Of a DNA stretch of 64,000 nt, positions 1-64,000 are shown in pieces. The notes below the pieces were generated by a model that did not search any database, had not been told where the DNA came from, and worked only from the letters and a program-made list of their open reading frames with translations. The stretch is from contig NZ_JAKGTI010000001.1 in NCBI RefSeq assembly GCF_021568695.1, forward strand, positions 496,001 through 560,000. Direction: 5' to 3'. This DNA is from Maritalea mediterranea. Lineage in GTDB: Bacteria > Pseudomonadota > Alphaproteobacteria > Rhizobiales > Devosiaceae. The first letter of the stretch is position 1. Every line of letters begins with the position of its first letter. The translations under genes and the position numbers were made by a program.

Positions 1-203
1 GTGGCGTCCACATCCATGGCGTCTAGCTCGGCGGTGGCAATTTCCACCCCGGTACGCTCTTTCACGGACTTGGCGATCTCATCGCACTTAAATTTACGAC
101 GGCTGGCCAGCGTGATTTTGCTGAAAATGTCGGCGTTCATCGCCATTTTGTGCACACCGACGGATCCGACGCCCCCGGCGCCAATGACAAGTACATTCCC
201 CAT
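1..203 (-). CDS. Carboxynorspermidine/carboxyspermidine dehydrogenase (CASDH), N-terminal part
   Basis: Read on the minus strand from ATG at 203, the protein begins MGNVLVIGAGGVGSVGVHK and runs off the window after about 67 residues. The GAGGVGSV loop is a Rossmann NAD(P)-binding motif, and the start matches the saccharopine-dehydrogenase-like CASDH family, which reductively condenses putrescine or diaminopropane with aspartate semialdehyde. An AAAGGA ribosome site lies about 8 bases upstream. It follows arginine decarboxylase by 24 bases on the same strand, so the two are probably cotranscribed and feed the alphaproteobacterial spermidine route that does not use decarboxylated SAM. The C-terminal part is outside the window, so CASDH and a general saccharopine dehydrogenase cannot be fully separated; the context favours CASDH. 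Confidence 0.8.
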   Translation of the reverse strand, partial: MGNVLVIGAGGVGSVGVHKMAMNADIFSKITLASRRKFKCDEIAKSVKERTGVEIATAELDAMDVDA

Positions 204-227
204 CAATTTAATCCTTTGTTTTAACGC

Positions 228-2168
228 CTAAGATTCAAAATAGGTATAGCCCGCAAGGCTATCCTTGTAAGCGGCAATCAGTTCGCGCCGCTCTGAAATT
301 GTCATTTCTTTCTGGCTCACCGCCTCATCTGCCCGCTGCCGGAACGCGGCCAAACAGGCCGACGCTTCATATTCCACGGCATTCAGCACTTCGGCAATGG
401 TGTCCCCTTCCACCTCATGCAGCAAGTCAAAATCGCCATTCTCTTTCAGCGAAATCGTGACCACATTGGTATCGCCAAACAGATTGTGCAAATCGCCTAG
501 CGTTTCCTGATAGGCCCCCACAAAGAAAACCCCGATATAGTAATCTTCCTCATCGGTGATCTCATGCACGGGCAATGTGTTGGACACCCCGTCGGCCAGC
601 ACAAATTTGTCCACCTTGCCGTCAGAATCGCACGTAATATCGGACAATACGGCCCGCCTTTCGGGCACTTCATTCAGGCGTTGCACGGGCATCACGGGAT
701 GCAATTGGTCGATGGCCCACACATCTGGCAAGCTTTGAAACAGCGAGAAATTGCCGTGATAAATATCAGCAAATCCGTCCAACTGCTCTTCCAATTGCGG
801 CGGAATCTCGATTTCGGCCGCATATTGCTTAAATTTGGAGACCAAATAACGAAACACGCTTTCCGCCCGCGCCATCGCGCGAATATTGAGATTGCCCCGG
901 CGAAAATAAGCGCGGATTTCATCGCGATAATAGATCGCGTCATTCACCGATTCCTGAAGCCGCTTGGAGGACAGATAAGAGGTGATGCCCAACAAATCTC
1001 TGATCAGATGGTGATCGTCCTCGCGCACTTCCGGCTCAACCTTACTGTCATATAAGGTGACATCCAAAATATCGAAAAGCAACATGGACGATAGCGCAAC
1101 AACGCCGCGGCCACTTTCGGTCACAATGTTTGGATGAGCAACGCCAGCATCATCCATGGCATATTTTACCGTTTCGACGATCGCTTCGCAATATTCCGCG
1201 AGGCCATAGTTTATCGAGTTTTCGTTTGCTTGCTTTTCGCCCGTATAATCAATACCCAGGCCGCCACCCAGATCAAGATATTGCAGCGGCAGGCCGAGCG
1301 ATTTCAACTCGGTGTAAAAGCGGCAGGCCTCGTTCACGGTGCGGCGAACATCGTTGATGTCGGGGATTTGCGAGCCCAGGTGGGAATGTTGCAACACCAA
1401 GCAATCTTCCATCCCCTCGGCTTTCAGCCGATCTACCACGTCAACCACATTATCAACAGTAATGCCAAAGCTAGAGCGGTCCCCCGAAGAGGTCGCCCAA
1501 TAGCCCTTGATCTGGTGGGTCAGTTTGATCCGCACGCCCAATGCCGGCTTTTCATTCAAATCCTTTGCGACCTTGAACACATGGTCCAGCTCTTTCGGGC
1601 TTTCCAGCACGATGATGGTGTTGAAGCCCATTTTGCGCGACATGATGGCAAGCCGGATAAACTCTTCATCTTTTACGCCATTGCAAATCAGCAGCGCTTC
1701 GCGCGACAGATTTTGCGCCAAGGCAATCAACAATTCCGGCTTGGACCCCACCTCTAGGCCATAGTGATATTGCCCACCGGTTTCCACAATCCGGCGCACC
1801 ACTTCGGCCTGCTGATTGACCTTAACCGGAAACACCCCGCGATAATCGCCTTGATAGTCATAGTCGCGGATGGCGGCCTTAAACCCTTCATTCAGTTCAA
1901 CAAGACTGGACTGCAGAAAAGAATTGACCCGCAACAACACCGGTGTGGTGATCCCGCGTACCCGCAAATCCTGCAAAATTGAGGGAATGCTTACCGGTGT
2001 GGCGTCGCGGTTTAAAACATCAATCAGGCCAGCGTCGCCGTTGGGCAAAACGCTCAAAATTTCATGTCCCCAGCGATCGATGCCGTAGATCTCGGCGCCC
2101 AGATTCTTTTCCAATTTCGGTGTCTCCAGATTGGTTGGCGTAAGCGGAGAATACAGTTTTCGTCTCAA
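228..2168 (-). CDS. speA: Biosynthetic arginine decarboxylase (PLP, fold III)
   Basis: Converts arginine to agmatine, the first step of the arginine branch of polyamine synthesis, in the cytoplasm. The 646-residue length is normal for SpeA. The PLP lysine lies in the VFPVKVNQQ motif (about residue 116), followed by the HLGSQ and LGGGLGIDY motifs of the alanine-racemase-like barrel, and the C-terminal sheet domain is present. The longest frame starts at a TTG (2166-2168) with no clear ribosome site. A second TTG at 2112-2114 has GGAG nine bases upstream and would give a protein 18 residues shorter, so the true start is uncertain. It lies just upstream of CASDH. Divergent from it, across a 226-base region, is an ABC receptor gene. 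Confidence 0.95.
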   Translation of the reverse strand: MRRKLYSPLTPTNLETPKLEKNLGAEIYGIDRWGHEILSVLPNGDAGLIDVLNRDATPVSIPSILQDLRVRGITTPVLLRVNSFLQSSLVELNEGFKAAIRDYDYQGDYRGVFPVKVNQQAEVVRRIVETGGQYHYGLEVGSKPELLIALAQNLSREALLICNGVKDEEFIRLAIMSRKMGFNTIIVLESPKELDHVFKVAKDLNEKPALGVRIKLTHQIKGYWATSSGDRSSFGITVDNVVDVVDRLKAEGMEDCLVLQHSHLGSQIPDINDVRRTVNEACRFYTELKSLGLPLQYLDLGGGLGIDYTGEKQANENSINYGLAEYCEAIVETVKYAMDDAGVAHPNIVTESGRGVVALSSMLLFDILDVTLYDSKVEPEVREDDHHLIRDLLGITSYLSSKRLQESVNDAIYYRDEIRAYFRRGNLNIRAMARAESVFRYLVSKFKQYAAEIEIPPQLEEQLDGFADIYHGNFSLFQSLPDVWAIDQLHPVMPVQRLNEVPERRAVLSDITCDSDGKVDKFVLADGVSNTLPVHEITDEEDYYIGVFFVGAYQETLGDLHNLFGDTNVVTISLKENGDFDLLHEVEGDTIAEVLNAVEYEASACLAAFRQRADEAVSQKEMTISERRELIAAYKDSLAGYTYFES

Positions 2169-2394
2169 TTAAAGGCGAAATGCCAATGAGCTTGACCGGG
2201 CCACTTTGTCAATTCATTTTTGCCCCGGCGGTCGATTTTCGCGCATATCCCCTTGTCGTAGCGACAGAATATGACACACGCACCATCCCAACATAGTTTG
2301 GCTTTTTAACGCAAGCCCCTCTTTTCAACCCTCAACAACCCGCATAAGCTGCCCTTGATGATAACCAGCACGATATTGGGGGAGGCCCAACACT

Positions 2395-3192
2395 ATGTCG
2401 ATCAAATCAACCTTTTTCGGACTAATTGCAGCCGGTTTGGCATCTGTTGCCCCGGTGCTGGCTGACGATTTGCCTGATTTGCAGGGGCGCACCATCGTAG
2501 CGGTGACGGAAAATGCCTACACACCGCTCAATTTTGTGGACCCCAAAACAGGGCAGGGCATCGGCTGGGAATATGATGCGTTTAACGAAATCGCGTCGCG
2601 GTTGAATGCTGAGGTGGACTGGCAGCTCTCAAGCTGGGACACGATGATCCAGGCCGTGCGGGATGGTCAGTTTGATGTGGGCATGGATGGCATCACCATC
2701 ACCGAAGAGCGCGCCACCCAGGTCGACTTTTCAGATCCTTATATGACGTCTGAGCAGTTTATGTTGGTGCGGGCAGACGAAGACCGCTTCTCCAGCGCTG
2801 CCGAATTTGCTGCCAACCCAAATCTGTTGTTTGGCGCTCAGGCTGGCACAACAAACTTCTATGTCGCGGTTTATGATGTGTTGGACGGGGATGAAGCAAA
2901 TCCGCGCATTAAGCTGTTCGAGACTTTCGGGGCAAGCGTTCAGGCGCTGAAGAGCGGCGATGTCGATTCCGTGCTGATGGATAACACCTCCGCGCAAGGA
3001 TATATCGGGGCCAATCCTGGGGCCTTTAAGGTGGTCGGCGATGCGCTGGGCACCGAACAGTTTGGCTTTATCTTCACGCCGGGCTCTGACCTCGTTGAAC
3101 CAATCAATGCTGCGCTCAAATCCATGCGCGAAGACGGCACGCTTGAAGCGTTGAACCAAAAATGGTTCTACGAATACAAAGCCAACCAATAA
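2395..3192 (+). CDS. Amino-acid-type ABC transporter substrate-binding protein
   Basis: A periplasmic receptor of the SBP_bac_3 family, 265 residues. Residues 1-23 form a signal peptide ending at about VLADD. The mature part begins [20 protein letters not shown] and has the family patterns [10 protein letters not shown] and [15 protein letters not shown] that build the polar amino-acid pocket. A strong GGGGGAGG site lies upstream of the ATG. A GC-rich hairpin (3200-3217) and then a permease gene follow on the same strand. Polar amino acids or opines are plausible ligands, but the sequence does not fix one. No ATP-binding subunit is adjacent, so the energising subunit must lie elsewhere or be shared. 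Confidence 0.9.
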
Positions 3193-3199
3193 TCTGACG

Positions 3200-3217
3200 G
3201 GCGGGGTCATCCCCGCC
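3200..3217 (+). other. Intercistronic hairpin between receptor and permease genes
   Basis: GGCGGGG, TCAT loop, CCCCGCC: a perfect 7-bp stem 8 bases after the receptor stop codon, with no T-run. It fits an mRNA-stabilising or processing hairpin that lets receptor exceed permease, as known for other ABC operons. That role is inferred. Confidence 0.6.
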
Positions 3218-3240
3218 TGCAAATCCCCTCGGAATTTTAT

Positions 3241-4071
3241 ATGCACGCCCCTCATCGCCGCGCTCAAGGCGGCTTTCAAATGCCCTATTGGCTGTTGGCC
3301 GCCATTTTGATCTCCGTTTTGATCATGTGGAACATTATCGCGGACCAAGGCTATCAGACCATTTTTTGGGCGCTGATGCGCGGGGTGACCACCACCATTT
3401 ATGTGACCACAGTGGCGTTCACGCTCGCGGTCATTTTGGGGTTGGTGATGGCCGTGTTGCGGCTATCCCCTTTGCGCTGGGTGCGGGAGTGCGCCACCTT
3501 TTATATCGAGATCGTTCGCGGCATCCCGATGCTGGTGTTGCTGTTCTATATCGCGTTTGTTGGTGCACCCTGGTTTGTGGACGCGTTCAACTGGGCCACC
3601 GGCCCGTTGCAGGCAAACGGGCTGATGGGTGAGTTGACCGTGCGCATGTTTGACTTTACCTGGCGCGCGATTATTGCCTTGACCATCTCTTATTCGGCCT
3701 TTTTGGCCGAAATATTTCGGGCGGGGATCGAAGCAGTTGATCGCGGGCAAATCGAGGCTGCCCGGGCATTGGGGCTGAAGCGCAAACACATTTTTCGCTT
3801 TATCGTCGCCCCCCAGGCCCTGCGCATGATTCTGCCGCCTTTGGGCAATGAACTGGTCGCCATGATCAAGGACAGCGCGCTTGTTTCCGCACTCGGAGTG
3901 CAGGACATCACACAATTGGGCAAAGTCTATTCTGCATCAACGTTCAAATTCTTTGAAACATACAATGTTGTGGCCTTCCTTTATCTGGTGATGACCATTT
4001 CTCTGACACTGGTGGTGCGCTGGCTTGAGCGCATTTTAGGGCAGGCGGATCGACAATCCTCAACGAATTGA
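3241..4071 (+). CDS. Amino-acid ABC transporter permease (HisM/GlnP type)
   Basis: An inner-membrane permease of the polar amino-acid (HEAAT) family, 276 residues. It has TM segments near residues 17-35, 50-75, 95-115 and beyond, and the family start of the transmembrane domain, RGVTTTIYVTTVAFTLAVILG. The cytoplasmic EAA loop reads EAARALGLKRKHIFRFIVAPQALRMILPPLGNE, the usual ATPase contact. A second in-frame ATG at 3280 follows an AAGG-like site and gives a protein 13 residues shorter, so the start is uncertain. It pairs with the receptor 48 bases upstream. With only one permease gene, it may act as a homodimer with an unlinked ATPase. Confidence 0.9.
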   Translation: MHAPHRRAQGGFQMPYWLLAAILISVLIMWNIIADQGYQTIFWALMRGVTTTIYVTTVAFTLAVILGLVMAVLRLSPLRWVRECATFYIEIVRGIPMLVLLFYIAFVGAPWFVDAFNWATGPLQANGLMGELTVRMFDFTWRAIIALTISYSAFLAEIFRAGIEAVDRGQIEAARALGLKRKHIFRFIVAPQALRMILPPLGNELVAMIKDSALVSALGVQDITQLGKVYSASTFKFFETYNVVAFLYLVMTISLTLVVRWLERILGQADRQSSTN

Positions 4072-4232
4072 GCCAGCAAAACTCACCAATTGGGCGCGGC
4101 CACCCACAAGATCACGACAGGTTTGACCGATATATTGGCTCGAATGCGTTTCAAATACCAACAGTGATCTTGATTGGAAATTCACAAAAGACGCGAACAG
4201 TGAAATAAGTTAATTCACGTTGGAGTGAAATA

Positions 4233-4433
4233 ATGCTGGCGCGTGTGATGAACTTTGTCGAAATGAACAGCGTAACCGTTCTGGTGCTTTCCGCTGTCGT
4301 GCTGGTGCTTTACGTGGTTGCGCGCACGCTTTCGGCCCGATGGCCGGTGGCGCTCACCTTCTCCACACTTCCCATAATTGTATTTATATTTTACACCCAA
4401 AATGGCGGGCCTTTTGGCGCCGGAATGTTTTAG
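4233..4433 (+). CDS. Small membrane protein of unknown function
   Basis: A 66-residue frame beginning MLARVMNFVEMNSVTV, with two hydrophobic spans (about residues 13-31 and 40-54) separated by the basic TLSARWP loop. A GGAG site lies 7 bases before the ATG, which is the main reason to accept it. No family is recognised. It sits alone between the permease and the peroxiredoxin, with over 140 bases on each side. It could be a real two-span protein or a chance frame. Confidence 0.45.
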   Translation: MLARVMNFVEMNSVTVLVLSAVVLVLYVVARTLSARWPVALTFSTLPIIVFIFYTQNGGPFGAGMF

Positions 4434-4574
4434 CCAACATTAGGCCGCTTTGCGCAATCCGATTTTCACCCCTCGCCAAAAATCGCAAAAACATTCGGTG
4501 TTTGCCTATTTCAAACCGGGTGCTAAAAGCCCATATTGTACTTAAAGATTTTGGCAAACCGAAAGGAATATGAC

Positions 4575-5210
4575 ATGGGATTGCTGATCGGCGATGAAGC
4601 CCCGAATTTTGAAGCGGACACAACTGAAGGCCGCATTAACTTCCATGACTATATTAATGGGTCTTGGGCGGTCTTGTTCTCGCACCCAAAGAACTTTACG
4701 CCAGTTTGCACAACAGAATTGGGCTTTACTTCGAAATTGAAGCCGGAATTTGAAAAGCGCGGCGTGAAGGTGTTGGGCCTTTCCGTGGACCCGATTGAAG
4801 ATCATAAAGCCTGGGCTGGCGATATTGAGGAAACTCAGGGAACAGCGCTGAACTTCCCGCTGATTGCAGACCCGGATGGTGAAGTCGCCAAAAAATATGC
4901 GATGATCCACCCCAATGCGGACAACACTTTGACGGTGCGTTCCGTCTTCGTGATCGGGCCGGACAAAAAAATCAAACTGAAGATTGAATATCCTGCCTCG
5001 ACAGGCCGAAACTTCAACGAAGTGCTGCGCGTGATCGATTCACTGCAACTCACAGCCAACCACCAGGTGGCAACGCCGGTGAACTGGCAAGATGGTGAGG
5101 ATGTGATCATCGTGCCTGCGCTCTCGAATGAAGAGGCGAAGAAAAAGTTTCCTGATGGCTGGAACGAGGTTAAGCCCTATCTGCGCATTGTGAAGCAGCC
5201 TGGCGCGTAA
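4575..5210 (+). CDS. 1-Cys peroxiredoxin (Prx6 family)
   Basis: Reduces hydrogen peroxide and organic hydroperoxides in the cytoplasm. The ATG at 4575 is chosen because AAAGGA lies 8 bases upstream and the protein then starts MGLLIGDEAPNFEAD as Prx6 proteins do; this gives 211 residues. The peroxidatic cysteine is C45 in the FTPVCTTELG motif. No other cysteine occurs in the protein, so it must use an external reductant. The long C-terminal arm (WQDGEDVIIVP, then FPDGWNEVKPYLR) is the Prx6 dimerisation domain. It is a single gene closed by a strong terminator. Confidence 0.95.
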   Translation: MGLLIGDEAPNFEADTTEGRINFHDYINGSWAVLFSHPKNFTPVCTTELGFTSKLKPEFEKRGVKVLGLSVDPIEDHKAWAGDIEETQGTALNFPLIADPDGEVAKKYAMIHPNADNTLTVRSVFVIGPDKKIKLKIEYPASTGRNFNEVLRVIDSLQLTANHQVATPVNWQDGEDVIIVPALSNEEAKKKFPDGWNEVKPYLRIVKQPGA

Positions 5211-5232
5211 CGGGCAACAGCATCGAAATGAT

Positions 5233-5262
5233 AAAGGGCGACCCACCGGGTCGCCCTTTTTT
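5233..5262 (+). terminator. Rho-independent terminator, probably bidirectional
   Basis: GGGCGACCC, loop ACC, GGGTCGCCC (5236-5256) flanked by AAA upstream and six T downstream. It lies 22 bases after the peroxiredoxin stop and just before the end of the convergent lipoprotein gene. Confidence 0.9.
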
Positions 5263-5268
5263 AGTGGG

Positions 5269-5853
5269 TTAGAGACGCGCCAGCCGCGCTTCTTCTTGCG
5301 CTTGTATATCGCGCAACTCACGCTCCTCGCGGCTGCGTATCTTGAACGCATCGTTCAAATCCGAGTTTAGCCAGGTCAGGCGGCGGGCCAGCTGATCCCG
5401 CTCTGGCTGCGGTGTTGCGGAATCGGCGATCTGTTTGGTGATTTGCTCAATTTCTTGCTGGATTCGCTTAATTTCCGTGTCAGCGGCGTAAACATCCTTG
5501 GCCGCCACATAAACTCTCAAAAACGAAACCCCTTTTTCCCCCTGGCAAACATTGCGGTAAGTGCGGCCGGCCACACCAACCTCAGCCGCTTTCGAGGGGG
5601 TGCAATATCGTTGCAGCCCTTGCTGATATCCTTGCATATATTGCGCGCGGTCAACACTGATGCCATGTTCTGAGCAGGCTTTCTGATGTTCGGCAAATTG
5701 AGATGAAGTTTGCCCCAGCGCCCCATCCATAAAGCCTACCTGCACCCAGTCACCGGTTTCACATTGCGCTTTGCTCAGGCTGGCACACCCTGCCAAAAGT
5801 GCGATGGCGAAGAACAAGCCGACGGATAAAAGAATACGCATGAAAATCCCCAT
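5269..5853 (-). CDS. DUF2799-type lipoprotein
   Basis: A 194-residue exported lipoprotein. The signal peptide ends in the lipobox LLAGC (residues 19-23), so it should be anchored by a lipid on that cysteine. The conserved part contains CETGDWVQVGFMDGALG, GISVDRAQYMQGYQQGLQRYC and VAGRTYRNVCQ, the DUF2799 pattern of paired cysteines. The last 70 residues form a charged helical region rich in Glu, Arg and Gln (LARRLTWLNSDLNDAFKIRS) that may be a coiled coil. A second ATG at 5841 is possible. Function is unknown for the family. It is transcribed toward the shared terminator. Confidence 0.8.
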   Translation of the reverse strand: MGIFMRILLSVGLFFAIALLAGCASLSKAQCETGDWVQVGFMDGALGQTSSQFAEHQKACSEHGISVDRAQYMQGYQQGLQRYCTPSKAAEVGVAGRTYRNVCQGEKGVSFLRVYVAAKDVYAADTEIKRIQQEIEQITKQIADSATPQPERDQLARRLTWLNSDLNDAFKIRSREERELRDIQAQEEARLARL

Positions 5854-5915
5854 TTTTGCCTATCAAGGCAGATAAAGCCTGCTTGATCAATATGAGATTC
5901 CACAAAGGCGGCAAA

Positions 5916-6266
5916 CTAAAGGCTGTCGCGCACCTTTTTGGGCAGTTTGGCAAAAACGATTTTATAGGCGTTCTCAATATAGGCGTGAAAAGTCTCTGTG
6001 TCCCAGCCCGCATCTTCATTCACCTGCACCCATTTGGCGCGCGCCAAATATTTTGCGGGCTCAATGCCCTCTTGCTCGGGCAGAATGCGGTAACTGTCAT
6101 CGCTGGCTTTAAAGCTGACAACATCCTTGTCCAGATTGTCCCATCGGCTGTAAATGGCAAAGATTTTCCCCCCAACCTTAAACACCGAGGCGTCCCCCCA
6201 TTGCACCACATGGGTGGTGTGCGGCAGGGCAAAGCAAAAATCCTCAAATTGATCGCGCGTCAGCAC
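5916..6266 (-). CDS. MmcQ/YjbR family protein
   Basis: A 116-residue cytoplasmic protein of the MmcQ/YjbR fold, a small DNA-binding-like domain of uncertain role. Recognisable parts are the start DQFEDFCFALPHTTHVVQWGD, the strand KVGGKIFAIYS, and RAKWVQVNEDAGWDTETFHAYIENAYKIVFAKLPKK. The start is a GTG at 6264-6266, one base after the msrA stop codon. An out-of-frame ATG overlaps there and was not used. Translational coupling with msrA is likely, and it is the last gene of a three-gene minus-strand unit. Confidence 0.85.
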   Translation of the reverse strand: MLTRDQFEDFCFALPHTTHVVQWGDASVFKVGGKIFAIYSRWDNLDKDVVSFKASDDSYRILPEQEGIEPAKYLARAKWVQVNEDAGWDTETFHAYIENAYKIVFAKLPKKVRDSL

Positions 6267-6267
6267 A

Positions 6268-6903
6268 TTACGCCCCCGCGCAAGTGACGCCGGTGCCCTT
6301 CAGGCCGCAATAGCCGCCAGGGTTTTTCGCCAGATATTGCTGGTGATAATCCTCGGCAAAATAAAAAGGGGCCGCTGGTGCAATCTCGGTCGTGATCCGC
6401 CCCATATTCGCTTTGTCGAGTTGGGCTTGGAACTGATCGCGGGACCGTTCAACCGCGGCCAGCTGTTCCGGGCTGGTGGTGTAAATGGCGGAGCGATATT
6501 GTGTGCCCCGATCATTTCCCTGGCGCATACCCTGCGTCGGATCATGTTCTTCCCAGAACTTGCGCAGGATCTCTTCAAGCGTAATCACCTTGGGGTCAAA
6601 ATTGATCAACACGGCTTCTGTGTGACCCGTCTTGCCGGTGCAGGTCTCATGATAGGTGGGGTTTGGCGTATGTCCGCCCTGATAGCCAACTGCCGTCACC
6701 CAAACGCCGTCCAGCTGCCAGAACAGCCGTTCCGCCCCCCAAAAACAGCCCATCCCCACATAGAGCATCTCATTGCCCGCCGGGTAGGGGCCTTTCAGCG
6801 GATTGCCATTAACAAAATGATGGCTGGCGGTGGGCAATTCGTCCTCGCGCCCGGGCAGCGCTTCACTCTGGCTCACCACATGGCTTGGTTTGGTCATAAA
6901 CAT
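6268..6903 (-). CDS. msrA: Peptide methionine sulfoxide reductase MsrA
   Basis: Reduces the S form of methionine sulfoxide in damaged proteins. The ATG at 6901-6903 is chosen because GGAAGGA lies 8 bases upstream and the previous gene stops at 6906; an open frame extends further upstream but overlaps that gene. The protein has 211 residues. The catalytic C53 is in [12 protein letters not shown], followed by [18 protein letters not shown] and the [22 protein letters not shown] signature. Resolving cysteines C199 and C208 are in the C-terminal tail ([16 protein letters not shown]). It sits between a membrane protein and YjbR, with gaps of only 1-2 bases. Confidence 0.96.
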
Positions 6904-6905
6904 GT

Positions 6906-7241
6906 CTACAATCCTTCCACATTCATAAAGCGCTTGTGAGACCGGGTGCGGCCCAAATAGAGCAATAAAGCGCCGATTATGCCGAACACCAGCCAGCCCG
7001 GGGCACCTAAAATGGTCACGAAAATCGGATCCCAGATCACGGGATGAACATAGCGCTGGATCACCGCCTGCAAAGTATTCAGCGTGAGTGTGCCCAAAGC
7101 TTGGTCGATCTTGAACCATGTCTCCCCCAGCGGGGTAAACACAAAACTGGAACTGGCAAACATGCGCGCGCCATCCATCACCACCAGCAACAGCGTGATG
7201 GCGAGAAAAAACGTACCGATAAATCTAATGGTCAATCGCAT
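6906..7241 (-). CDS. Uncharacterised two-span membrane protein
   Basis: A 111-residue protein starting [24 protein letters not shown]. One TM helix lies at about residues 5-22. A second lies at about 77-96 ([19 protein letters not shown]) and is followed by a basic tail (RTRSHKR). Between them is an extracytoplasmic loop with a helical stretch ([23 protein letters not shown]). I do not recognise a characterised family. It is the first gene of a unit with msrA, whose start codon follows the stop by 2 bases, so a link to envelope or oxidative maintenance is possible but unproven. Confidence 0.75.
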
Positions 7242-7425
7242 TTTGGCCGCCTTGCACCTGGGCCAACTGGCCGCAATTTGTCTTTGTCCCCAAGATAAAC
7301 ATAAATTAATTCAATTCAACGGCAGAAACATGTTCGTGAACACTTGCGATCTTGATTGTGATCAGTATATTGCAGCCCAATCTGTTCGGCATAATCGCCA
7401 CGGCGACGAAAGCCCGTTCAGCACA

Positions 7426-7479
7426 TTCCGGCAGTGAGAACTGTCGCGTCGGAGAGGTGGCCGAGTGGTCGAAGGCGCC
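7426..7479 (+). pseudogene. Partial duplicate of the tRNA-Ser 5' region
   Basis: These 54 bases match 7543-7596 with only three differences. They carry 25 bases of upstream flank plus the first 29 bases of the tRNA (acceptor 5' strand and D arm), then diverge before the anticodon. The flank holds a GNRA-loop hairpin (GGCAGT-GAGA-ACTGTC) that is also present before the intact gene. There is no anticodon or T arm, so this copy cannot make a tRNA. Confidence 0.75.
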
Positions 7480-7567
7480 AAGAACCAGCTTGCCTGGTTC
7501 GCTCCAAAAAAGCAGCGTGCGTCGCTTGCTTTGGACCAAATGTTCTGGCAGTGAAAACTGCCGCGTC

Positions 7568-7657
7568 GGAGAGGTGGCCGAGTGGTCGAAGGCGCACGCC
7601 TGGAACGCGTGTAGGCGGGTAACCGTCTCGAGGGTTCGAATCCCTCTCTCTCCGCCA
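7568..7657 (+). tRNA. tRNA-Ser(GGA)
   Basis: A class II tRNA of 90 bases including encoded CCA. The acceptor is GGAGAGG paired with TCTCTCC, and the D arm is GCCGAGTGGTCGAAGGC. The anticodon stem CACGC/GCGTG has loop CTGGAAC (anticodon GGA). A long variable arm follows, and the T arm is GAGGG-TTCGAAT-CCCTC. It reads UCC and UCU serine codons. A GGCAGT-GAAA-ACTGCC hairpin lies just upstream at about 7547-7562. Confidence 0.97.
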
Positions 7658-8063
7658 TTTCCTTTTTTAACCGTCGAAATGCTCCGACACCTTGAATGGT
7701 GAGGGGCGAAGTCTTTTCGTCCGCGAATTAGTCGTTCTCTCCGCAATATCAGCCGTTTGCGATCCATCGTGTCCGCGTGAGGCTCACGAAACAGTCTGGG
7801 ATGCAGTGCCTGCCATGTGGTCGGGTCAAGTCAGGGGACGCTGCGTCTTCGCATCGGTCGAGGAAAGGACAAATGTCGCTTCAACTGCTCAGTCAGTGCG
7901 GCGTTGAGCGATCGTGCCACGGCGCCTTCTTTCCATAGATCGGGGCTGATTTGTAAGATAGCGCACGTCGAAAAGCTTCTATATGCAGCAGCCTTTATGT
8001 TGGTTTCGTTAAATTATACAGGGCTTTATTTGCAAAGAAACGCAAACGCTGTACTCTATCTAT
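7658..8063 (+). other. Intergenic region between tRNA-Ser and the Anbu operon
   Basis: About 400 bases with no convincing gene. Short open frames here lack ribosome sites and family resemblance. A T-run just after the tRNA (7661-7667) may help end its transcript. The promoter of the following operon should lie near the right end, but I cannot place it with confidence. Confidence 0.5.
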
Positions 8064-9488
8064 ATGAGCCCACAAAAAAAGCACTTCAGTGAAATGATGT
8101 CCGATGATGGCATCAGATCCACATACCGCTCCTATCATGAGTGGTTTTCTGAGCAGGACAATCGTCGTCTCGCAAAAAAATCAGCACAGGCAGAGGCGCT
8201 GTTTAAGCGCACCGGCATAACCTTCAATGTATATGGTCAAGCCGATGCTGAAGAACGTCTGATCCCATTTGATTTGGTGCCCAGGATCGTCTCCAATTCA
8301 GAATGGACGAAGCTCGCAAAGGGCATCGATCAGCGGGTGCGCGCCATCAATGCGTTTTTGCACGATATCTATAATCGGCAGGAAATATTGCGGGCCGGGG
8401 TTCTACCGAAAAAGCTGATTGCGGAAAATGATGCATTTTTGCCGCAAATGATTGATTTTAGCCCACCTGGGGATGTTTACACCCACATTGTGGGCACAGA
8501 CATTGTGCGAACCGGCGAAGACGATTTTTATGTGCTGGAGGATAACGCCCGCACCCCGTCAGGCGTCAGCTACATGCTGGAAAACCGCGAAACCATGTTG
8601 CAAATGTTTCCTGAATTGTTCAGCAAAATCAGGGTTCAGAATGTGAGCAACTACCCTAAAAATTTGCGGCGCTCCCTGGAGGCCTGTGCGCCTGCATCTT
8701 GCGATGGCCGCCCCACCGTAGCGATCCTGACGCCAGGTATTTATAATTCGGCCTATTACGAACACAGCTTTTTGGCTGACCAGATGGGCGTTGAACTGGT
8801 TGAAGGCCATGATTTGCGGATTGTCGATGGGCATGTCGCGATGCGCACCACTCAAGGATACAGGACCATTGATGTGCTCTATAGGCGGGTGGATGACGCC
8901 TATCTTGACCCGCTCACATTCAACCCAAACTCCGCTTTGGGCGTGCCCGGCATTATGGATGTCTATCGCGCCGGCAACATCACCATTGCAAATGCCCCGG
9001 GCACCGGCGTTGCAGATGATAAGGCGGTTTATAGCTACATTCCCGACATTATCGAATTCTATACCGGCGAAAAGGCCATCTTGAAAAATGTGGAGACCTA
9101 TCGCTGTTCTGAACCGGACGCATTGAAATACACGTTGAGCAACCTTTCCGAATTGGTCGTAAAAGAAGTGCACGGTTCTGGCGGATATGGCATGTTGGTC
9201 GGCCCGGCGGCCAGCAAGCGCGAGCTTTCTGAATTTGCTGAAAAACTCAAAGCGCATCCAGATAATTATATCGCGCAGCCGACGCTGTCGCTCTCGACGG
9301 TGCCCATCTTCACAAAAAAGGGCTTGGCACCGCGCCACGTGGACCTGCGCCCCTTCGCGCTGGTGTCGCCGGACGGCGTGGACATTACGCCAGGTGGCTT
9401 GACCCGAGTTGCGCTCAAAGCCGGAAGCCTTGTTGTCAATTCCAGTCAGGGCGGCGGCACAAAAGACACATGGGTATTGGAAGACTGA
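8064..9488 (+). CDS. Circularly permuted ATP-grasp protein of the Anbu operon
   Basis: A 474-residue cytoplasmic protein of the circularly permuted type 2 ATP-grasp family (DUF404/DUF407), predicted to form amide bonds with ATP. Diagnostic stretches are GITFNVYGQADAEERLIPFDLVPRI, RVRAINAFLHDIYNRQEILRAG, FYVLEDNARTPSGVSYMLENRE and the ATP-site part VVKEVHGSGGYGMLVGP. No Shine-Dalgarno site is seen at the ATG at 8064. A second ATG at 8094 is possible, but homologous proteins keep the preceding FSEM residues. It heads a four-gene unit and is followed after 1 base by the alpha-E gene. The family is known to co-occur with Anbu, and its product has not been established. Confidence 0.92.
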   Translation: MSPQKKHFSEMMSDDGIRSTYRSYHEWFSEQDNRRLAKKSAQAEALFKRTGITFNVYGQADAEERLIPFDLVPRIVSNSEWTKLAKGIDQRVRAINAFLHDIYNRQEILRAGVLPKKLIAENDAFLPQMIDFSPPGDVYTHIVGTDIVRTGEDDFYVLEDNARTPSGVSYMLENRETMLQMFPELFSKIRVQNVSNYPKNLRRSLEACAPASCDGRPTVAILTPGIYNSAYYEHSFLADQMGVELVEGHDLRIVDGHVAMRTTQGYRTIDVLYRRVDDAYLDPLTFNPNSALGVPGIMDVYRAGNITIANAPGTGVADDKAVYSYIPDIIEFYTGEKAILKNVETYRCSEPDALKYTLSNLSELVVKEVHGSGGYGMLVGPAASKRELSEFAEKLKAHPDNYIAQPTLSLSTVPIFTKKGLAPRHVDLRPFALVSPDGVDITPGGLTRVALKAGSLVVNSSQGGGTKDTWVLED

Positions 9489-9489
9489 T

Positions 9490-10431
9490 ATGCTGGGAAA
9501 AACTGCAGGTGGTCTCTATTGGATGTTTAGGTTTCTCGAGCGGGCAGAAAACACCGCCCGCTTGCTCGAAGCCGGGTTTCGAATTGCGCTGACCAGATCA
9601 ACAGACGCCGAAAGCGAATGGAGATCGGTGATCATCACATTGGCGGCGCAACAAGGGTTCGAAGCGAAATACGACACCTATGACAGCACCCATGTCATCA
9701 ATTATTTGCTGCGCGACGCGGACAATCCCAGCTCAATTCTTTCAGTGGTCAACGCCGCGCGAGACAATGCGCGTCTAGTGCGCACCGCGCTCACATCGGA
9801 AGTTTGGATGTCGGTCAACGAAACATGGATGCAGCTTACCCAAATCCTCAAGCACCAGGTGCGCGAGGTGGATCTGCCCGACGTGCTGGCCACCATTCGT
9901 CAGCAAGCGGCCCTCGTGCGCGGGGCGCTGAATGGCACCATGCTTCGAACCGATGTCTATCGTTTCTGTCAAGTTGGCATTCACATCGAGCGCATCGACA
10001 ATACAGCGCGGATCATTGATGTAAAATATTACTCCTTGCTGCCGGCCACCTCAATTGTGGGTGGAAGGCTGGATAATGTGCAGTGGGAAACATTGCTTCG
10101 TTCTGTTTCGGCCCACCGTTCCTTTCGCTGGGCTGTCGAAGATGGATATACCGGGCCTGCGATCGCCAATTTTCTCATATTGGACAGCCGTCTGCCGCGT
10201 TCGCTCATCTTTTGCAGCAAGGAAATCGTCTCGAACCTTGCGTTTATCGAGCAAGCTTATGGGGAAAGAGCTACATGCCATGACATGGCGGACAAACTAC
10301 TGCAGCGGTTCAGCAATCGCGAAATTTCTACAATTTTTGAAGAAGGTCTTCACGAGTTTATCAGCTCAGTGCTGGGCGATACGGCAAATCTTGGATACCA
10401 GATCGAAAAAGATTACAGGTTCAATATTTAG
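9490..10431 (+). CDS. Alpha-E domain protein
   Basis: A 313-residue, almost wholly helical protein of the alpha-E family. The start MLGKTAGGLYWMFRFLERAENTARLLEAGFR is the family signature, and ATG 9490 lies 1 base after the preceding stop codon. Further conserved parts are NPSSILSVVNAARDNARLVRTALTSEVWMSVNETW and YRFCQVGIHIERIDNTARIIDVKYY. Alpha-E proteins accompany ATP-grasp and transglutaminase-like proteins in predicted peptide-modification operons, and their biochemical role is unknown. The gene abuts the next coding region with no spacer. Confidence 0.92.
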   Translation: MLGKTAGGLYWMFRFLERAENTARLLEAGFRIALTRSTDAESEWRSVIITLAAQQGFEAKYDTYDSTHVINYLLRDADNPSSILSVVNAARDNARLVRTALTSEVWMSVNETWMQLTQILKHQVREVDLPDVLATIRQQAALVRGALNGTMLRTDVYRFCQVGIHIERIDNTARIIDVKYYSLLPATSIVGGRLDNVQWETLLRSVSAHRSFRWAVEDGYTGPAIANFLILDSRLPRSLIFCSKEIVSNLAFIEQAYGERATCHDMADKLLQRFSNREISTIFEEGLHEFISSVLGDTANLGYQIEKDYRFNI

Positions 10432-11229
10432 ATGCAGCTTCAGATATCACACACCACCCATTACCAGTACGACAAGCCGGTGGACTATGCTTTGCAAAGG
10501 GTCCATCTGCGTCCCATGAATATGGATATTCAAGAGGTCAACTCTTGGGCGCTGGAGATTGATGGAGGACGGATTGAAGCCAGTTATAAAGATCACTACG
10601 GCAACCACAGCGATCTGATCAGCACCGACCCCGGTGTGCGAACGCTCGCCATTACGGCGACCGGGATTGTGACAACCCGTGATACGAGTGGCATCGTGGG
10701 CAAGATATATGGCCGCGCCCCATTATGGCATTTTCTACAAACTACGTCTTTCACGGTTGCTGGACCAAAAATCCGTGCGCTATCAAAAATCGTCAAGCAA
10801 AGTGACGATCATTTAAGCGGGCTTCATGCCCTTTCATCAGCGATATTGGAATCTGTTCCCTATAAGCTCGGCGAAACGGACACCAAATCAAAGGCAGAGG
10901 AGGTTATGGGCATTGGCAGCGGCGTTTGTCAGGACCATGCGCATATCTTTATCGCCGCGGCGCGAGCTGCAGGCCTGCCTGCGCGATATGTAAGTGGCTA
11001 CTTGATGATGAATGACCGGATCGATCAGGACGCCAGCCATGCCTGGGCGGAAGTTCATCTGGAAGAGTTGGGCTGGGTCGGTTTCGATGTATCCAACGCT
11101 ATTTCCCCGGACGAAAAATATGTTCGCATTGCTGTGGGCCGAGACACGCGCGATGCAGCGCCAATAAAAGGCATGCGGCTTGGAGATTCTGATGAAACTA
11201 TGATTGTATCTTTGCAGGTTCAGCAGTAA
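10432..11229 (+). CDS. Transglutaminase-like protein with bacterial N-terminal domain
   Basis: A 265-residue protein. The N-terminal beta domain (about 1-90) starts MQLQISHTTHYQYDKPVDYALQRVHLRP. A papain-like transglutaminase core has C164 in GSGVCQDHAHIF, His in DASHAWAEVHLEELGWVGFDVSNA, and the Asp of GFDVSNA completing the Cys-His-Asp triad. It probably cleaves or forms isopeptide or amide bonds. The ATG follows directly on the TAG of the alpha-E gene, so translation is coupled. There is no signal peptide, so it is predicted cytoplasmic. Confidence 0.93.
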   Translation: MQLQISHTTHYQYDKPVDYALQRVHLRPMNMDIQEVNSWALEIDGGRIEASYKDHYGNHSDLISTDPGVRTLAITATGIVTTRDTSGIVGKIYGRAPLWHFLQTTSFTVAGPKIRALSKIVKQSDDHLSGLHALSSAILESVPYKLGETDTKSKAEEVMGIGSGVCQDHAHIFIAAARAAGLPARYVSGYLMMNDRIDQDASHAWAEVHLEELGWVGFDVSNAISPDEKYVRIAVGRDTRDAAPIKGMRLGDSDETMIVSLQVQQ

Positions 11230-11262
11230 ATAGAGGTACAGTAACCTCATTGGAAATTTAAG

Positions 11263-11994
11263 ATGACATATTGCGTTGGCATGCGATTGAATCGCGGACT
11301 GGTGTTGATGTCTGACACCCGCACAAGCGCTGGCGTTGACAATTTTTCGGTCAGCAAAAAAATGTTCACTTGGGCCAGCCCAAACGAATATGCAATCACC
11401 ATCATGACAGCTGGCAATCTGGCCACCACTCAAGCAATGATCAGCTTGCTGGAAGAGCGCTCGAAAACCGCAGAAGAGCGTGACCCGAGCATTCTGCGGC
11501 AGCCAACCATGTTTCAGGTTGCCCGCCTCGTCGGCGCGACCCTCAAAGAAGTGATCGCAGGGAGCAGCCCCAACGGGCAAACTTCAGATGATCAGTTCCG
11601 GGCCTCCGTGATCCTGGCGGGGCAGATCGCTGGCGGTCGCCCGACCGTGTTTTTGATCTATCCCGAAGGCAATTTTATTGAAATAACTGATGACACGCCG
11701 TTCTTTCAGATCGGTGAAACTAAATATGGCAAACCCATTCTCGTTCGGGCATATGATGCGGATATGACTTTTGATGATGCTGTGAAGCTGTTGCTCGTTT
11801 CGTTTGATTCAACCATCAAATCCAACCTTTCTGTCGGCATGCCCATCGATGTGCTCGTTTATGAGAATGACGCATTCGATGTTGGGCGCCAAAAGCGTGT
11901 CGAGGCAACCGATGAGGTCTTTCAAAAGATTTCAACGGGCTGGAGCAAAGCACTTAAAGACGCATTTCAAGAACTCCCGCGATACACGGTTTAG
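11263..11994 (+). CDS. anbu: Anbu-type proteasome-like peptidase
   Basis: A 243-residue Ntn hydrolase related to HslV and 20S beta subunits. After removal of Met the protein starts TYCVGMRLNRGLVLMSDTRT. Counted from that Thr1, the expected Asp17 is in MSDTRTSAG and a lysine pair lies at 31-32, close to Lys33 of proteasome subunits. The rest matches Anbu (FQIGETKYGKPILVRAYD, then LVSFDSTIKSNLSVGMPIDVLVY). Anbu proteins form open helical rings, and their natural substrate is unknown. It is the last gene of the operon, 33 bases after the transglutaminase-like gene. No unfoldase ATPase is linked. Confidence 0.93.
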   Translation: MTYCVGMRLNRGLVLMSDTRTSAGVDNFSVSKKMFTWASPNEYAITIMTAGNLATTQAMISLLEERSKTAEERDPSILRQPTMFQVARLVGATLKEVIAGSSPNGQTSDDQFRASVILAGQIAGGRPTVFLIYPEGNFIEITDDTPFFQIGETKYGKPILVRAYDADMTFDDAVKLLLVSFDSTIKSNLSVGMPIDVLVYENDAFDVGRQKRVEATDEVFQKISTGWSKALKDAFQELPRYTV

Positions 11995-12149
11995 CGTTAT
12001 TCAATATTCGGCGGTTGGTCCAAGCTCATATTCTGTTCAAATTTCTGCTCAACGTAATAGTCTTTCTTCTCCAGTCTTTTCCAATTTGACTTTGGCGTTT
12101 AAGCTGCGGCACAAAGATTGAAGTGAAATCAATCAGGTGTGCCAAGGGC

Positions 12150-13151
12150 ATGACTCTCAAGCAACCCACATTGAAGATGATTGCCGAGCGAACGGGTTAT
12201 GCGGTGACCACCGTGTCTAAAGCCCTTCACGATGCGCCGAACATTGGGGCGAAGACGAAGAAGTATATTCAGGATGTGGCGAAAGAGGTGGGGTATCAGC
12301 CGGACCGGGCAGGACTGTCTTTGCGCACGGGCAACACCCACAAGATTATTTTGCTGATGCAGCTTTCTGACGATATTTCTGACTTTTCGCGTCGGTTGAT
12401 TTTGGGCATGGCCCGTACCTTGGAAACGACACCCTATGAATTAGTGTTTCACCCGGTTTTGCCAGGACGTGATGAGTTGAGCCAGATGCAATCAATTGTG
12501 CGCAATCGGGCGGCTGATGGGTTGGTGCTTGCGCAAACTGCGCCGGACGATGCGCGCGTGGCCTTTGCGCAATCTTATGATTTCCCCGTGGTGACCCATG
12601 GGCGCACTCAACTGAGCTTGCCCCACGCCTTTTACGATTTTGACAATGAGGCATTTGCGTTTGAAGCAGGCAGCCGGCTAGCTGCGCTCGGATGTGAGAC
12701 CGTTGGTTTGTTGACGCCGGAATGTGAATTTACCTTTTTCACGCACCTTCAAAAGGGGCTGCGTCATGCGGCTGAATTGAACAAATTGGCCATTCAAGAG
12801 AAATGGAATGTTTCGATCCCCGGCGACAATTATCTGCAGTGGCTGCGTGATGAGAGTTTCAGGGCTGTTCAATCTGGTACCATGCCCGACGGGGTGATCT
12901 GTTCGAACGAACTGGCTGTCTTGGCGGTAATGGATGGGGTGAATGCGGCAGGCGGCAAGCTGGGCAAAGATGTGAAAATCATCTCCCGGAAAACCTCGCG
13001 CCTGCTGGACTATTTGCATCCCGACATTGAATGGGTGGAAGAAGATCTGATACTGGCGGGCGAACATTTGGCGCAATTGCTGCTCAAACGCATTCAGGGG
13101 ACTGACCCCAAGCAATTGCAAATTGTCGGTTCGCCCGCCATTAGCTGGTGA
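12150..13151 (+). CDS. LacI family transcriptional regulator
   Basis: About 333 residues from ATG 12150, with a GTG at 12123 as an alternative; neither has an ideal ribosome site. The HTH reads PTLKMIAERTGYAVTTVSKALHDAPNIG, followed by the hinge helix and a periplasmic-binding-protein-like sugar domain (LGMARTLETTPYELVFHPV, then GVICSNELAVLAVMDGV). It converges on the end of the alpha-mannosidase gene with only 3 bases between stop codons. It is therefore likely to regulate the mannoside operon, whose promoter lies 8 kb away near 21700. The inducer is probably mannose or a mannoside. Confidence 0.9.
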   Translation: MTLKQPTLKMIAERTGYAVTTVSKALHDAPNIGAKTKKYIQDVAKEVGYQPDRAGLSLRTGNTHKIILLMQLSDDISDFSRRLILGMARTLETTPYELVFHPVLPGRDELSQMQSIVRNRAADGLVLAQTAPDDARVAFAQSYDFPVVTHGRTQLSLPHAFYDFDNEAFAFEAGSRLAALGCETVGLLTPECEFTFFTHLQKGLRHAAELNKLAIQEKWNVSIPGDNYLQWLRDESFRAVQSGTMPDGVICSNELAVLAVMDGVNAAGGKLGKDVKIISRKTSRLLDYLHPDIEWVEEDLILAGEHLAQLLLKRIQGTDPKQLQIVGSPAISW

Positions 13152-13154
13152 AAT

Positions 13155-16100
13155 TTAGACTAAAGCTGCAGCTAAGGTCAGAATTTCAAACGGTTTCAAT
13201 TCCAGTTCAATTTCACAAGTTTGGCTGCGCACGCAGGGCGCTGATTTTTGCTCCAGTAGATTGGTGACGTGCACCTCGCCCAAACGGTCGTCCAGCTTTG
13301 CGATGAGGCGCGTGCGTTTGCCGCTTTCTTCACAAAGGCGGAAGACGACATGCTGCCCATCTTCGCTGATTTTTGCGGCATGAACCACCACATTCTCTTG
13401 CTCGAATTGGATGGGCGCTGATGGGCTAGTTTGCGGCGTTGTTGCAAAGCTCCCGCCAGATAGTTGCAGGGGGACGGCAAAATCCAAGGCGCGTTGATTG
13501 ATGGTTTCAAGCCTGTCCAACCCTTCGCTCACGGTGAGGGCATAGCGGCAAATATGTTGCTCCTGATCTGCCCTCGGGTGCGGATAAATGCCGGATTTGA
13601 TCAGTGTGAGACCGAACTGCGTGTCTTTGGCGCTATAGCCATATTTGCAATCGTTCAGAACGCCAATGGCGAAATCCGCTTCTTCAAAAGCGACCCAGCG
13701 GTGCATGCTGGCTTCAAACCGCGCCTGATCCCAACTCGTGTTGCGATGGGTGGGGCGGGTGACGTGGCCGAACTGAATTTGCGATTTGATCTGATCGCTT
13801 AGGACATCAAAATCAAATTCCGCTTTCAGCAGGGATTGGCTTTCTTGCCAATCGGCAAAGAAATCAAATTCAAGCTGACGCGCATCTGCTTGCAAGGAAA
13901 TGATCTGCACAAGGCGCGATTGCCTATAGGTCCGCTCCAGGCGGATGGCGGCACGGTGCGGGCCGGTTTCAATCACTTCAATTTTGGTCGGCGAATCCAC
14001 CAGCCAGCACTTTTCTTCATGGAACCAGTCAATATCCCACGCATCCCAATTGAGCGGCTTATCCTCATAGACACGCAGCTGGTTGCCCAGCGTGCCGTCG
14101 CGCAGCAATTGGCGCTGGCTTTGCTTATCGAATATGCTGGTGATGTCACCTTGCGGATTTAGATCGATACGGACGAACGCGTTTTCCAAATGAGTTTCGC
14201 TGACGGAAAGCTCTGTGATGTCGTCGGTGGCTTGCTGTGCTTTGACAGGCTGTAGTGATTGAAAGGGCGCTAGTTTTTCCACAGGCGCCGCGGCGTAAGT
14301 GGTGCCGTCAGCACGATGAATTTTTTGGAATGCACATGGACCTGCGCCAAAATCGATCGCCGGAACATCTCCCTCAAGCTGTGCCAAGCGATTGCGGCGT
14401 GTGACGCCCACACTGTTGAGCAGATGCGCCTCATCGCCAAACACCAGTGTGCTCAGGTGCGCGCGCAATTTTTCGCCACGCGCAAACAGTTCGGCATAAT
14501 CGCGATCACTTTCTTCATAGACTTCTGGAATGGACGTGCCGGGCAGAATGTCATGGAACTGATTAAGCATCAAAATCTTCCACAGCGCATCAATTTCGGC
14601 CGAGGCGTCGTCAATCGTCTCGCCATTCAGCTTTGCCAAAACACTCAGCAATTCCAGCTCGCGCAGCAAATGCTCGCCATTGGCGTTGTTGCGTTTGTTT
14701 TTGGCCAAGGAGGTGAGGGTGCCGCGGTGATATTCGAGATAAAGCTCGCCCACCCAACGGGGGAAATCTGTGTCGCTTTCCGCCATGGTTTGCCGCAGCC
14801 GATCAAAATAGGGGCGAATGCCTTCGAGCTTGAGCTTCGGCAAACCGGGTACGCCCTTTTCCAAACGTTTGGCGTTTTCCAGCATCACTTTGCAGGGACC
14901 ACCGCCGCCATCACCATGGCCAAAAGGCACCAGCACATTCTGGTTCAGCGCTTTTGGCTCATAGCGGTTCCACGCACCTACGGTTGAGCTAACGTCGAGA
15001 TGCGGGCCATAATCAGTACGATGGTCGCCGCGATGACCTTTGTCGTCGGTTTGCGCTGTGATCAAATAGGCTGTGACATTGGTGCCGTCGATGCCCTGCC
15101 ACTCAAACGTGTCATAGGGCATGCGGTTGGTGTCGTTCCATGAACATTTTGAGGTGACAAAAATGTCGAGACCAGTTTGCGCCATTAATTGGGGAATGGT
15201 GGCGGTGTAACCAAAAGTGTCTGGCAGCCAGAGTACGCGCGGCGTGATGCCAAATTCTTGCTGCTGGAACTTAACGCCACGCAAAATCTGCCGCACCAAA
15301 GATTCGCCTGAGATGATGTTCACATCCGGCTCAAGCCACATGGCGCCTTCAATTTCAAATTGGCCGGATTTGACGTGTTTTTTGATCCGCTCAAACAGCG
15401 CTGGCGCATCCTCTTTCAGCCATTCAAAAAGAATGCACTGATTATACATGAACACAAAGTCCGGATATTCATCCATCAGCTTGCACGCAGTTGACATGGA
15501 CCGAACCATCTTTTCCCGCGTTTGGGAGATCGGCCAAAGCCAAGCCACATCAATGTGGGTGTGGCCCACGGCCGATATGATGGGCGCATGTGGATCGGCG
15601 CCAAACAGGTCCTTGGCAATGGCGCGTGCACTGCGAACCGAGTCGGAAAACGACGCATCACGCTCGCGTAAATCAAGGCATGCAAAAGCGCGATCAATAA
15701 TGTTGAACAGGTGGTGGCGACGCGCGTCATTCTCGTCTAACCGGCGGGCGGCTTCAAAGGAAATAGCGAGATCATAATAAAGGTCGGCCGCATCATCATA
15801 TTGTTCACACCACACAAGCCCAACGCCAAGTTGCCGTTCAATTTCGGCTGTATAGGCATTGATGTGGATGGTGGCGGTGCCTGCGGATTGTTGAGCTTTT
15901 GGCAGATAGAGTTCGCGGTGGAAGCCATCAAAAGCCTGACAGATTTCACCATCTAAATAGACTTGGCATTGCGGGTCAGTGCGGCCCAGCAAAATCTCAT
16001 TTTTGGCGATCAGTTTAAGATAGGGCGTAATACCAGCATCTGTTTGCGGCACGATCAGTTGTCCGGCAAACCAATGATGGCCTGCGGGTGTGCCCCAAGC

Positions 16101-16274
16101 AAAATCGCCTTCCACTTGTGGCCAGCTTTGCCAATCCATGCCAAGCACATCGCTTGTACCCGCTTCGCCTTGCCATTCATGCAGCGGCACATGGGCCACC
16201 GCTTCACGCCACGCCATTTGCTTGAGCAAGTTGAGATAATGATTGAGTTTTTGTTCTTGTTTTTGATTATGCAT
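13155..16274 (-). CDS. Alpha-mannosidase, glycoside hydrolase family 38
   Basis: A cytoplasmic retaining exo-alpha-mannosidase of 1039 residues, normal for bacterial GH38. The N-terminal beta domain is followed by the catalytic domain with zinc ligands H240 and D242 in GHTHIDVAWLW. The nucleophile is D352 in RVLWLPDTFGYTATIPQLM. Further conserved stretches are FEIEGAMWLEPDVN, VPFGHGDGGGGP and NQFHDILPGTSIPEVYEE, and the beta-sandwich C-terminal domains are present. The start is ATG 16272-16274, overlapping the ROK gene by 8 bases; the frame extends further upstream but only inside that gene. No signal peptide is present, so imported mannosides are split inside the cell. It is the last gene of a seven-gene operon. 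Confidence 0.95.
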   Translation of the reverse strand: MHNQKQEQKLNHYLNLLKQMAWREAVAHVPLHEWQGEAGTSDVLGMDWQSWPQVEGDFAWGTPAGHHWFAGQLIVPQTDAGITPYLKLIAKNEILLGRTDPQCQVYLDGEICQAFDGFHRELYLPKAQQSAGTATIHINAYTAEIERQLGVGLVWCEQYDDAADLYYDLAISFEAARRLDENDARRHHLFNIIDRAFACLDLRERDASFSDSVRSARAIAKDLFGADPHAPIISAVGHTHIDVAWLWPISQTREKMVRSMSTACKLMDEYPDFVFMYNQCILFEWLKEDAPALFERIKKHVKSGQFEIEGAMWLEPDVNIISGESLVRQILRGVKFQQQEFGITPRVLWLPDTFGYTATIPQLMAQTGLDIFVTSKCSWNDTNRMPYDTFEWQGIDGTNVTAYLITAQTDDKGHRGDHRTDYGPHLDVSSTVGAWNRYEPKALNQNVLVPFGHGDGGGGPCKVMLENAKRLEKGVPGLPKLKLEGIRPYFDRLRQTMAESDTDFPRWVGELYLEYHRGTLTSLAKNKRNNANGEHLLRELELLSVLAKLNGETIDDASAEIDALWKILMLNQFHDILPGTSIPEVYEESDRDYAELFARGEKLRAHLSTLVFGDEAHLLNSVGVTRRNRLAQLEGDVPAIDFGAGPCAFQKIHRADGTTYAAAPVEKLAPFQSLQPVKAQQATDDITELSVSETHLENAFVRIDLNPQGDITSIFDKQSQRQLLRDGTLGNQLRVYEDKPLNWDAWDIDWFHEEKCWLVDSPTKIEVIETGPHRAAIRLERTYRQSRLVQIISLQADARQLEFDFFADWQESQSLLKAEFDFDVLSDQIKSQIQFGHVTRPTHRNTSWDQARFEASMHRWVAFEEADFAIGVLNDCKYGYSAKDTQFGLTLIKSGIYPHPRADQEQHICRYALTVSEGLDRLETINQRALDFAVPLQLSGGSFATTPQTSPSAPIQFEQENVVVHAAKISEDGQHVVFRLCEESGKRTRLIAKLDDRLGEVHVTNLLEQKSAPCVRSQTCEIELELKPFEILTLAAALV

Positions 16275-17214
16275 AGATTTTGGCTTGCTCAGTATGGGAT
16301 GAATTAGAGGTGAGATAGGCGGCGCCGCGCGCGGCTTGCAGGGCGCTGTCGCCAGCAATCTCGAATTTGGTTTTAATCTGCTTAGAAAAGCAGAGTGGTT
16401 CAACTTGCACAAATATCTCTTGCCAGAGCGTGGTTTGCGCCGCCATGCCGCCGCCAATCACAAGGCGATGAGGGTCAAGCAGCTGGATGATGGTGGCGAG
16501 ATAATGGGCGAAGCTGCACTTGAATTGCTCAAGGCTGGCTTGTGCTGCAGGCTCTCCTCGGGCGGCATCGCCCAATATGTCGATGGCAGATTGCTCCTGC
16601 GCATGCTGCCGCGCATGATATTGGGAAAGGCCAGTGCCGGATAAGAGTTGCTCGGTGCAGCCGCGCTGGCCGCAATAACAAAGGGGCCAATCGGCCGTGG
16701 CCTCTGGCAACAGGCTCAAAGGCACATGACCCGCTTCGGCGGCTAGGCCGCCAGCGCCTTTGATCAATTGACCATTATACACAAGGCCGCCACCCAGACC
16801 CGTGCCGACGGTGAGGGCATAAACCATCTCCGGTGCTGCGCCGTTTTCATCGTACGCACAGGACAGGGCAAAGCAGTTGGCATCATTTTCGATGACCACT
16901 TGCTGCGCCAGCGCTTGGGCAAAGTGGGCCGCAAGGTCATGACCGTTTAGCGTTAAAATATTGGCGTTGCGCCACAAGCCTGTGTCCGGATGGGCGCTGC
17001 CCGGGGCACACATGCCAATAAAGCCAATCTGACCAAAATAGGCACGGAAATGGGCGGCGCCGTCCACCAGAACTTGTGTGATGTCGGTCAATGACTTTGG
17101 CGTGTTGACCCGACGCTCGGCCACCAGCTCGCCATCGCGCAGCAGCACAAATTGGATTTTTGTGCCGCCAAGATCGATGCCGAGCCGGGGAGGAGAGGCT
17201 GCGCTATCGGCCAT
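16267..17214 (-). CDS. ROK family sugar kinase, probably mannokinase
   Basis: A 315-residue kinase. The phosphate-binding loop is LGIDLGGTKIQF (residues 11-22), the catalytic base D111 is in VIENDANCFAL, and VGTGLGGGLVYNG follows. The ROK zinc site is H163 with C179, C181 and C186 in CYCGQRGCTEQL. The ATG at 17212-17214 overlaps the cupin gene by 11 bases, showing tight coupling. Between an alpha-mannosidase and a phosphomannose-isomerase-like cupin, phosphorylation of mannose at C6 is the most likely activity. Glucose, fructose or N-acetylmannosamine kinase activity cannot be excluded. Confidence 0.9.
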   Translation of the reverse strand: MADSAASPPRLGIDLGGTKIQFVLLRDGELVAERRVNTPKSLTDITQVLVDGAAHFRAYFGQIGFIGMCAPGSAHPDTGLWRNANILTLNGHDLAAHFAQALAQQVVIENDANCFALSCAYDENGAAPEMVYALTVGTGLGGGLVYNGQLIKGAGGLAAEAGHVPLSLLPEATADWPLCYCGQRGCTEQLLSGTGLSQYHARQHAQEQSAIDILGDAARGEPAAQASLEQFKCSFAHYLATIIQLLDPHRLVIGGGMAAQTTLWQEIFVQVEPLCFSKQIKTKFEIAGDSALQAARGAAYLTSNSSHTEQAKIYA

Positions 17215-17560
17215 AAATATCCTCATAGCGCACAATATCGTCTTCGCCTAAATAGCTGCCATACTGCACTTCAATGATGTCCACCGGCGCATCGGAAAAG
17301 TTCTCGATGCGGTGAATGGCACCTTTAGGGATGTCGATGGACTGACCCGCCTGAAGGTCAAACTTCTCTTCACCCAATGTCACTGTGGCAGTGCCGCGGG
17401 CAACCACCCAATGTTCAGCGCGGTGCTTATGGCTTTGAAGCGATAATTGGCCTTCGGGTTTTACCTGAATAATCTTGCTTTTGAAGCCCTCGCCCTCGGC
17501 CAAAACCGTAAAGCTACCCCAAGGACGTTCTTCAAATTGCGGGTGGGTTGAATTATCCAT
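17204..17560 (-). CDS. Cupin protein of the phosphomannose isomerase type II domain
   Basis: A single-domain cupin of 118 residues. It starts with the ERPWGSFTVL motif found at the head of the isomerase domain of type II phosphomannose isomerase/GDP-mannose pyrophosphorylase. The metal site is in SLQSHKHRAEHWVV, and GQSIDIPKGAIHRIEN follows. It lacks the nucleotidyltransferase domain, so it probably converts mannose-6-phosphate to fructose-6-phosphate alone. That would complete the route from mannoside to glycolysis together with the GH38 enzyme and ROK kinase. It overlaps the ABC ATPase gene upstream by 8 bases. A noncatalytic cupin is the alternative. Confidence 0.85.
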   Translation of the reverse strand: MDNSTHPQFEERPWGSFTVLAEGEGFKSKIIQVKPEGQLSLQSHKHRAEHWVVARGTATVTLGEEKFDLQAGQSIDIPKGAIHRIENFSDAPVDIIEVQYGSYLGEDDIVRYEDIYGR

Positions 17561-18599
17561 TTTTATGCTCCGAAATGGCTTGGCCGTCTTGATCAAAAAG
17601 GTGCAGATCTTCTGGCTGGAACTGGCAGCCAATCTTTTCGCCGATCGCGGTGCGATCAATGCCGGGCACGCGCACCACAAAGGGTTTGTCCGCCCCGTGA
17701 TTGATGTAGAAAATCGTGTCAGACCCGAGGCGTTCGACCACATCGATCGTGCCCACCAGATGGGCATTCTTATCGGGCGCAGTCACTTTGATATGCTCGG
17801 GGCGAATGCCATAGGTTTGTGCCGATGGGTTGGTGAGCGCACTGGGCAGGTTGAGCGCGGGATCGTCATAGGCCACAAAGTTCATTTTGGGCGACCCCAA
17901 AAAGCCAGCAACAAACAGATTTGCCGGGTTGCTGTAGAGATCAAGCGGCGTGCCGACTTGCTCAACTTGGCCGGCATTCATCACCACAATACGGTCGGCC
18001 AGGGTCATAGCTTCCACTTGATCGTGGGTCACATAGACCATGGTAGTGCCTAGGCGGCGGTGCAGCTTGGCAATCTCAATCCGCATTTCAATGCGCAAGG
18101 CGGCATCAAGGTTGGACAAAGGTTCGTCAAACAGAAAGATTTGCGGGTCGCGTACTATCGCTCGCCCCATGGCCACGCGCTGACGTTGGCCACCCGAGAG
18201 CGCTCTTGGAAAACGATCCAGCAATTTATCCAACCCCAAAATGCCTGCGGCGTGGGATGTGCGTTCCTTCTTTTCCGCTGCGGCGCGTTTGCGCAATTCA
18301 AGGCTGAAGCCCAGATTGCGCTCTACATCCATATGCGGATAAAGCGCGTAGGATTGGAACACCATGGCGATATCGCGGTCGCGCGGCTCCAAATCATTGA
18401 CGCGGGTGTCGCCAAAAATCATGTCGCCAGCGCTCACGGGTTCAAGTCCGGCAATCATGCGCAGTAAAGTGGATTTGCCGCAGCCGGAGGGACCAACCAG
18501 AACGACGAACTCGCCTTTGTTGAACTCAAGTGAAATATCTTTGAGCACATGCACCGGCCCAAAGCGTTTATTGATGCTGTTTAGCGTAATCGCAGTCAT
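17553..18599 (-). CDS. Sugar ABC transporter ATP-binding protein (UgpC/MalK type)
   Basis: A 348-residue ATPase. ATG 18597-18599 gives the start MTAITLNSINKRFGPVHVLKDI. Walker A is GPSGCGKST, the Q-loop is in VFQSYALYPHMDV, the signature is LSGGQRQRVAMGRA, Walker B is IFLFDEPLSNLDA, and the H-loop is in YVTHDQVEAMTL. The C-terminal regulatory OB domain of the MalK class follows (GIRPEHIKV). It powers the two permeases directly upstream (2-base gap) and overlaps the cupin gene. The C-terminal domain could bind regulators, but no partner is visible. Confidence 0.95.
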   Translation of the reverse strand: MTAITLNSINKRFGPVHVLKDISLEFNKGEFVVLVGPSGCGKSTLLRMIAGLEPVSAGDMIFGDTRVNDLEPRDRDIAMVFQSYALYPHMDVERNLGFSLELRKRAAAEKKERTSHAAGILGLDKLLDRFPRALSGGQRQRVAMGRAIVRDPQIFLFDEPLSNLDAALRIEMRIEIAKLHRRLGTTMVYVTHDQVEAMTLADRIVVMNAGQVEQVGTPLDLYSNPANLFVAGFLGSPKMNFVAYDDPALNLPSALTNPSAQTYGIRPEHIKVTAPDKNAHLVGTIDVVERLGSDTIFYINHGADKPFVVRVPGIDRTAIGEKIGCQFQPEDLHLFDQDGQAISEHKNG

Positions 18600-18601
18600 A
18601 A

Positions 18602-19438
18602 TCAGCCTTTCACAGCGCCTGCGGTCAAACCTTTGACCAGGAACCGCTGGATAAGAATAAAGAACAAGCAGCTTGGGATTAGGGCGAGGGTGCCGGCGGC
18701 CATCATCTGCCCCCAATCCACTGCAAATTTCGATACGAAGGTTTTAAGGCCCACGGGGAACGTCATCTTGTCATCGGAGTTGATGAGCATCAGGGCAAAG
18801 AGCAGTTCACTCCATGCGGCCGTGAAGATGAAGCCCAAGGTGGCGGCTAGCCCCGGCAAAGTGAGCGGGAAGATCACCTTGCGCAGCGCGGTGAAACGGG
18901 TGCAGCCGTCAATCATCGCCGCTTCTTCCAGATCTTTGGGAATCCCGTCGAAAAAGCCCTGCATCAAGAAGGTGGCAAACGGCACGTTGAACGCGGTATA
19001 GACAATGATCAGTCCGGTAAGACTGTCCAGCAGGCGCAGCCCGGCCATGATCTTGTAGATCGGCGCAATGATCATCAGCAGAGGGAACATCTGAGTGATC
19101 AGCATCAGCGCAATGATGATTGCCTTGCCGCGAAAGTGAAAGCGGGAGAAGGCATAACCCGCTGCCGTTGCCACCAATGTGGTAAAAAAGGCAGTGCCTA
19201 AACTCACAATCATGGAGTTTTTGAAATAAACCAGAAAGTCCGTCAAAAACAGCACGGAGACAAAATTGTCCAGCGTGAAGGTGGAGGGCCAGATTTGAGT
19301 GCCTTCGGTATAAATCAGCCGATCAGGCGTCACCGCGATTTTGATCAACCAATAGATCGGGAACAGGGCGAACAGCACATAGAGCGCGATGGCCAAGTAG
19401 CGCAATGTGGCGCCAAGGGGGAACGCAGTTTTTTGCAT
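18602..19438 (-). CDS. Carbohydrate ABC transporter permease (MalG type)
   Basis: A 278-residue inner-membrane protein with six predicted helices (first at about 13-35). The EAA loop reads DLEEAAMIDGCTRFTALRKVIFPLTLPGLAATLGF, which docks on the ATPase. The C-terminus is GLTAGAVKG, usual for MalG-like subunits. It lies 2 bases before the ATPase start and 2 bases after the partner permease stop. From its operon it imports an alpha-mannoside or manno-oligosaccharide; that substrate is inferred from context only. Confidence 0.95.
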   Translation of the reverse strand: MQKTAFPLGATLRYLAIALYVLFALFPIYWLIKIAVTPDRLIYTEGTQIWPSTFTLDNFVSVLFLTDFLVYFKNSMIVSLGTAFFTTLVATAAGYAFSRFHFRGKAIIIALMLITQMFPLLMIIAPIYKIMAGLRLLDSLTGLIIVYTAFNVPFATFLMQGFFDGIPKDLEEAAMIDGCTRFTALRKVIFPLTLPGLAATLGFIFTAAWSELLFALMLINSDDKMTFPVGLKTFVSKFAVDWGQMMAAGTLALIPSCLFFILIQRFLVKGLTAGAVKG

Positions 19439-19440
19439 GA

Positions 19441-20373
19441 TTATATCCCCTTCACCAAATGTTTGCGCATTTTCAAAATCAGCATGGCGTAGGCCAGCAA
19501 CAGCACCAGCAAGGCAATCGCAAGGGTGGAGGCATAGCCGAAATCAAGCCGACGGAATGCGGTGGTGAAAATATAAGATGAGATGATGTGCGTTGAGTTG
19601 GCAGGCCCGCCGCCGGTCATGATGTAAATCAGGTCCGCGAAGTTGGCGATCCAGATGGTGCGCAACATCACGGTGATGGCGATGGTTGGTGCCAGAAACG
19701 GCACAGTAATCTTGATAAAGCTCTGCCATAGGCTTGCGCCATCAATCGCGGCGGCTTCATAAAGATCGCGTGGGATGGATTGCAAGGCGGCCAGCAATGT
19801 GATGGCGAAAAACGGGATGCCAAACCAGATGTTGGCCACAATTGGTCCCCAGAGTGCCAGGTCAGGGTTGGCCAGAATGTTTTGCGGCTTCTCCATGATG
19901 CCCATTGCGGCCAGCCAGTGGGGAATGGGGCCGATGATCGGGTTGAACAGCCACGCCCAGTTCAAGCCAGATAGAAAGGCCGGCACCGCCCACGGCAGAA
20001 ACACCAGACCTTGCACCAAACCGCGCCCGGCAAAGGGCTTGTTCAGCAAAAGGGCGAGACCCAAGCCTAAGAAAAACTGGAAGAATAGAGAACCCAAAGT
20101 CCACCAGAAGGTGTTGGTCAAGGCTTTCCAGAACAGGCGGTCCGCCCACAATTTCTCGAAGTTCGCCAAGCCAACCCAGCCGGTTGTAAACGGATCCAAT
20201 AGGTCAATGGCCTGAAAGGCATAGGAGACGCCGACGACGAGCGGTACCAGCATCACCAGCGCGATCAGGATGATGGCGGGTGACAGATAGAGATAGGGCT
20301 CGATCAGCCATTGAAATCTTTTGAGGGGTCTCCCCCGGCCATTGCCGGAGGAGGATGTTTGCGCCATGGTCAT
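19441..20373 (-). CDS. Carbohydrate ABC transporter permease (MalF type)
   Basis: About 310 residues with six helices. It has a short basic N-terminus (GRGRPLKRFQWLIEPYLYLSPA) and the EAA loop PRDLYEAAAIDGASLWQSFIKITVPFLAPTIAIT. The start is taken as ATG 20371-20373, which overlaps the receptor stop codon in an ATGA arrangement; ATG 20365-20367 is an alternative. It forms the heterodimeric channel with the MalG-type subunit that follows. Confidence 0.94.
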   Translation of the reverse strand: MTMAQTSSSGNGRGRPLKRFQWLIEPYLYLSPAIILIALVMLVPLVVGVSYAFQAIDLLDPFTTGWVGLANFEKLWADRLFWKALTNTFWWTLGSLFFQFFLGLGLALLLNKPFAGRGLVQGLVFLPWAVPAFLSGLNWAWLFNPIIGPIPHWLAAMGIMEKPQNILANPDLALWGPIVANIWFGIPFFAITLLAALQSIPRDLYEAAAIDGASLWQSFIKITVPFLAPTIAITVMLRTIWIANFADLIYIMTGGGPANSTHIISSYIFTTAFRRLDFGYASTLAIALLVLLLAYAMLILKMRKHLVKGI

Positions 20374-21641
20374 TGTGCGGCTTTCCACGCTTGATATTCA
20401 TTGGTGAGGAATTCAGCCCACTCATTGGCCAAATCTTCAGCTGAACGTTGACCGAGCAAAGCTTCTTGGCTTGAAGCTGTTGCCAACTCTTTGAACACGC
20501 CGAATTTCTTCAAATAAACAGGCATGATGGTCGGGATATATTCTTCCCCATTCAGCGTATCGAACCAGCCCTTATATTGTGGCGTGGAGAAGTGAGAGTC
20601 TTCTTCCGCACCCTCGTGGATCGGGATAACCCCGACCTGTTTGGTCCAGGTTAAATTCGCTTCAGGTGAAGAAAGGTGCTGCACAAGTGCAACCGCTTCG
20701 TTCTGATGCTCTGTGGTGTTAAACACAGACCAGCCCGCAAAGCCGATGGTGGGGAAGGCTTTGCCAGAAGGGCCAACAGGCATTGGCGTCACAGCAAAAT
20801 CTTCAGGGTCCATGCGCTCAGCAACGGAGATCAACGCATCTGGATCTTGGTCCAAGAAGGCGCAGGTGCCGGAATAAAAGCCTGCAACGATTTCGTTGAA
20901 GCCCCAGTTCACGCTGGCATAAGGCGCATACTCGTTCTGATACATATCAATGAGGAACTGCAACCCTTCAATTGAACCGGGCTCATTGATGCGGCTCTGG
21001 CCATCTTCGGTGAAGAACTCGTTGGAGCCATTCATGGTGGCCGCATACATGATCCAGGCGTTCAAACCGCCGCCGCCACCGCGCAAGCAATAGCCATATT
21101 TACCGTCAAGCGCGGAGACCTTGCGTGAGGCTTCCATGAACTCTTCCATGGTGTGGGGTGGCTCATCTACGCCTGCTTCAGCCAACAATTTCTTGTTGTA
21201 GAACATGGCGCGGAGATAGAAGCCGTATGGAATGGTGTAGGCTTCGTTTTCAGCCAAACGAGCCATATCCAGCGTTTTTTGAGCAAGTGTGTCGCCATGT
21301 TCCCAATTGGCAATGGTGTCTTCCAGGCTGAGCAACATATCGTTGCCAGCATAGAGCGCCAGCCACGCATCCGGCATTTCCACCACGTCTGGAATTTCGC
21401 CGCCTGCAACCATGGTGGAGAGTTTTTCAAATGCTTCGCCCCAAGGCAAAGAGATGATTTCCACATCTACATCGGGGTTGTTGGCTTCATATTCAGAAAC
21501 CAAATTGTTGAGTGTCTCTGTCCGCGCTGGGCTGGTGATCACCTCTACAAGTTTCAGTTTTGTTTCGGCCCATGCGGTTCCGGCAGACAAGGTGGCTGCA
21601 AGAATGGCGCTTGTGGCCACTGTACGGAATAAGTGTTTCAC
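20370..21641 (-). CDS. Sugar ABC transporter substrate-binding protein
   Basis: A 423-residue periplasmic receptor of SBP family 1. The signal peptide (1-25) ends at TAWAETK. The mature protein starts LKLVEVITSPARTETLNNLVSEYEANNPDVDVEI and has the family pattern VSALDGKYGYCLRGGGGGLNAW. The start is a GTG with a strong GGGAGG site. It is the first gene of the mannoside operon, and the stop overlaps the first permease. A GC-rich leader hairpin (21662-21681) precedes the gene. The ligand is predicted to be a mannoside from the linked enzymes. Confidence 0.95.
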   Translation of the reverse strand: MKHLFRTVATSAILAATLSAGTAWAETKLKLVEVITSPARTETLNNLVSEYEANNPDVDVEIISLPWGEAFEKLSTMVAGGEIPDVVEMPDAWLALYAGNDMLLSLEDTIANWEHGDTLAQKTLDMARLAENEAYTIPYGFYLRAMFYNKKLLAEAGVDEPPHTMEEFMEASRKVSALDGKYGYCLRGGGGGLNAWIMYAATMNGSNEFFTEDGQSRINEPGSIEGLQFLIDMYQNEYAPYASVNWGFNEIVAGFYSGTCAFLDQDPDALISVAERMDPEDFAVTPMPVGPSGKAFPTIGFAGWSVFNTTEHQNEAVALVQHLSSPEANLTWTKQVGVIPIHEGAEEDSHFSTPQYKGWFDTLNGEEYIPTIMPVYLKKFGVFKELATASSQEALLGQRSAEDLANEWAEFLTNEYQAWKAAQ

Positions 21642-21722
21642 TATTTTCCTCCCTTTAAATTGCGCCGCGCATTTGCGGCGCTTCCCATCCGGTCGAAACC
21701 GGAAACTTGTTCAAAGATAAAA

Positions 21723-21751
21723 CGTTATACTTTCGTGATACATCGTTGTAC
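21723..21751. promoter_or_regulatory. Tandem CGTnnTAC repeats upstream of the mannoside operon
   Basis: CGTTATAC (21723-21730), CGTGATAC (21734-21741) and CGTTGTAC (21744-21751) lie 10-11 bases apart, one helical turn, in the promoter region of the operon. The right part also forms a TACA-N4-TGTA dyad. They could be binding sites for the flanking LacI or GntR regulator; which one is unknown. Confidence 0.45.
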
Positions 21752-21797
21752 TTAGTGCTTTTTTAAAAAAAACAGCTGGGGCTGCTTCTTGTAAAAG

Positions 21798-22544
21798 CTA
21801 ACTCAAAAGCTCCTTTGTTTGCTGTTCGGTGCTGTCGAGAATTTCTTCCATGGCCGCCACGGCCGCAGCGGCATCGCCCGCGATTACGGCCTCTGCCAAG
21901 GGCTTGTGCAGCGGGATAGATGGCAAACCGTAACTATCGTCCATAAAGGGTTCGATATAATGTTGGTGAAAGGCGCCATGGACCTGTTCGATCAATTGGG
22001 CAAACAGCGGATTGCCTGAAGCGGCATAGATGGCACGATGAAAATTGGCGTCCGCCTGCCGCCAGGGCAGGCCCTTATCCACCACGTCGAACAGGGTGTC
22101 GAGCGCGGATTGAATGGCCTCATGATCCTTCTTGCTGGCATGAAGCGCGGCGAGGTGCACCACTTCTTTTTCCAATGCGCGGCGCACTTGCTGGGTCCGC
22201 AACAGGCCCTCCGCCTCAAATTGAAGCACCACGGGCACATGCACTGAGTTTGGCACAATATCCATGGCCAAAATGGTGCCCGCGCTGGTCCGCCGTTCCA
22301 CAATGCCAAGATTTTCCCAAACCTTGAGCGCTTCGCGCACGGTGGATCGACCAACCTGCAATCGTGACGCCAGTTCAGTTTCGGTTGGCAGCTTATCGCC
22401 TTCTTTCAGGCCGGCGTGCTCAATCATTACGGCCAGAGCTTCCAGCACTTCCACATCGCGTGTGCGCCGCTTGATCGGACGCAAATATTGCGAGGCGGTG
22501 CCCGATGCGGCGCTTGCACTTGTGGATTTAGACTGCGAAGCCAT
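21798..22544 (-). CDS. GntR family regulator, FadR/FCD subfamily
   Basis: A 248-residue regulator. ATG 22542-22544 is chosen for its AAAGG site; the open frame runs further upstream. The winged helix has KLPTETELASRLQVGRSTVREALKVWENLGIVERRTSAGTIL (about 60-105). A helical FCD ligand domain follows (VRRALEKEVVHLAALHA, then ANFHRAIYAASGNPLFAQLIEQVHGAFHQHY) with His and Asp residues typical of a metal and carboxylate site. It is transcribed in the same direction as the mannoside operon and sits directly upstream of its promoter. A perfect palindrome in its own leader suggests autoregulation. Confidence 0.92.
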   Translation of the reverse strand: MASQSKSTSASAASGTASQYLRPIKRRTRDVEVLEALAVMIEHAGLKEGDKLPTETELASRLQVGRSTVREALKVWENLGIVERRTSAGTILAMDIVPNSVHVPVVLQFEAEGLLRTQQVRRALEKEVVHLAALHASKKDHEAIQSALDTLFDVVDKGLPWRQADANFHRAIYAASGNPLFAQLIEQVHGAFHQHYIEPFMDDSYGLPSIPLHKPLAEAVIAGDAAAAVAAMEEILDSTEQQTKELLS

Positions 22545-22566
22545 GATTAGCCTTTGATTGTTTATG

Positions 22567-22583
22567 TGTTTGTCCGACAAACA
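22567..22583. promoter_or_regulatory. Probable GntR (FadR-type) operator
   Basis: TGTTTGTC-C-GACAAACA is a perfect 17-base palindrome 22 bases upstream of the regulator start codon. Its core TTGTCCGACAA resembles known operators of FadR-subfamily regulators. This predicts repression of its own gene. Confidence 0.65.
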
Positions 22584-22731
22584 AGCATAGTCCAAGAAAG
22601 CTGTCAAGCGGTCAAACGCGAATATTGCGGAAGCGAAAACCGACAACAATTGTTGGTGCGGCTTGGCTCGAACTCATCCGGGCGCTAGGAGTGCCACAAA
22701 CAAGCTATGCAAATCATGTTGATGTTTCAGA

Positions 22732-25440
22732 CTAGGCGGTTTCCTCAAGGGGAAGCGTGACGTAAAAGGTTGTGCCTTCATTGTCGTTCGAATGAAAGCC
22801 AATCTCTCCTTTCATCGCGTCTACAAGTTCCTTGGAGATATAAAGCCCCAACCCGGCGCCGCTCTGGGCGCGGGTCGTCGAGCTATCAGCTTGCGAAAAG
22901 CGTGAAAAGATCTTGGATCGGAACGCTTCTGGAATACCATTGCCATTGTCCTGAATGGAGATTTTGGCGACACCTTCGAGTTTTTCGACCCTTATCCGGA
23001 CTTCCCCGGGATCAGCCGAAAATTTTGAAGCGTTCGAAATCAGGTTGGTAATCACCTGCATCAAGCGCCCTTCATCCACATTCAAGCTAAGGCGCGGTTC
23101 GCAATATTCGATGGCAAGTGTTGTTCGATGCTGATCGGCGTAGGCCGCGTTTAGAGCAACAGACTGCTGGATGAGCGTTTCCAAGTCGACCTTCTTTGGG
23201 TGGAGCACCAAATTGCCGGACATGATGCCATTAATATCGAGCAAATCGTCCACCAGGTGGATCAGGCGATTACAGTTGGCGTTGGCGATGGATGCCAGCT
23301 CTTGCGCTTGTCGCGGCAGGTCAGCAATGACGCCACCATGCAGAATACCTATAGCCCCTTTGATGGAGGTCAGAGGTGTCCGCAACTCGTGGCTCACCGT
23401 TGCAACAAATTCGGTTTTGAGCCGATCGAGCTGGCGCATTTCTGTGATATCTTGCAAAGTACCGATAACGGTTGCGGGGCGGCCCTGCTCTGACAACACT
23501 TCAACATGCTGCAAAATGTCCTTTTCTCTGCCCTCACGACAATTGACGGTGTGACTAAAGCTGATGGGCCCTTCCTTTAATTTTTCAAGGCGCAGATTTT
23601 GTTGAACCATCTTGCGTTCATTTTCAGGCACGAGATCAACAGTAAAGTCGAGGCCGTGACCTGTTGGGATGTCCTCAAGATCTAGAATGTCCAGCACTTC
23701 GGATGAACACCAGATTTTTTCGCCTGACAAATCATATTCCCAACTACCGATCCGGGCGATTTTTTGTGCCTGCTGCAACCGGCGTCGACTTTGTTCCAAC
23801 TCGCTTGTACGGGCGTCTACAAGTTGATTGAGGCGCTCGTGCCTGCCGCTTAAAACAAGCACAAATATGCCAACAATTGTGGTGAAAAGCAGCCCGGCAA
23901 ACATGATGATAAATGAGTTTTGATATTGCCACGCGCGGGCCAGAAACTCTCGGCTAGGAACGATTTCTGCAACCCATCTCCGCGTTCCGAACTCAATAGG
24001 GTAGCTCTGCGTCATATCGATTTTTTGACCAAAGGGGCCATTGTCGTCAAGCCAACGCACGCCCTCAGCTTCTGATCGATTGGCATAAAGGAATTGTTCC
24101 GCTTCCGGCGCAGAGAGATCCTTCATGCTGAGTATAAAAGGCGATCCGTTGAACTCTGAAATGGCTGTTTGGGCAATGTCGCCAACTCGAAAAACGGCAA
24201 CCATAAAGCCCTTGATCTTTTCACGACGCCCTTCAACAGTCTCAGGGACCTCTCCGCCATGATAGATTGGCATGGTGGCCAGAGCACCATATTGGTTTTC
24301 ATTTTCCAAAATGAGGATAATGCGCTGGGTGGCAACCATCTCCCCGGTATCAATGGCCCGTTCAAATGCGGCGCGACGGACTGGGTTGAACCCTGCATCA
24401 AAACCTAAACCAATTTTGTTTGGTTCGAAGGGCTCTACATATTGAACCACCGCGTGGTCCGCACGATTTGCGGCCGGGATCATTTTTCCATCGGGTCCTG
24501 GCTCCACGATCATGAAGTTGTCAAATCCCTCGGCGCGCATCTTGGCTTCGAAAGCCGCGCGCTCATCCGCGCGCAAATATCGCATCCAGGTCAAGGCGGT
24601 CAGGCCTTGAGAATTGTCCAGAAAACGTTGGCTGAAATTTGAAAATGCTTCACTTGTAATATCGGTTTTGGTTGCCGCAAATCCTTCAAAATAATCCAGT
24701 ATTCTTGTGTGATTGGTGAAGGCCTCAGAAATGGCTGTGCCGGCCAGATCTGCCACCGATTGGAATTCAAGTTGCATGCGATGGCGCTGCCAGTTTACGC
24801 TCATCGCCACGACAAGAATGGTCAACGCAAATGCAGTCAGGATTGACCCGGAAACCGTTAACGCACGGCGGCGCCAATTGCCGTTCTTCCTTTGGCTCCA
24901 AACCGCCAAGATAGGGGCGGCCACCGCCACACCCGCCGCATCTCCTGCCCACCAAATTATGACATTCATGAGATACTCATCTGGCAGGAGTTTGTTCGAT
25001 TGCAACAAAACGGCTGAAGCCCAGATCGGATTAAGGAGGCATGATATCGCCCCGCCCCAAAGCAAAAACAGCAAAATGTTGCGTTCGTCGTTCAAAGGAT
25101 TGGGGAAACCAACGAACCGACGGACAGCCCATCCACCCACAAGTGCCTGCAAGGCGGCACCACAGCCGATCAAAATATAGCCGGTCAAAGATTCAAAATT
25201 GGCTGCTATTTGCCCGGCAGTAGGCTCGAAATTAACTAGAACGGAACCCAAAACAATGGCCGGCGCCATCCGGTTGCCCCAGTGCAATACGGCCATCAAT
25301 GCAAGACCGGAGGGGAGCCAGATCAGGGTGGCATGGCTTTCAGGCAAAGCCAACATTGTCCCGAACTTGCCAAGCAAACCATAAACGCTCGCTACCGCAA
25401 GCGTTTTAAACAAGAACTCCAACCAGCCTGGCTTTTTCAT
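22732..25440 (-). CDS. Hybrid-input sensor histidine kinase (MASE1-CHASE-PAS-HisKA-HATPase)
   Basis: A 902-residue membrane kinase. An N-terminal MASE1 multi-span sensor (about 1-200; LIWLPSGLALMAVLHWGN) and a TM helix near 210 come first. A periplasmic CHASE domain (about 230-500; GLTALTWMRYLRADERAAFEAKM) and another TM helix near 525 follow. Then come a PAS domain (about 575-665; ARIGSWEYDLSG), HisKA with H684 in ATVSHELRTPLTS, and HATPase with NLISNASKF and DNGNGIP. It ends there, without a receiver. No response regulator is adjacent, and the gene stands alone with 187 and 236 bases of flank. MASE1 plus CHASE in one protein is a large sensory input whose ligand is unknown. Confidence 0.93.
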   Translation of the reverse strand: MKKPGWLEFLFKTLAVASVYGLLGKFGTMLALPESHATLIWLPSGLALMAVLHWGNRMAPAIVLGSVLVNFEPTAGQIAANFESLTGYILIGCGAALQALVGGWAVRRFVGFPNPLNDERNILLFLLWGGAISCLLNPIWASAVLLQSNKLLPDEYLMNVIIWWAGDAAGVAVAAPILAVWSQRKNGNWRRRALTVSGSILTAFALTILVVAMSVNWQRHRMQLEFQSVADLAGTAISEAFTNHTRILDYFEGFAATKTDITSEAFSNFSQRFLDNSQGLTALTWMRYLRADERAAFEAKMRAEGFDNFMIVEPGPDGKMIPAANRADHAVVQYVEPFEPNKIGLGFDAGFNPVRRAAFERAIDTGEMVATQRIILILENENQYGALATMPIYHGGEVPETVEGRREKIKGFMVAVFRVGDIAQTAISEFNGSPFILSMKDLSAPEAEQFLYANRSEAEGVRWLDDNGPFGQKIDMTQSYPIEFGTRRWVAEIVPSREFLARAWQYQNSFIIMFAGLLFTTIVGIFVLVLSGRHERLNQLVDARTSELEQSRRRLQQAQKIARIGSWEYDLSGEKIWCSSEVLDILDLEDIPTGHGLDFTVDLVPENERKMVQQNLRLEKLKEGPISFSHTVNCREGREKDILQHVEVLSEQGRPATVIGTLQDITEMRQLDRLKTEFVATVSHELRTPLTSIKGAIGILHGGVIADLPRQAQELASIANANCNRLIHLVDDLLDINGIMSGNLVLHPKKVDLETLIQQSVALNAAYADQHRTTLAIEYCEPRLSLNVDEGRLMQVITNLISNASKFSADPGEVRIRVEKLEGVAKISIQDNGNGIPEAFRSKIFSRFSQADSSTTRAQSGAGLGLYISKELVDAMKGEIGFHSNDNEGTTFYVTLPLEETA

Positions 25441-25676
25441 CGCTTTGTACCTAGATTATTCTCATTCTCGCATCTTATCCGACGAACAATTAATGAAATG
25501 CGTAATCAAACAGCAGCATTTGCAGAATAGATGGGATTGTTCGCCGTTCCGTGCGGCTAGGTTAACGATTGCGTTTCAAGCGCTCATTTAGCGGCACGCG
25601 AAATGAGTTGCGGCAATTGGCACTTTCGGTACAGAAGATATATGGACTGGCTTTATTGGGGCGCGCCGATTAAATT

Positions 25677-26930
25677 ATGTCGATGAGTAAAACTCTCTTT
25701 GCCTTTTTCATGGTTCTGCTGGCTGGTCAGGGCATCTTTAATGCCAGCAGTGCCAATGCCACAAGCCCGACGCAATTGCGGGTGCTGACGTCGATGTCAG
25801 GGCGTGTGTTCGAGCCGTATGTTGAGAGTTTTGAGCGCGAAAACCCGGATATTGATGTGTTGGTGCTCAACAAGAACACAAACCATGCCCTTGGCGAAGT
25901 CGCATTGGGCAATGGGCGTGCTTTTGATATTTTCTGGGCGTCGTCACCAGAAGCGTTTGTTATGTTGGATGCGTTTGACCATCTGGCCCCCTATAAAGGT
26001 AAAAGATATCATGACTTTGCCCTTTCTGCAGTTGGGTGGAGCTGGAAGACTGATCGATTGACCAATGTGCCCAGCAGTTGGAACATGCTGCTCGAACCTC
26101 GCTTTGATGGACGGATCGGCATTGCTCGACCCTCCCGCTCCGGCACCACCCATCTGATTGTCGAGCAATTTCTGCAAGATCGCGGATGGGAGGATGGCTG
26201 GCAGTTTGTGCTTCAACTCAGTGCTAATTTTGCCACCATCACGTCGCGCAGCTTCGGGGTAATTGATGGCTTGAAGTCCGAACGATTTGATATTGGTCTC
26301 AATATTGATTTCCTCGCGATATCTGAAGAAGAATTGAGCTTTCAATATGGTCGCCCTGTTATGTTGGTGCCCGGCCGTATTGCCAAGCTCCGCGGCGGCG
26401 GAGCGCCCGACTTGGCGGAGCGATTTATTGATTTTGTACTCTCGCCCCGAGGACAGCAGATATTACTGAACCCAAATATCAATCGGGTGCCGATTGATCC
26501 GGAATTGCGCCAAACCTTATCTTACGAAAAATACCCCGCGCTCACAGCCGCCTTGCGCCTGAGCTGGGCCGCTTACGATCCGGAACTGGCCGCACGGCGA
26601 TACTGGATGGTGAACGAAATATTTGATCAATTCATCACCAACCAGTTTGGGCGCCGCCGTGCCATTTGGCGCGATATTCGCGATATCGAAGCGAACACCG
26701 ATCTGGCCCAGCGATACCGGTCCAAGATCGACCTGGCCAAAACCTATTTATTGACCATGCCGATCGAAGAGCATGAAGTGGACGTGATGCAGCCTAGCCC
26801 TATGCCCGGTCCCGGAACGCGCTATGCACCCATTACCGCGGAGCAAAAGAAGTTTCAGGTGCGTTGGCAGTCCCAAGCCGAGATGCTGCTGACTTTAGCA
26901 GAAAACGAACTGCGCGAGATCACACAATGA
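25677..26930 (+). CDS. PgtC-like periplasmic sensor/receptor protein
   Basis: A 417-residue exported protein with a signal peptide of about 28 residues. It belongs to the iron/phosphoglycerate-type binding-protein superfamily and resembles PgtC, the periplasmic partner of the PgtB kinase in Salmonella phosphoglycerate sensing. Landmarks are GRAFDIFWASSPEAFVMLD, GIARPSRSGTTHLIVEQFLQDRGWEDGW and FATITSRSFGVIDG. The same landmarks recur in the transport receptor at 30484. ATG 25677 and ATG 25683 are both possible, and neither has a clear ribosome site. Its stop overlaps the kinase start (ATGA), so receptor and kinase are translationally coupled, which supports a ligand-presenting role. Confidence 0.85.
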   Translation: MSMSKTLFAFFMVLLAGQGIFNASSANATSPTQLRVLTSMSGRVFEPYVESFERENPDIDVLVLNKNTNHALGEVALGNGRAFDIFWASSPEAFVMLDAFDHLAPYKGKRYHDFALSAVGWSWKTDRLTNVPSSWNMLLEPRFDGRIGIARPSRSGTTHLIVEQFLQDRGWEDGWQFVLQLSANFATITSRSFGVIDGLKSERFDIGLNIDFLAISEEELSFQYGRPVMLVPGRIAKLRGGGAPDLAERFIDFVLSPRGQQILLNPNINRVPIDPELRQTLSYEKYPALTAALRLSWAAYDPELAARRYWMVNEIFDQFITNQFGRRRAIWRDIRDIEANTDLAQRYRSKIDLAKTYLLTMPIEEHEVDVMQPSPMPGPGTRYAPITAEQKKFQVRWQSQAEMLLTLAENELREITQ

Positions 26931-28954
26931 ACGAAGCAGGTTCATTCAAAGACGGTTTTTTAAACTATTTGCCCGGAGCTTACAGTGTTTGGGGCCGCTT
27001 ATTTGCGTCTTTTCTGCTGATTTCTGCCATTTTGGCGATCATTGCATTTGCCGCTGTATTGCGGTTCACCACCATAAGCCAAGATATGTCTGAGCTGGTG
27101 GAGCAGCAGATGCCAGAGATTGTGCAGGTCAATGAAGTCGCCACAGCTGTCACCGAGTTGGCCGCCCAAGCCACCATCCTGAGTGAGCCGCGCCTGCGAA
27201 AAGATCGCGCGGCCTATCAAGAAGCGCTCAACGCCCAATTGACCAATCTGTCTGACCGTATCAGCCGGGTGCGTGATCCTGAATTGATCACCGCACGCGA
27301 TGAAATTGAAGAGCATATCCGCTTGCTGCTGCAATTTTCTGACAGGCAATTCAGCCTTGAGGAAAACTTAATCGCTAAGGGAGCGAGTTTGCGCTGGTTG
27401 CAGGCTGATTTCCAATCTGAGATTTCGCCGCTCTTGCTGGATATATCGTTCAATATCGACAATGCCGTTTCGCGCATCGAAGCGTCTCAGGGCCAGGAGG
27501 ATTTTAGGCAGGCATTCAATTTGCTGAGCACCGAGAGCGCCAAACGCGATTTGGTGCAAGAAATTGGTCGGGAAGGCAGCTTTGCCATCAATGCCATGTT
27601 GCAAAGTACCAACGCGCAAAGCGCTGAAAGCCTGGCGCAGTTTGCCGATATTTCGTTGGAAAGCCTTGATCATGCCCGTCGCCTTTTAGATGAGCTAGGT
27701 GAAGCTGATACGCTGATTACCCTTGAGCAATCGCTTAACTCACTGCGCGATTTGGCCACATCGCAGTCGGGCATTTTTGCGGTGGCTCGGCAGTTGATCG
27801 AAGCGCGCAAGAATGTACTACTTGAGTTGGCCGCTGCGCAGCAAAGCCTATCTCAATTCCAAAAAGAACTGTCAGAAACAGGCGAAACACGGCGTGCAAC
27901 CGCGATTGGTTTGGCCGATGAAGCCATCCGAGATATGCAGGATGCGAGTTTGCAAATTGTTGCGTTGACCATAACAGGGCTTATGGCCACATCCTTTATC
28001 CTGATTTTTTATGTCCGCCGCCGTGTGGTGGCGCGGTTGCAGGCTCTATCTCACGCTTTACGAGCTATCGCTCGTGGGGAGCTCAACCAATCTACCGCAG
28101 AGATGGCAGGCACTGACGAGTTGGGCCGCATGGGCAATGCCGTCGAGGTCTTCCGCCAATCGGTCATTGAACGCGAAGAAACTCTAAACCGGTTACAAAG
28201 CGAAATTAGAGAGCGCGAACGCACCAATAAAAAGCTGCAGCAAACACAAGTGGAGTTGGTGCAAGCCGGAAAGCTGGCTGCCTTGGGGCGTTTATCCGCC
28301 GGGATTTCCCACGAGCTTAATCAACCCATCGCCGCCACCCGCTATGCGGCGCACAATGGGTTGACCCGATTGGAGCAGGGGGCAGATGCAAAAACGCTTG
28401 AGAAACCGTTGCAAAAGATTGTGCGCCTGGCAGACAGGATGACGGCACTGGTGAAACAGTTTTCCCACTTTGCGCGCCGTTCAGATTATGACATCAAACC
28501 CATCGCTCTTTGGCCCGTGGTCGAACGGTCTATCGAGATTTTCCAGGCCAGACTGGTGGACATGCCTCACATTGAGATAAAAGCAGCCCAATCCAGCTTG
28601 GAACAGGATGTTCTGGGCGATCAGTTGCTGGTGGAGCAGGTTTTGGTCAATCTCATATCAAATGCGATAGACGCGATTGAGGACGCCAGGCCCATTACCG
28701 GACAGATTTGTATTTCTGGCCGCAATGATGGGTCCTATTTTATGATCGATGTGACCGACAATGGCGCTGGTTTGCCTGACCTTGACCACGACATTTTTGA
28801 ACCTTTTGTCACGTCCAAAGAAGTGGGCAAAGGCACAGGATTGGGGTTGAGTATTTCTTATACAATCGCGCAGGATTTGGGCGGGGTGCTCTATTTGAAA
28901 AACAATGAGCAACAGGGTGCAACCGCAAGTTTGGGGCTGAAGACAGCGAGATGA
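26927..28954 (+). CDS. PgtB-like sensor histidine kinase
   Basis: A 675-residue membrane kinase. TM1 is at about 24-46, followed by a long, almost entirely helical periplasmic region (47-344), TM2 at 345-363 and HAMP at about 364-417. HisKA has H462 in LSAGISHELNQPIAATRY, and HATPase has NLISNAIDAIED, VTDNGAGLPD and GTGLGLSIS. The NQP after the phospho-His region and the large helical sensor match the DctB/PgtB class that partners sigma54 activators. The ATGA overlaps on both sides (with the PgtC-like gene and the regulator) show one operon. The signal probably comes through the PgtC-like protein. Confidence 0.92.
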   Translation: MNEAGSFKDGFLNYLPGAYSVWGRLFASFLLISAILAIIAFAAVLRFTTISQDMSELVEQQMPEIVQVNEVATAVTELAAQATILSEPRLRKDRAAYQEALNAQLTNLSDRISRVRDPELITARDEIEEHIRLLLQFSDRQFSLEENLIAKGASLRWLQADFQSEISPLLLDISFNIDNAVSRIEASQGQEDFRQAFNLLSTESAKRDLVQEIGREGSFAINAMLQSTNAQSAESLAQFADISLESLDHARRLLDELGEADTLITLEQSLNSLRDLATSQSGIFAVARQLIEARKNVLLELAAAQQSLSQFQKELSETGETRRATAIGLADEAIRDMQDASLQIVALTITGLMATSFILIFYVRRRVVARLQALSHALRAIARGELNQSTAEMAGTDELGRMGNAVEVFRQSVIEREETLNRLQSEIRERERTNKKLQQTQVELVQAGKLAALGRLSAGISHELNQPIAATRYAAHNGLTRLEQGADAKTLEKPLQKIVRLADRMTALVKQFSHFARRSDYDIKPIALWPVVERSIEIFQARLVDMPHIEIKAAQSSLEQDVLGDQLLVEQVLVNLISNAIDAIEDARPITGQICISGRNDGSYFMIDVTDNGAGLPDLDHDIFEPFVTSKEVGKGTGLGLSISYTIAQDLGGVLYLKNNEQQGATASLGLKTAR

Positions 28955-30315
28955 GTAAAGCTACAAAGCAACATATCATGCTAATTGATGATGATCAGGA
29001 TTTGCTTGAGGAAATCGCAGACACGCTCGAACTGGCCGGCCATAATGTGTTCAGCTTTGCCCGTGCCGACCTCGCACTGCCCCACATCACAAGCCAGTTT
29101 AATGGGGTGATTGTGTGCGATATTCGCATGCCGAAAATGAGCGGCCTCGAACTGCTTGAACATGCGATGCAGGTTGATCCGGAATTGCCGATCATTATGA
29201 TTACCGGCCACGGGCAAGTCGCTGAGGCGACGATGGCAATGAAGGCCGGCGCTTATGATTTCTTGGAAAAACCGGTAGCACCAGAACAGCTATTGGCCAC
29301 GTTAAGCCGCGCGCTGGAAAAACGCCAATTGGCACAGGAAGTGCGTGCCTTGAAGGGCATGGTTGGCGACAATGATCTCGCGACCCGTCTCATCGGCAAC
29401 TCAAAAAAAGTCACTGCACTGCGTGAGCAGGTTACGACCCTGACGCCGCTCAATGTTGATCTGATTGTTCAGGGGGAAACTGGGAGCGGCAAAGATGTGG
29501 TGACACGCGCTTTGCACGACCTTGGCCCAAGGGCTGCTGGTCCATTTGTTGCCGTCAACTGTGCGGCGCTGCCTGAGACGCTGGTCGACAGTGCTTTTTT
29601 TGGACATGAAAAAGGGGCGTTCACCGGTGCAGACCAAAGCCATGTGGGCTATTTTGAGGCAGCGCATGGTGGCACCCTGTTTTTGGACGAGTTGGAATCC
29701 ATGCCGCTAAATTTCCAGGTGCGCTTGCTGCGCGTTCTGGAAAATCGCGAGACGACCAGGCTGGGCGGAAACAAAAATATCAAACTTGATATGCGCGTGA
29801 TCGCAGCGGTAAAAGGCGAGCTGGGTCAGTTGGTCAAAGCTGAGAAATTGCGTGCGGATCTCGTTTTTCGGTTGAACATAGCAGCAATTGATCTCCCGCC
29901 ACTGCGGGCCCGCAAGAATGATGTGGAATTGCTCTTTATGCATTTTTGTGAGCGGGCTGCGGCGCTGCATCAATGCGAAGTGCCCCGGCTAGACGACAAG
30001 CTGCGCCAAAATCTAACCCGCTATAATTGGCCGGGTAATGTGCGCGAATTGAAAAATGCCGCGGAGCGTTTTGTGATTGGTTTGCCTTTGCAATGGTCTG
30101 CGGACGAACCGCCAAGCGACATCGCACTATTGAGCGGTTTGCCGCTTGATGATGCGGTCAATGCCTTTGAAAAATCCTATATTGAGGAGGCATTGGCGCG
30201 GCATCATGGCAATGTGACTCAAACGGCAGAGGCCCTCTCGATCCCGCGCAAAAAACTTTATCTCCGCATGAAAAAATATGGGTTAAGCAAATCCATTTTT
30301 GACACAAATGAGTGA
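28951..30315 (+). CDS. Sigma54-dependent response regulator (PgtA/DctD type)
   Basis: 454 residues. The receiver domain has the acidic pocket D13-D15, phosphoacceptor D57 (VCDIRMPKMSG), T85 and K107. The AAA+ domain has Walker A GETGSGKD (175-182) and the intact sigma54 contact loop GAFTGA (222-227), then GGTLFLDELES as Walker B. A Fis-type HTH closes the protein (NVTQTAEALSIPRKKLYLRMKKYGL). An intact GAFTGA loop means it should activate sigma54 RNA polymerase. Two tandem dyads and a sigma54 promoter start right at its 3' end, ahead of the ABC operon, which is its obvious target. Confidence 0.95.
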   Translation: MSKATKQHIMLIDDDQDLLEEIADTLELAGHNVFSFARADLALPHITSQFNGVIVCDIRMPKMSGLELLEHAMQVDPELPIIMITGHGQVAEATMAMKAGAYDFLEKPVAPEQLLATLSRALEKRQLAQEVRALKGMVGDNDLATRLIGNSKKVTALREQVTTLTPLNVDLIVQGETGSGKDVVTRALHDLGPRAAGPFVAVNCAALPETLVDSAFFGHEKGAFTGADQSHVGYFEAAHGGTLFLDELESMPLNFQVRLLRVLENRETTRLGGNKNIKLDMRVIAAVKGELGQLVKAEKLRADLVFRLNIAAIDLPPLRARKNDVELLFMHFCERAAALHQCEVPRLDDKLRQNLTRYNWPGNVRELKNAAERFVIGLPLQWSADEPPSDIALLSGLPLDDAVNAFEKSYIEEALARHHGNVTQTAEALSIPRKKLYLRMKKYGLSKSIFDTNE

Positions 30316-30349
30316 GTCAAAAGTGACGCATTGAGTCATTTTTGACTCA
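30313..30349. promoter_or_regulatory. Tandem enhancer dyads for the sigma54 activator
   Basis: Two 18-base sites sit side by side. TGAGTCA-AAAG-TGACGCA (30313-30330) has one mismatch, and TGAGTCA-TTTT-TGACTCA (30332-30349) is perfect. They are centred about 90-110 bases upstream of the sigma54 promoter at 30415, the usual enhancer distance, and begin at the stop codon of the regulator gene. Confidence 0.8.
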
Positions 30350-30414
30350 TATTTCGATCAAGATATATTTAGATTTATTTATATTTATCAGTAGCTTATA
30401 TTGCATATCCCTTC

Positions 30415-30431
30415 TTGGCATACCTCTTGCA
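30415..30431 (+). promoter_or_regulatory. Sigma54 (-24/-12) promoter
   Basis: TTGGCAT-ACCTC-TTGCA matches the TGGCAY-N5-TTGCW consensus, with GG at 30417-30418 and GC at 30429-30430 exactly 10 bases apart. Transcription should start near 30441, about 43 bases before the receptor ATG. Confidence 0.88.
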
Positions 30432-30483
30432 GATGTTAGGGCGCGGACTATTCCGTATACCTAGATTTGGGAGGAAAATCGGT

Positions 30484-31818
30484 ATGAATCTATTGCGTAA
30501 TGCACTGCTTGCCAGTGTTGCCTTCGCGGCGACCGCAGGCACAACGACAGCGATTGCTGCTGAAAAATTGGTAGTTGTCACGTCGTTCCCAAAAACATTG
30601 ACCACGCCATTTGAGCAAAAGTTCGAGGAGATGTATCCAGACATTGATGTGGAGATCGTCAACAAGTCGACATCGTCGTCGGTGAAATATATTCAGGAAA
30701 CAGCGTCTTCCAACACATCAGATATTTTCTGGGCGTCTGCGCCAGATGCGTTTGAAGTGTTGAAATCAGACGGTTTGTTGATGAAAAGCGGCGTCACCAA
30801 CGACAATATTCCGCCAGATGTGGCTGGTTATCCAATGAACGACCCTGAAGGGTTCTATAATGGTTTTGCTGCCGCTGGCTATGGCATTATGTACAATGAG
30901 CGCTACTTGAATGCCAAGGGGCTGGAGCCGGCACAACAGTGGATTGAATTGGCCGAGCCGGAATATTTCGGCCATGTGGGGATGTCTGCCCCGTCACGCT
31001 CCGGCACGACCCATTTGACCGTTGAGGCAGTGCTTCAAGGTGAAGGTTGGGAAGAGGGCTGGGCCCAGTGGAAATTCATCGCAGGCAATTTTGCCACCGT
31101 TACCGAGCGCAGCTTTGGGGTGCCGGACGGGGTGAATTCCGGTCAGTTCGGCCTAGGTATTGTGATCGACTTTTTCGGCCTTGCTTCAAAAGCATCCGGC
31201 TTCCCTGTTGATTTTGTTTATCCCAAAACCACCGCGATTGTGCCGGCCAATGTGGGCATCATCAACAATGCGCCAAATGAGCAGGCTGCAAAGGATTTTA
31301 TCGAGTTCTTGTTGTCTGTTCCAGGGCAGGAATTGCTCTACCATCCTGAAATTCGTCGTTTGCCGGTGAACATTGAAGCTTATGCCAACGCACCGGAAAA
31401 TTTCCCAAATCCGTTCAATGGCACCATCGAAGCCTCGGTGAATTTTGATGTCGAGAAGTCAGGCAACCGCTACAATGTTGTCAATTCCTTGTTCGACGTG
31501 ATGATCACTTACCGTTTGGATGATTTGCGCGAAGCCGTGCGTGCCGTTCAGATGGCGGAAGAGAAATTGGGTGACGCGGATAATGCACAAGCCAAGGCGT
31601 TGATTGATGAGGCCCGGGCCTTGATCGCAGAAGTGCCAATTGACGAAGCAACAGCTCAAGACCCTGACTTTGCGGCCATCTTCAAGACCAAGCGGAAGAA
31701 GGCTGAAGATGTGGTTGAAGGGCGTCAGGCCGAAGTTGAGCAGGAATGGGATGCTCAAGTGGTTGCCAACTACGCCAAGGCGAAGGAACTCGCCGATCAA
31801 GCGGCCTCAATGCTGTAA
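30484..31818 (+). CDS. ABC transporter substrate-binding protein, PgtC-related
   Basis: A 444-residue periplasmic receptor. The ATG at 30484 follows a GGGAGGA site, the signal peptide ends near residue 26 (AIAAEKL), and the mature part starts VVVTSFPKTLTTPFEQKFEEMYPDI. It shares DIFWASAPDAFEVL, SAPSRSGTTHLTVEAVLQGEGWEEGW and FATVTERSFGVPDG with the sensor protein at 25677, so the two are paralogues. The C-terminal region (from about 330) is helical. It is the first gene under the sigma54 promoter. The superfamily includes iron, phosphonate and phosphoglycerate binders; the context favours an organophosphate. Confidence 0.9.
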   Translation: MNLLRNALLASVAFAATAGTTTAIAAEKLVVVTSFPKTLTTPFEQKFEEMYPDIDVEIVNKSTSSSVKYIQETASSNTSDIFWASAPDAFEVLKSDGLLMKSGVTNDNIPPDVAGYPMNDPEGFYNGFAAAGYGIMYNERYLNAKGLEPAQQWIELAEPEYFGHVGMSAPSRSGTTHLTVEAVLQGEGWEEGWAQWKFIAGNFATVTERSFGVPDGVNSGQFGLGIVIDFFGLASKASGFPVDFVYPKTTAIVPANVGIINNAPNEQAAKDFIEFLLSVPGQELLYHPEIRRLPVNIEAYANAPENFPNPFNGTIEASVNFDVEKSGNRYNVVNSLFDVMITYRLDDLREAVRAVQMAEEKLGDADNAQAKALIDEARALIAEVPIDEATAQDPDFAAIFKTKRKKAEDVVEGRQAEVEQEWDAQVVANYAKAKELADQAASML

Positions 31819-31831
31819 GTGACCAAACACC

Positions 31832-31856
31832 GGTGTTGGCCCCACGGGCCAGCACC
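31832..31856 (+). other. Intercistronic hairpin after the receptor gene
   Basis: GGTGTTGGCCC, loop CAC, GGGCCAGCACC: an 11-bp stem with one G-U pair and no T-run, between receptor and permease genes. It probably protects the receptor mRNA or lowers expression of the genes that follow (inferred). Confidence 0.6.
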
Positions 31857-31881
31857 ATTTTCGGGACAAAGGTATTCCATC

Positions 31882-33615
31882 ATGACTCATCAAACCGCTG
31901 GCGCGGCACCTGCACGCCGCCGCTTGACAGATGTGCTGTTTCCAAAATTCTCAGGCACCGTCTTGGCAGCCATCTTTATCGCAACGCTCTTGTTTGGCTT
32001 TTTGATCCTGCCGGTAGCCAAGGTGATATATGTCGCCTTTCTGGACCCACAAACCGGCGGCCTGACTTTGCAGAATTTTGGGGACTTCTTCAGCTCCTCA
32101 TTATTCAGAGAAAGCTTTTATAACTCATTTTATGTGTCGGCCATGTCTGTTGTTGTGGCCAGCGTGTTTGCTTTGCCGCTGGCGTACATCACTTCCCGGT
32201 TTGAGTTTAGCGGCTCGATGCTCATACAAAGCCTGGGCTTTATTCCCCTGATCATGCCGCCCTTTGTGGGGGCCATCGCCATGCAGCTTTTGTTTGGCCG
32301 CAACGGCACGTTTAATTTGCTGCTGGCCAATTGGGGGATCAATATCCCATTTATGGAAGGGCTCAATGGGGTGATTTTGGTGCAGAGTGTGCACTATTTC
32401 CCCTTTATCCTGATCAATCTTTCTGCCAGCTTGCGCAATATTGACCGGTCTATGGAAGAGAGCGCTCAAAATCTCGGTGCCCACGGCTTGCGCTTGTTCC
32501 GTCGCGTGGTGTTCCCGTTGGCCGCGCCAGGTTATTTGGCTGGCGCTTCCTTGGTCTTTATCAAGGTTTTTGACGATCTGGGCACGCCATTGCTGTTGAA
32601 CGTCAATAATATGCTCGCCCCGCAAGCCTATCTGCGCATCTCATCAATCGGCATTTCCGACCCGATGGGGTACGTGATTTCCTTTATTCTTGTCGCATTC
32701 TCAGTGTTTTCTCTTTGGGCAAGCTTCTTGCTGATGCGGGGGAAAGACTATGCCACCACGCAAAAGGGCGGCGGCGGTCTGAGCCGTCGCAAGCTTTCGA
32801 CACGAGAAAATATCTTCGCGTACGCCATTGTGATCCTCATCCTGTTGATGGTGTTGTCACCGCACATCGCACTGGCGTTGTTGGCCTTTGGCACAATTTG
32901 GTCCTATAGCCCGCTGCCCGATGGCTACACGCTGGACAATTTTCAAACCATGTTTGCGCAATCGGGTGTCTACATCAAAAACACCCTGGTTTATGCCGGT
33001 TTGGCTGCGTTTATCGATGTGGTGCTGGCCACTGCGATTGCCTACATTGTGCTGCGCACCAAAATCATCGGCCGCCAATGGCTCGATTATATGGCAACTG
33101 CCGCGTTGGCCGTGCCGGGCGTTGTTCTGGGTATCGGCTATCTGCGGACCTTCAATGATTTTGAGGTGCCGCTGGTTGGCAAACCGCTTGCTTCATGGTG
33201 GGTCATCATCCTGGTTGCGCTCACCATCCGTCGCCTGCCCTATGCTTTGCGGGCGTGTACGGCGGCTCTGCAACAAGTCAGCATTTCGCTTGAGGAGGCG
33301 GCTGAGAGCCTGGGGGCTGATCGTTCCAGCACCATCCGCCGCATTGTTGTGCCTTTGATGTCGGGCGGCATTCTGGCCGGCTTTGTTACCAGCTTCGCAA
33401 CCGCTGCGGTGGAATTGTCGGCCACCATCATGCTGGTCTCTACCGACCAGGATGCGCCGCTGGCTTATGGCATCTACTTGTTCATGCAAAGCCCATCCGG
33501 ACGGGGGGCAGGGGCTGCTCTTGGCATCTTCGCTGTCATCATCGTCGCGGCGGGTACGTTGCTGGCCCAATATATTATTGACCGTGATCGGAAACACCGG
33601 ACTGGCGAGCGCTAA
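31882..33615 (+). CDS. Fused two-domain ABC permease (FbpB/AfuB type)
   Basis: 577 residues comprising two six-helix permease halves in one chain. The first EAA loop is MEESAQNLGAHGLRLFRRVVFPLAAPGYLAGASL and the second SLEEAAESLGADRSSTIRRIVVPLMSGGILAGF. The linker between them is charged (KDYATTQKGGGGLSRRKL). ATG 31882 follows AAAGG. This double layout is typical of importers for ferric iron, 2-aminoethylphosphonate and related ligands. It works with the receptor upstream and the ATPase 27 bases downstream. Confidence 0.93.
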   Translation: MTHQTAGAAPARRRLTDVLFPKFSGTVLAAIFIATLLFGFLILPVAKVIYVAFLDPQTGGLTLQNFGDFFSSSLFRESFYNSFYVSAMSVVVASVFALPLAYITSRFEFSGSMLIQSLGFIPLIMPPFVGAIAMQLLFGRNGTFNLLLANWGINIPFMEGLNGVILVQSVHYFPFILINLSASLRNIDRSMEESAQNLGAHGLRLFRRVVFPLAAPGYLAGASLVFIKVFDDLGTPLLLNVNNMLAPQAYLRISSIGISDPMGYVISFILVAFSVFSLWASFLLMRGKDYATTQKGGGGLSRRKLSTRENIFAYAIVILILLMVLSPHIALALLAFGTIWSYSPLPDGYTLDNFQTMFAQSGVYIKNTLVYAGLAAFIDVVLATAIAYIVLRTKIIGRQWLDYMATAALAVPGVVLGIGYLRTFNDFEVPLVGKPLASWWVIILVALTIRRLPYALRACTAALQQVSISLEEAAESLGADRSSTIRRIVVPLMSGGILAGFVTSFATAAVELSATIMLVSTDQDAPLAYGIYLFMQSPSGRGAGAALGIFAVIIVAAGTLLAQYIIDRDRKHRTGER

Positions 33616-33642
33616 GCGCTCGTCCACTGTGGAGGAACTCAA

Positions 33643-34731
33643 ATGACTTTAATTCAAAAAAGCGCAGGGATTTCTATCCAAAATCTGCATCTGTCCTTTG
33701 GCAACACCAAAGTGTTGACCGGGGTAAATCTTGAAATCAAGGCGGGTGAATTCTTCGCCTTTCTCGGACCATCTGGTTCGGGTAAATCAACCCTCCTGCG
33801 GGCAATAGCGGGCTTCGGCCCGCGCCCAAAGGGTAAAATTCTGGTGGGTGATCGCGACTTGGCGGGCCTGCCTCCCTGGGAGCGTAATGTGGGTATGGTG
33901 TTTCAAAGCTATGCGCTTTGGCCCCACATGTCTGTGCGCAAAAACGTGGCCTTTGGCCTGGTGGAGAAAAAAGTTCCCAGCAACCAGATAAACGAAAAGG
34001 TTGAGGCGGCCCTATCCCTCGTCGGCTTGCTTGACTATGCCGAGCGCATGCCGTCTCAACTTTCTGGTGGTCAGCAACAACGCGTTGCGCTAGCCCGCAC
34101 CATTGTGGTGGAGCCCGATGTGCTGCTCCTGGACGAACCCCTGTCCAACCTGGATGCGAGCCTGCGGGTGCAGATGCGGCGCGAGCTATTAGCCTTGCAA
34201 CGCAAATTGGGGCTGACCACCATTTTTGTGACTCACGATCAGGAAGAGGCCAACACCACCGCCGACCGGATGGCGGTGTTGGATCAGGGTGTGGTGCAGC
34301 AAATTGGCAGCCCGCAAATGCTTTACGACCACCCGGAGAATCTGTTTGTGGCCCGCTTTTTGGGTACCGCCAACATTTTGGAAGGGGAGATTACAAGAGC
34401 TGACGGTGGCGCACAGATTGAATTGATTACAGGGGAGAAAATAGCCATTGAATCTTCTGTACTTGGCGAAGGCAATTTGGTGTTGCGACCACAAAATATT
34501 GTGGTGCGGCCAGACCCGAGCGCCAGTGCGTTAACTGGCAAAATCAGTCACCGCGAGTTTTTGGGCGCACAGGTGCGTTACCTAGTTGATGTCGCCAACA
34601 CGCAGATGGTTGTTGATCAAAGCCATGCACTTGATCAACCTGTGCTGGACGTCGGGGCGGAAGTCGGCCTCGACATCAACAAAAAAAGCGGTGTATTTCT
34701 GCCGAAAAAAGAAGTGAAACATGCCGCTTAA
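33643..34731 (+). CDS. ABC transporter ATP-binding protein (FbpC/PotA type)
   Basis: 362 residues. Walker A is GPSGSGKST, the Q-loop is in VFQSYALWPHMSV, the signature is LSGGQQQRVALART, Walker B is VLLLDEPLSNLDA, and the H-loop is in FVTHDQEEANTTA. A C-terminal TOBE-like domain follows (LVLRPQNIVVRP). A GGAGG site precedes the ATG. The last 11 bases overlap the HAD phosphatase gene, so the two are coupled, which ties the phosphatase to the imported ligand. Confidence 0.94.
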   Translation: MTLIQKSAGISIQNLHLSFGNTKVLTGVNLEIKAGEFFAFLGPSGSGKSTLLRAIAGFGPRPKGKILVGDRDLAGLPPWERNVGMVFQSYALWPHMSVRKNVAFGLVEKKVPSNQINEKVEAALSLVGLLDYAERMPSQLSGGQQQRVALARTIVVEPDVLLLDEPLSNLDASLRVQMRRELLALQRKLGLTTIFVTHDQEEANTTADRMAVLDQGVVQQIGSPQMLYDHPENLFVARFLGTANILEGEITRADGGAQIELITGEKIAIESSVLGEGNLVLRPQNIVVRPDPSASALTGKISHREFLGAQVRYLVDVANTQMVVDQSHALDQPVLDVGAEVGLDINKKSGVFLPKKEVKHAA

Positions 34732-35389
34732 ATATCGCGCGATCATTTTTGATCTGGATGGCACGCTGGTGGATAGTCTGGGCGACTTCCACCATGCAGC
34801 CAGCATCATGCTTAAAACGATCGGTCACGAGCCAATCCCTGCTGCTGAAGTGAAAAGCTTTATCGGCAACGGGCAAGGAATGTTCATTGCCCGATGTTTG
34901 GTACGGGTTGGTGCCAACCTGACTGCGCAACAATTAATTGAAGCAACGCGCGTTTTTGAACAAGCCTATGACGCCGCCGATGGCAGCCAGAGCACTCTTT
35001 TTGAGGGTGTGGATGCCTTGTTGGCACAAATCAGAAAAGCAGGAGCCAAAATTGGCCTTTGCACCAATCGCCCGGTTGCCCGCGCCCGCAAAATTCTCGC
35101 CGGGTTTGGCATCGATCATTATTTCGATGAGATTGTGGGATTTGAAACGGTGGACAAACCGAAACCTGCGCCGGACCCGATTCTGTATTGTCTTGCGCAG
35201 TTTAAGTGTGCGTCGTCCCAAGCTCTGTTTATCGGCGATAGCGACGTGGACGCAGAAGCCGCCCACCGCGCCAAAGTGGAATTTGCATTCCACACCCAAG
35301 GATTTGGCAGCCTGAAGTCTCAGCCCTGCCAAATACTGATCGATCATTATAATTTGATTGATCTGTTACCCACACCGGCAAAGGCGTAG
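34721..35389 (+). CDS. HAD phosphatase, Gph (phosphoglycolate phosphatase) type
   Basis: A 222-residue cytoplasmic haloacid-dehalogenase-family hydrolase. Motif I is IIFDLDGTLVDS with nucleophile D10 and acid D12. Motif II is GLCTNRP, motif III the Lys in VDKPKPAPDP, and motif IV FIGDSDVDAEAA. A helical cap lies between residues 17 and 90. It overlaps the ABC ATPase gene, so it should act on the imported compound, releasing phosphate from phosphoglycolate, phosphoglycerate or a related ester. A housekeeping Gph role is possible but would not explain the coupling. It ends in a terminator. Confidence 0.88.
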   Translation: MPLKYRAIIFDLDGTLVDSLGDFHHAASIMLKTIGHEPIPAAEVKSFIGNGQGMFIARCLVRVGANLTAQQLIEATRVFEQAYDAADGSQSTLFEGVDALLAQIRKAGAKIGLCTNRPVARARKILAGFGIDHYFDEIVGFETVDKPKPAPDPILYCLAQFKCASSQALFIGDSDVDAEAAHRAKVEFAFHTQGFGSLKSQPCQILIDHYNLIDLLPTPAKA

Positions 35390-35407
35390 CTTCGGCTACG
35401 CTTTTGC
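35378..35407 (+). terminator. Rho-independent terminator of the sigma54 operon
   Basis: GCGTAGC-TTCG-GCTACGC extended by GCAAAG/CTTTTGC gives a stem of about 13 bp with a UUCG loop and a short T-run. The stem overlaps the HAD stop codon. Confidence 0.8.
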
Positions 35408-35548
35408 TATTTCAAACATTTAGATGAGCATATGGCTTGCTCGCGGCATTTTGTCTGAGACGTGCTGATTGGGGTTCGCCGAAAGGCAGGGGGAAGGCAT
35501 TTCTCTTTTTCACTAGAAATGCCTGCGCGGTAGGGTTAGATTGAAGGT

Positions 35549-35872
35549 ATGTTCAGAATTTTTACCCTTTTGGCCGCTGCATTATTGCTTTTGGGTCAGC
35601 TCAACATTGCGAGTAGCGCGGCGCAGGGCGACGGCTTTGCGCTGACCAGCACGCTGGAGCAAGGCGGGGAAAGGGTTCATAAATGCTGCGATGGTGCCAT
35701 TCCCTCGATGGATGCTGAGGATTGTGCCAGCGAGTGTGTCCATGCCATTTTAGGTGACATCGCTTTGCTACTTCCCAGGAGTTTGGCTGAAACCAAAACG
35801 CCCTCTGTGCGGGCAATGCGACCCTTTCAGGAATGGCCAAACGGGCCGCCGCCCATATTAAGCCGCATCTAA
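35549..35872 (+). CDS. Small exported Cys-rich protein of the copper locus
   Basis: 107 residues with a hydrophobic signal peptide (about 1-25, MFRIFTLLAAALLLLGQLNIASSA). A compact cysteine cluster HKCCDGAIPSMDAEDCASECVHA (about 49-71) has five cysteines and two histidines, which could bind copper. The C-terminus is proline rich. I do not recognise a named family. It precedes an L,D-transpeptidase, a cytochrome c and a copper ATPase on the same strand, so periplasmic copper handling is a fair guess. The ribosome site is weak (GAAGG very close to the ATG). Confidence 0.65.
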   Translation: MFRIFTLLAAALLLLGQLNIASSAAQGDGFALTSTLEQGGERVHKCCDGAIPSMDAEDCASECVHAILGDIALLLPRSLAETKTPSVRAMRPFQEWPNGPPPILSRI

Positions 35873-35960
35873 ATTCACCTTTTGATGTTGGAGGGCCAGC
35901 GCCTTGCACGCCTTTGAGGAGGTGTTGTGCGGCTGGCCGAGTAATATATGTGGTTTAAAA

Positions 35961-36626
35961 ATGAGTTCATCTCACTTCTCGCCGGAACGGCGATATCTAT
36001 TGAAAGCGGCAGGCGCTTTCACAATTACTGGTGTGCTTGCCGGATGCACAACGACGGCTCAGGAAGCTCCAGATTTAAGTGCGGCACAAGCCCTATATGG
36101 CCCGATGCCGAAGGAGCGGTTTCCCATTTCAGCATTGCCTGTTGAAAAGATTGATCCGCAGTTCTATCGCCAAACTGTGCGCTACCGTACAAAAGAACCG
36201 GTTGGCACCATCATTGTCGATACATCTGATTTTTTCCTCTATCTTGTGCAGCCAACCAACAAGGCGATCCGCTATGGAGTCGGATTGGGGCGTGCCGGAT
36301 TTGCCTGGTCAGGCCGCGCGGTTGTGCAGTGGAAACGGAAATGGCCCACATGGACTCCACCTGCGGAAATGATCAAACGAGAACCCCATTTGGCAAAATA
36401 CAGCCATGAAAACGGGGGGATGGCACCTGGCTTAAAAAACCCTTTAGGGGCGCGCGCGCTGTATATTTTTCAAAACGGTAGAGATACCCTATATCGTTTG
36501 CATGGTACGCCAGAATATTGGAGCATCGGCAAAGCTGTTTCCAGCGGCTGCGTTCGTCTGTTCAATCACGACATAATCGATCTTTATCAACGGGTCCCCA
36601 ACAAGACCCCAATTGTGGTGGTGTAA
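35961..36626 (+). CDS. L,D-transpeptidase (YkuD), lipoprotein or Tat substrate
   Basis: 221 residues. The N-terminus ERRYLLKAAGAFTITGVLAGC combines a twin-Arg-like start with a lipobox (C29), so it is exported and probably lipid-anchored. The YkuD catalytic motif is H181-GTPEYWSIGKAVSSG-C197-VRLFNHD, with the nucleophile C197. It forms 3-3 peptidoglycan cross-links or attaches proteins to peptidoglycan. ATG 35961 is chosen because it gives a proper export signal. The cytochrome c gene starts 1 base after its stop codon. Its place in a copper locus is notable, because copper is known to inhibit L,D-transpeptidases. Confidence 0.9.
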   Translation: MSSSHFSPERRYLLKAAGAFTITGVLAGCTTTAQEAPDLSAAQALYGPMPKERFPISALPVEKIDPQFYRQTVRYRTKEPVGTIIVDTSDFFLYLVQPTNKAIRYGVGLGRAGFAWSGRAVVQWKRKWPTWTPPAEMIKREPHLAKYSHENGGMAPGLKNPLGARALYIFQNGRDTLYRLHGTPEYWSIGKAVSSGCVRLFNHDIIDLYQRVPNKTPIVVV

Positions 36627-36627
36627 T

Positions 36628-37107
36628 ATGAAGCTGATGAACAAAGGTCTCCTCGCGGGAGCAGTATTGTTGGTTCTGGCCGGCGGCTATTGGGGATACA
36701 CACAATTCAACACTGTCGCAACGGATGAACCGACAGGTTTATTGCCCTATAAAAATGCTAAAGTGATTGATCTTGGGCAGCAAATATATGCGGCCAATTG
36801 TGCTGCTTGCCACGGCGACAATCTGGAGGGGGAGGCCGACTGGCAACAACCCAAACCCTCAGGACGTATGCCGGCACCGCCTCATGACGAGACTGGTCAC
36901 ACTTGGCATCACAGTGACGAATTGCTGTTCAAATTGACCAAATATGGCATCGCCCGGCTGAGCAACAATCCAGCCTATCAGACAGATATGCCCGTTTATG
37001 AAGAGGTATTGACAGACGACGAAATTATCGCCGTGCTGGCCTATATCAAATCCACTTGGCCTGCCAAGGTGCAGGGACGTCACGACCAAATTAATACTGG
37101 CCGCTAG
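36628..37107 (+). CDS. Membrane-anchored monohaem cytochrome c
   Basis: 159 residues. An N-terminal hydrophobic anchor (7-23) is followed by a haem c site C58-AA-C61-H62 in IYAANCAACHGDNLEGE. The likely axial Met is M121 in YQTDMPVYEEVLTDDEIIAVLAYIKSTWP, the usual class I pattern. It acts in the periplasm as an electron carrier. ATG 36628 lies 1 base after the L,D-transpeptidase stop. A role in periplasmic copper(I) oxidation or electron supply to an oxidase is possible; the partner is not in the window. Confidence 0.9.
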   Translation: MKLMNKGLLAGAVLLVLAGGYWGYTQFNTVATDEPTGLLPYKNAKVIDLGQQIYAANCAACHGDNLEGEADWQQPKPSGRMPAPPHDETGHTWHHSDELLFKLTKYGIARLSNNPAYQTDMPVYEEVLTDDEIIAVLAYIKSTWPAKVQGRHDQINTGR

Positions 37108-37189
37108 AGCTTAGGCCCAGATAACGGCCCAGACGGCAATCCGTTGTCTGGGTCAAAAAAGTGCGCCAAATTCGGTTTCAAAATAGCGC

Positions 37190-37220
37190 TTGACCTTCCA
37201 ATCACTGGAAGGATTAGGGT
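37190..37220 (+). promoter_or_regulatory. CueR-type copper-responsive promoter
   Basis: The -35 box TTGACC (37190-37195) and -10 box TAGGGT (37215-37220) are separated by 19 bases holding the dyad CCTTCC-N7-GGAAGG. This overlong spacer with a CCTTCC/GGAAGG dyad is the mark of MerR-family CueR promoters such as E. coli copA. No cueR gene is in the window, so regulation must be in trans. Confidence 0.88.
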
Positions 37221-37257
37221 GAGGTCAGTGTTCAAAAACGAAACCGAAAGTAAGACC

Positions 37258-39750
37258 ATGACTGCCCAGGCAAAAAGCAATGATCAAGTGATCAATCTCG
37301 CCATCTCAGGCATGACCTGCGCATCCTGCGTCAAACGCGCAGAAACCGCGATTTCAGGCGTGCAGGGTGTTTCGGACGTATCTGTCAATCTGGCGACAGA
37401 AACCGCGCGCATTCAAATGTCGGATCCAAATGGTTTATCCGAAGTTATTCAATCCATCGAAGCCGCTGGCTATGGGGTGCCCACAAAAACCATCATGCTC
37501 GACATTGAGGGCATGACATGTGCCTCCTGCGTGAAGCGGGTGGAAGATGCGCTCAAATCCGTTGAAGGTGTGGTCAACGCCAATGTCAATTTGGCCAGCG
37601 AAAGTGCGCAGGTCGAAGCCGCTTCCAATGTATCGACACACGAGCTTTTGGCCGCGGCGAAAAAAATTGGTTATCCTGCGACCTTGCGGGACAAATCGAC
37701 AAATGCGCTGGAAGACCGCGCGGCCAGCAAAGAAGCCGAATATAATGGCCTGAAACGCAATTTTATTATTGCGGCCATATTTACAGTGCCCTTGTTTGTG
37801 CTCGAGATGGGTTCCCACTTTATTCCAGGCATGCATGAACTGCTGATGCAGAATTTCGGGCGGCAAAATCTTTATTATTTCTACTTTGTGCTGGCCACCA
37901 TCGTACAGTTCGGGCCGGGCTTGGTGTTTTACAAAAAGGGCATTCCAGCCCTGATGCGCCTGGCGCCTGAAATGAACGCGCTGGTGGTGCTCGGCTCTTC
38001 CGCCGCGTGGGGCTTTTCCGTTGTGGCGACTTTTGCAGCGTTTCTGCTGCCTGAAGGCACGGCCAATGTCTATTATGAAGCCAGCGCGGTGATCATCACG
38101 CTGATCCTTTTGGGGCGTGTGCTGGAAGCGCGCGCCAAAGGCCGCACCAGCGAAGCCATCACCAAACTCATGCAATTGCAGGCCAAATCGGCCCATGTGT
38201 CGCGCGATGGCAACTTCGTTGAAGTGCCTTTGGATGACGTGGTGGAAGGCGACATTGTGCGCGTTCGTCCCGGTGAAAAAGTGCCTGTGGATGGCGAAGT
38301 GATCAAAGGCAGCAGCTTTGTTGATGAGGCCATGATCTCTGGTGAGCCCGTGCCGGTGGAAAAAGAGATCGGCAGCGAAGTTATTGGCGGCACCATCAAC
38401 AAAACCGGCAGCTTTGAATTCCGCGCCACAAAAGTGGGTTCAGATAGTGCCTTGGCGCAGATCATCAAGATGGTCGAAAACGCCCAAGGGGCAAAACTGC
38501 CGATCCAGGCACTGGTCGATAAAGTCACCGCCGTGTTCGTGCCCATCGTGATGCTGGTGGCTGCATTGACGGTTGGCGTGTGGCTGATCTTTGGCCCAGA
38601 CCCTGCCTTGTCGTTCGCCTTGGTCAATGGCGTGGCAGTTTTGATCATTGCCTGTCCGTGTGCCATGGGCTTGGCCACGCCAACCTCCATCATGGTTGGT
38701 ACGGGCCGGGCGGCAGAAATGGGTGTATTGTTCCGCAATGGTGAAGCCCTGCAGGATCTGAAAAACACGGACATTGTCGCCGTAGATAAAACCGGCACGC
38801 TGACGTTGGGTCGTCCGGCGCTCACCGACTTTACCGTGTTGAACGGTTTTGATGAAGGTGAGGCCTTGGCGCTTGTTGCTGCGGCGGAGAGCAATTCAGA
38901 ACATCCGATCGCTGAAGCCATTGTGATTGCCGCGAAGGAGCAGGGCTTGGATGTGCCGGACACCACAAGTTTTAACTCCGTTACCGGCTATGGCATTGAA
39001 GCAGAAGCCAACGGTCGCAAAATCGAGGTGGGGGCAGACCGCTATATGCGCAAGCTGGGCCATGATTTGACGGCACATGCGGATATCTCCAAAGCGTTGG
39101 GCGATGAAGCCAAAACCCCACTCTACGCGGCAATTGATGGCAAGCTGGCAGCAATTGTTGCGGTGGCAGACCCGGTGAAGGAAACCACACCACAAGCCAT
39201 TGAGGCGTTGCATCGCCTGGGGCTGAAAGTGGCCATGATCACCGGCGACAACCAAGCCACCGCAGATGCCATTGCCAAGAAGCTGAACATCGACACGGTA
39301 ATCGCGGAGGTGCTGCCCGCAGGCAAGGTGGATGCGATTAAGCAATTGCAGCAAAACGACACCCATGTGAGCTTTGTGGGCGACGGCATCAATGATGCGC
39401 CAGCATTGGCCCAAGCCGATGTCGGCATCGCGATTGGCACCGGCACAGATATTGCCATTGAAAGTGCCGATGTGGTGCTGATGTCTGGTGACATGCGCGG
39501 GGTGGCGAACGCGATTGGCCTCTCCAAAGCGTCCATCAAAAACATCCACCAAAACCTGTTCTGGGCCTTTGCTTACAATGCGAGCCTTATTCCGGTAGCC
39601 GCTGGTTTGCTTTACCCCTTCACGGGCACATTGTTGTCGCCCATGTTGGCCGCAGGGGCGATGGCGCTCTCAAGTGTGTTTGTGTTGGGCAATGCATTGC
39701 GCCTGCGGCGCTTTAGCCCGCCCGCCCAGCAGACGCAGGCCGCAGGATAG
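37258..39750 (+). CDS. copA: Cu(+)-exporting P1B-type ATPase with two HMA domains
   Basis: 830 residues. Two N-terminal copper domains have GMTCASC at 18-24 and 85-91. The membrane metal site is C466-P-C468, the phosphorylation motif DKTGTLT has D510, and [17 protein letters not shown] and [21 protein letters not shown] complete the ATP domain. It exports Cu(I) from the cytoplasm. ATG 37258 is chosen because an earlier in-frame start would place the copper promoter inside the gene. A saccharopine-dehydrogenase-like gene follows after 8 bases. Confidence 0.96.
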
Positions 39751-39758
39751 ATCGCAGG

Positions 39759-40814
39759 ATGGCCCGATATTGGATCATTGGCGGGTATGGTGAAGTAGGT
39801 GCCGCGGCAACGCGGCGCCTGCATGCCACAGCCCAACATGAAGATGAAATTCTGGTGGCCGGTCGTGGCGGCGAAAAAGCGGCTGAACTGGCACAAAAAC
39901 TGGGCAAGCCGGTGCGGGCCTTTGAACTGGATGTAACGGGGCCCGTTCGCCCAAAAATTTTCGAACCGGGCGATATCATCATCAATACAGTTGAAGCCAT
40001 ATCCAAGGACTGGCTGATCTCAATGGCTGAGATGGGCGTCATTTTTATCGATGTGTCGGCCACCGACGGCTACCTTAATCGCGTGCGGACCATTTTCTCT
40101 GGCCATCCGGACAAAAGCCTGTGTCTGACCGATGTGGGTACATCGCCGGGTTTGACCAATCTGATGGCCGCCCACATGGCCGCTAAATTCCCCAAGCTCG
40201 TCTCGATCGAGACCTATATTGAGATGGGCATGGGCAAACATCATGGCCAAGCTGCAACCAAGTGGGTTTTTGAAGCACTCTCGACTACCTATCCCATCGA
40301 AAAGAATGGGGCACGGCACATGGTGCATCCGCGCGATCAGATCACAAAAGCAAGTTTTGATCTGCCCACTGAAAGGCAGGTCACAGCGGTCGGCGTGGGT
40401 TTTTCGGATCAGGTCACCATAGCACAGCGCCACAATCTGCAAACGGCGCAAACATTTGTCAGCGTTGCCCCAAATTGGATAAATCAGGTTATCGGCGCGC
40501 TGCTGCGGCTGCCGCTCAGTCGCCTCATCCATCGACATGCAGGCACATTAGCATCGCTTATGGGCAAGCTTCCGCCCCTTGGCCCGATCCGCACTTCCCT
40601 TAAGACGGTGGCATCCGATCAGGCAGGTCAAATAATGGGCAGCATAGAAATGTTGGGGCCCGATCAATCAGAACTGACCGGCGACATCGCTGCCATGGCC
40701 GCGCTCCGTTTGCGCCGGAGTGGGCAAAAGGGCGTGCGTTCCTTGCCGGATGTAATGAAACTGAGTCAAATCCGACAACAACTCTCCCACCTGAAGTGGC
40801 ATGAAAGCCTATAA
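39759..40814 (+). CDS. Saccharopine-dehydrogenase-like NAD(P)-binding protein
   Basis: 351 residues. The start MARYWIIGGYGEVGAAATRRL is a Rossmann dinucleotide loop (GGYGEVG), followed by ILVAGRGGEKAAELAQKLG, IINTVEAISKDWLISMAEMGVIFIDVSATDGYL and DVGTSPGLTNLMAAHMA, the pattern of the saccharopine dehydrogenase NADP-binding family. The substrate is unknown. It lies 8 bases after copA and is probably cotranscribed from the copper promoter, although no reason for a copper link is evident. The C-terminal 100 residues are basic and helical. Confidence 0.8.
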   Translation: MARYWIIGGYGEVGAAATRRLHATAQHEDEILVAGRGGEKAAELAQKLGKPVRAFELDVTGPVRPKIFEPGDIIINTVEAISKDWLISMAEMGVIFIDVSATDGYLNRVRTIFSGHPDKSLCLTDVGTSPGLTNLMAAHMAAKFPKLVSIETYIEMGMGKHHGQAATKWVFEALSTTYPIEKNGARHMVHPRDQITKASFDLPTERQVTAVGVGFSDQVTIAQRHNLQTAQTFVSVAPNWINQVIGALLRLPLSRLIHRHAGTLASLMGKLPPLGPIRTSLKTVASDQAGQIMGSIEMLGPDQSELTGDIAAMAALRLRRSGQKGVRSLPDVMKLSQIRQQLSHLKWHESL

Positions 40815-41032
40815 CTAGGTCCGGCGATTTTTGCCAGGCGCGATATGATGATCGCGTTTAGGGGAAACTCGACTGCCCATGAGCGCGGCCGGCTTGATAT
40901 AGTCGGTCTTAGACCTGCATGCAGGAACAATACGGCTTGTTTCGCATTCAATCTAAACAGGTTCATCCGTTTGTTTTATCCGGGCCTCATCAAGTGGTGT
41001 AGCTCGGCGAATGTTTTGCCAGAAGAGGAACC

Positions 41033-42487
41033 GTGTCACAAAAACCGATTGCCATTCGTTCATATGTGCCTGAAGCCCCGGCCGGTAAGGAGCGCATAAA
41101 GTGGTGGGGGCCCGGCATATTGTGGGCGATTTCTTCGGTTGGGTCCGGTTCAATCTTGTTCACGCCGCGTGTCGGGTCTGAATATGGCTATGAGTTTGTT
41201 TGGCTTTTGTGGCTGGTGTGCCTGTTGATGTGGGTGATGATCCGCGAGGCCGGTCGATTTTCCGTCGTGACCGGTCGCACCGTGCTGGACGGATTTCGAA
41301 CCTTGCCCGGGCCAAAAAATTGGCCGTTATGGCTGATCTTTATTCCGCAGCTCTTTGCCGCTTCCGTCGGTGTGGCCGGTCTGTCTGGTCTTGCGGGAAG
41401 CGCCATCAAAACCATTCTGCCCGGTGGGCTATTGCTCTGGTCTAACGTCCTGCTTTGGGCGTCTGTCCTCCTTGTTGGGTTTGGGGGCTACAAATGGGTG
41501 TCCCGTGTGGCTCAGATTTTTGCGCTCTTCATGGTTGTGGTTACGTTTCTTGCCGCCCTCCAGTCCAAGCCTGATATGGCCATGTTTGTTGAGGGGGTAG
41601 TGCCCGGGCGTCCACAAAACCTCAATATTCCTTTCATTCTGCCGTGGGTTGGCACCATCTTGGCGGGGTCAATGGGCATTTTATGGTATTCCTATTGGGT
41701 CAGCACCAAAGGATATGGCGGCGCCGTGGGCGAACTCCACAAGGGCGAAGATGTCGACGAGGTCGAGGAGCAGGATCGGGCGCCACAAGATCGTCAAACG
41801 GCCGTCAACCGGCTGCAAAGTTGGATGGGCACCATGTCGAACACCGCTTTGGTCGGGGTGCTTATCGGCACACTCACCATCACCAGTTTTCTGGTTCTCG
41901 GTGTTGAATTGCTGAAACCTGCCGGCATCGTACCTTCCGGGGTGGATGTGGCGTTGCAACTCACCAAATTATTGTCCGAGATTTGGGGTAGCTTGGGCTA
42001 TTGGATCATGATGATGGCCATCATTGTGATTTTGGGCGGCAGCGTGATTGCCAATCAGGATGGCTGGTCGCGCTCGTTCGCTGACATTACCTTGTTGATC
42101 CCGCTAAAGCCTTACGAGCAAGGTGGGGACGCACAGGCCAAATATAAGGAAACGCCCCGCTGGATGAAGCCAATGGTGTTTTGGCGGCCGCCATCCATGA
42201 CCTGTCGTCAGGCCCTTAAAATATTCTATCTGGTGGGGGTCACCGGCATAACATCCACAATGCTGATTCTGATGATTGGCGATCCGGTAAAAATCATGTC
42301 TTTCTCCGGGATCATCGCCGCGGTGCACACGCCCTTTATTGTCTTCACCACTTTTGCGCTTAATCTGAAATTGCCGGAAGAGGTTCGCCCGAATGGGGTG
42401 TTCAACTTTTTGATGCTGGCTGCCGGCTTGTTCTATGGCGTGTTTATGGTGCTCTATGTGCTAAATTTTCTGAGCGGCAGCATGTAA
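41033..42487 (+). CDS. Divergent Nramp-family transporter
   Basis: 484 residues with about 11 membrane spans and Nramp-like fold landmarks (WWGPGILWAISSVGSGS at TM1). The start is a GTG at 41033 with AGAGGA upstream. In the aligned TM1 the metal-binding DPGN is replaced by GSGS. In TM6 the MPH motif is replaced by residues in MGILWYSYW. So the classical manganese/iron site is absent. A charged loop DEVEEQDRAPQDRQ lies near residues 240-256. The 3' end overlaps the convergent serine hydrolase gene by 27 bases. The substrate is unknown. Confidence 0.85.
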   Translation: MSQKPIAIRSYVPEAPAGKERIKWWGPGILWAISSVGSGSILFTPRVGSEYGYEFVWLLWLVCLLMWVMIREAGRFSVVTGRTVLDGFRTLPGPKNWPLWLIFIPQLFAASVGVAGLSGLAGSAIKTILPGGLLLWSNVLLWASVLLVGFGGYKWVSRVAQIFALFMVVVTFLAALQSKPDMAMFVEGVVPGRPQNLNIPFILPWVGTILAGSMGILWYSYWVSTKGYGGAVGELHKGEDVDEVEEQDRAPQDRQTAVNRLQSWMGTMSNTALVGVLIGTLTITSFLVLGVELLKPAGIVPSGVDVALQLTKLLSEIWGSLGYWIMMMAIIVILGGSVIANQDGWSRSFADITLLIPLKPYEQGGDAQAKYKETPRWMKPMVFWRPPSMTCRQALKIFYLVGVTGITSTMLILMIGDPVKIMSFSGIIAAVHTPFIVFTTFALNLKLPEEVRPNGVFNFLMLAAGLFYGVFMVLYVLNFLSGSM

Positions 42488-43486
42488 ATCAATGCGGAAC
42501 TGACGCATGGCCGGTATAGACTCTCGGTAAGAGGCATAAACCCGATTGGTTAAGGCGATAACGATCAAATCTGATTTCGGGTCAAGCCATAATGATGTGC
42601 CCGTGAAGCCCGTGTGGCCGATGGCACCGGGGCCAAAATGATCACCACAGCTGGCACCCGCATATTTTAAATCATGATATTCAAAGCCGATGGTGCGGGG
42701 GGTGAGACCTGCACGATTACCATTTTCAAAGAACAGCGGATCATGTTGCGCCAGCAAGTGGCACGCCATTTTATGCACCTCTTCGGCAGTGGAGAACAGT
42801 CCCGCATTTCCCACTTTGCCCCCAAGGCAGCGCGCCGTGCTGTCATTCACCATGCCGCGAATATAGCCGCTGCGGCGAATGGTGGGCACCGTCGGCACAA
42901 TTGGGGGCCGTCTTCCACTTACTTCCAAAGGGGTGAACATTGTTTGCCTGAGCCCCAGTGGCTCGGCGATCAAAAGTGCGAAGGCTTGATCAAGGGGCAG
43001 ACCGGTCACGCGTTCAATGATTTTCCCCAGCAGTAAGTAGCCGAGACAGGAATAAACCATTTGTGTGCCTGGGGGATAGGCAAGCCCAATGTCAAACAAT
43101 GCATGCCAGGCCGCATCAATATTTTCCGCGTTTTTGGCAAAAGGGTCGTCCGCAGCAAAACCTGCCTGATGTAACGCCAATTGCCGGACGGTGAAGTCAT
43201 GATGCTGCGCGGCCCTTAAGTCGGGCAAATATTGGCGTACAGGTGCATCAAGCGCAATCTTTCCTTTGTGGGCTAAGGTCACCAATAATTGTGCGGTGGC
43301 CAACGGTTTGGTCAAAGAGGCGAGGTCGAACAACGCGCCTTTATGAAGTGGTGCTATGTCACTGCCCTCCATAAAGCCATAAGCTTTGTGCAGTCGCACC
43401 CTTTCGCCATGGGCCACCAGCACCTCCGCGCACGGGAAAGTGCCGCTGGCCATATGGGTATGCACCAATCGGTCAATGCGATCCAT
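42461..43486 (-). CDS. Beta-lactamase-fold serine hydrolase of the MurNAc locus
   Basis: 341 residues. The SxxK nucleophile motif is SLTK in FDLASLTKPLATAQL, and the Tyr motif is YSC in MVYSCLGYLLLGKIIERV. A late HTGFTGTSLWLDP region provides the third motif (HTG). There is no signal peptide, so it is cytoplasmic. It is the last gene of the ABC operon, 4 bases after the permease. YfeW (E. coli) and YbbE/AmiE (B. subtilis) are similar serine hydrolases encoded next to murQ, so a role in trimming muropeptides or muramic-acid derivatives is likely. A general esterase is the alternative. Confidence 0.88.
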   Translation of the reverse strand: MDRIDRLVHTHMASGTFPCAEVLVAHGERVRLHKAYGFMEGSDIAPLHKGALFDLASLTKPLATAQLLVTLAHKGKIALDAPVRQYLPDLRAAQHHDFTVRQLALHQAGFAADDPFAKNAENIDAAWHALFDIGLAYPPGTQMVYSCLGYLLLGKIIERVTGLPLDQAFALLIAEPLGLRQTMFTPLEVSGRRPPIVPTVPTIRRSGYIRGMVNDSTARCLGGKVGNAGLFSTAEEVHKMACHLLAQHDPLFFENGNRAGLTPRTIGFEYHDLKYAGASCGDHFGPGAIGHTGFTGTSLWLDPKSDLIVIALTNRVYASYRESIPAMRQFRIDLHAAAQKI

Positions 43487-43490
43487 TGGA

Positions 43491-44330
43491 TTACTTGATG
43501 GCGCCGGCCGTCATGCCGGCAATAAACCGGCGAGACTGCACAATGAACACCAGCATGATGGGCAATGCGGCAAGCGTTAGCCCGGCATAGAGCACACCAT
43601 AATTGATCGAGTATTCGCCAAAGAATGCCGTGAGACCTTGCGCCAATGTTTTCCATTCCGGCGATTGGATGAAGATCAACGGGAAGAAGAAATCGTTCCA
43701 GATCGGCACGGCATTATAAATACCGGCAATCACCATGGCCGGGGTGATCAGGGGCACCATGATTTCCACCATAATGCGGAATTCACTGGCCCCGTCCATG
43801 CGGGCGCTGTCTTCCAATTCCGATGGCAAAGAGCGCAAAAATCCGGTCATGATGAAAACAGTGGCGGGCAGGGACATGGCGGTATAAATGCAAATCAAAC
43901 CCAATAGATTGTCCACCAAACCAAGGGCTTTGAGCTGAATGAAAAGCGGAATAATCGCCAAACGCAAAGGCAGCATAAGGCCGCTCAAAAAGAACAGCGA
44001 AATCATAATATTGCCTTTGAACTTATAACGCGACAATGCATAGGCCGCCATGGTGCCCACCACCAACAACACCAAAACCGACAGACCGGTCACAATGGTG
44101 GAGTTGATGAAATAGCGTGGCACATTGGTTTGCGACCAGATGATCGCAAAATTATCAAAGCTGAAGCTTTTCGGCAGGCTGAAAGGCGAGGAGAAAATCT
44201 CCTGATTGGTCTTAAAGCTCGAAAGCGCCATCATAATGATGGGGTAAAGCATAATCACGGCATTTACGCCGAGAAAAATATGCATCAGCCAAGTGCCCAG
44301 ATCTCCTGATTTCTTGTTCAATGTGCTCAT
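43491..44330 (-). CDS. Carbohydrate ABC transporter permease (MalG type)
   Basis: 279 residues with six predicted helices. The EAA loop is PSELEDSARMDGASEFRIMVEIMVPLITPAMVIAGI, and the end FIAGMTAGAIK is typical. It lies between its partner permease (3-base gap) and the serine hydrolase (4-base gap). The substrate is inferred from murQ and the kinase to be MurNAc, anhydro-MurNAc or a related amino sugar. Confidence 0.93.
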   Translation of the reverse strand: MSTLNKKSGDLGTWLMHIFLGVNAVIMLYPIIMMALSSFKTNQEIFSSPFSLPKSFSFDNFAIIWSQTNVPRYFINSTIVTGLSVLVLLVVGTMAAYALSRYKFKGNIMISLFFLSGLMLPLRLAIIPLFIQLKALGLVDNLLGLICIYTAMSLPATVFIMTGFLRSLPSELEDSARMDGASEFRIMVEIMVPLITPAMVIAGIYNAVPIWNDFFFPLIFIQSPEWKTLAQGLTAFFGEYSINYGVLYAGLTLAALPIMLVFIVQSRRFIAGMTAGAIK

Positions 44331-44333
44331 GAT

Positions 44334-45299
44334 TTAGCTCAGCTCCACTTCGCGGCTGGTGAGATAGCGCGTGGCAATGGTTGAAAAAGTGAAAATGAAG
44401 ATAAAGATCAGCACCGCAAGGGCGGAACCCGTGCCGAAATCTGAATTGCCTGCGCTTACAGAACCGAAGGCCGTGCGGTAGAACAACAGGCCAAGCATAT
44501 CAGTTGAGTAGGCTGGGGACCCTTCAAGACCGCCCATAATATAGGGGATTTCGAACCAGTTGAACGACCCGATAAACGTCAACACAACGATGATCGTAAC
44601 CGCGGGGGCCATGAGCGGCCAGATAATATCACGGGCGATCATCCACTCGCTGGCGCCATCAAGGCGTGCGGCTTCAATCAAATCTTTGGGAATGCGGTGA
44701 ATGGCAGCGAGGAACACCAGGGTGGGAAACCCAACCCAGTGCCAGGCATTGACCAAAATCATCGCGCCCAGCGCCGTTTCAGGCAAGCCAAGCCATGGCA
44801 TGGCCCAGTCACCCAAGCCCACGCTACGCAGCAATGTGTTGACCAAACCAAAAATCGGGTTGAGGAACAATTTCCACTGAAAGCCGATAATCACGGTCGA
44901 CAGGATGACCGGCAAAAAGAACGCGATTTGATAAAAGCGATAGCCTTTGGGTTCTCGCGCCAGAAACAGGGCCAAGATCAGTGCTAGCCCGTTTTGAACA
45001 AGCATCAGGGCGATAAACACCTTCACATTGTTAAAAAAGGCGTTGATCAGAAACTGATTGTTGCGCGGGTCGAGCAAGACCTTTTGGAAATTCCCTAGGC
45101 CAATAAACTCGCCGCGGACAAGCCCATCCCATTCATAAACCGAATAGAGAATGGCCGAGGCCATCGGCAAGAACACGAAGGTGAGGAGAATGGCGATTGC
45201 TGGAAACAGCAAAAATACAAGCCAAAGTTTGCGCAACTGTCTTCGTCGCGCCAGCGCATTTTCAAATGGGGTTTTGATCGTTGCGGTGCGTTGTGCCAT
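44334..45299 (-). CDS. Carbohydrate ABC transporter permease (MalF type)
   Basis: 321 residues. ATG 45297-45299 gives MAQRTATIKTPFENALARRRQLRKLWLVFLLFPAI, a basic cytoplasmic N-terminus before TM1. The EAA loop is PKDLIEAARLDGASEWMIARDIIWPLMAPAVTII. It starts 4 bases after the ATPase stop and forms the channel with the next permease. Confidence 0.93.
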   Translation of the reverse strand: MAQRTATIKTPFENALARRRQLRKLWLVFLLFPAIAILLTFVFLPMASAILYSVYEWDGLVRGEFIGLGNFQKVLLDPRNNQFLINAFFNNVKVFIALMLVQNGLALILALFLAREPKGYRFYQIAFFLPVILSTVIIGFQWKLFLNPIFGLVNTLLRSVGLGDWAMPWLGLPETALGAMILVNAWHWVGFPTLVFLAAIHRIPKDLIEAARLDGASEWMIARDIIWPLMAPAVTIIVVLTFIGSFNWFEIPYIMGGLEGSPAYSTDMLGLLFYRTAFGSVSAGNSDFGTGSALAVLIFIFIFTFSTIATRYLTSREVELS

Positions 45300-45303
45300 C
45301 AGT

Positions 45304-46395
45304 TTACCCCTCAAACTCGATGCGTTGTTCATCCGGGCCGAACAAGTGGCAACTGTCGAGGTTAAAGCTCACCTCGATTTCCTCACCCGACTGAATGTCT
45401 AGGTCGCCGGCATAGTGGATGATCATGTTCTCATTGATGGGGGAACTCAGATAGGCATAGGTTTGCGCACCCAACCGTTCCACCGCGGTGGCTTTGCCCA
45501 TCAGGGTGCCCGCCCCGGTATTGCCGGGTTGTAAATCCTCAGGTCGCACGCCGAGGTCAATGCTGTCTTGCACCGTCAAACGCCCCGCTTGGGCCTTGAA
45601 CTTGAACTGCGTGCCATTATCGAGTTGCGCTTCATAAGTGCCTTCATCTGCGCTGATGATCTGGCCTTTGAAGAAATTCATTGCTGGTGAGCCAATAAAT
45701 CCCGCAACAAATTTATTGACCGGTTTGTTGAACAGATCCAGCGGTGCGCCAACCTGCTCAATATGGCCGCTGCGCATCACCACAATTTTGTCGGCCATGG
45801 TCATCGCTTCCACTTGATCGTGGGTGACGTAGATCATGGTGGATTGCAATTGCTTGTGCAAATTGGTCAACTCAATGCGCATCTGCACCCGCAGTTTAGC
45901 GTCAAGGTTAGACAATGGTTCATCGAACAGGAAAACGCTGGGGTCTCGCACAATGGCCCGCCCGATCGCCACCCGTTGACGTTGCCCACCTGAAAGGGCC
46001 TTCGGTTTGCGATCCAGCAATTCGGTGAGCTGCAAAATCTCCGCCGCTGCGCGCACCTTTTCTTCAATTTCCTGTTTGCTTTTGCGCGCTACCTTAAGCG
46101 CGTAAGACATGTTTTGATAAACCGTCATGTGCGGATAAAGCGCATAGGACTGGAACACCATGGCCAGGCCACGGCGGGCGGGTGGCAAGTGGTCAATGCG
46201 CTCACCGTCGATATAGATTTCGCCTGCGCTCAGTTCTTCTAGCCCGGAAAGAAGGCGCAGCAAAGTTGATTTGCCGCAGCCGGAGGGGCCGACAAAAACC
46301 ACAAACTCATTGTCTTCGATAGACAAGTTCGCGCCATGAATAACTTGTACACCGCCAAAGTCCTTGGTCACGTCGCGCAATTCGATTGTTGCCAT
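45304..46395 (-). CDS. Sugar ABC transporter ATP-binding protein (UgpC/MsmX type)
   Basis: 363 residues. Walker A is GPSGCGKST, the Q-loop is in VFQSYALYPHMTV, the signature is LSGGQRQRVAIGRA, Walker B is VFLFDEPLSNLDA, and the H-loop is in YVTHDQVEAMTM. The regulatory domain contains LGVRPEDLQPG. It is close in sequence to the ATPase of the mannoside operon (17553-18599), so some sharing of energising subunits is possible. It follows the receptor gene after a 106-base gap that contains a strong hairpin. Confidence 0.94.
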   Translation of the reverse strand: MATIELRDVTKDFGGVQVIHGANLSIEDNEFVVFVGPSGCGKSTLLRLLSGLEELSAGEIYIDGERIDHLPPARRGLAMVFQSYALYPHMTVYQNMSYALKVARKSKQEIEEKVRAAAEILQLTELLDRKPKALSGGQRQRVAIGRAIVRDPSVFLFDEPLSNLDAKLRVQMRIELTNLHKQLQSTMIYVTHDQVEAMTMADKIVVMRSGHIEQVGAPLDLFNKPVNKFVAGFIGSPAMNFFKGQIISADEGTYEAQLDNGTQFKFKAQAGRLTVQDSIDLGVRPEDLQPGNTGAGTLMGKATAVERLGAQTYAYLSSPINENMIIHYAGDLDIQSGEEIEVSFNLDSCHLFGPDEQRIEFEG

Positions 46396-46461
46396 TTTAG
46401 TCGCCCTGAAATTCTGAATTGGATTGGGGTGGCTGCCGCAATTGAGGGATCAGCCAACGGG

Positions 46462-46487
46462 GCCAAAGGGGGAGGTCCCCCTCTGGC
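46462..46487 (-). other. Intercistronic hairpin between receptor and ATPase genes
   Basis: GCCA and an AGGGGGA arm pair with TCCCCCT and TGGC around a short loop. There is no T-run in the direction of transcription. Its place just after the receptor gene suggests transcript protection or partial attenuation. Confidence 0.6.
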
Positions 46488-46501
46488 AAACTTAGATTGA
46501 A

Positions 46502-47725
46502 CTATTCGGCGCTTTTGATGCCAGCGCTGATATCAGCCGCAACTTCTGCCGCGGTCTTTTTGTCGGTAAACAATTCCTGCAGACCATTTTGCAGCAATGT
46601 CGATCCCGTCGGCTTGTTAAAGCGGAAGGCCACCAACATGATGTATGGTGTCGCTTCAGCGTGGAACTCAGACACCTTTGCCAACATTGGGTCAGAAATC
46701 TTAGCGCCGTCCACTGCAGGCACGTTCGCCAATTTGTCAGTCAACATTTGAGCAAAGGGCTGTGTTGCCGTGAACTGAATGAACTTAAGCGCAGCTTCTT
46801 TATTCTCAGAAGCCGCATTCACACCATAGCCACCATCAAGCCATGTGGCCACCATGCGCGGGCCACCTTCTTCAGCAGCAGGGCCTTGCATAATGTCAAA
46901 GTTCACACCGGCGGAAACAAATGTGGGAATGTCGAATGACCCGCCCACGAACATGGCGGCCTGACCCGCGCTGAACAATTGTTTCATCGTGGCATAGTCA
47001 ACGCCTTCATAGCCCTGAGGCATATAGTCTTTGAGGGCTTCGAATTTTTCGAGGGCGTTTACAAAGCGCTCATCTTCAAAATCCGTTGCGCCGGATGTGA
47101 CGTCACCAAAGAAGTCTTTGCCATAAAAGTTTGGCAAGAACGCCCCTGACATGATTTCCATGGTCCATGCATCAGCCAGACCGTTCGCCAATGGGATCAC
47201 GCCTGCATCTTTAAACTTTTGCGAAGCAGCCAAAAATTCGTCCCAGGTTTCTGGCAGGGCAACATCGTGCTGTTCAAACAAATCTTTGTTGTAGAAAATC
47301 ACAATGGTTTGTGACGCAAAGGGCACAGCATAAACATGCCCGTCAGACCGCAAAGTGGTGCCCAAAAGTTCGTCGTCGCTCAAAGCTGACAAATCAATTT
47401 TGCCATCTAGGGGTTCCAAATAACCTGGAGCCGCAATTGCTTCCAAAGAACCGTAGGAGCGGGTGTGCATGATGTCAGGACCTGCGCCGCCTGCCAGGGC
47501 AGTTGTCAGGATGGTGTTATAGCTTGTTGCTTCGTGGGCCGTGAAAGTCACCTTAATGTCAGGATTTTGCTCTTCAAAAGCAGCAATGATCTCATTATAG
47601 GCTTTCACATCTTCTTGACGCCAAGACCAGAAGTCCAGCTCGGTTTGGGCCAAGGCTGTACCAGCATAGGCAAAAGTTGCGGTGCTGAGCACGGCCATGC
47701 TGGCAAATTTACGAATTGCATTCAT
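46502..47725 (-). CDS. ABC transporter substrate-binding protein of the MurNAc locus
   Basis: A 407-residue periplasmic receptor of SBP family 1. The signal peptide ends at about residue 26 (GTALAQTELD), and the mature start is LDFWSWRQEDVKAYNEIIAAFEEQNPDIKVTF. A GGGAGGG site precedes the ATG. It is the first gene of the minus-strand operon, with two GGAAT/ATTCC-type dyads in its promoter region. The ligand is not readable from sequence; MurNAc or another peptidoglycan sugar is inferred from the linked RpiR, murQ and kinase genes. Confidence 0.92.
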   Translation of the reverse strand: MNAIRKFASMAVLSTATFAYAGTALAQTELDFWSWRQEDVKAYNEIIAAFEEQNPDIKVTFTAHEATSYNTILTTALAGGAGPDIMHTRSYGSLEAIAAPGYLEPLDGKIDLSALSDDELLGTTLRSDGHVYAVPFASQTIVIFYNKDLFEQHDVALPETWDEFLAASQKFKDAGVIPLANGLADAWTMEIMSGAFLPNFYGKDFFGDVTSGATDFEDERFVNALEKFEALKDYMPQGYEGVDYATMKQLFSAGQAAMFVGGSFDIPTFVSAGVNFDIMQGPAAEEGGPRMVATWLDGGYGVNAASENKEAALKFIQFTATQPFAQMLTDKLANVPAVDGAKISDPMLAKVSEFHAEATPYIMLVAFRFNKPTGSTLLQNGLQELFTDKKTAAEVAADISAGIKSAE

Positions 47726-47812
47726 TTCGGGGTCCCTCCCTCATTTTGATGTTTGACAGATCGCGCCAATTTCGGGGTGAAGAGAAAGGCCAGTTCTGGC
47801 GGCTTGCGGTAT

Positions 47813-47834
47813 ATGTGGAATAATTATTCCACAT
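47813..47834. promoter_or_regulatory. 22-base perfect palindrome, RpiR/MurR-type box
   Basis: A perfect dyad with core GGAAT-AATT-ATTCC extended by TGT/ACA arms lies about 90 bases upstream of the receptor gene. The same half sites recur at 47865-47893 and 48852-48898, which points to one regulator, the adjacent RpiR protein. Confidence 0.75.
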
Positions 47835-47864
47835 TGTTGGGCTTGCCGACGTCTGGAGCTCCCA

Positions 47865-47893
47865 ATTCCTCCTGATAGGAATATTAAATTCTT
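47865..47893. promoter_or_regulatory. Further RpiR-type half sites
   Basis: ATTCCT (47865-47870), AGGAAT (47877-47882) and ATTCTT (47888-47893) form the dyad AGGAAT-N5-ATTCTT and an overlapping everted pair. They sit between the regulator gene and the receptor operon. Confidence 0.6.
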
Positions 47894-47944
47894 ATTTTGT
47901 TATGTCAATAATAAAAAATCACTGACACGTTGGATGTGGAATTT

Positions 47945-48796
47945 TCATTTGATCCGATTGACCAATGCTTGGCTGTCTTGGATCTTGCTCGGCATGTCTT
48001 CAGCGCGTTGTGCTTGAAGAATGAACAAAAGGTCCGTGATCGCCAATTGCGCGGTGCGGGTGGCGATGGAAGACGAGCGCACCAAATTCTCGCTGGCGAT
48101 GCAGCGCAATTCCAGCTCGTGCGGCTCCGGTGCGACGTTGGCGCTGGGGCCAACAAGATAGATGGTGGGAATGGCATGTTGCCGGGCAAATTCCGCCGCC
48201 GCCAGCACCTCTTTGGATTTACCGGAATATGAAATCAGCACCAGCAGGTCTTTTTCCGTGAAGCGGGCCAGATTGGCCAAATGCACATGTGCGTCCATGC
48301 CCTGCAACACCGCTTTGCCTAGCTTTGTAAGCTTTGACGCAAAATCCATGGCCACCAAGGCGGAGCCGCCAACCCCCAAAATGATGATTCGCTGTGCGGC
48401 AACAAGTCGATCCACAGCCTGGCTCAATTGTGCGCTGGAATTGCCTTTTAAGGTTTCTGAAAGGGCGGCCACCTTGCTGTTATACATTTTCTGGGCCACT
48501 TCGCTTAGCGGATCATCGCTGAAAATATCGCCATGAATTTGCTCCGCATCCTGCGCGCGTGCCACATCGGCACTCAACGCGATTTTCAAGGCAGGAAAGC
48601 CGGAAAGCCCGATTTTTTTGCAAAATTTGATGATGCTGGATTGGCTGACACCACACTCCTGGGCCAAATCCTGAGAGGTCATGGTGGTCACTTGAGACGG
48701 ATCGTTCAAAATCCAATGTGCGATGCGCTGTTCATTCTGCGACAAATCCTCAACAATGGCGTTGAGGTGGGAAATCAGATTTTGCGCATTTTGCAT
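47945..48796 (-). CDS. MurR/RpiR family transcriptional regulator
   Basis: 283 residues. ATG 48794-48796 is preferred, with an in-frame TTG at 48832 as an alternative. The N-terminal HTH has QNEQRIAHWILNDPSQVTTMTSQDLAQECGVSQSSIIKFCKKIG. The C-terminal SIS sugar-phosphate domain has RIIILGVGGSALVAMDFASKLTKLGK and LLVLISYSGKSKEVLAAAEFA. It is divergent from murQ, as murR is in E. coli. MurNAc-6-phosphate, the MurQ substrate, is the likely effector. Repeated GAAT-N4/5-ATTC boxes flank the gene on both sides. Confidence 0.93.
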   Translation of the reverse strand: MQNAQNLISHLNAIVEDLSQNEQRIAHWILNDPSQVTTMTSQDLAQECGVSQSSIIKFCKKIGLSGFPALKIALSADVARAQDAEQIHGDIFSDDPLSEVAQKMYNSKVAALSETLKGNSSAQLSQAVDRLVAAQRIIILGVGGSALVAMDFASKLTKLGKAVLQGMDAHVHLANLARFTEKDLLVLISYSGKSKEVLAAAEFARQHAIPTIYLVGPSANVAPEPHELELRCIASENLVRSSSIATRTAQLAITDLLFILQAQRAEDMPSKIQDSQALVNRIK

Positions 48797-48851
48797 GAAA
48801 CCCGTGCTTTCATTTCTTTTGTGTTGACCCAAATGAGCAAAAGAGGCATTT

Positions 48852-48898
48852 AAGAATAAATAATTCTTGACCTATTTTATACAGGAATACATAATTCC
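48852..48898 (+). promoter_or_regulatory. murQ promoter with two RpiR-type dyads
   Basis: AAGAAT-AAATA-ATTCTT (48852-48868) and GGAAT-ACATA-ATTCC (48884-48898) are perfect dyads. A -35 TTGACC (48867-48872) and -10 CATAAT (48890-48895) with a 17-base spacer fit between and over them, so a bound repressor would block polymerase. The predicted start of transcription is at about 48902, the A of the murQ ATG. Confidence 0.65.
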
Positions 48899-48901
48899 AT
48901 C

Positions 48902-49852
48902 ATGACTGCTGACCATAACAAAAACACTAAAGATAATCTATTGCTTCTGTCGTCGACCCTGGAAGGGCTGACCTCGGAGGGCATTAATGCCCGCTCTGCG
49001 CGGCTGGATCAAATGTCGGCGCTGGAAATCGCACAAGTGATGAACAGCGAGGACCAATCGGTGGCCAGCGCGGTGGAAAAAGTGCTTCCGCAGGTGGCCG
49101 AAGCCATTGATCGGGCCCACGCTGCCTTGCGGGCAGGCGGGCGCATTATTTATGTCGGCGCCGGCACCAGCGGTCGACTTGGCGTCCTTGATGCGTCTGA
49201 AATTCCGCCAACATTTTCGGCGCCGCCGAGCCTTTTTCACGCGATTATTGCAGGGGGGCAACAAGCAATTTTTCAAGCGCAGGAAGGCATTGAAGATGAT
49301 CGGGCGCAGGGCGCGCTAGATCTGGCTGAGGCGCAGGTGAGTGAACATGATCTGGTCATCGGTTTGGCCGTTTCAGGCCGCACACCCTATGTGCTTGCCG
49401 CTTTGGAAGAGGCGCACGAGCGCGGGGCAGACACTGTGGGGGTGTCGTGCAATCCCGGCAGTGCCTTAGAGGAACTGGCCACAATCGGCATCACCCCGGA
49501 GGTTGGCCCTGAAATTCTTGCGGGCTCGACCCGGCTGAAATCGGGCACTGCACAAAAAATGGTGCTGAACATGATCTCCACTGGCGCGATGGTGCGCTTG
49601 GGCAAGTGCTATCAAAACCGCATGGTGGATCTCAACATCACCAATGAAAAATTGCGGGCCCGTGCGCTCAATTTGGTGCGCGAACTCACAGATGCGGATA
49701 AGGAATCGGCCTTGCATGCCTTGGTGGAGGCGAATTGGGACGTTAAGGTAGCCATTGTAATTTGCAAAACCGGCATAGACGCTGCGGCGGCCCGCGTTCG
49801 GATTGAGGATGCTGGCGGCCATTTGCGCCAAGCTTTGGACGAGGCCAACTAG
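48902..49852 (+). CDS. murQ: N-acetylmuramic acid 6-phosphate etherase
   Basis: 316 residues. It cleaves the lactyl ether of MurNAc-6-phosphate to GlcNAc-6-phosphate and D-lactate in the cytoplasm. The SIS phosphate loop is YVGAGTSGRLGVLDASEIPPTF, with the catalytic Glu at E100. The conserved LAVSGRTPYVLAALEEA, STRLKSGTAQKMVLNMIST and KCYQNRMVDLNITNEKLRARA follow. There is no good Shine-Dalgarno spacing before the ATG, and the predicted transcript start coincides with it, so translation may be leaderless. The kinase gene follows after 6 bases. Confidence 0.96.
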   Translation: MTADHNKNTKDNLLLLSSTLEGLTSEGINARSARLDQMSALEIAQVMNSEDQSVASAVEKVLPQVAEAIDRAHAALRAGGRIIYVGAGTSGRLGVLDASEIPPTFSAPPSLFHAIIAGGQQAIFQAQEGIEDDRAQGALDLAEAQVSEHDLVIGLAVSGRTPYVLAALEEAHERGADTVGVSCNPGSALEELATIGITPEVGPEILAGSTRLKSGTAQKMVLNMISTGAMVRLGKCYQNRMVDLNITNEKLRARALNLVRELTDADKESALHALVEANWDVKVAIVICKTGIDAAAARVRIEDAGGHLRQALDEAN

Positions 49853-49858
49853 ACCTTT

Positions 49859-50737
49859 ATGACGCGCTCAAATTCATGCGTGCTGTTGATCGATGGCGGG
49901 GGCAGCGGTGCCCGCGCCCGCTTGTGCTCGCTTTCGGGTGATGTGCTGGCCACTGGGACAGCAGGCCCTGCCAATATCAGCACAGATTTTGAAGCGGCAG
50001 CGACCAATCTTTTGGGGTTGGCCCATACAGTTTACACGAAAGCCGGTCGCGACATCGCGTCCTTCGCCCAAGATTATGCCTTTGTCGCCTTGGCTGGTGC
50101 AGGGGCAAGCGCCCAGCGGCAAGAACTGATTGATCGTTTCGGCTTCAACAAGATGGTGTTGGCCACCGACATTGATGTCACTTTGGCGGCTGCATTGGGC
50201 ACAGTGCAGGATGGTTTGGTGGCCATGTTGGGCACCGGGTCTTTCTTTGTTTGGCGTGAGCAGGGCAAGGTCCGTCGCGTTGGCGGCTGGGGCTTTATTC
50301 TGGGTGATGAAGCGGGCGGGGCATGGCTGGGGCGTGAATTGCTGCGCGATACAATCAAAGCCTATGATGGCGTCGCGCCTTCAAGCGCGCTGACCCAAAA
50401 AACATTGGATCATTTTGGCGGCACGCCGAAGAAAATGGTGCCGTTTGCGCGTGACAGCAAGGCCGCGGATTTTGCGCAGTTTGCCCCCTGGGTCACCAAC
50501 GCGATATCAACTGATGACCCGGTCGCCCAAAGGATCGTAAAACGGGCCGTGGACCATTTATGCGCCACCCTAGGTCCGGCAGATCAAGTGCCCGCACAAC
50601 ACCTTTGTTTTCTGGGTGGCCTTGGCCGTTTCTATCAAAGCCAGATGCCAGCTGACTACCAGGCCATCTGCCAGCCAGCAAAAGGTGAAGCCTTGGATGG
50701 TGCTTTTTGGCTGGCGCAACAGGCATTCGATTTATAG
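49859..50737 (+). CDS. BadF/BadG/BcrA-type amino-sugar kinase (MurK-like)
   Basis: A 292-residue ASKHA-fold kinase. The phosphate 1 loop is VLLIDGGGSGARARLCS, and conserved parts are VALAGAGASAQRQEL, LATDIDVTLAAALG, MLGTGSFFVWRE and GGWGFILGDEAGGAWLGRELL. The family includes GlcNAc kinase and Clostridium MurK, which phosphorylates MurNAc and GlcNAc. Because the linked importer is an ABC system that does not phosphorylate its cargo, a MurNAc kinase is needed to supply MurQ, and this gene is the obvious candidate. Pure GlcNAc or glucosamine kinase activity cannot be excluded. Confidence 0.88.
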   Translation: MTRSNSCVLLIDGGGSGARARLCSLSGDVLATGTAGPANISTDFEAAATNLLGLAHTVYTKAGRDIASFAQDYAFVALAGAGASAQRQELIDRFGFNKMVLATDIDVTLAAALGTVQDGLVAMLGTGSFFVWREQGKVRRVGGWGFILGDEAGGAWLGRELLRDTIKAYDGVAPSSALTQKTLDHFGGTPKKMVPFARDSKAADFAQFAPWVTNAISTDDPVAQRIVKRAVDHLCATLGPADQVPAQHLCFLGGLGRFYQSQMPADYQAICQPAKGEALDGAFWLAQQAFDL

Positions 50738-50892
50738 CTGATCTCACTGCGGTTTGACGGCGCGCGCAACGCTGCGCCGTTGAGAATTTCTCCATCATGT
50801 CTGCAGACTTGCCGAACATGCCCCGCCAGCATGCCGTCACCAGATGGTACAAATCGCTCTTGCCAGCCTCTCAATATTTAAATACAATAGCA

Positions 50893-50906
50893 TATATTGC
50901 AATATA
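50893..50906. promoter_or_regulatory. AT-rich palindrome upstream of the OppA-type gene
   Basis: TATATTGCAATATA is a perfect 14-base palindrome, 52 bases before the receptor ATG, in a very AT-rich leader that probably contains the promoter. The binding factor is unknown. Confidence 0.4.
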
Positions 50907-50957
50907 ATATTTTCTATTAAGTGCTGATATAAAGCGCGTATATAATTGGAGGGATAA

Positions 50958-52592
50958 ATGATTTTTTCAAAACTGTTGAAGACAGTGTCGCTGGGGGCAT
51001 TGTTGGCCGCTGGCCTGACGATGGCGGGCCATGCGGCTGGCACTCTTCCTGAAACGGGGGAACAACTTGCTGAGGAACAAGTGTTCACTTACCGTCTGCT
51101 GGATGGCATTCCAACGCTCGATCCACAAATGATGGAAGAGGTAATGGGCTTCGCCATCGCCCGTGACCTATTTGAAGGGCTGCTCAATCAGGATGAGAAC
51201 GGCAATCTGGTGCCTGGTGTTGCGAAAAGCTGGGAGGTGAACGACACGAACGACGTGTACACATTCCATCTGCGCGAAGATGCCAAATGGTCCAATGGGG
51301 ACCCGGTCACCGCACATGATTTTGTCTATGCGTGGCAACGTTCAATCGATCCCGAATTGGCCTCACCCTATGCTTGGTATGTGGAATTGATGTCGCTGGA
51401 AAACGCCAGCGAAATTTTGGCCGGTGAAAAGGACAAGTCGGAACTGGGCGTTCGTGCAGTAGACGATTATACGTTCGAAGTGCGCCTCACCACGCCGCTA
51501 CCCTACTTCGCGTCAATGACCGTGCTGGCCACCGTCTTCCCCGTGCACAGGGCAACAGTTGAAGCCCATGGCGCCGACTGGACGAGGCCGGGAAATATGG
51601 TCTCGAACGGGGCCTACAAGCTGACCGAATGGGTGTTGAACGAACGCACTGTGCGTGAGCGCAATCCCTATTACTGGAACAATGACAAAACCATCATCGA
51701 CAAGGTGGTCACCTATGTGATCAGCGAAGAAAATGTGGCATTCACCCGCTACAATGCCGGCGAGTTGGATATGACAGCGGTGCCGTCCGGTCAGTTTACC
51801 CGGTTGAAAGAAGAGCGGCCGGATGAAACCTTGTCCCTGCCTTATCTTGGCTCCTATTATTACAGCTTCAATCTGGCAGACAGCGGCCCCGAAGCGTTCA
51901 AGGAGGTGAAGGTGCGCAAGGCCTTGTCTTATGCCGTGGACCGCAGCGTGATTGTGGACAATATTTTGCAAGGCGGCCAGCGCGAAGCCTACAACGTGGT
52001 GCCTTTGGCCACGGCGGACTTCACCGATCCGGACACAGATTATGGCAACTGGACCCAGGAAGAACGGGATCAAAAAGCACGTGAACTGATGGCCGAAGCC
52101 GGGTACGGGCCTGACAATCCACTTGCGTTCAAACTGCTCTACAACACCTCCGAAACCCACAAGAAAATCGCCACTGCGATTTCACAAATGTGGAAGCAAA
52201 AACTGGGTGTGGATGCAGAGCTGAACAATATGGAATGGCGGACCATGCTGACCGAGGCGCGCAACGATAAGTTCGATATGGTACGTTATGCGTGGATCGG
52301 CGATTATAACGAAGCCTCCACATTCCTTGACCTTTACACATCCGACAGCCCGCAAAACTGGGCGAACTATGACAATCCGGAAGTGGATCAAATGATGGCT
52401 GAGGCGAAAACCTCGTCAGATCCGGGCCCGATTTACACGGAAGTGGAAAAAATTCTAGCGCGGGATATGCCTGTCATCCCAATCTATCACTACACGTCAG
52501 TTTTGATGCTCAATCCGCAGGTTAAAGGTTGGCCAATGAATAATATCCAGCAGAACTGGTACAGTCGCAACCTTTACAAAGTGGCCGAGTAG
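50958..52592 (+). CDS. Oligopeptide-type ABC receptor (OppA/MppA family)
   Basis: A 544-residue periplasmic receptor of SBP family 5, nearly the length of E. coli OppA. The signal peptide ends at about residue 27 (GHAAGT). Landmarks are RLLDGIPTLDPQMMEEVMGFAIARDLFEGLLNQDENGNLVPGVAKSWEV, YTFHLREDAKWSNGDPVTAHDFVYAWQRSIDP and VRKALSYAVDRSVIVDNIL. The ribosome site is GGAGGG. No permease or ATPase is linked. Downstream of murQ and the kinase, a murein-peptide receptor similar to MppA is attractive but unproven. It is closed by a strong terminator. Confidence 0.92.
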   Translation: MIFSKLLKTVSLGALLAAGLTMAGHAAGTLPETGEQLAEEQVFTYRLLDGIPTLDPQMMEEVMGFAIARDLFEGLLNQDENGNLVPGVAKSWEVNDTNDVYTFHLREDAKWSNGDPVTAHDFVYAWQRSIDPELASPYAWYVELMSLENASEILAGEKDKSELGVRAVDDYTFEVRLTTPLPYFASMTVLATVFPVHRATVEAHGADWTRPGNMVSNGAYKLTEWVLNERTVRERNPYYWNNDKTIIDKVVTYVISEENVAFTRYNAGELDMTAVPSGQFTRLKEERPDETLSLPYLGSYYYSFNLADSGPEAFKEVKVRKALSYAVDRSVIVDNILQGGQREAYNVVPLATADFTDPDTDYGNWTQEERDQKARELMAEAGYGPDNPLAFKLLYNTSETHKKIATAISQMWKQKLGVDAELNNMEWRTMLTEARNDKFDMVRYAWIGDYNEASTFLDLYTSDSPQNWANYDNPEVDQMMAEAKTSSDPGPIYTEVEKILARDMPVIPIYHYTSVLMLNPQVKGWPMNNIQQNWYSRNLYKVAE

Positions 52593-52633
52593 CCACGCTA
52601 TCTCCCAAGGGGGCGACCCTTAAACGAACCCCC

Positions 52634-52666
52634 AAAGGGGCCGGTCTTCGGACTGGCCCTTTTTTT
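52634..52666 (+). terminator. Rho-independent terminator after the OppA-type gene
   Basis: GGGCCGGTC-TTCG-GACTGGCCC followed by seven T. It lies 42 bases after the stop codon and just before the end of the convergent iclR-type gene. Confidence 0.9.
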
Positions 52667-52668
52667 GC

Positions 52669-53511
52669 TCAGCCAAAATTGGGGTTGTTCGACACGGCTT
52701 CTGAAATCTGTCGCGCTGTGTGCAACAGCAAATCGCCATAGGTTTTGTCGACCTTGGCCATGGTCCAGTCATTGCCGTAGACACAGATGTTCATGGACGC
52801 GATCACCCGGCCGAACCGATCATATATCGGCGCACCAATGGTGCGTTCGCCCACAATGCATTCCTGGTCTGCGCTGGCAAAGCCGCGTTGGCGCGCCTGT
52901 TCCAGCGAGGCATGAATATCGTCAAGCTCAGTCAGCGTATAAGGCGTGAAGGGTTGCAATGGCGATTCTGCCAAAATGGCATCACACTCTTCCTTCGGCA
53001 AAGCCGACAGATAGGCGCGCCCGCTTGCAGTGCAGAACATGGGGACCCGTCCGCCCACAGGCGGGTTGCCATAAGGGCTGTCCTCATAAGTCTGCCGCAT
53101 CACATAAACCACATCGGTGCCACGTGGCTGCGCCAGATTGACGGCCTTGTTGGACTTTTCCCGCGCCCGCAACAAAAACGGGGCGGCGGCGGAAATAATT
53201 GGCTCGGAAATAGAATAGCTGAAGCCCAGTTCCAAAAGTTTCAGCGCCGGCTTAAGTTGGCGGCTGCGCGGATCACGCTTCAAATAGCCCAACTCCACCA
53301 GCGTGTGGCAGAACCGTTGCGCTGCACTTTTGCCCAAGCCCGTGGTGATGGCCACTTCCGACAGGCTCAGCGAACTATGCCCCCGAAAGGCCTCAAGCAC
53401 CATAAAGGCTTTTTCCACCGATCCCACAAAAAGCGCGTCCCGCGCTTTGCCGGATTGGTTCGGTTGTTGTGATGCTGTAAGCCTGTGAGACAGACCGTCA
53501 GAGTTGGTCAT
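52669..53511 (-). CDS. IclR family transcriptional regulator
   Basis: 280 residues. The HTH is in SVEKAFMVLEAFRGHSSLSLSEVAITTGLGKSAAQRFCHTLVELGYL. The C-terminal effector domain has GGRVPMFCTASGRAYLSALP, GFASADQECIVGERTIGAPIYDRFGRVIASMNI, as in regulators of aromatic and organic-acid catabolism. It lies at the left end of the organohalide locus on the same strand as the FAD oxidoreductase and dehalogenase genes, with 60 bases between. A perfect TATGTG-N7-CACATA dyad precedes its ATG, suggesting autoregulation and perhaps control of the linked genes. Confidence 0.92.
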   Translation of the reverse strand: MTNSDGLSHRLTASQQPNQSGKARDALFVGSVEKAFMVLEAFRGHSSLSLSEVAITTGLGKSAAQRFCHTLVELGYLKRDPRSRQLKPALKLLELGFSYSISEPIISAAAPFLLRAREKSNKAVNLAQPRGTDVVYVMRQTYEDSPYGNPPVGGRVPMFCTASGRAYLSALPKEECDAILAESPLQPFTPYTLTELDDIHASLEQARQRGFASADQECIVGERTIGAPIYDRFGRVIASMNICVYGNDWTMAKVDKTYGDLLLHTARQISEAVSNNPNFG

Positions 53512-53532
53512 ATGTACTTCCTGATCTTCAAT

Positions 53533-53551
53533 TATGTGACCTTACCACATA
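53533..53551. promoter_or_regulatory. Dyad upstream of the IclR-family gene
   Basis: TATGTG-ACCTTAC-CACATA is a perfect 6-7-6 inverted repeat, 21 bases before the start codon and within the 60-base gap to the upstream oxidoreductase gene. It is a candidate operator of the IclR protein. Confidence 0.55.
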
Positions 53552-53571
53552 TAAAAAATATGCCGCAAACC

Positions 53572-54687
53572 CTAAGAGGCAAGTCGATGGCGCGGGGCAA
53601 ATTCATCGGGAATGGGCCGCGCCTCCACATCAGCGCAAATCTCGCCCAAGACGCTTTGTGCCATCAAATGTGCTATGCCAAAACTGATCTTAAACCCGCC
53701 CGTGGCCACATACAGCCAGTCGCTGTGCGGCAGCGCGCCCAAAAGCGGATCGCGCCCCTGGGCTTGTGGCCGCACCCCGGCCCAGCGCTCAATCACCGGG
53801 GCATCTTTGATCAGCGGGCTCAGCGCGCGTGCTTTCTCCACCACTTCATCCAGCAAATGGTCGGTTTTCCGCCCATCGGTAAACTCTTTTTCGCTGGTTG
53901 AGCCAATCGCTGTCGTGCCATCATCATGCACAATCAGATAGACACCGTCGGAATAGATAATCGGCAAATTGGGGTCGAGATTGGTGTCCAGCACCGCCGC
54001 TTGCCCCTTCACCCCGCGCCCGGAAATCTCCGGCGCATAAGGCCGTAGCATATCAAAACTGGCCAGACCGGCGCTCACCAGAATCTTGTCACCATGCAGC
54101 ACGCTGCCATCACCAAGTGTCACTTGCCGTTCGCCCAAAAAGGCGGCGCGGGTGCCAAAGCGCAGATCAATGCGGCCATGCAGGGCGCCGGCCAGGGCCA
54201 TGATCAATTTGCGCGGGGATAGACGTGCACTCAGATTATCTACCGCCACCCCATAAGGCATGGCCTCAACTGCAGGCCAATCTTTTGCCGGACCGGCGTC
54301 CATATGCTGCATCGCAAAGCCGCCATCGTCCACTTGCCAAAAATCCTGCGCTCCTGTGGCACGCGCGGCCACATCCTTGACATGATGGTCTTTGAGCAGC
54401 GGCGCCACACGTCCCACCCGGCGATAGCCAACGTCTTGCCCGGTGCGGCTTTCCAGCTCGTCCACAAGACCCGGCAGTTGAGTCAGGGCCTCAAACTGAA
54501 ACTGCTTTTTCGCATTCCAGCGATCCGGGCTGTGGGGCATCAATGCGCCCAAAAGCCCGCCGCTGGCCCCGGCCGCAATGCCATGCTCTTCCACCAACAC
54601 GGTGTTTAAGCCGCGTTGGGCGGCAAAATAGGCGCTCCAAAGCCCCACAATGCCACCGCCGATAATGATCAGGTCAAATCTTTCCAT
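53572..54687 (-). CDS. FAD-dependent oxidoreductase (D-amino-acid oxidase family)
   Basis: 371 residues from ATG 54685-54687; an in-frame TTG at 54699 is an alternative. The FAD loop is DLIIIGGGIVGLWSAYFAAQRGLNTVLVEE. A second conserved stretch, near the end, is IERWAGVRPQAQGRDPLLGALP, then YVATGGFKISFGIAHLMAQ, as in glycine/sarcosine oxidase-like enzymes. The substrate is unknown. It lies 92 bases downstream of the reductive dehalogenase on the same strand, so it may act on the same catabolic pathway. Confidence 0.88.
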   Translation of the reverse strand: MERFDLIIIGGGIVGLWSAYFAAQRGLNTVLVEEHGIAAGASGGLLGALMPHSPDRWNAKKQFQFEALTQLPGLVDELESRTGQDVGYRRVGRVAPLLKDHHVKDVAARATGAQDFWQVDDGGFAMQHMDAGPAKDWPAVEAMPYGVAVDNLSARLSPRKLIMALAGALHGRIDLRFGTRAAFLGERQVTLGDGSVLHGDKILVSAGLASFDMLRPYAPEISGRGVKGQAAVLDTNLDPNLPIIYSDGVYLIVHDDGTTAIGSTSEKEFTDGRKTDHLLDEVVEKARALSPLIKDAPVIERWAGVRPQAQGRDPLLGALPHSDWLYVATGGFKISFGIAHLMAQSVLGEICADVEARPIPDEFAPRHRLAS

Positions 54688-54779
54688 AGCCTCAGGCAAT
54701 GACCAGAATTTTGCGCAAATGACAAGGCTTCATTGGGCCAAGCTGCGCATTTGTGGGCAGGGCAGAGGTCATTGGTGCC

Positions 54780-57700
54780 TTATAGGTCAATTTCCAACAC
54801 GCCATCCGGGTCGGCCGCACGTGATTGGCAAAGGATAATACTGTCCTCCTTTTGTTTTTTCGACAGCACAAAATCCCGATGCTCCACCTCGCCCGAAACA
54901 ATGCCGCATTTGCACACGCCGCAAATCCCGTCCGCACATTTCACATCAATCTGAATGCCATTTTCCTGCAACACATCAGTGGCCGACTTGTCCGCCGGCA
55001 CCTCAAATTCGCGGCCCGACTTGGCCAGTTTCAAGGTGAAGGGATGGTTTTCATAGTCTGGCAGCTCGGGCACATTGAAATATTCAAGATGCCGCTCTTC
55101 CTCTGCAAAACCTTGCCGCTCGGCGGCTTCCATCACCCCAGCCATAAAGCGGTCGGGTCCGCAGCAATAAACATGCTGCCCCGGCTGATAGTTGCGCAAA
55201 ATCGCATCAAGGTCGGCGCGCGCGCCCTCATCACTAAAGTGATAATGCACCCGATCCGCCCATTCAAACTGCGCCAGATCGTCCATAAATCCTGCATTTT
55301 TACGTGACGAGCAGCAATAATGCAGCTCAAAATCAGCGCCGATCGCATGCAGCCGATGGGCCATGGCAATCATCGGCGTCACCCCTATGCCGCCGCCCAT
55401 CAAAAAGCTTTTGCTGGCCCGCTCCTCTAAGGGGAAATGATTGATCGGCTTGGAAATAAAAATCTTCCGCCCTTCTGTGAAAATACGATGCAGCAATTGC
55501 GAGCCACCGCGACCTTCATCTTCGCGCAACACGCCAATTTGATATTTCGAAGTGTCTGCCGGATCACCAGACATGGAATATTGCCGCAAAAATTCCGGCG
55601 CGACCACAATGTCCAGATGCGCGCCCGTAGTCCAGTCGGGCAGGGGGCTGCCATCCAGCGTTTGAAACTCATATTTGGTGACGCTTTCGGTCATGGCTTC
55701 GGCCTTGGTGATCTGCACGCGGATAACAGGCGCGTCGCCCTCAATGCGATATTCGTGCGCCAGCCCTTCCGTCTCGCCCCGCGCCAGCTTTGCCTTATAT
55801 TGCGCTGCCGTGATCATCGCCTGATAGGCCTCAATGCCTTTTTCCCGATCCATGGGAAACGGGAAGGGCCAAGGGTGCGGCGCCAGATTGGCCGGATAGA
55901 CCGCCAAAGTCTGGTCCTCATATTTCAGGTCTAGATCCTTTTGTAGGTCGCGCTCGTTCACCTTGTGCGGCGTCGGGCGATAGCCGCCATCTTCGTGCAG
56001 CTCAAGGTCCCACCACCATTTCTTGATCAAATTGCGTTCGCCATTGCCCAATGCGTCATCCAGTTTGGCCAGGGCCGGTGCGGCCTTAGGGATATTCATT
56101 GCCGCCCAGCGGAACGGCGCTTCGGCAAATATGCCTTCCAAATTCCAGGGGCAGGTTTTCATGCAACGGCCACACATGGCGCCGCCCTCATTGGTGATGC
56201 GATAGGTGGTACATTTCTGGCTATCTGATTTCCAGATCTCATAGCCATTGAACATCAGCTTCGGCCCGGCGGTAATTGCCCCAGAGGGACATTCGCGGGC
56301 GCATTTGTTGCAGCTTTCACAAAATTGCTGCAGCCCAAAGGAGATGGGTTTGTCGTGGGTCATGGGCATGGTGGTGGTTACCACGCCGGATTTGAGCCGT
56401 GGCCCCAAAAACGGGTTGAGGATCACTTCGCCAATGCGGCTCACCTCGCCCAGGCCAGAGAGCAGCAGGAGCGGTGGCTGCAACACTTCGCCATCCATCA
56501 CCGTGTGCGCTTTGGCGCCATAGCCGAGCGACCTTATTTGCTTGGCAACAATGCTGCCCAAGATCGAAAACCGCAAATAAGCCCGCATGGACTGCGACAC
56601 AGCGATCCAATCATCCCCGGATGCGCCTTCCATCGTGTCATAGCCCTGGTCGATCACCATGGAAATGGCCTGATCATGCGGTGGATCAATTGGTTCGCCA
56701 AACGCATCATGCGAATACCAGGTCCAGTCCGGGCAGCGCGATAGGCCCACCGCATCCACGCCCAAAAAATAGGACATGGCTTTGATATTGTCCGCGTTCT
56801 TCTGCGCGTCGAGCGTGCTGGTGCTGGGGGCCGCTGCAGGCTCGCCATCTTGCAACAACACAAAGGCACCCAGCGCACGCCGCTGCGCCATCGAGGGCGC
56901 GGACTTGCGCACATATTTGCCGCCAACAGATGCCTCCTGGTTGCGCTTGCCCATATCGCCAAACAGCGAGCGGGCAAACATATCGGTGCGCTTGGGCACC
57001 CGCGGCACCCGGTCTTCGTCAATAAAAGTGGTCGGCTCATCCACCCGCTTCAGCGTTTCAAACGGATGCGCCCCATCCATAAAGCGACGCTGGGCATAGG
57101 GATCGGCATTTTTGGCGCTTTTGCCGGTGCCATAGCCCAGCTTCCACGCCCAGCCTTTCAATTGCGCCCTTGGCTGTGCAGCAAGCGGCGCCAACGGCTG
57201 ATCATGAGCAAACTCAAAATCGGTCGTCACCGCCGCGATGGAAAAATGCGGCCCCAAAAACGGATTGTGCAAGCAGCCATTTTCAATCGTCGCCAGTCCG
57301 GCGTCCACCGCCAGCCAGTGCAAATCCACATCGCTGGTCGAATGGGAATGGGCGCGGGCATCATGACCCAGCAACCGCATATATTGCGCCAACACCACCG
57401 CCGCCTCATTTGCCCTGAGGGCAGAGCGGTGTGCCTGCGCCCCGTCCAGCCAGTCAGCCCCTGGCTCATCTGCCCAGATTTTACGGGGATGTTCCACAAT
57501 GAACACCAGTGCGTTGGTGTGATGGGTCATCTCCCGCGGTGGCGCATTCATCGCATCGCGCAAATCCGCCATGATCATATCCACGCCCGAGGCCAGCGAT
57601 TTGGTCTGGTCCGTGCGCAGCTTTTGCGCCAGCCGATCAATATCCGGATTGCGGAACGGCGTCTCCAGCATCATTTCCGGCGTGAACGCACAGGTGCCCG

Positions 57701-57995
57701 CCATCGCCACATCACTAAAATAGCCAAACGCCTTCAGATGGTTCTGCCGTTCAACCAGATCGTCAGGCACCTCGGCCTTGGCTTTGTTGACCAACCCGTC
57801 GCGAATGGCATCCAGCATCGCCTGGCCCTCGGCCATGGCATTGATGATATTTTCAGGTACCGCCTCATAGCGGAAACGCATTTGCTCAAACGTTGGCAGG
57901 CACTCAAGATTGGCCGCCTTATCCACGCGTTTCAGCCGCTCCAGCGGAAAAGTGCCCAGGTGAAATGGTCGGTTCTTATTGGAAAAGTACTTCAA
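54780..57995 (-). CDS. rdhA: Self-sufficient reductive dehalogenase: RdhA fused to a flavodoxin-reductase-like and 2Fe-2S module
   Basis: 1071 residues, cytoplasmic (no Tat signal), resembling the NAD(P)H-dependent B12 dehalogenases BhbA and NpRdhA. Residues 80-280 form a degenerate RdhA-like half. Residues 400-630 form the active RdhA half, with two 4Fe-4S motifs (C559, C562, C565, C569 and C608, C611, C615). Residues 755-960 form the flavin/NAD module (RQYSMSG 804-810, GGGIGVTPM 867-875). Residues 985-1071 form a plant-type 2Fe-2S domain (C1020, C1025, C1028, C1056). Y473, K535 and R599 have exactly the 62 and 64 residue spacing that I recall for NpRdhA Y426, K488 and R552. The start is TTG with AAAGGA 8 bases upstream. 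It should remove halogen from a haloaromatic acid or phenol. Confidence 0.93.
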   Translation of the reverse strand: MKYFSNKNRPFHLGTFPLERLKRVDKAANLECLPTFEQMRFRYEAVPENIINAMAEGQAMLDAIRDGLVNKAKAEVPDDLVERQNHLKAFGYFSDVAMAGTCAFTPEMMLETPFRNPDIDRLAQKLRTDQTKSLASGVDMIMADLRDAMNAPPREMTHHTNALVFIVEHPRKIWADEPGADWLDGAQAHRSALRANEAAVVLAQYMRLLGHDARAHSHSTSDVDLHWLAVDAGLATIENGCLHNPFLGPHFSIAAVTTDFEFAHDQPLAPLAAQPRAQLKGWAWKLGYGTGKSAKNADPYAQRRFMDGAHPFETLKRVDEPTTFIDEDRVPRVPKRTDMFARSLFGDMGKRNQEASVGGKYVRKSAPSMAQRRALGAFVLLQDGEPAAAPSTSTLDAQKNADNIKAMSYFLGVDAVGLSRCPDWTWYSHDAFGEPIDPPHDQAISMVIDQGYDTMEGASGDDWIAVSQSMRAYLRFSILGSIVAKQIRSLGYGAKAHTVMDGEVLQPPLLLLSGLGEVSRIGEVILNPFLGPRLKSGVVTTTMPMTHDKPISFGLQQFCESCNKCARECPSGAITAGPKLMFNGYEIWKSDSQKCTTYRITNEGGAMCGRCMKTCPWNLEGIFAEAPFRWAAMNIPKAAPALAKLDDALGNGERNLIKKWWWDLELHEDGGYRPTPHKVNERDLQKDLDLKYEDQTLAVYPANLAPHPWPFPFPMDREKGIEAYQAMITAAQYKAKLARGETEGLAHEYRIEGDAPVIRVQITKAEAMTESVTKYEFQTLDGSPLPDWTTGAHLDIVVAPEFLRQYSMSGDPADTSKYQIGVLREDEGRGGSQLLHRIFTEGRKIFISKPINHFPLEERASKSFLMGGGIGVTPMIAMAHRLHAIGADFELHYCCSSRKNAGFMDDLAQFEWADRVHYHFSDEGARADLDAILRNYQPGQHVYCCGPDRFMAGVMEAAERQGFAEEERHLEYFNVPELPDYENHPFTLKLAKSGREFEVPADKSATDVLQENGIQIDVKCADGICGVCKCGIVSGEVEHRDFVLSKKQKEDSIILCQSRAADPDGVLEIDL

Positions 57996-58011
57996 CTCAA
58001 TCGTCCTTTAC

Positions 58012-58029
58012 GCCGCGCAAGGGCGCGGC
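58012..58029 (-). other. GC-rich leader hairpin before rdhA
   Basis: GCCGCGC-AAGG-GCGCGGC (plus-strand reading), a perfect 7-bp stem just upstream of the rdhA ribosome site. It could affect mRNA stability or translation of the TTG-initiated gene; no known riboswitch class is recognised. Confidence 0.45.
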
Positions 58030-58157
58030 TGATGGGGCTTTACAACGGTCTAAATTGTCCACCCGGAAGTCCCCCGTATAGCCGGCCGCCATGCGGGTGC
58101 GTTATTAAAACAGTTCTTATCTGGCACGTTCGATCATCCCCCCCTTCAAACATCGCC

Positions 58158-58607
58158 TTAAAGTCGCATCAATTTCACATCTTCACCTTCGGTCATCTGG
58201 TCGACCGCCTTCATCACAATGGCATAGGTCTCATCATCCAACTTGCTGGCGAAATGCTCGTTCAACTCGCGCACCAAAACATGGCACGCTTTCATCTTCT
58301 CTTCCCCGAGCGGGGTCAGCACCACATCGCGATAGCGCTTGTCGTCGTCAATGCCATTGCGTTCGATCAGCCCGCGCTTTTCCATGTCGCGCAGCAACCG
58401 CGAAACCGCGGGGCGGGCAATGCAGATATAGTCCGCCAGGCCCGAGGGCGAGTTCACATCTTCCATGCCCACACCCCGCAACACACACCACATCAGGCGA
58501 GTCACACCATGCTCGGAAAGCTGCTTTTCCAGCCTTGCCTCCATAATCCGCGCCAACCGGGTCACCTTGAACCCGATGCGGTTATGCAATGTAAATTCTT
58601 CAGCCAA
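58158..58607 (-). CDS. MarR family transcriptional regulator
   Basis: 149 residues from TTG 58605-58607, chosen because GGAGGG lies 7 bases upstream; a GTG at 58640 gives a longer frame but places the GGAGGG inside the gene. The winged HTH is in SGLADYICIARPAVSRLLRDMEKRGLIERNGIDDDKRYRDVVLTPLGEEK. It sits between rdhA and the divergent TRAP genes, with a large imperfect dyad in the intergenic region. It is therefore the likely local switch responding to the halogenated substrate or its product. Confidence 0.93.
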   Translation of the reverse strand: MAEEFTLHNRIGFKVTRLARIMEARLEKQLSEHGVTRLMWCVLRGVGMEDVNSPSGLADYICIARPAVSRLLRDMEKRGLIERNGIDDDKRYRDVVLTPLGEEKMKACHVLVRELNEHFASKLDDETYAIVMKAVDQMTEGEDVKLMRL

Positions 58608-58664
58608 TGATTGCCCTCCAAAACAAACCAGTTGACTCACCTTATATCATATTCTTTTATTTAG

Positions 58665-58690
58665 TTAACATGGATAACTATCTATGTTAA
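58665..58690. promoter_or_regulatory. Imperfect 26-base dyad, probable MarR operator
   Basis: TTAACAT (58665-58671) and ATGTTAA (58684-58690) flank an inner GATA/TATC pair. The dyad lies midway between the divergent MarR and TRAP genes, in AT-rich sequence suited to both promoters. Confidence 0.65.
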
Positions 58691-58734
58691 GTACTAAAGC
58701 GGAGACAATCAAAATTCAATTGAGGGGGAGAAAA

Positions 58735-59751
58735 ATGAGAGTTGAGTTTGAACGTTTTAAAGGCCTTGTGGCCGGGGGGATTGCGGCGGCTGGCCTGATA
58801 TTTGGCGCCGCCGTAGCACAAGCCGAAGAATTGAAGATGGCGCATTTTATGCCGTCGATGCACCCGATGGATCAAGGCGTGATGACACCATTGGCCAAAC
58901 AGGTTGAAGCCGCCACGAATGGCGCGCTGACGATTCGCATTTATCCATCAGGCGAACTGGGCAAGGGGCCGGTGCAACAATATAAGCGCGTGGTCACTGG
59001 TGTGGCCGATATTGTGTTTGGCATTCCTGAATATACGCCGAAGCGTTTCAGCAAAACCGCCATGGTGCATATGCCGGGCCTGTTCCCGGATGGCACCGCC
59101 GCCACCCATGCGCTTTGGGACAATATGGATCTCGTTGAGGATGAATATAGCGAGGTCAAACTGCTCGGCCTTTGGGCCAACAACCCATCGGTGCTCGTGA
59201 CGCGGGATAAGGCCGTACGTACCGTTGCTGACATGAAAGGCATGAAAATTCGCACCCCTAACCCGGTGATGACCGAATTGGTGAAAGCCTGGGGCGGCAT
59301 TCCGGTCTCCATGCCCACAACCGACACTTATAACGCCATGAACACCGGCGTAATTGATGCGGTGATGATTGGGCCATCTGGCATCCGGTCCTATAAGCTC
59401 AATGAAACCGCCAAATATGTCACCACCAATATCCCGTCTGCGCTCGACAGCTTCTACCTCTTGATGAACAAATCGAGCTACGACAATCTGAGTGCGGAGC
59501 ATCAGAAAGTGATTGACGAGGCCACAGGCCGCTATCTCAGCCTGCGTGGTGCAAAGGCCTTCTATGATGCCGGGCAAACTGGCCTTGAACTGGCGCGCGA
59601 AAGTGGCGTCGAATTGATCCAGATCGATGCGGATGCCGATGCAGAGTTCCGTGCAACAATGAAGGAGACGCTGGATCAGTTCATCGATAAGGTTGGTGAA
59701 GAAAAGGGTGTCGACGCGCATGCGATCGTTGACGCATTGGCTAGCAACTAA
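58735..59751 (+). CDS. dctP: TRAP transporter substrate-binding protein (DctP)
   Basis: 338 residues. ATG 58735 follows GAGGGGGAG, and the signal peptide ends at about residue 30 (VAQAEEL). Landmarks are LKMAHFMPSMHPMDQGVMTPLAKQVEAATNGALTIRIYPSGELG and MKGMKIRTPNPVMTELVKAWGGIPVSMPTTDTYNAMNTGVIDAVM, with the conserved Arg (KIRTP) that usually binds a carboxylate. From its place beside the dehalogenase the ligand may be a halogenated aromatic acid. It is the first gene of a tight TRAP operon. Confidence 0.95.
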   Translation: MRVEFERFKGLVAGGIAAAGLIFGAAVAQAEELKMAHFMPSMHPMDQGVMTPLAKQVEAATNGALTIRIYPSGELGKGPVQQYKRVVTGVADIVFGIPEYTPKRFSKTAMVHMPGLFPDGTAATHALWDNMDLVEDEYSEVKLLGLWANNPSVLVTRDKAVRTVADMKGMKIRTPNPVMTELVKAWGGIPVSMPTTDTYNAMNTGVIDAVMIGPSGIRSYKLNETAKYVTTNIPSALDSFYLLMNKSSYDNLSAEHQKVIDEATGRYLSLRGAKAFYDAGQTGLELARESGVELIQIDADADAEFRATMKETLDQFIDKVGEEKGVDAHAIVDALASN

Positions 59752-59754
59752 GCT

Positions 59755-60249
59755 ATGAAAGAGCCAAAGATGGAGGCGCCAGCGCGGCAAGATGCTGCCT
59801 GGCGCCGCTGGGTTGAGCGGCCATTGGTAATCTGTGGCGCGGCCCTGGTATTCGTGCTGATGGGGCTTTCTTTCTCAGATGCCCTGTTGCGGTCCCTGTT
59901 CAATATGCCCATTTTCGGCGCCAATGATTATGCGCAAATTCTTCTTTCTTTTGCCGTTGCGATCAGCATGCCGCTTTGTGTCATTTCCGGTCGCTTGATC
60001 GCCATTGATACCATCACGGATATGTTGCCCGAACGGGCGCAAATCTTCCTCGATTGGCTGACCACTTTGATGGGAGTCGTGATTTTGGCTTATCTCGCCT
60101 GGCGGGCTTATTCCAATGCGCTGGAGGCGGCGAGTTTTGGCGAAAGCACTTTGCTGCTGCAATTGCCCTTTGGGCCCTCATATTATGCGGTGGCGGCGGG
60201 TAGCGCTTTGAGTGCGATTTTGCTGCTGGTGGAAAGGCTGGTGCGATGA
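59755..60249 (+). CDS. dctQ: TRAP transporter small permease (DctQ)
   Basis: 164 residues with four membrane spans (first at about 25-43; then GANDYAQILLSFAVAISMPLCVISGRLIAID, the DctQ signature). It starts 3 bases after the dctP stop and overlaps dctM by four bases (ATGA). The product links the receptor to the large subunit. Confidence 0.92.
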   Translation: MKEPKMEAPARQDAAWRRWVERPLVICGAALVFVLMGLSFSDALLRSLFNMPIFGANDYAQILLSFAVAISMPLCVISGRLIAIDTITDMLPERAQIFLDWLTTLMGVVILAYLAWRAYSNALEAASFGESTLLLQLPFGPSYYAVAAGSALSAILLLVERLVR

Positions 60250-61550
60250 GCCCTGAGATTTTTGGACTGCTGGGCTTTGTTGCCCTATTTGCGTTTCTGG
60301 CCATGGGCACACCGGTGGCGATCGCCTTGCTGGTGGTTGGCTTTGTCGGTACGACTCTTTTGTCCGGCTTTCAGGCCGCCGCCTTCACCTTGAGTGGGCA
60401 GGTATTTGCAACGGTCACCGTCTATGAACTCACCATCATTCCGCTTTTTATCCTGATGGGTAATCTGGCCTCAGCCGCCGGATTAAGCCGGGATTTGTTT
60501 GAAGCGGCCCATAAAATGATTGGCCGGTTCAAAGGCGGCTGGGCGGGTGCCACCATTGTCGGCTGCGCCGGTTTTGCAGCGCTCTCGGGGTCGTCCATCG
60601 CCTCGGCGATCACCATGGGCAAAGTCGCCTACCCCGAAATGCGGCGTTATGATTATGGCGCCAAATTGGCCACCGGCTCCATTGCGGCGGGCGGTACTTT
60701 GGGCATATTGATTCCGCCCTCTACCGGCTTTGTGATCTATGCGGTGCTGACCGAAGAATCCATAGGCCGTCTGTTTATGGCGGGCGTCCTGCCGGGCATT
60801 TTGCTCACCACCATGTTTTTGGTGGCCATTGCAGTTGTCACCTTTTTCTGGCCAGAGGAGGGGCCGCGTGGGCCTAAATTCACAGCAAAGGAAAAACTCT
60901 CCAGCCTGATGCGAGCTACCGGCATCGCTGGCATTGTGCTCATCACCATTGGCGGCATTTACACCGGCCTGTTCACCCCGGTGGAGGCTGCGGGCGTGGG
61001 CGCATTTTTCGCCCTGTTTATGCTGATCATTCGCCGCAAATGTACGGTGGCAACCCTTTATGATGTCAGCGCCGAAACCTTGAAAACCACCGGCATGGCC
61101 TTTTTCATCTTGATCGGCGCCAATGTCTTTGCCCCGTTCGTGGCCCTGTCGCATTTGCCCGCTACCATTGCCGAAGGCATGGGGGCACTGGCGCTGGGCA
61201 CCTATGGCACCCTGGCCCTGATCCTTTTGGGTTATGTGATTCTGGGCATGTTCATCGAAGGGCTTTCCCTGCTGGTGATCACCTTGCCCATTGTGTTTCC
61301 ACTTGTCGTCGGCTTGGGCTTCGATCCGATCTGGCTTGGGGTCGTAATGGTGATTGTTCTGGAAATGGGCCTGATTTCGCCACCTGTGGGGGTGAACGTG
61401 TTCATTGTGAAAAGCGTGGTGCATGATGTGAAAATCGAAACCATCTTTGCGGGCATTATGCCCTTCTGGCTCGCCATGATCGCCACTTTGGCACTGATCG
61501 TGATCTTCCCGGAAATCGCGCTTCTCCTGCCCAACGCCATGTTCAACTAA
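60246..61550 (+). CDS. dctM: TRAP transporter large permease (DctM)
   Basis: 434 residues with about 12 spans. It has DctM landmarks ELTIIPLFILMGNLASAAGLSRDLFEAAHKMIGRFKGG, GCAGFAALSGSSIASAITMG, GGTLGILIPPSTGFVIYAVLTEESIGRLFMAG and EMGLISPPVGVNVFIVK. It is the sodium-coupled transport subunit. The start overlaps dctQ. A GC-rich hairpin without a T-run follows the stop codon. Confidence 0.95.
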   Translation: MSPEIFGLLGFVALFAFLAMGTPVAIALLVVGFVGTTLLSGFQAAAFTLSGQVFATVTVYELTIIPLFILMGNLASAAGLSRDLFEAAHKMIGRFKGGWAGATIVGCAGFAALSGSSIASAITMGKVAYPEMRRYDYGAKLATGSIAAGGTLGILIPPSTGFVIYAVLTEESIGRLFMAGVLPGILLTTMFLVAIAVVTFFWPEEGPRGPKFTAKEKLSSLMRATGIAGIVLITIGGIYTGLFTPVEAAGVGAFFALFMLIIRRKCTVATLYDVSAETLKTTGMAFFILIGANVFAPFVALSHLPATIAEGMGALALGTYGTLALILLGYVILGMFIEGLSLLVITLPIVFPLVVGLGFDPIWLGVVMVIVLEMGLISPPVGVNVFIVKSVVHDVKIETIFAGIMPFWLAMIATLALIVIFPEIALLLPNAMFN

Positions 61551-61562
61551 CCTGAGCGGAAG

Positions 61563-61585
61563 GCCCTCCCCTAGTTGGGGAGGGC
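61563..61585 (+). repeat. GC-rich hairpin after dctM
   Basis: GCCCTCCCC-TAGTT-GGGGAGGGC, a 9-bp perfect stem 12 bases after dctM. It lacks a T-run, so it may be a transcript end stabiliser. Its AGGGCAATCGCA right flank recurs near 61833 and, inverted, near 62027, which marks it as part of a small intergenic repeat family. Confidence 0.6.
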
Positions 61586-61660
61586 AATCGCAACGTGTGG
61601 GGTACAGAGTGTACGGCAAATGCGTCTTGGAGTTCTCTGCGGCGAGCAATCCACTTTTAC

Positions 61661-61765
61661 GTCATTACCGGGCTTGACCCGGTAATCCATGTCGCTTTTC
61701 AATCCGCCACTACGCTGGTGTCAATCGCCAACACTGCTTGGACCCCGGATCAAGCCCGGGGTGAC
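61661..61765. repeat. REP-like intergenic element with two inner hairpins
   Basis: It is bounded by GTCA and TGAC. The left hairpin ATTACCGGG-CTTGA-CCCGGTAAT is perfect (61664-61686), and the right hairpin is ACCCCGG-N7-CCGGGGT (61742-61762). Very similar elements are common between genes in alphaproteobacteria. A third, partial copy of the right arm is at 61940-61958 (CCCCGG-N7-CCGGGG). Confidence 0.75.
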
Positions 61766-62333
61766 GCTGTGGGGTTGAGCGGCGCTAAGCCCATCATCAA
61801 TGCCGCAAAATCCCTCCCCACCCCCTTGTGCCAGGGCAATCGCATGTGGAAATGCGGTAGTCAGCGTTGCGCAGCCTAAGCACATTTTTAGCGCCTCGGC
61901 GTAAGCGGTGACGCCGCGGGACCACCTCCTCGGGGGCCTCCCCGGACTTGATCCGGGGTATATGCAGCGCTTTTGGTCACCTTTTACGTCTGTTTTGTCT
62001 GATAGTTTGATTGAACAAGAACCGATTACAGCCCTATGCGATTGCTCTGTACTTAAGGGGAGGGATTAGGGGTGGGGTGCAATTGACATGTCTACTGGCG
62101 AAGAAGCCGCGCCTTGCTCACAAGCGCTTCCACATGCAGAAGGCTCAAATGGATTGCAAGATAAAGTCTTGCAAAGACGGAGAGGGTGGAGAAGCGTTGA
62201 GCAAGGAATGCTGGTGCTGCATTGACCCCAGGATCACACTCGGGACAGCCCGGAACAAAACTTTAGGTCGACCACGACGCGTGCAAAATTTTATGCTAAG
62301 CGTCCGCCCAACTTAAGGTGCAGGATTGCAAGC
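61766..62333. other. Repeat-bearing intergenic stretch without genes
   Basis: No convincing gene is seen. Short open frames here lack ribosome sites and family resemblance. The stretch contains a partial REP arm (61940-61958) and further copies of a TCCCTCCCC/GGCAATCGCA motif (about 61808-61855 and, inverted, 62027-62060). The mnmD promoter should lie near the right end. Confidence 0.6.
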
Positions 62334-63041
62334 ATGACCAAACCACCCCATCTCGAATGGCATGAAAATGACATGCCCTTTTCGCCCGAATTTGGCGACC
62401 ATTTCTATTCCCATGCCGATGGGCGGCTGGAATGTGATTATGTCTTTATCCAATCCAACAATATCCCAGATCGTTGTACGCAGAACGATCAATTCTCAAT
62501 CGGCGAACTCGGTTTCGGCACCGGGTTGAATTTTCTCGAAACGTGGCGGCAATGGCGCAAGGTGCGCGGCGAAAGTCAGATGCTCCGTTTCACCTCGTTC
62601 GAGCTTTACCCAATGGCAGTTGCACAAATTGAGCGCGCGCTCGAACCCTGGCCGATGCTGGCGGAACTGCGCGATCTCATGCTGAACCATTGGGATCAAA
62701 TCGCTATTGGCGACGCGGTGGAGATTGAACCAGGGATTGTGCTTCAGTTGCAAATTGGCGATGTCACCCAAACCCTGCCCCAATGGCAGGGCATGGCGGA
62801 CGCATGGTATTTGGACGGTTTTGCTCCGGCCAAAAATCCGGCCATGTGGGGGGAAGACTTGATGCAAGCACTCGCAGCGCACACTCACCCCAAAGGCACC
62901 TTCGCCACTTACACAGCAGCAGGCTGGGTGCGACGCAATTTGCAGGCGGCAGGTTTTGACGTGACCCGCAAAAAGGGTCATGCGGGAAAGCGGCAAATGA
63001 TGTGCGGTCAATTAAAAGCCACTGACCAATTGAATGATTGA
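62334..63041 (+). CDS. mnmD: tRNA (mnm5s2U34) methyltransferase domain protein, MnmC N-terminal type
   Basis: 235 residues of the DUF752 class that forms the N-terminal half of MnmC and occurs alone as MnmD. It methylates the wobble uridine of certain tRNAs using SAM. The SAM site is FSIGELGFGTGLNFLETWRQW. Further signatures are LRFTSFELYPMAVAQIERALEPWP, DAWYLDGFAPAKNPAMWGEDL and FATYTAAGWVRRNLQAAGFDVTRKKGHAGKRQMM. The FAD oxidoreductase half of MnmC is missing here. AGGA lies 8 bases before the ATG. The cobalamin riboswitch begins shortly after the stop. Confidence 0.92.
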   Translation: MTKPPHLEWHENDMPFSPEFGDHFYSHADGRLECDYVFIQSNNIPDRCTQNDQFSIGELGFGTGLNFLETWRQWRKVRGESQMLRFTSFELYPMAVAQIERALEPWPMLAELRDLMLNHWDQIAIGDAVEIEPGIVLQLQIGDVTQTLPQWQGMADAWYLDGFAPAKNPAMWGEDLMQALAAHTHPKGTFATYTAAGWVRRNLQAAGFDVTRKKGHAGKRQMMCGQLKATDQLND

Positions 63042-63074
63042 CGCTTATTCGCGCACATGCCATTCATAAGGCTC

Positions 63075-63319
63075 ATGCGACGGTCTTATGGGTGCAAAAG
63101 CACCTCATAAGTGAAAAGGGAACGTGGTGAGTTCGACCCAATTCGGGGAACGAATCCAGGGCTGCCCCCGCAACTGTAAGCGATGAGATTGCAACCAATG
63201 TGCCACTGAATTTTCGGGAAGGCTGGTTGAGATCGCTCGAATCGCGAGCCAGGAGACCTGCCGACGCCAACATAACTCGAATGCCGTCGGGTGGACGGTG
63301 AGGCAAATGCCTCAAGGAG
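63075..63319 (+). promoter_or_regulatory. Cobalamin riboswitch with expression platform
   Basis: The aptamer covers about 63075-63265. A P2 hairpin CTTATGGGTGC-AAAA-GCACCTCATAAG comes first, then AAAAGGGAA, the CCCCCGCAACTGTAAG core, the B12 box GCCACTG, GGGAAGG, and GAGCCAGGAGACCTGCC. Downstream, CCGACG/CGTCGG (63261-63290) and GAGGCA-AA-TGCCTC (63300-63313) form the platform, the latter directly before the AAGGAG ribosome site of cobW. This suggests control of translation: B12 should turn the following genes off. Confidence 0.96.
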
Positions 63320-63324
63320 CAGAG

Positions 63325-64000
63325 ATGAAAAAGATTCCAGCAACGGTGATCACCGGTTTTCTTGGCGCGGGCAAAACAACCCTTGTGCGCCATGTGTTGA
63401 ACAATGCCAAAGGCAAGCGCATCGCGCTGATCATCAATGAATTTGGCGATGTCGGTGTGGACCGCGACGTGCTGCAAGGCTGCGGCGATGAAGCCTGCAG
63501 CGAAACTGATATGGTCGAGCTGGCCAATGGCTGCATCTGCTGCACCGTGGCCGAAGATTTTATTCCCACCATCACCGCGCTACTGCAAAGCGACAATCGC
63601 CCGGATCACATCGTGATTGAAACCTCCGGCTTGGCGCTGCCGCAACCGCTTGTACGCGCCTTTAACTGGCCCGAAATCAAAGCCGACGTCACCGTCGATG
63701 GCGTAGTCACCGTGGCTGACGCGTCAGCCCTTGCAGCGGGCCGTTTCGCCTCAAACGAGGCGGCGGTAGATGCCCAGCGCCTGCAAGACGAAATGCTCGA
63801 CCATGAAACCCCATTGGGCGAATTGTTCGAAGATCAATTGATCTGTGCCGATCTGGTGTTACTCAATAAATCCGACCTTGTGTCGCCCGACGATTTGGAA
63901 AAAGTCGAAGCCGCTATCCGCAAGGAATTGCGCGACGGCGTAAAGCTGGTGCGCACCCATAAGGGCGAAATTGATATGGCCGCCTTGCTCGGCATTGAAG
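63325..64000 (+). CDS. cobW: CobW GTPase, N-terminal part
   Basis: The first 225 residues of a COG0523 GTPase that continues beyond the window. The start is MKKIPATVITGFLGAGKTTLVRHVL, with Walker A GFLGAGKT. The metal-binding motif is CICC in ELANGCICCTV, followed by HIVIETSGLALPQP and LLNKSDLV (guanine site). CobW is thought to supply cobalt (or a related metal) to the cobaltochelatase of aerobic B12 synthesis. AAGGAG precedes the ATG, just behind the cobalamin riboswitch, which identifies it as CobW rather than a zinc-linked paralogue. It probably opens a cobalamin operon. Confidence 0.95.
   Translation, partial: MKKIPATVITGFLGAGKTTLVRHVLNNAKGKRIALIINEFGDVGVDRDVLQGCGDEACSETDMVELANGCICCTVAEDFIPTITALLQSDNRPDHIVIETSGLALPQPLVRAFNWPEIKADVTVDGVVTVADASALAAGRFASNEAAVDAQRLQDEMLDHETPLGELFEDQLICADLVLLNKSDLVSPDDLEKVEAAIRKELRDGVKLVRTHKGEIDMAALLGIE

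Follow-up and report, generated by a model that had tools for sequence, protein, structure and literature searches.

Self-sufficient catabolic reductive dehalogenases, in which the dehalogenase (RdhA) is fused to a phthalate-dioxygenase-reductase part (PDOR), are represented by BhbA and JtRdhA. As far as the accessible part of its description goes, JtRdhA from Jhaorihella thermophila catalyzes the NADPH-dependent debromination and deiodination of ortho-halophenolic compounds with tight coupling, is active in air, gave no turnover with the chlorinated compounds tried, possesses a fusion-specific insert and is about 39% identical to NpRdhA (PMC10463259). BhbA is encoded on the plasmid pBHB of Comamonas sp. 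7D-2. NpRdhA from Nitratireductor pacificus (4RAS and 6ZXU) has no reductase domain, and the residues named for its active site, in the accessible parts of two papers, include F290, F291, F310, P311, A419, S422, M423, Y426, N452, K488 and R552 (PMC7565698, PMC10463259). In addition, rdh genes in Dehalococcoides are under MarR control, according to the accessible part of another paper (PMC6299228), so the mere presence of marR next to rdhA is no novelty.

The window, that is, the whole analyzed stretch of 64,000 nucleotides from Maritalea mediterranea, carries a further member of this described kind, an rdhA-PDOR fusion gene (54780..57995, minus strand) coding for 1071 amino acids, which is delineated by the open reading frame, a family profile, matches to solved structures, an alignment and a structural model. 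The product very probably acts in the cytoplasm as a self-sufficient reductive dehalogenase driven by NAD(P)H, its substrates being phenolic compounds with bromine (or iodine) in the ortho position; the dehalogenation chemistry is carried over by homology from published work on JtRdhA and NpRdhA. What is new here is a conserved cassette of marR, a palindrome and TRAP transporter genes around rdhA, together with the missing 4-hydroxybenzoate route in the source genome. Our literature search found no work on a marR-TRAP-rdhA cassette or combining Maritalea and a dehalogenase and, judged by titles and the beginnings of abstracts, no bacterial RdhA route for bromotyrosine was recognized. With the fusion, an enzyme group that is widespread but has been little tested gains a well-supported member.

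The fusion gene and its product

The reading frame comprises 1071 codons at exactly the coordinates given in the original prediction and starts with TTG, 5' of which an AAGGA-like site is found. The aligned start is TTG or GTG in nine of the ten relatives that share the cassette and ATG in the remaining one (L010). The protein scores 186.6 bits against the NCBIfam reductive dehalogenase model TIGR02486 (cut-off, 160.35 bits), which was used as the family profile because PF13486 matched neither the source genome nor any of the 14 controls. Fer4-type and Fer2 (PF00111) domains are also detected by Pfam.

Residues 1-740 (55776..57995, minus strand) constitute the reductive dehalogenase part, for which cobalamin and two [4Fe-4S] clusters are predicted by homology, and residues 754-1071 (54780..55736, minus strand) constitute the phthalate-dioxygenase-reductase part, with FMN, NAD(P)H and [2Fe-2S] assigned likewise. 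The best match among solved structures is NpRdhA (E about 1e-162 to 1e-161, residues 1-107 and 158-739; identity across residues 1-740, 39%). Residues 757-1068 match phthalate dioxygenase reductase, 2PIA (E 2e-61). Residues 107-158 (57522..57677, minus strand) fall in the gap between two phmmer segments, and NpRdhA has no counterpart aligned to them; in an alignment of five fusions, BhbA and the three remaining ones have a stretch of similar length, and it presumably corresponds to the fusion-specific insert described for JtRdhA. The enzymes JtRdhA and BhbA resemble the window protein in several respects. JtRdhA, which was compared by its published description, is likewise an RdhA-PDOR fusion with no Tat signal, with equivalents of Y426, K488 and R552, with an insert relative to NpRdhA and with about the same identity to NpRdhA. 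BhbA is matched over the full length at 50% identity with the same domain order and is the closest characterized enzyme among the sequences compared.

From about residue 432 to 667 the alignment with NpRdhA has no gap and a constant offset of 47, and therefore Y473 (56577..56579), K535 (56391..56393) and R599 (56199..56201), all on the minus strand, are equivalent to Y426, K488 and R552, respectively, Y473 being the proton donor by homology. The original prediction had noted just this spacing, and the three residues do not vary among the 80 aligned rows, which consist of the window protein and 79 of the best 80 loci (the shortened L063 was left out) at 66-92% identity to the window protein. 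These 80 loci are the best of at least 577 genome stretches whose translation is related to the query (E<=1e-3). The same rows are invariant at the eight cysteines between 559 and 615, including C595, which cover the [4Fe-4S] motifs CxxCxxCxxxC (C559-C569; 56289..56321, minus strand) and CxxCxxxC (C608-C615; 56151..56174, minus strand), at the four [2Fe-2S] ligands C1020, C1025, C1028 and C1056 (54828..54938, minus strand; Fer2) and at R804, Y806 and S807 of the flavin motif. The reductase part also shows RxYS at 804-807 and GGxGxTP at 868-874. The fusion lacks the Tat signal of respiratory reductive dehalogenases, no RR being found in its first 40 residues, in agreement with the cytoplasmic location proposed earlier.

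An AlphaFold2 model calculated with the 80-row alignment has a mean pLDDT of 77.8 and a pTM of 0.79. In a Foldseek search with this model NpRdhA chains rank first (38-39% identity), and VIA-align superposes residues 1-740 on 4ras_C with Z 35.6 and an rmsd of 2.8 Å over 667 residues, that is, the same fold by model. Residues 754-1071 are superposed on 2pia with Z 29.5 and an rmsd of 7.5, so the mutual placement of the domains is unsure. Furthermore, pLDDT is below 50 in blocks 333-348, 577-592 and 695-721 and in parts of the [2Fe-2S] domain, and the equivalence of the catalytic residues to those of NpRdhA rests on the ungapped sequence alignment, not on superposition of side chains. Together, the matches to NpRdhA and 2PIA, the cofactor motifs and the model bear out the proposed fusion of a cobalamin and 4Fe-4S core to a flavin, NAD(P)H and 2Fe-2S reductase, for which cobalamin binding and halogen removal are predicted.

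The catalytic cycle would then proceed as follows. Hydride from NAD(P)H would be passed to FMN, and single electrons would travel through [2Fe-2S] and the two [4Fe-4S] clusters to base-off cobalamin, whose cobalt would meet the halogen located ortho to the phenolic hydroxyl. The phenolate may be held by K535, R599 and S469 while Y473 donates a proton, and halide and dehalogenated phenol would be released.

The substrate pocket

Six of the eleven NpRdhA pocket residues listed above are kept, that is, F340 (F291), S469 (S422), M470 (M423), Y473 (Y426), K535 (K488) and R599 (R552), and they occur in all 80 rows, drawn from the best 80 loci, and in BhbA. The other five are changed (F290M, F310Y, P311V, A419V and N452V), the letters in the window being M339, Y361, V362, V466 and V499; the equivalents of NpRdhA 290, 310 and 311 are less sure since they adjoin an alignment gap. 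Among the same rows M339 is conserved in 80 of 80, Y361 in 78, V466 in 79 and V499 in 78, and position 362 is evenly split between V and A (40 rows each). BhbA has F, S, S, A and F at 339, 361, 466, 499 and 806, where the window protein has M, Y, V, V and Y, and shares V at 362. Because five pocket positions differ, the substrate may differ from that of NpRdhA; by their sequences, the fusion relatives have a distinct pocket, and substrate preference should not be transferred from NpRdhA or BhbA. The bromophenolic substrates originally proposed are favored by analogy with JtRdhA and BhbA.

A fusion from Roseobacter sp. MED193 (L025) is 71% identical to the window protein and has the same letters at 18 of the 18 positions compared; to our knowledge it has not been characterized. 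Its identification with the characterized Ros_A3X954 was considered and rejected, MED193 having two reductive dehalogenases over the cut-off; the motifs published for Ros_A3X954 are found in the other, unfused one (L097). The aerobic halogen removal originally predicted may apply to the window protein: JtRdhA is active in air, but the unfused Ros_A3X954 lost activity on exposure to oxygen (PMC13101508).

Neighboring genes

Upstream of rdhA and on the same strand is a gene for a MarR-family regulator (58158..58640, minus strand), which is over the cut-off of PF01047 and below that of TIGR02337. Divergent from it are three genes of a TRAP transporter on the plus strand: dctP for the substrate-binding protein (58684..59751; PF03480; start uncertain) and two conserved genes which, by their position, we take to be dctQ for the small subunit (59755..60249) and dctM for the large subunit (60246..61550). 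BhbA differs in context, having ligAB one gene away and a tripartite tricarboxylate binding protein. The set of marR and dctPQM lies beside rdhA in at least 10 of the best 80 loci (L001-L003 and L005-L011), and such counts are lower bounds because some loci end early, L010 within DctM. L001 has about 1.1 kb with an extra ORF between marR and rdhA. Elsewhere among the best 80 loci, L033 has marR but lacks TRAP genes next to it, the MarR match in L067 is weaker (48%), and a more distant DctM (52-54%) is encoded immediately 5' of rdhA in the same orientation in L012, L030 and L067.

Between marR and dctP there is a 26-bp near-palindrome (58665..58690), a candidate MarR operator. Since the window and the ten cassette loci served to build its pattern, matches in those sequences are given by construction; the sole independent match among the best 80 loci is in L033, again before marR, and it is absent from the other 69. 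No match was obtained in 100 shuffles of the window with up to three mismatches allowed. Scans for promoters (3 versus 5.1 in shuffles) and terminators (13 versus 10.6) gave nothing clearly above shuffles. The palindrome overlaps the start of dctP in the ORF list, and relatives of dctP align from residues 9-15 in six of the ten loci, from residue 1 in two, and from residues 28 and 43 in the rest. If translation of dctP began instead at the ATG of codon 18, which is preceded by a GGGGGAG site, the gene would no longer overlap the palindrome.

In Maritalea, the TRAP transporter may import an anionic halophenolic compound, which as ligand would free MarR from the palindrome and open both marR-rdhA and dctPQM. 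The neighborhood offers an inducer assay for the native substrate.

Behind rdhA, at a distance of 80 bp, a gene for an FAD-dependent amino-acid-oxidase-like protein (53572..54699, minus strand; PF01266) is located. By tblastn (1e-5) it is matched only in L001 and L002 of the best 80 loci, and in L001 it is about 1.1 kb from rdhA with an opposed ORF between. The gene-order rows leave out L017, L059, L073 and L074, where the RdhA ORF was missed, while the tblastn table covers all 80 loci.

Possible roles in Maritalea

The original prediction suggested catabolic use of bromobenzoates. If bromo-4-hydroxybenzoates were debrominated and the product eaten through protocatechuate, PobA and a ring-cleavage enzyme for protocatechuate should accompany the fusion, and several carriers have genes of this route. 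Among the best 80 loci pobA lies directly behind rdhA in five (L034, L036, L042, L048 and L063), the two of these pobA genes that were scanned both being over the TIGR02360 cut-off; in a Nitratireductor OM-1 fusion the distance to pobA is about 3.4 kb, ligAB is near BhbA as described above, and PobA over the cut-off is found in 29 of the genomes that carry the first 40 loci out of the 80. The source genome, however, has no PobA over the cut-off (best, 55.4 versus 538.7 bits), no intradiol dioxygenase (PF00775) and no HpaB, and its single LigB-family protein is over the cut-off for 4,5-DOPA dioxygenase, that is, DOPA-type, so the combination of PobA and a protocatechuate ring-cleavage enzyme is missing. 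At E<=1e-100 PobA is found in none of six Maritalea genomes, one of which lacks rdhA and one of which is 83% complete, against 63 of 121 genomes of the family with PobA over the cut-off; the four Maritalea among the genomes of the first 40 loci, which probably overlap with these six, likewise have no match at 1e-100. The 4-hydroxybenzoate story therefore fits other carriers and not clearly Maritalea, for which we regard it as quite improbable. Thus the proposed catabolic use is weakened in the source genome and fits better in the five relatives with pobA behind rdhA. Since the pathway commonly assumed for the product seems to be missing from some carriers, the native substrate becomes a testable question.

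The absence from the source genome of the three ring-degradation markers covered here, PobA over the cut-off, PF00775 and HpaB, agrees with detoxification, in which bromophenols would be debrominated and the phenol excreted or left to others. MarR regulators often sense phenolics, and one adjoins rdhA. The neighboring TRAP uptake system, on the other hand, argues for import, and detoxification is a tentative possibility that we would not call probable. The product could instead enter the homogentisate pathway if the substrate were a halogenated tyrosine or 4-hydroxyphenyl acid. HmgA, MaiA and HPPD are over the cut-off and encoded together in one stretch of the source genome, with an ORF among them which by position is presumably fumarylacetoacetase (it gave no match to an NCBIfam model at 1e-30), and the window, L001 and L002 have the amino-acid-oxidase-like gene behind rdhA. 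However, the homogentisate pathway is widespread and its usual task is the breakdown of ordinary tyrosine, no sequence link ties it to rdhA, and the oxidase-like gene has no match in the other 78 of the best 80 loci. JtRdhA, in the accessible part of its description, reaches 99% of its best rate with 3-bromo-4-hydroxyphenylacetate, but bromotyrosine is absent from its Table 1 and the word "tyrosine" appears nowhere in the main text (PMC10463259). This route is unlikely. A fuller version, in which MarR, the 26-bp operator, TRAP and RdhA form an uptake-and-debromination module for marine halogenated tyrosines or 4-hydroxyphenyl acids that feeds homogentisate and not protocatechuate, is more doubtful still; if true, it would mean that bacteria living in the presence of air can use halotyrosine by a reductive route that depends on B12.

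A class III B12 enzyme other than a dehalogenase, for example, epoxyqueuosine reductase, is extremely improbable: the fusion matches TIGR00276 (QueG) weakly (21.8 versus a cut-off of 200 bits), while it is over the TIGR02486 cut-off and keeps the halophenol-binding residues, and another protein with a weak reductive dehalogenase match (28.7 bits, 395-aa frame) is encoded elsewhere in the genome. For the preferred dehalogenase, the source genome carries the cobalamin synthase CobS, one gene of the B12 pathway.

Distribution and phylogeny

The best 80 of at least 577 loci are mostly from Alphaproteobacteria, L014 and L043 being labelled Granulosicoccaceae, and many of the host genera we take to be marine. 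In 78 of them the match extends from residue 1 or 2 to 1071, and the remaining two cover residues 53-1071 (L063) and 1-1065 (L064). The closest among the matches listed are from Maritalea myrionectae and M. mobilis (92% identical). In the family, the fusion (E<=1e-200) is found in 5 of 121 genomes, all of them Maritalea (five of six Maritalea genomes). In a quick IQ-TREE run with 83 proteins, the branch that would set the cassette group apart from all other rows has a support of 42 only, one cassette row (L011) lying outside on an unresolved fork. Ten of the 11 cassette rows, the window protein among them, are inside a 12-row branch with Maritalea, Roseibium (Stappiaceae) and L004 (SH-aLRT 100). 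Horizontal gain of rdhA by Maritalea is plausible.

Gene neighborhood of rdhA and its relatives

On a Jannaschia plasmid (locus L092, 2086-9201), a reductive dehalogenase fusion 68% identical to that of the window is accompanied by a divergent MarR gene, which is followed by a betaine-type ABC transporter, that is, MarR is kept and the transporter is of a different kind from the TRAP transporter of the window. In addition, a gene set recurs about 2-5 kb upstream of rdhA and on the same strand in the related loci L016, L018, L019, L025, L026, L029, L031, L041, L047, L051 and L064, and its sequences look like LamB/YcsF and 5-oxoprolinase subunits, as which we presume them.

The window also encodes an IclR-type regulator of the PcaR/PcaU/PobR group (52669-53511), whose group score of 184.5 bits is below the cut-off of 284.75 bits, and PobA (4-hydroxybenzoate hydroxylase) over cut-off was not found in this genome. 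Elsewhere in the same genome (locus L095, 9122-14472), genes of the homogentisate pathway, namely those for HmgA, MaiA, HPPD and a probable fumarylacetoacetase, are grouped.

Reductive dehalogenases of Roseobacter sp. MED193

Roseobacter sp. MED193 has a second, unfused reductive dehalogenase (locus L097, 649-2202), the motifs of which agree with those printed for the characterized Ros_A3X954 (PMC13101508). This enzyme and the fusion at L025 of the same strain are readily mistaken for one another.
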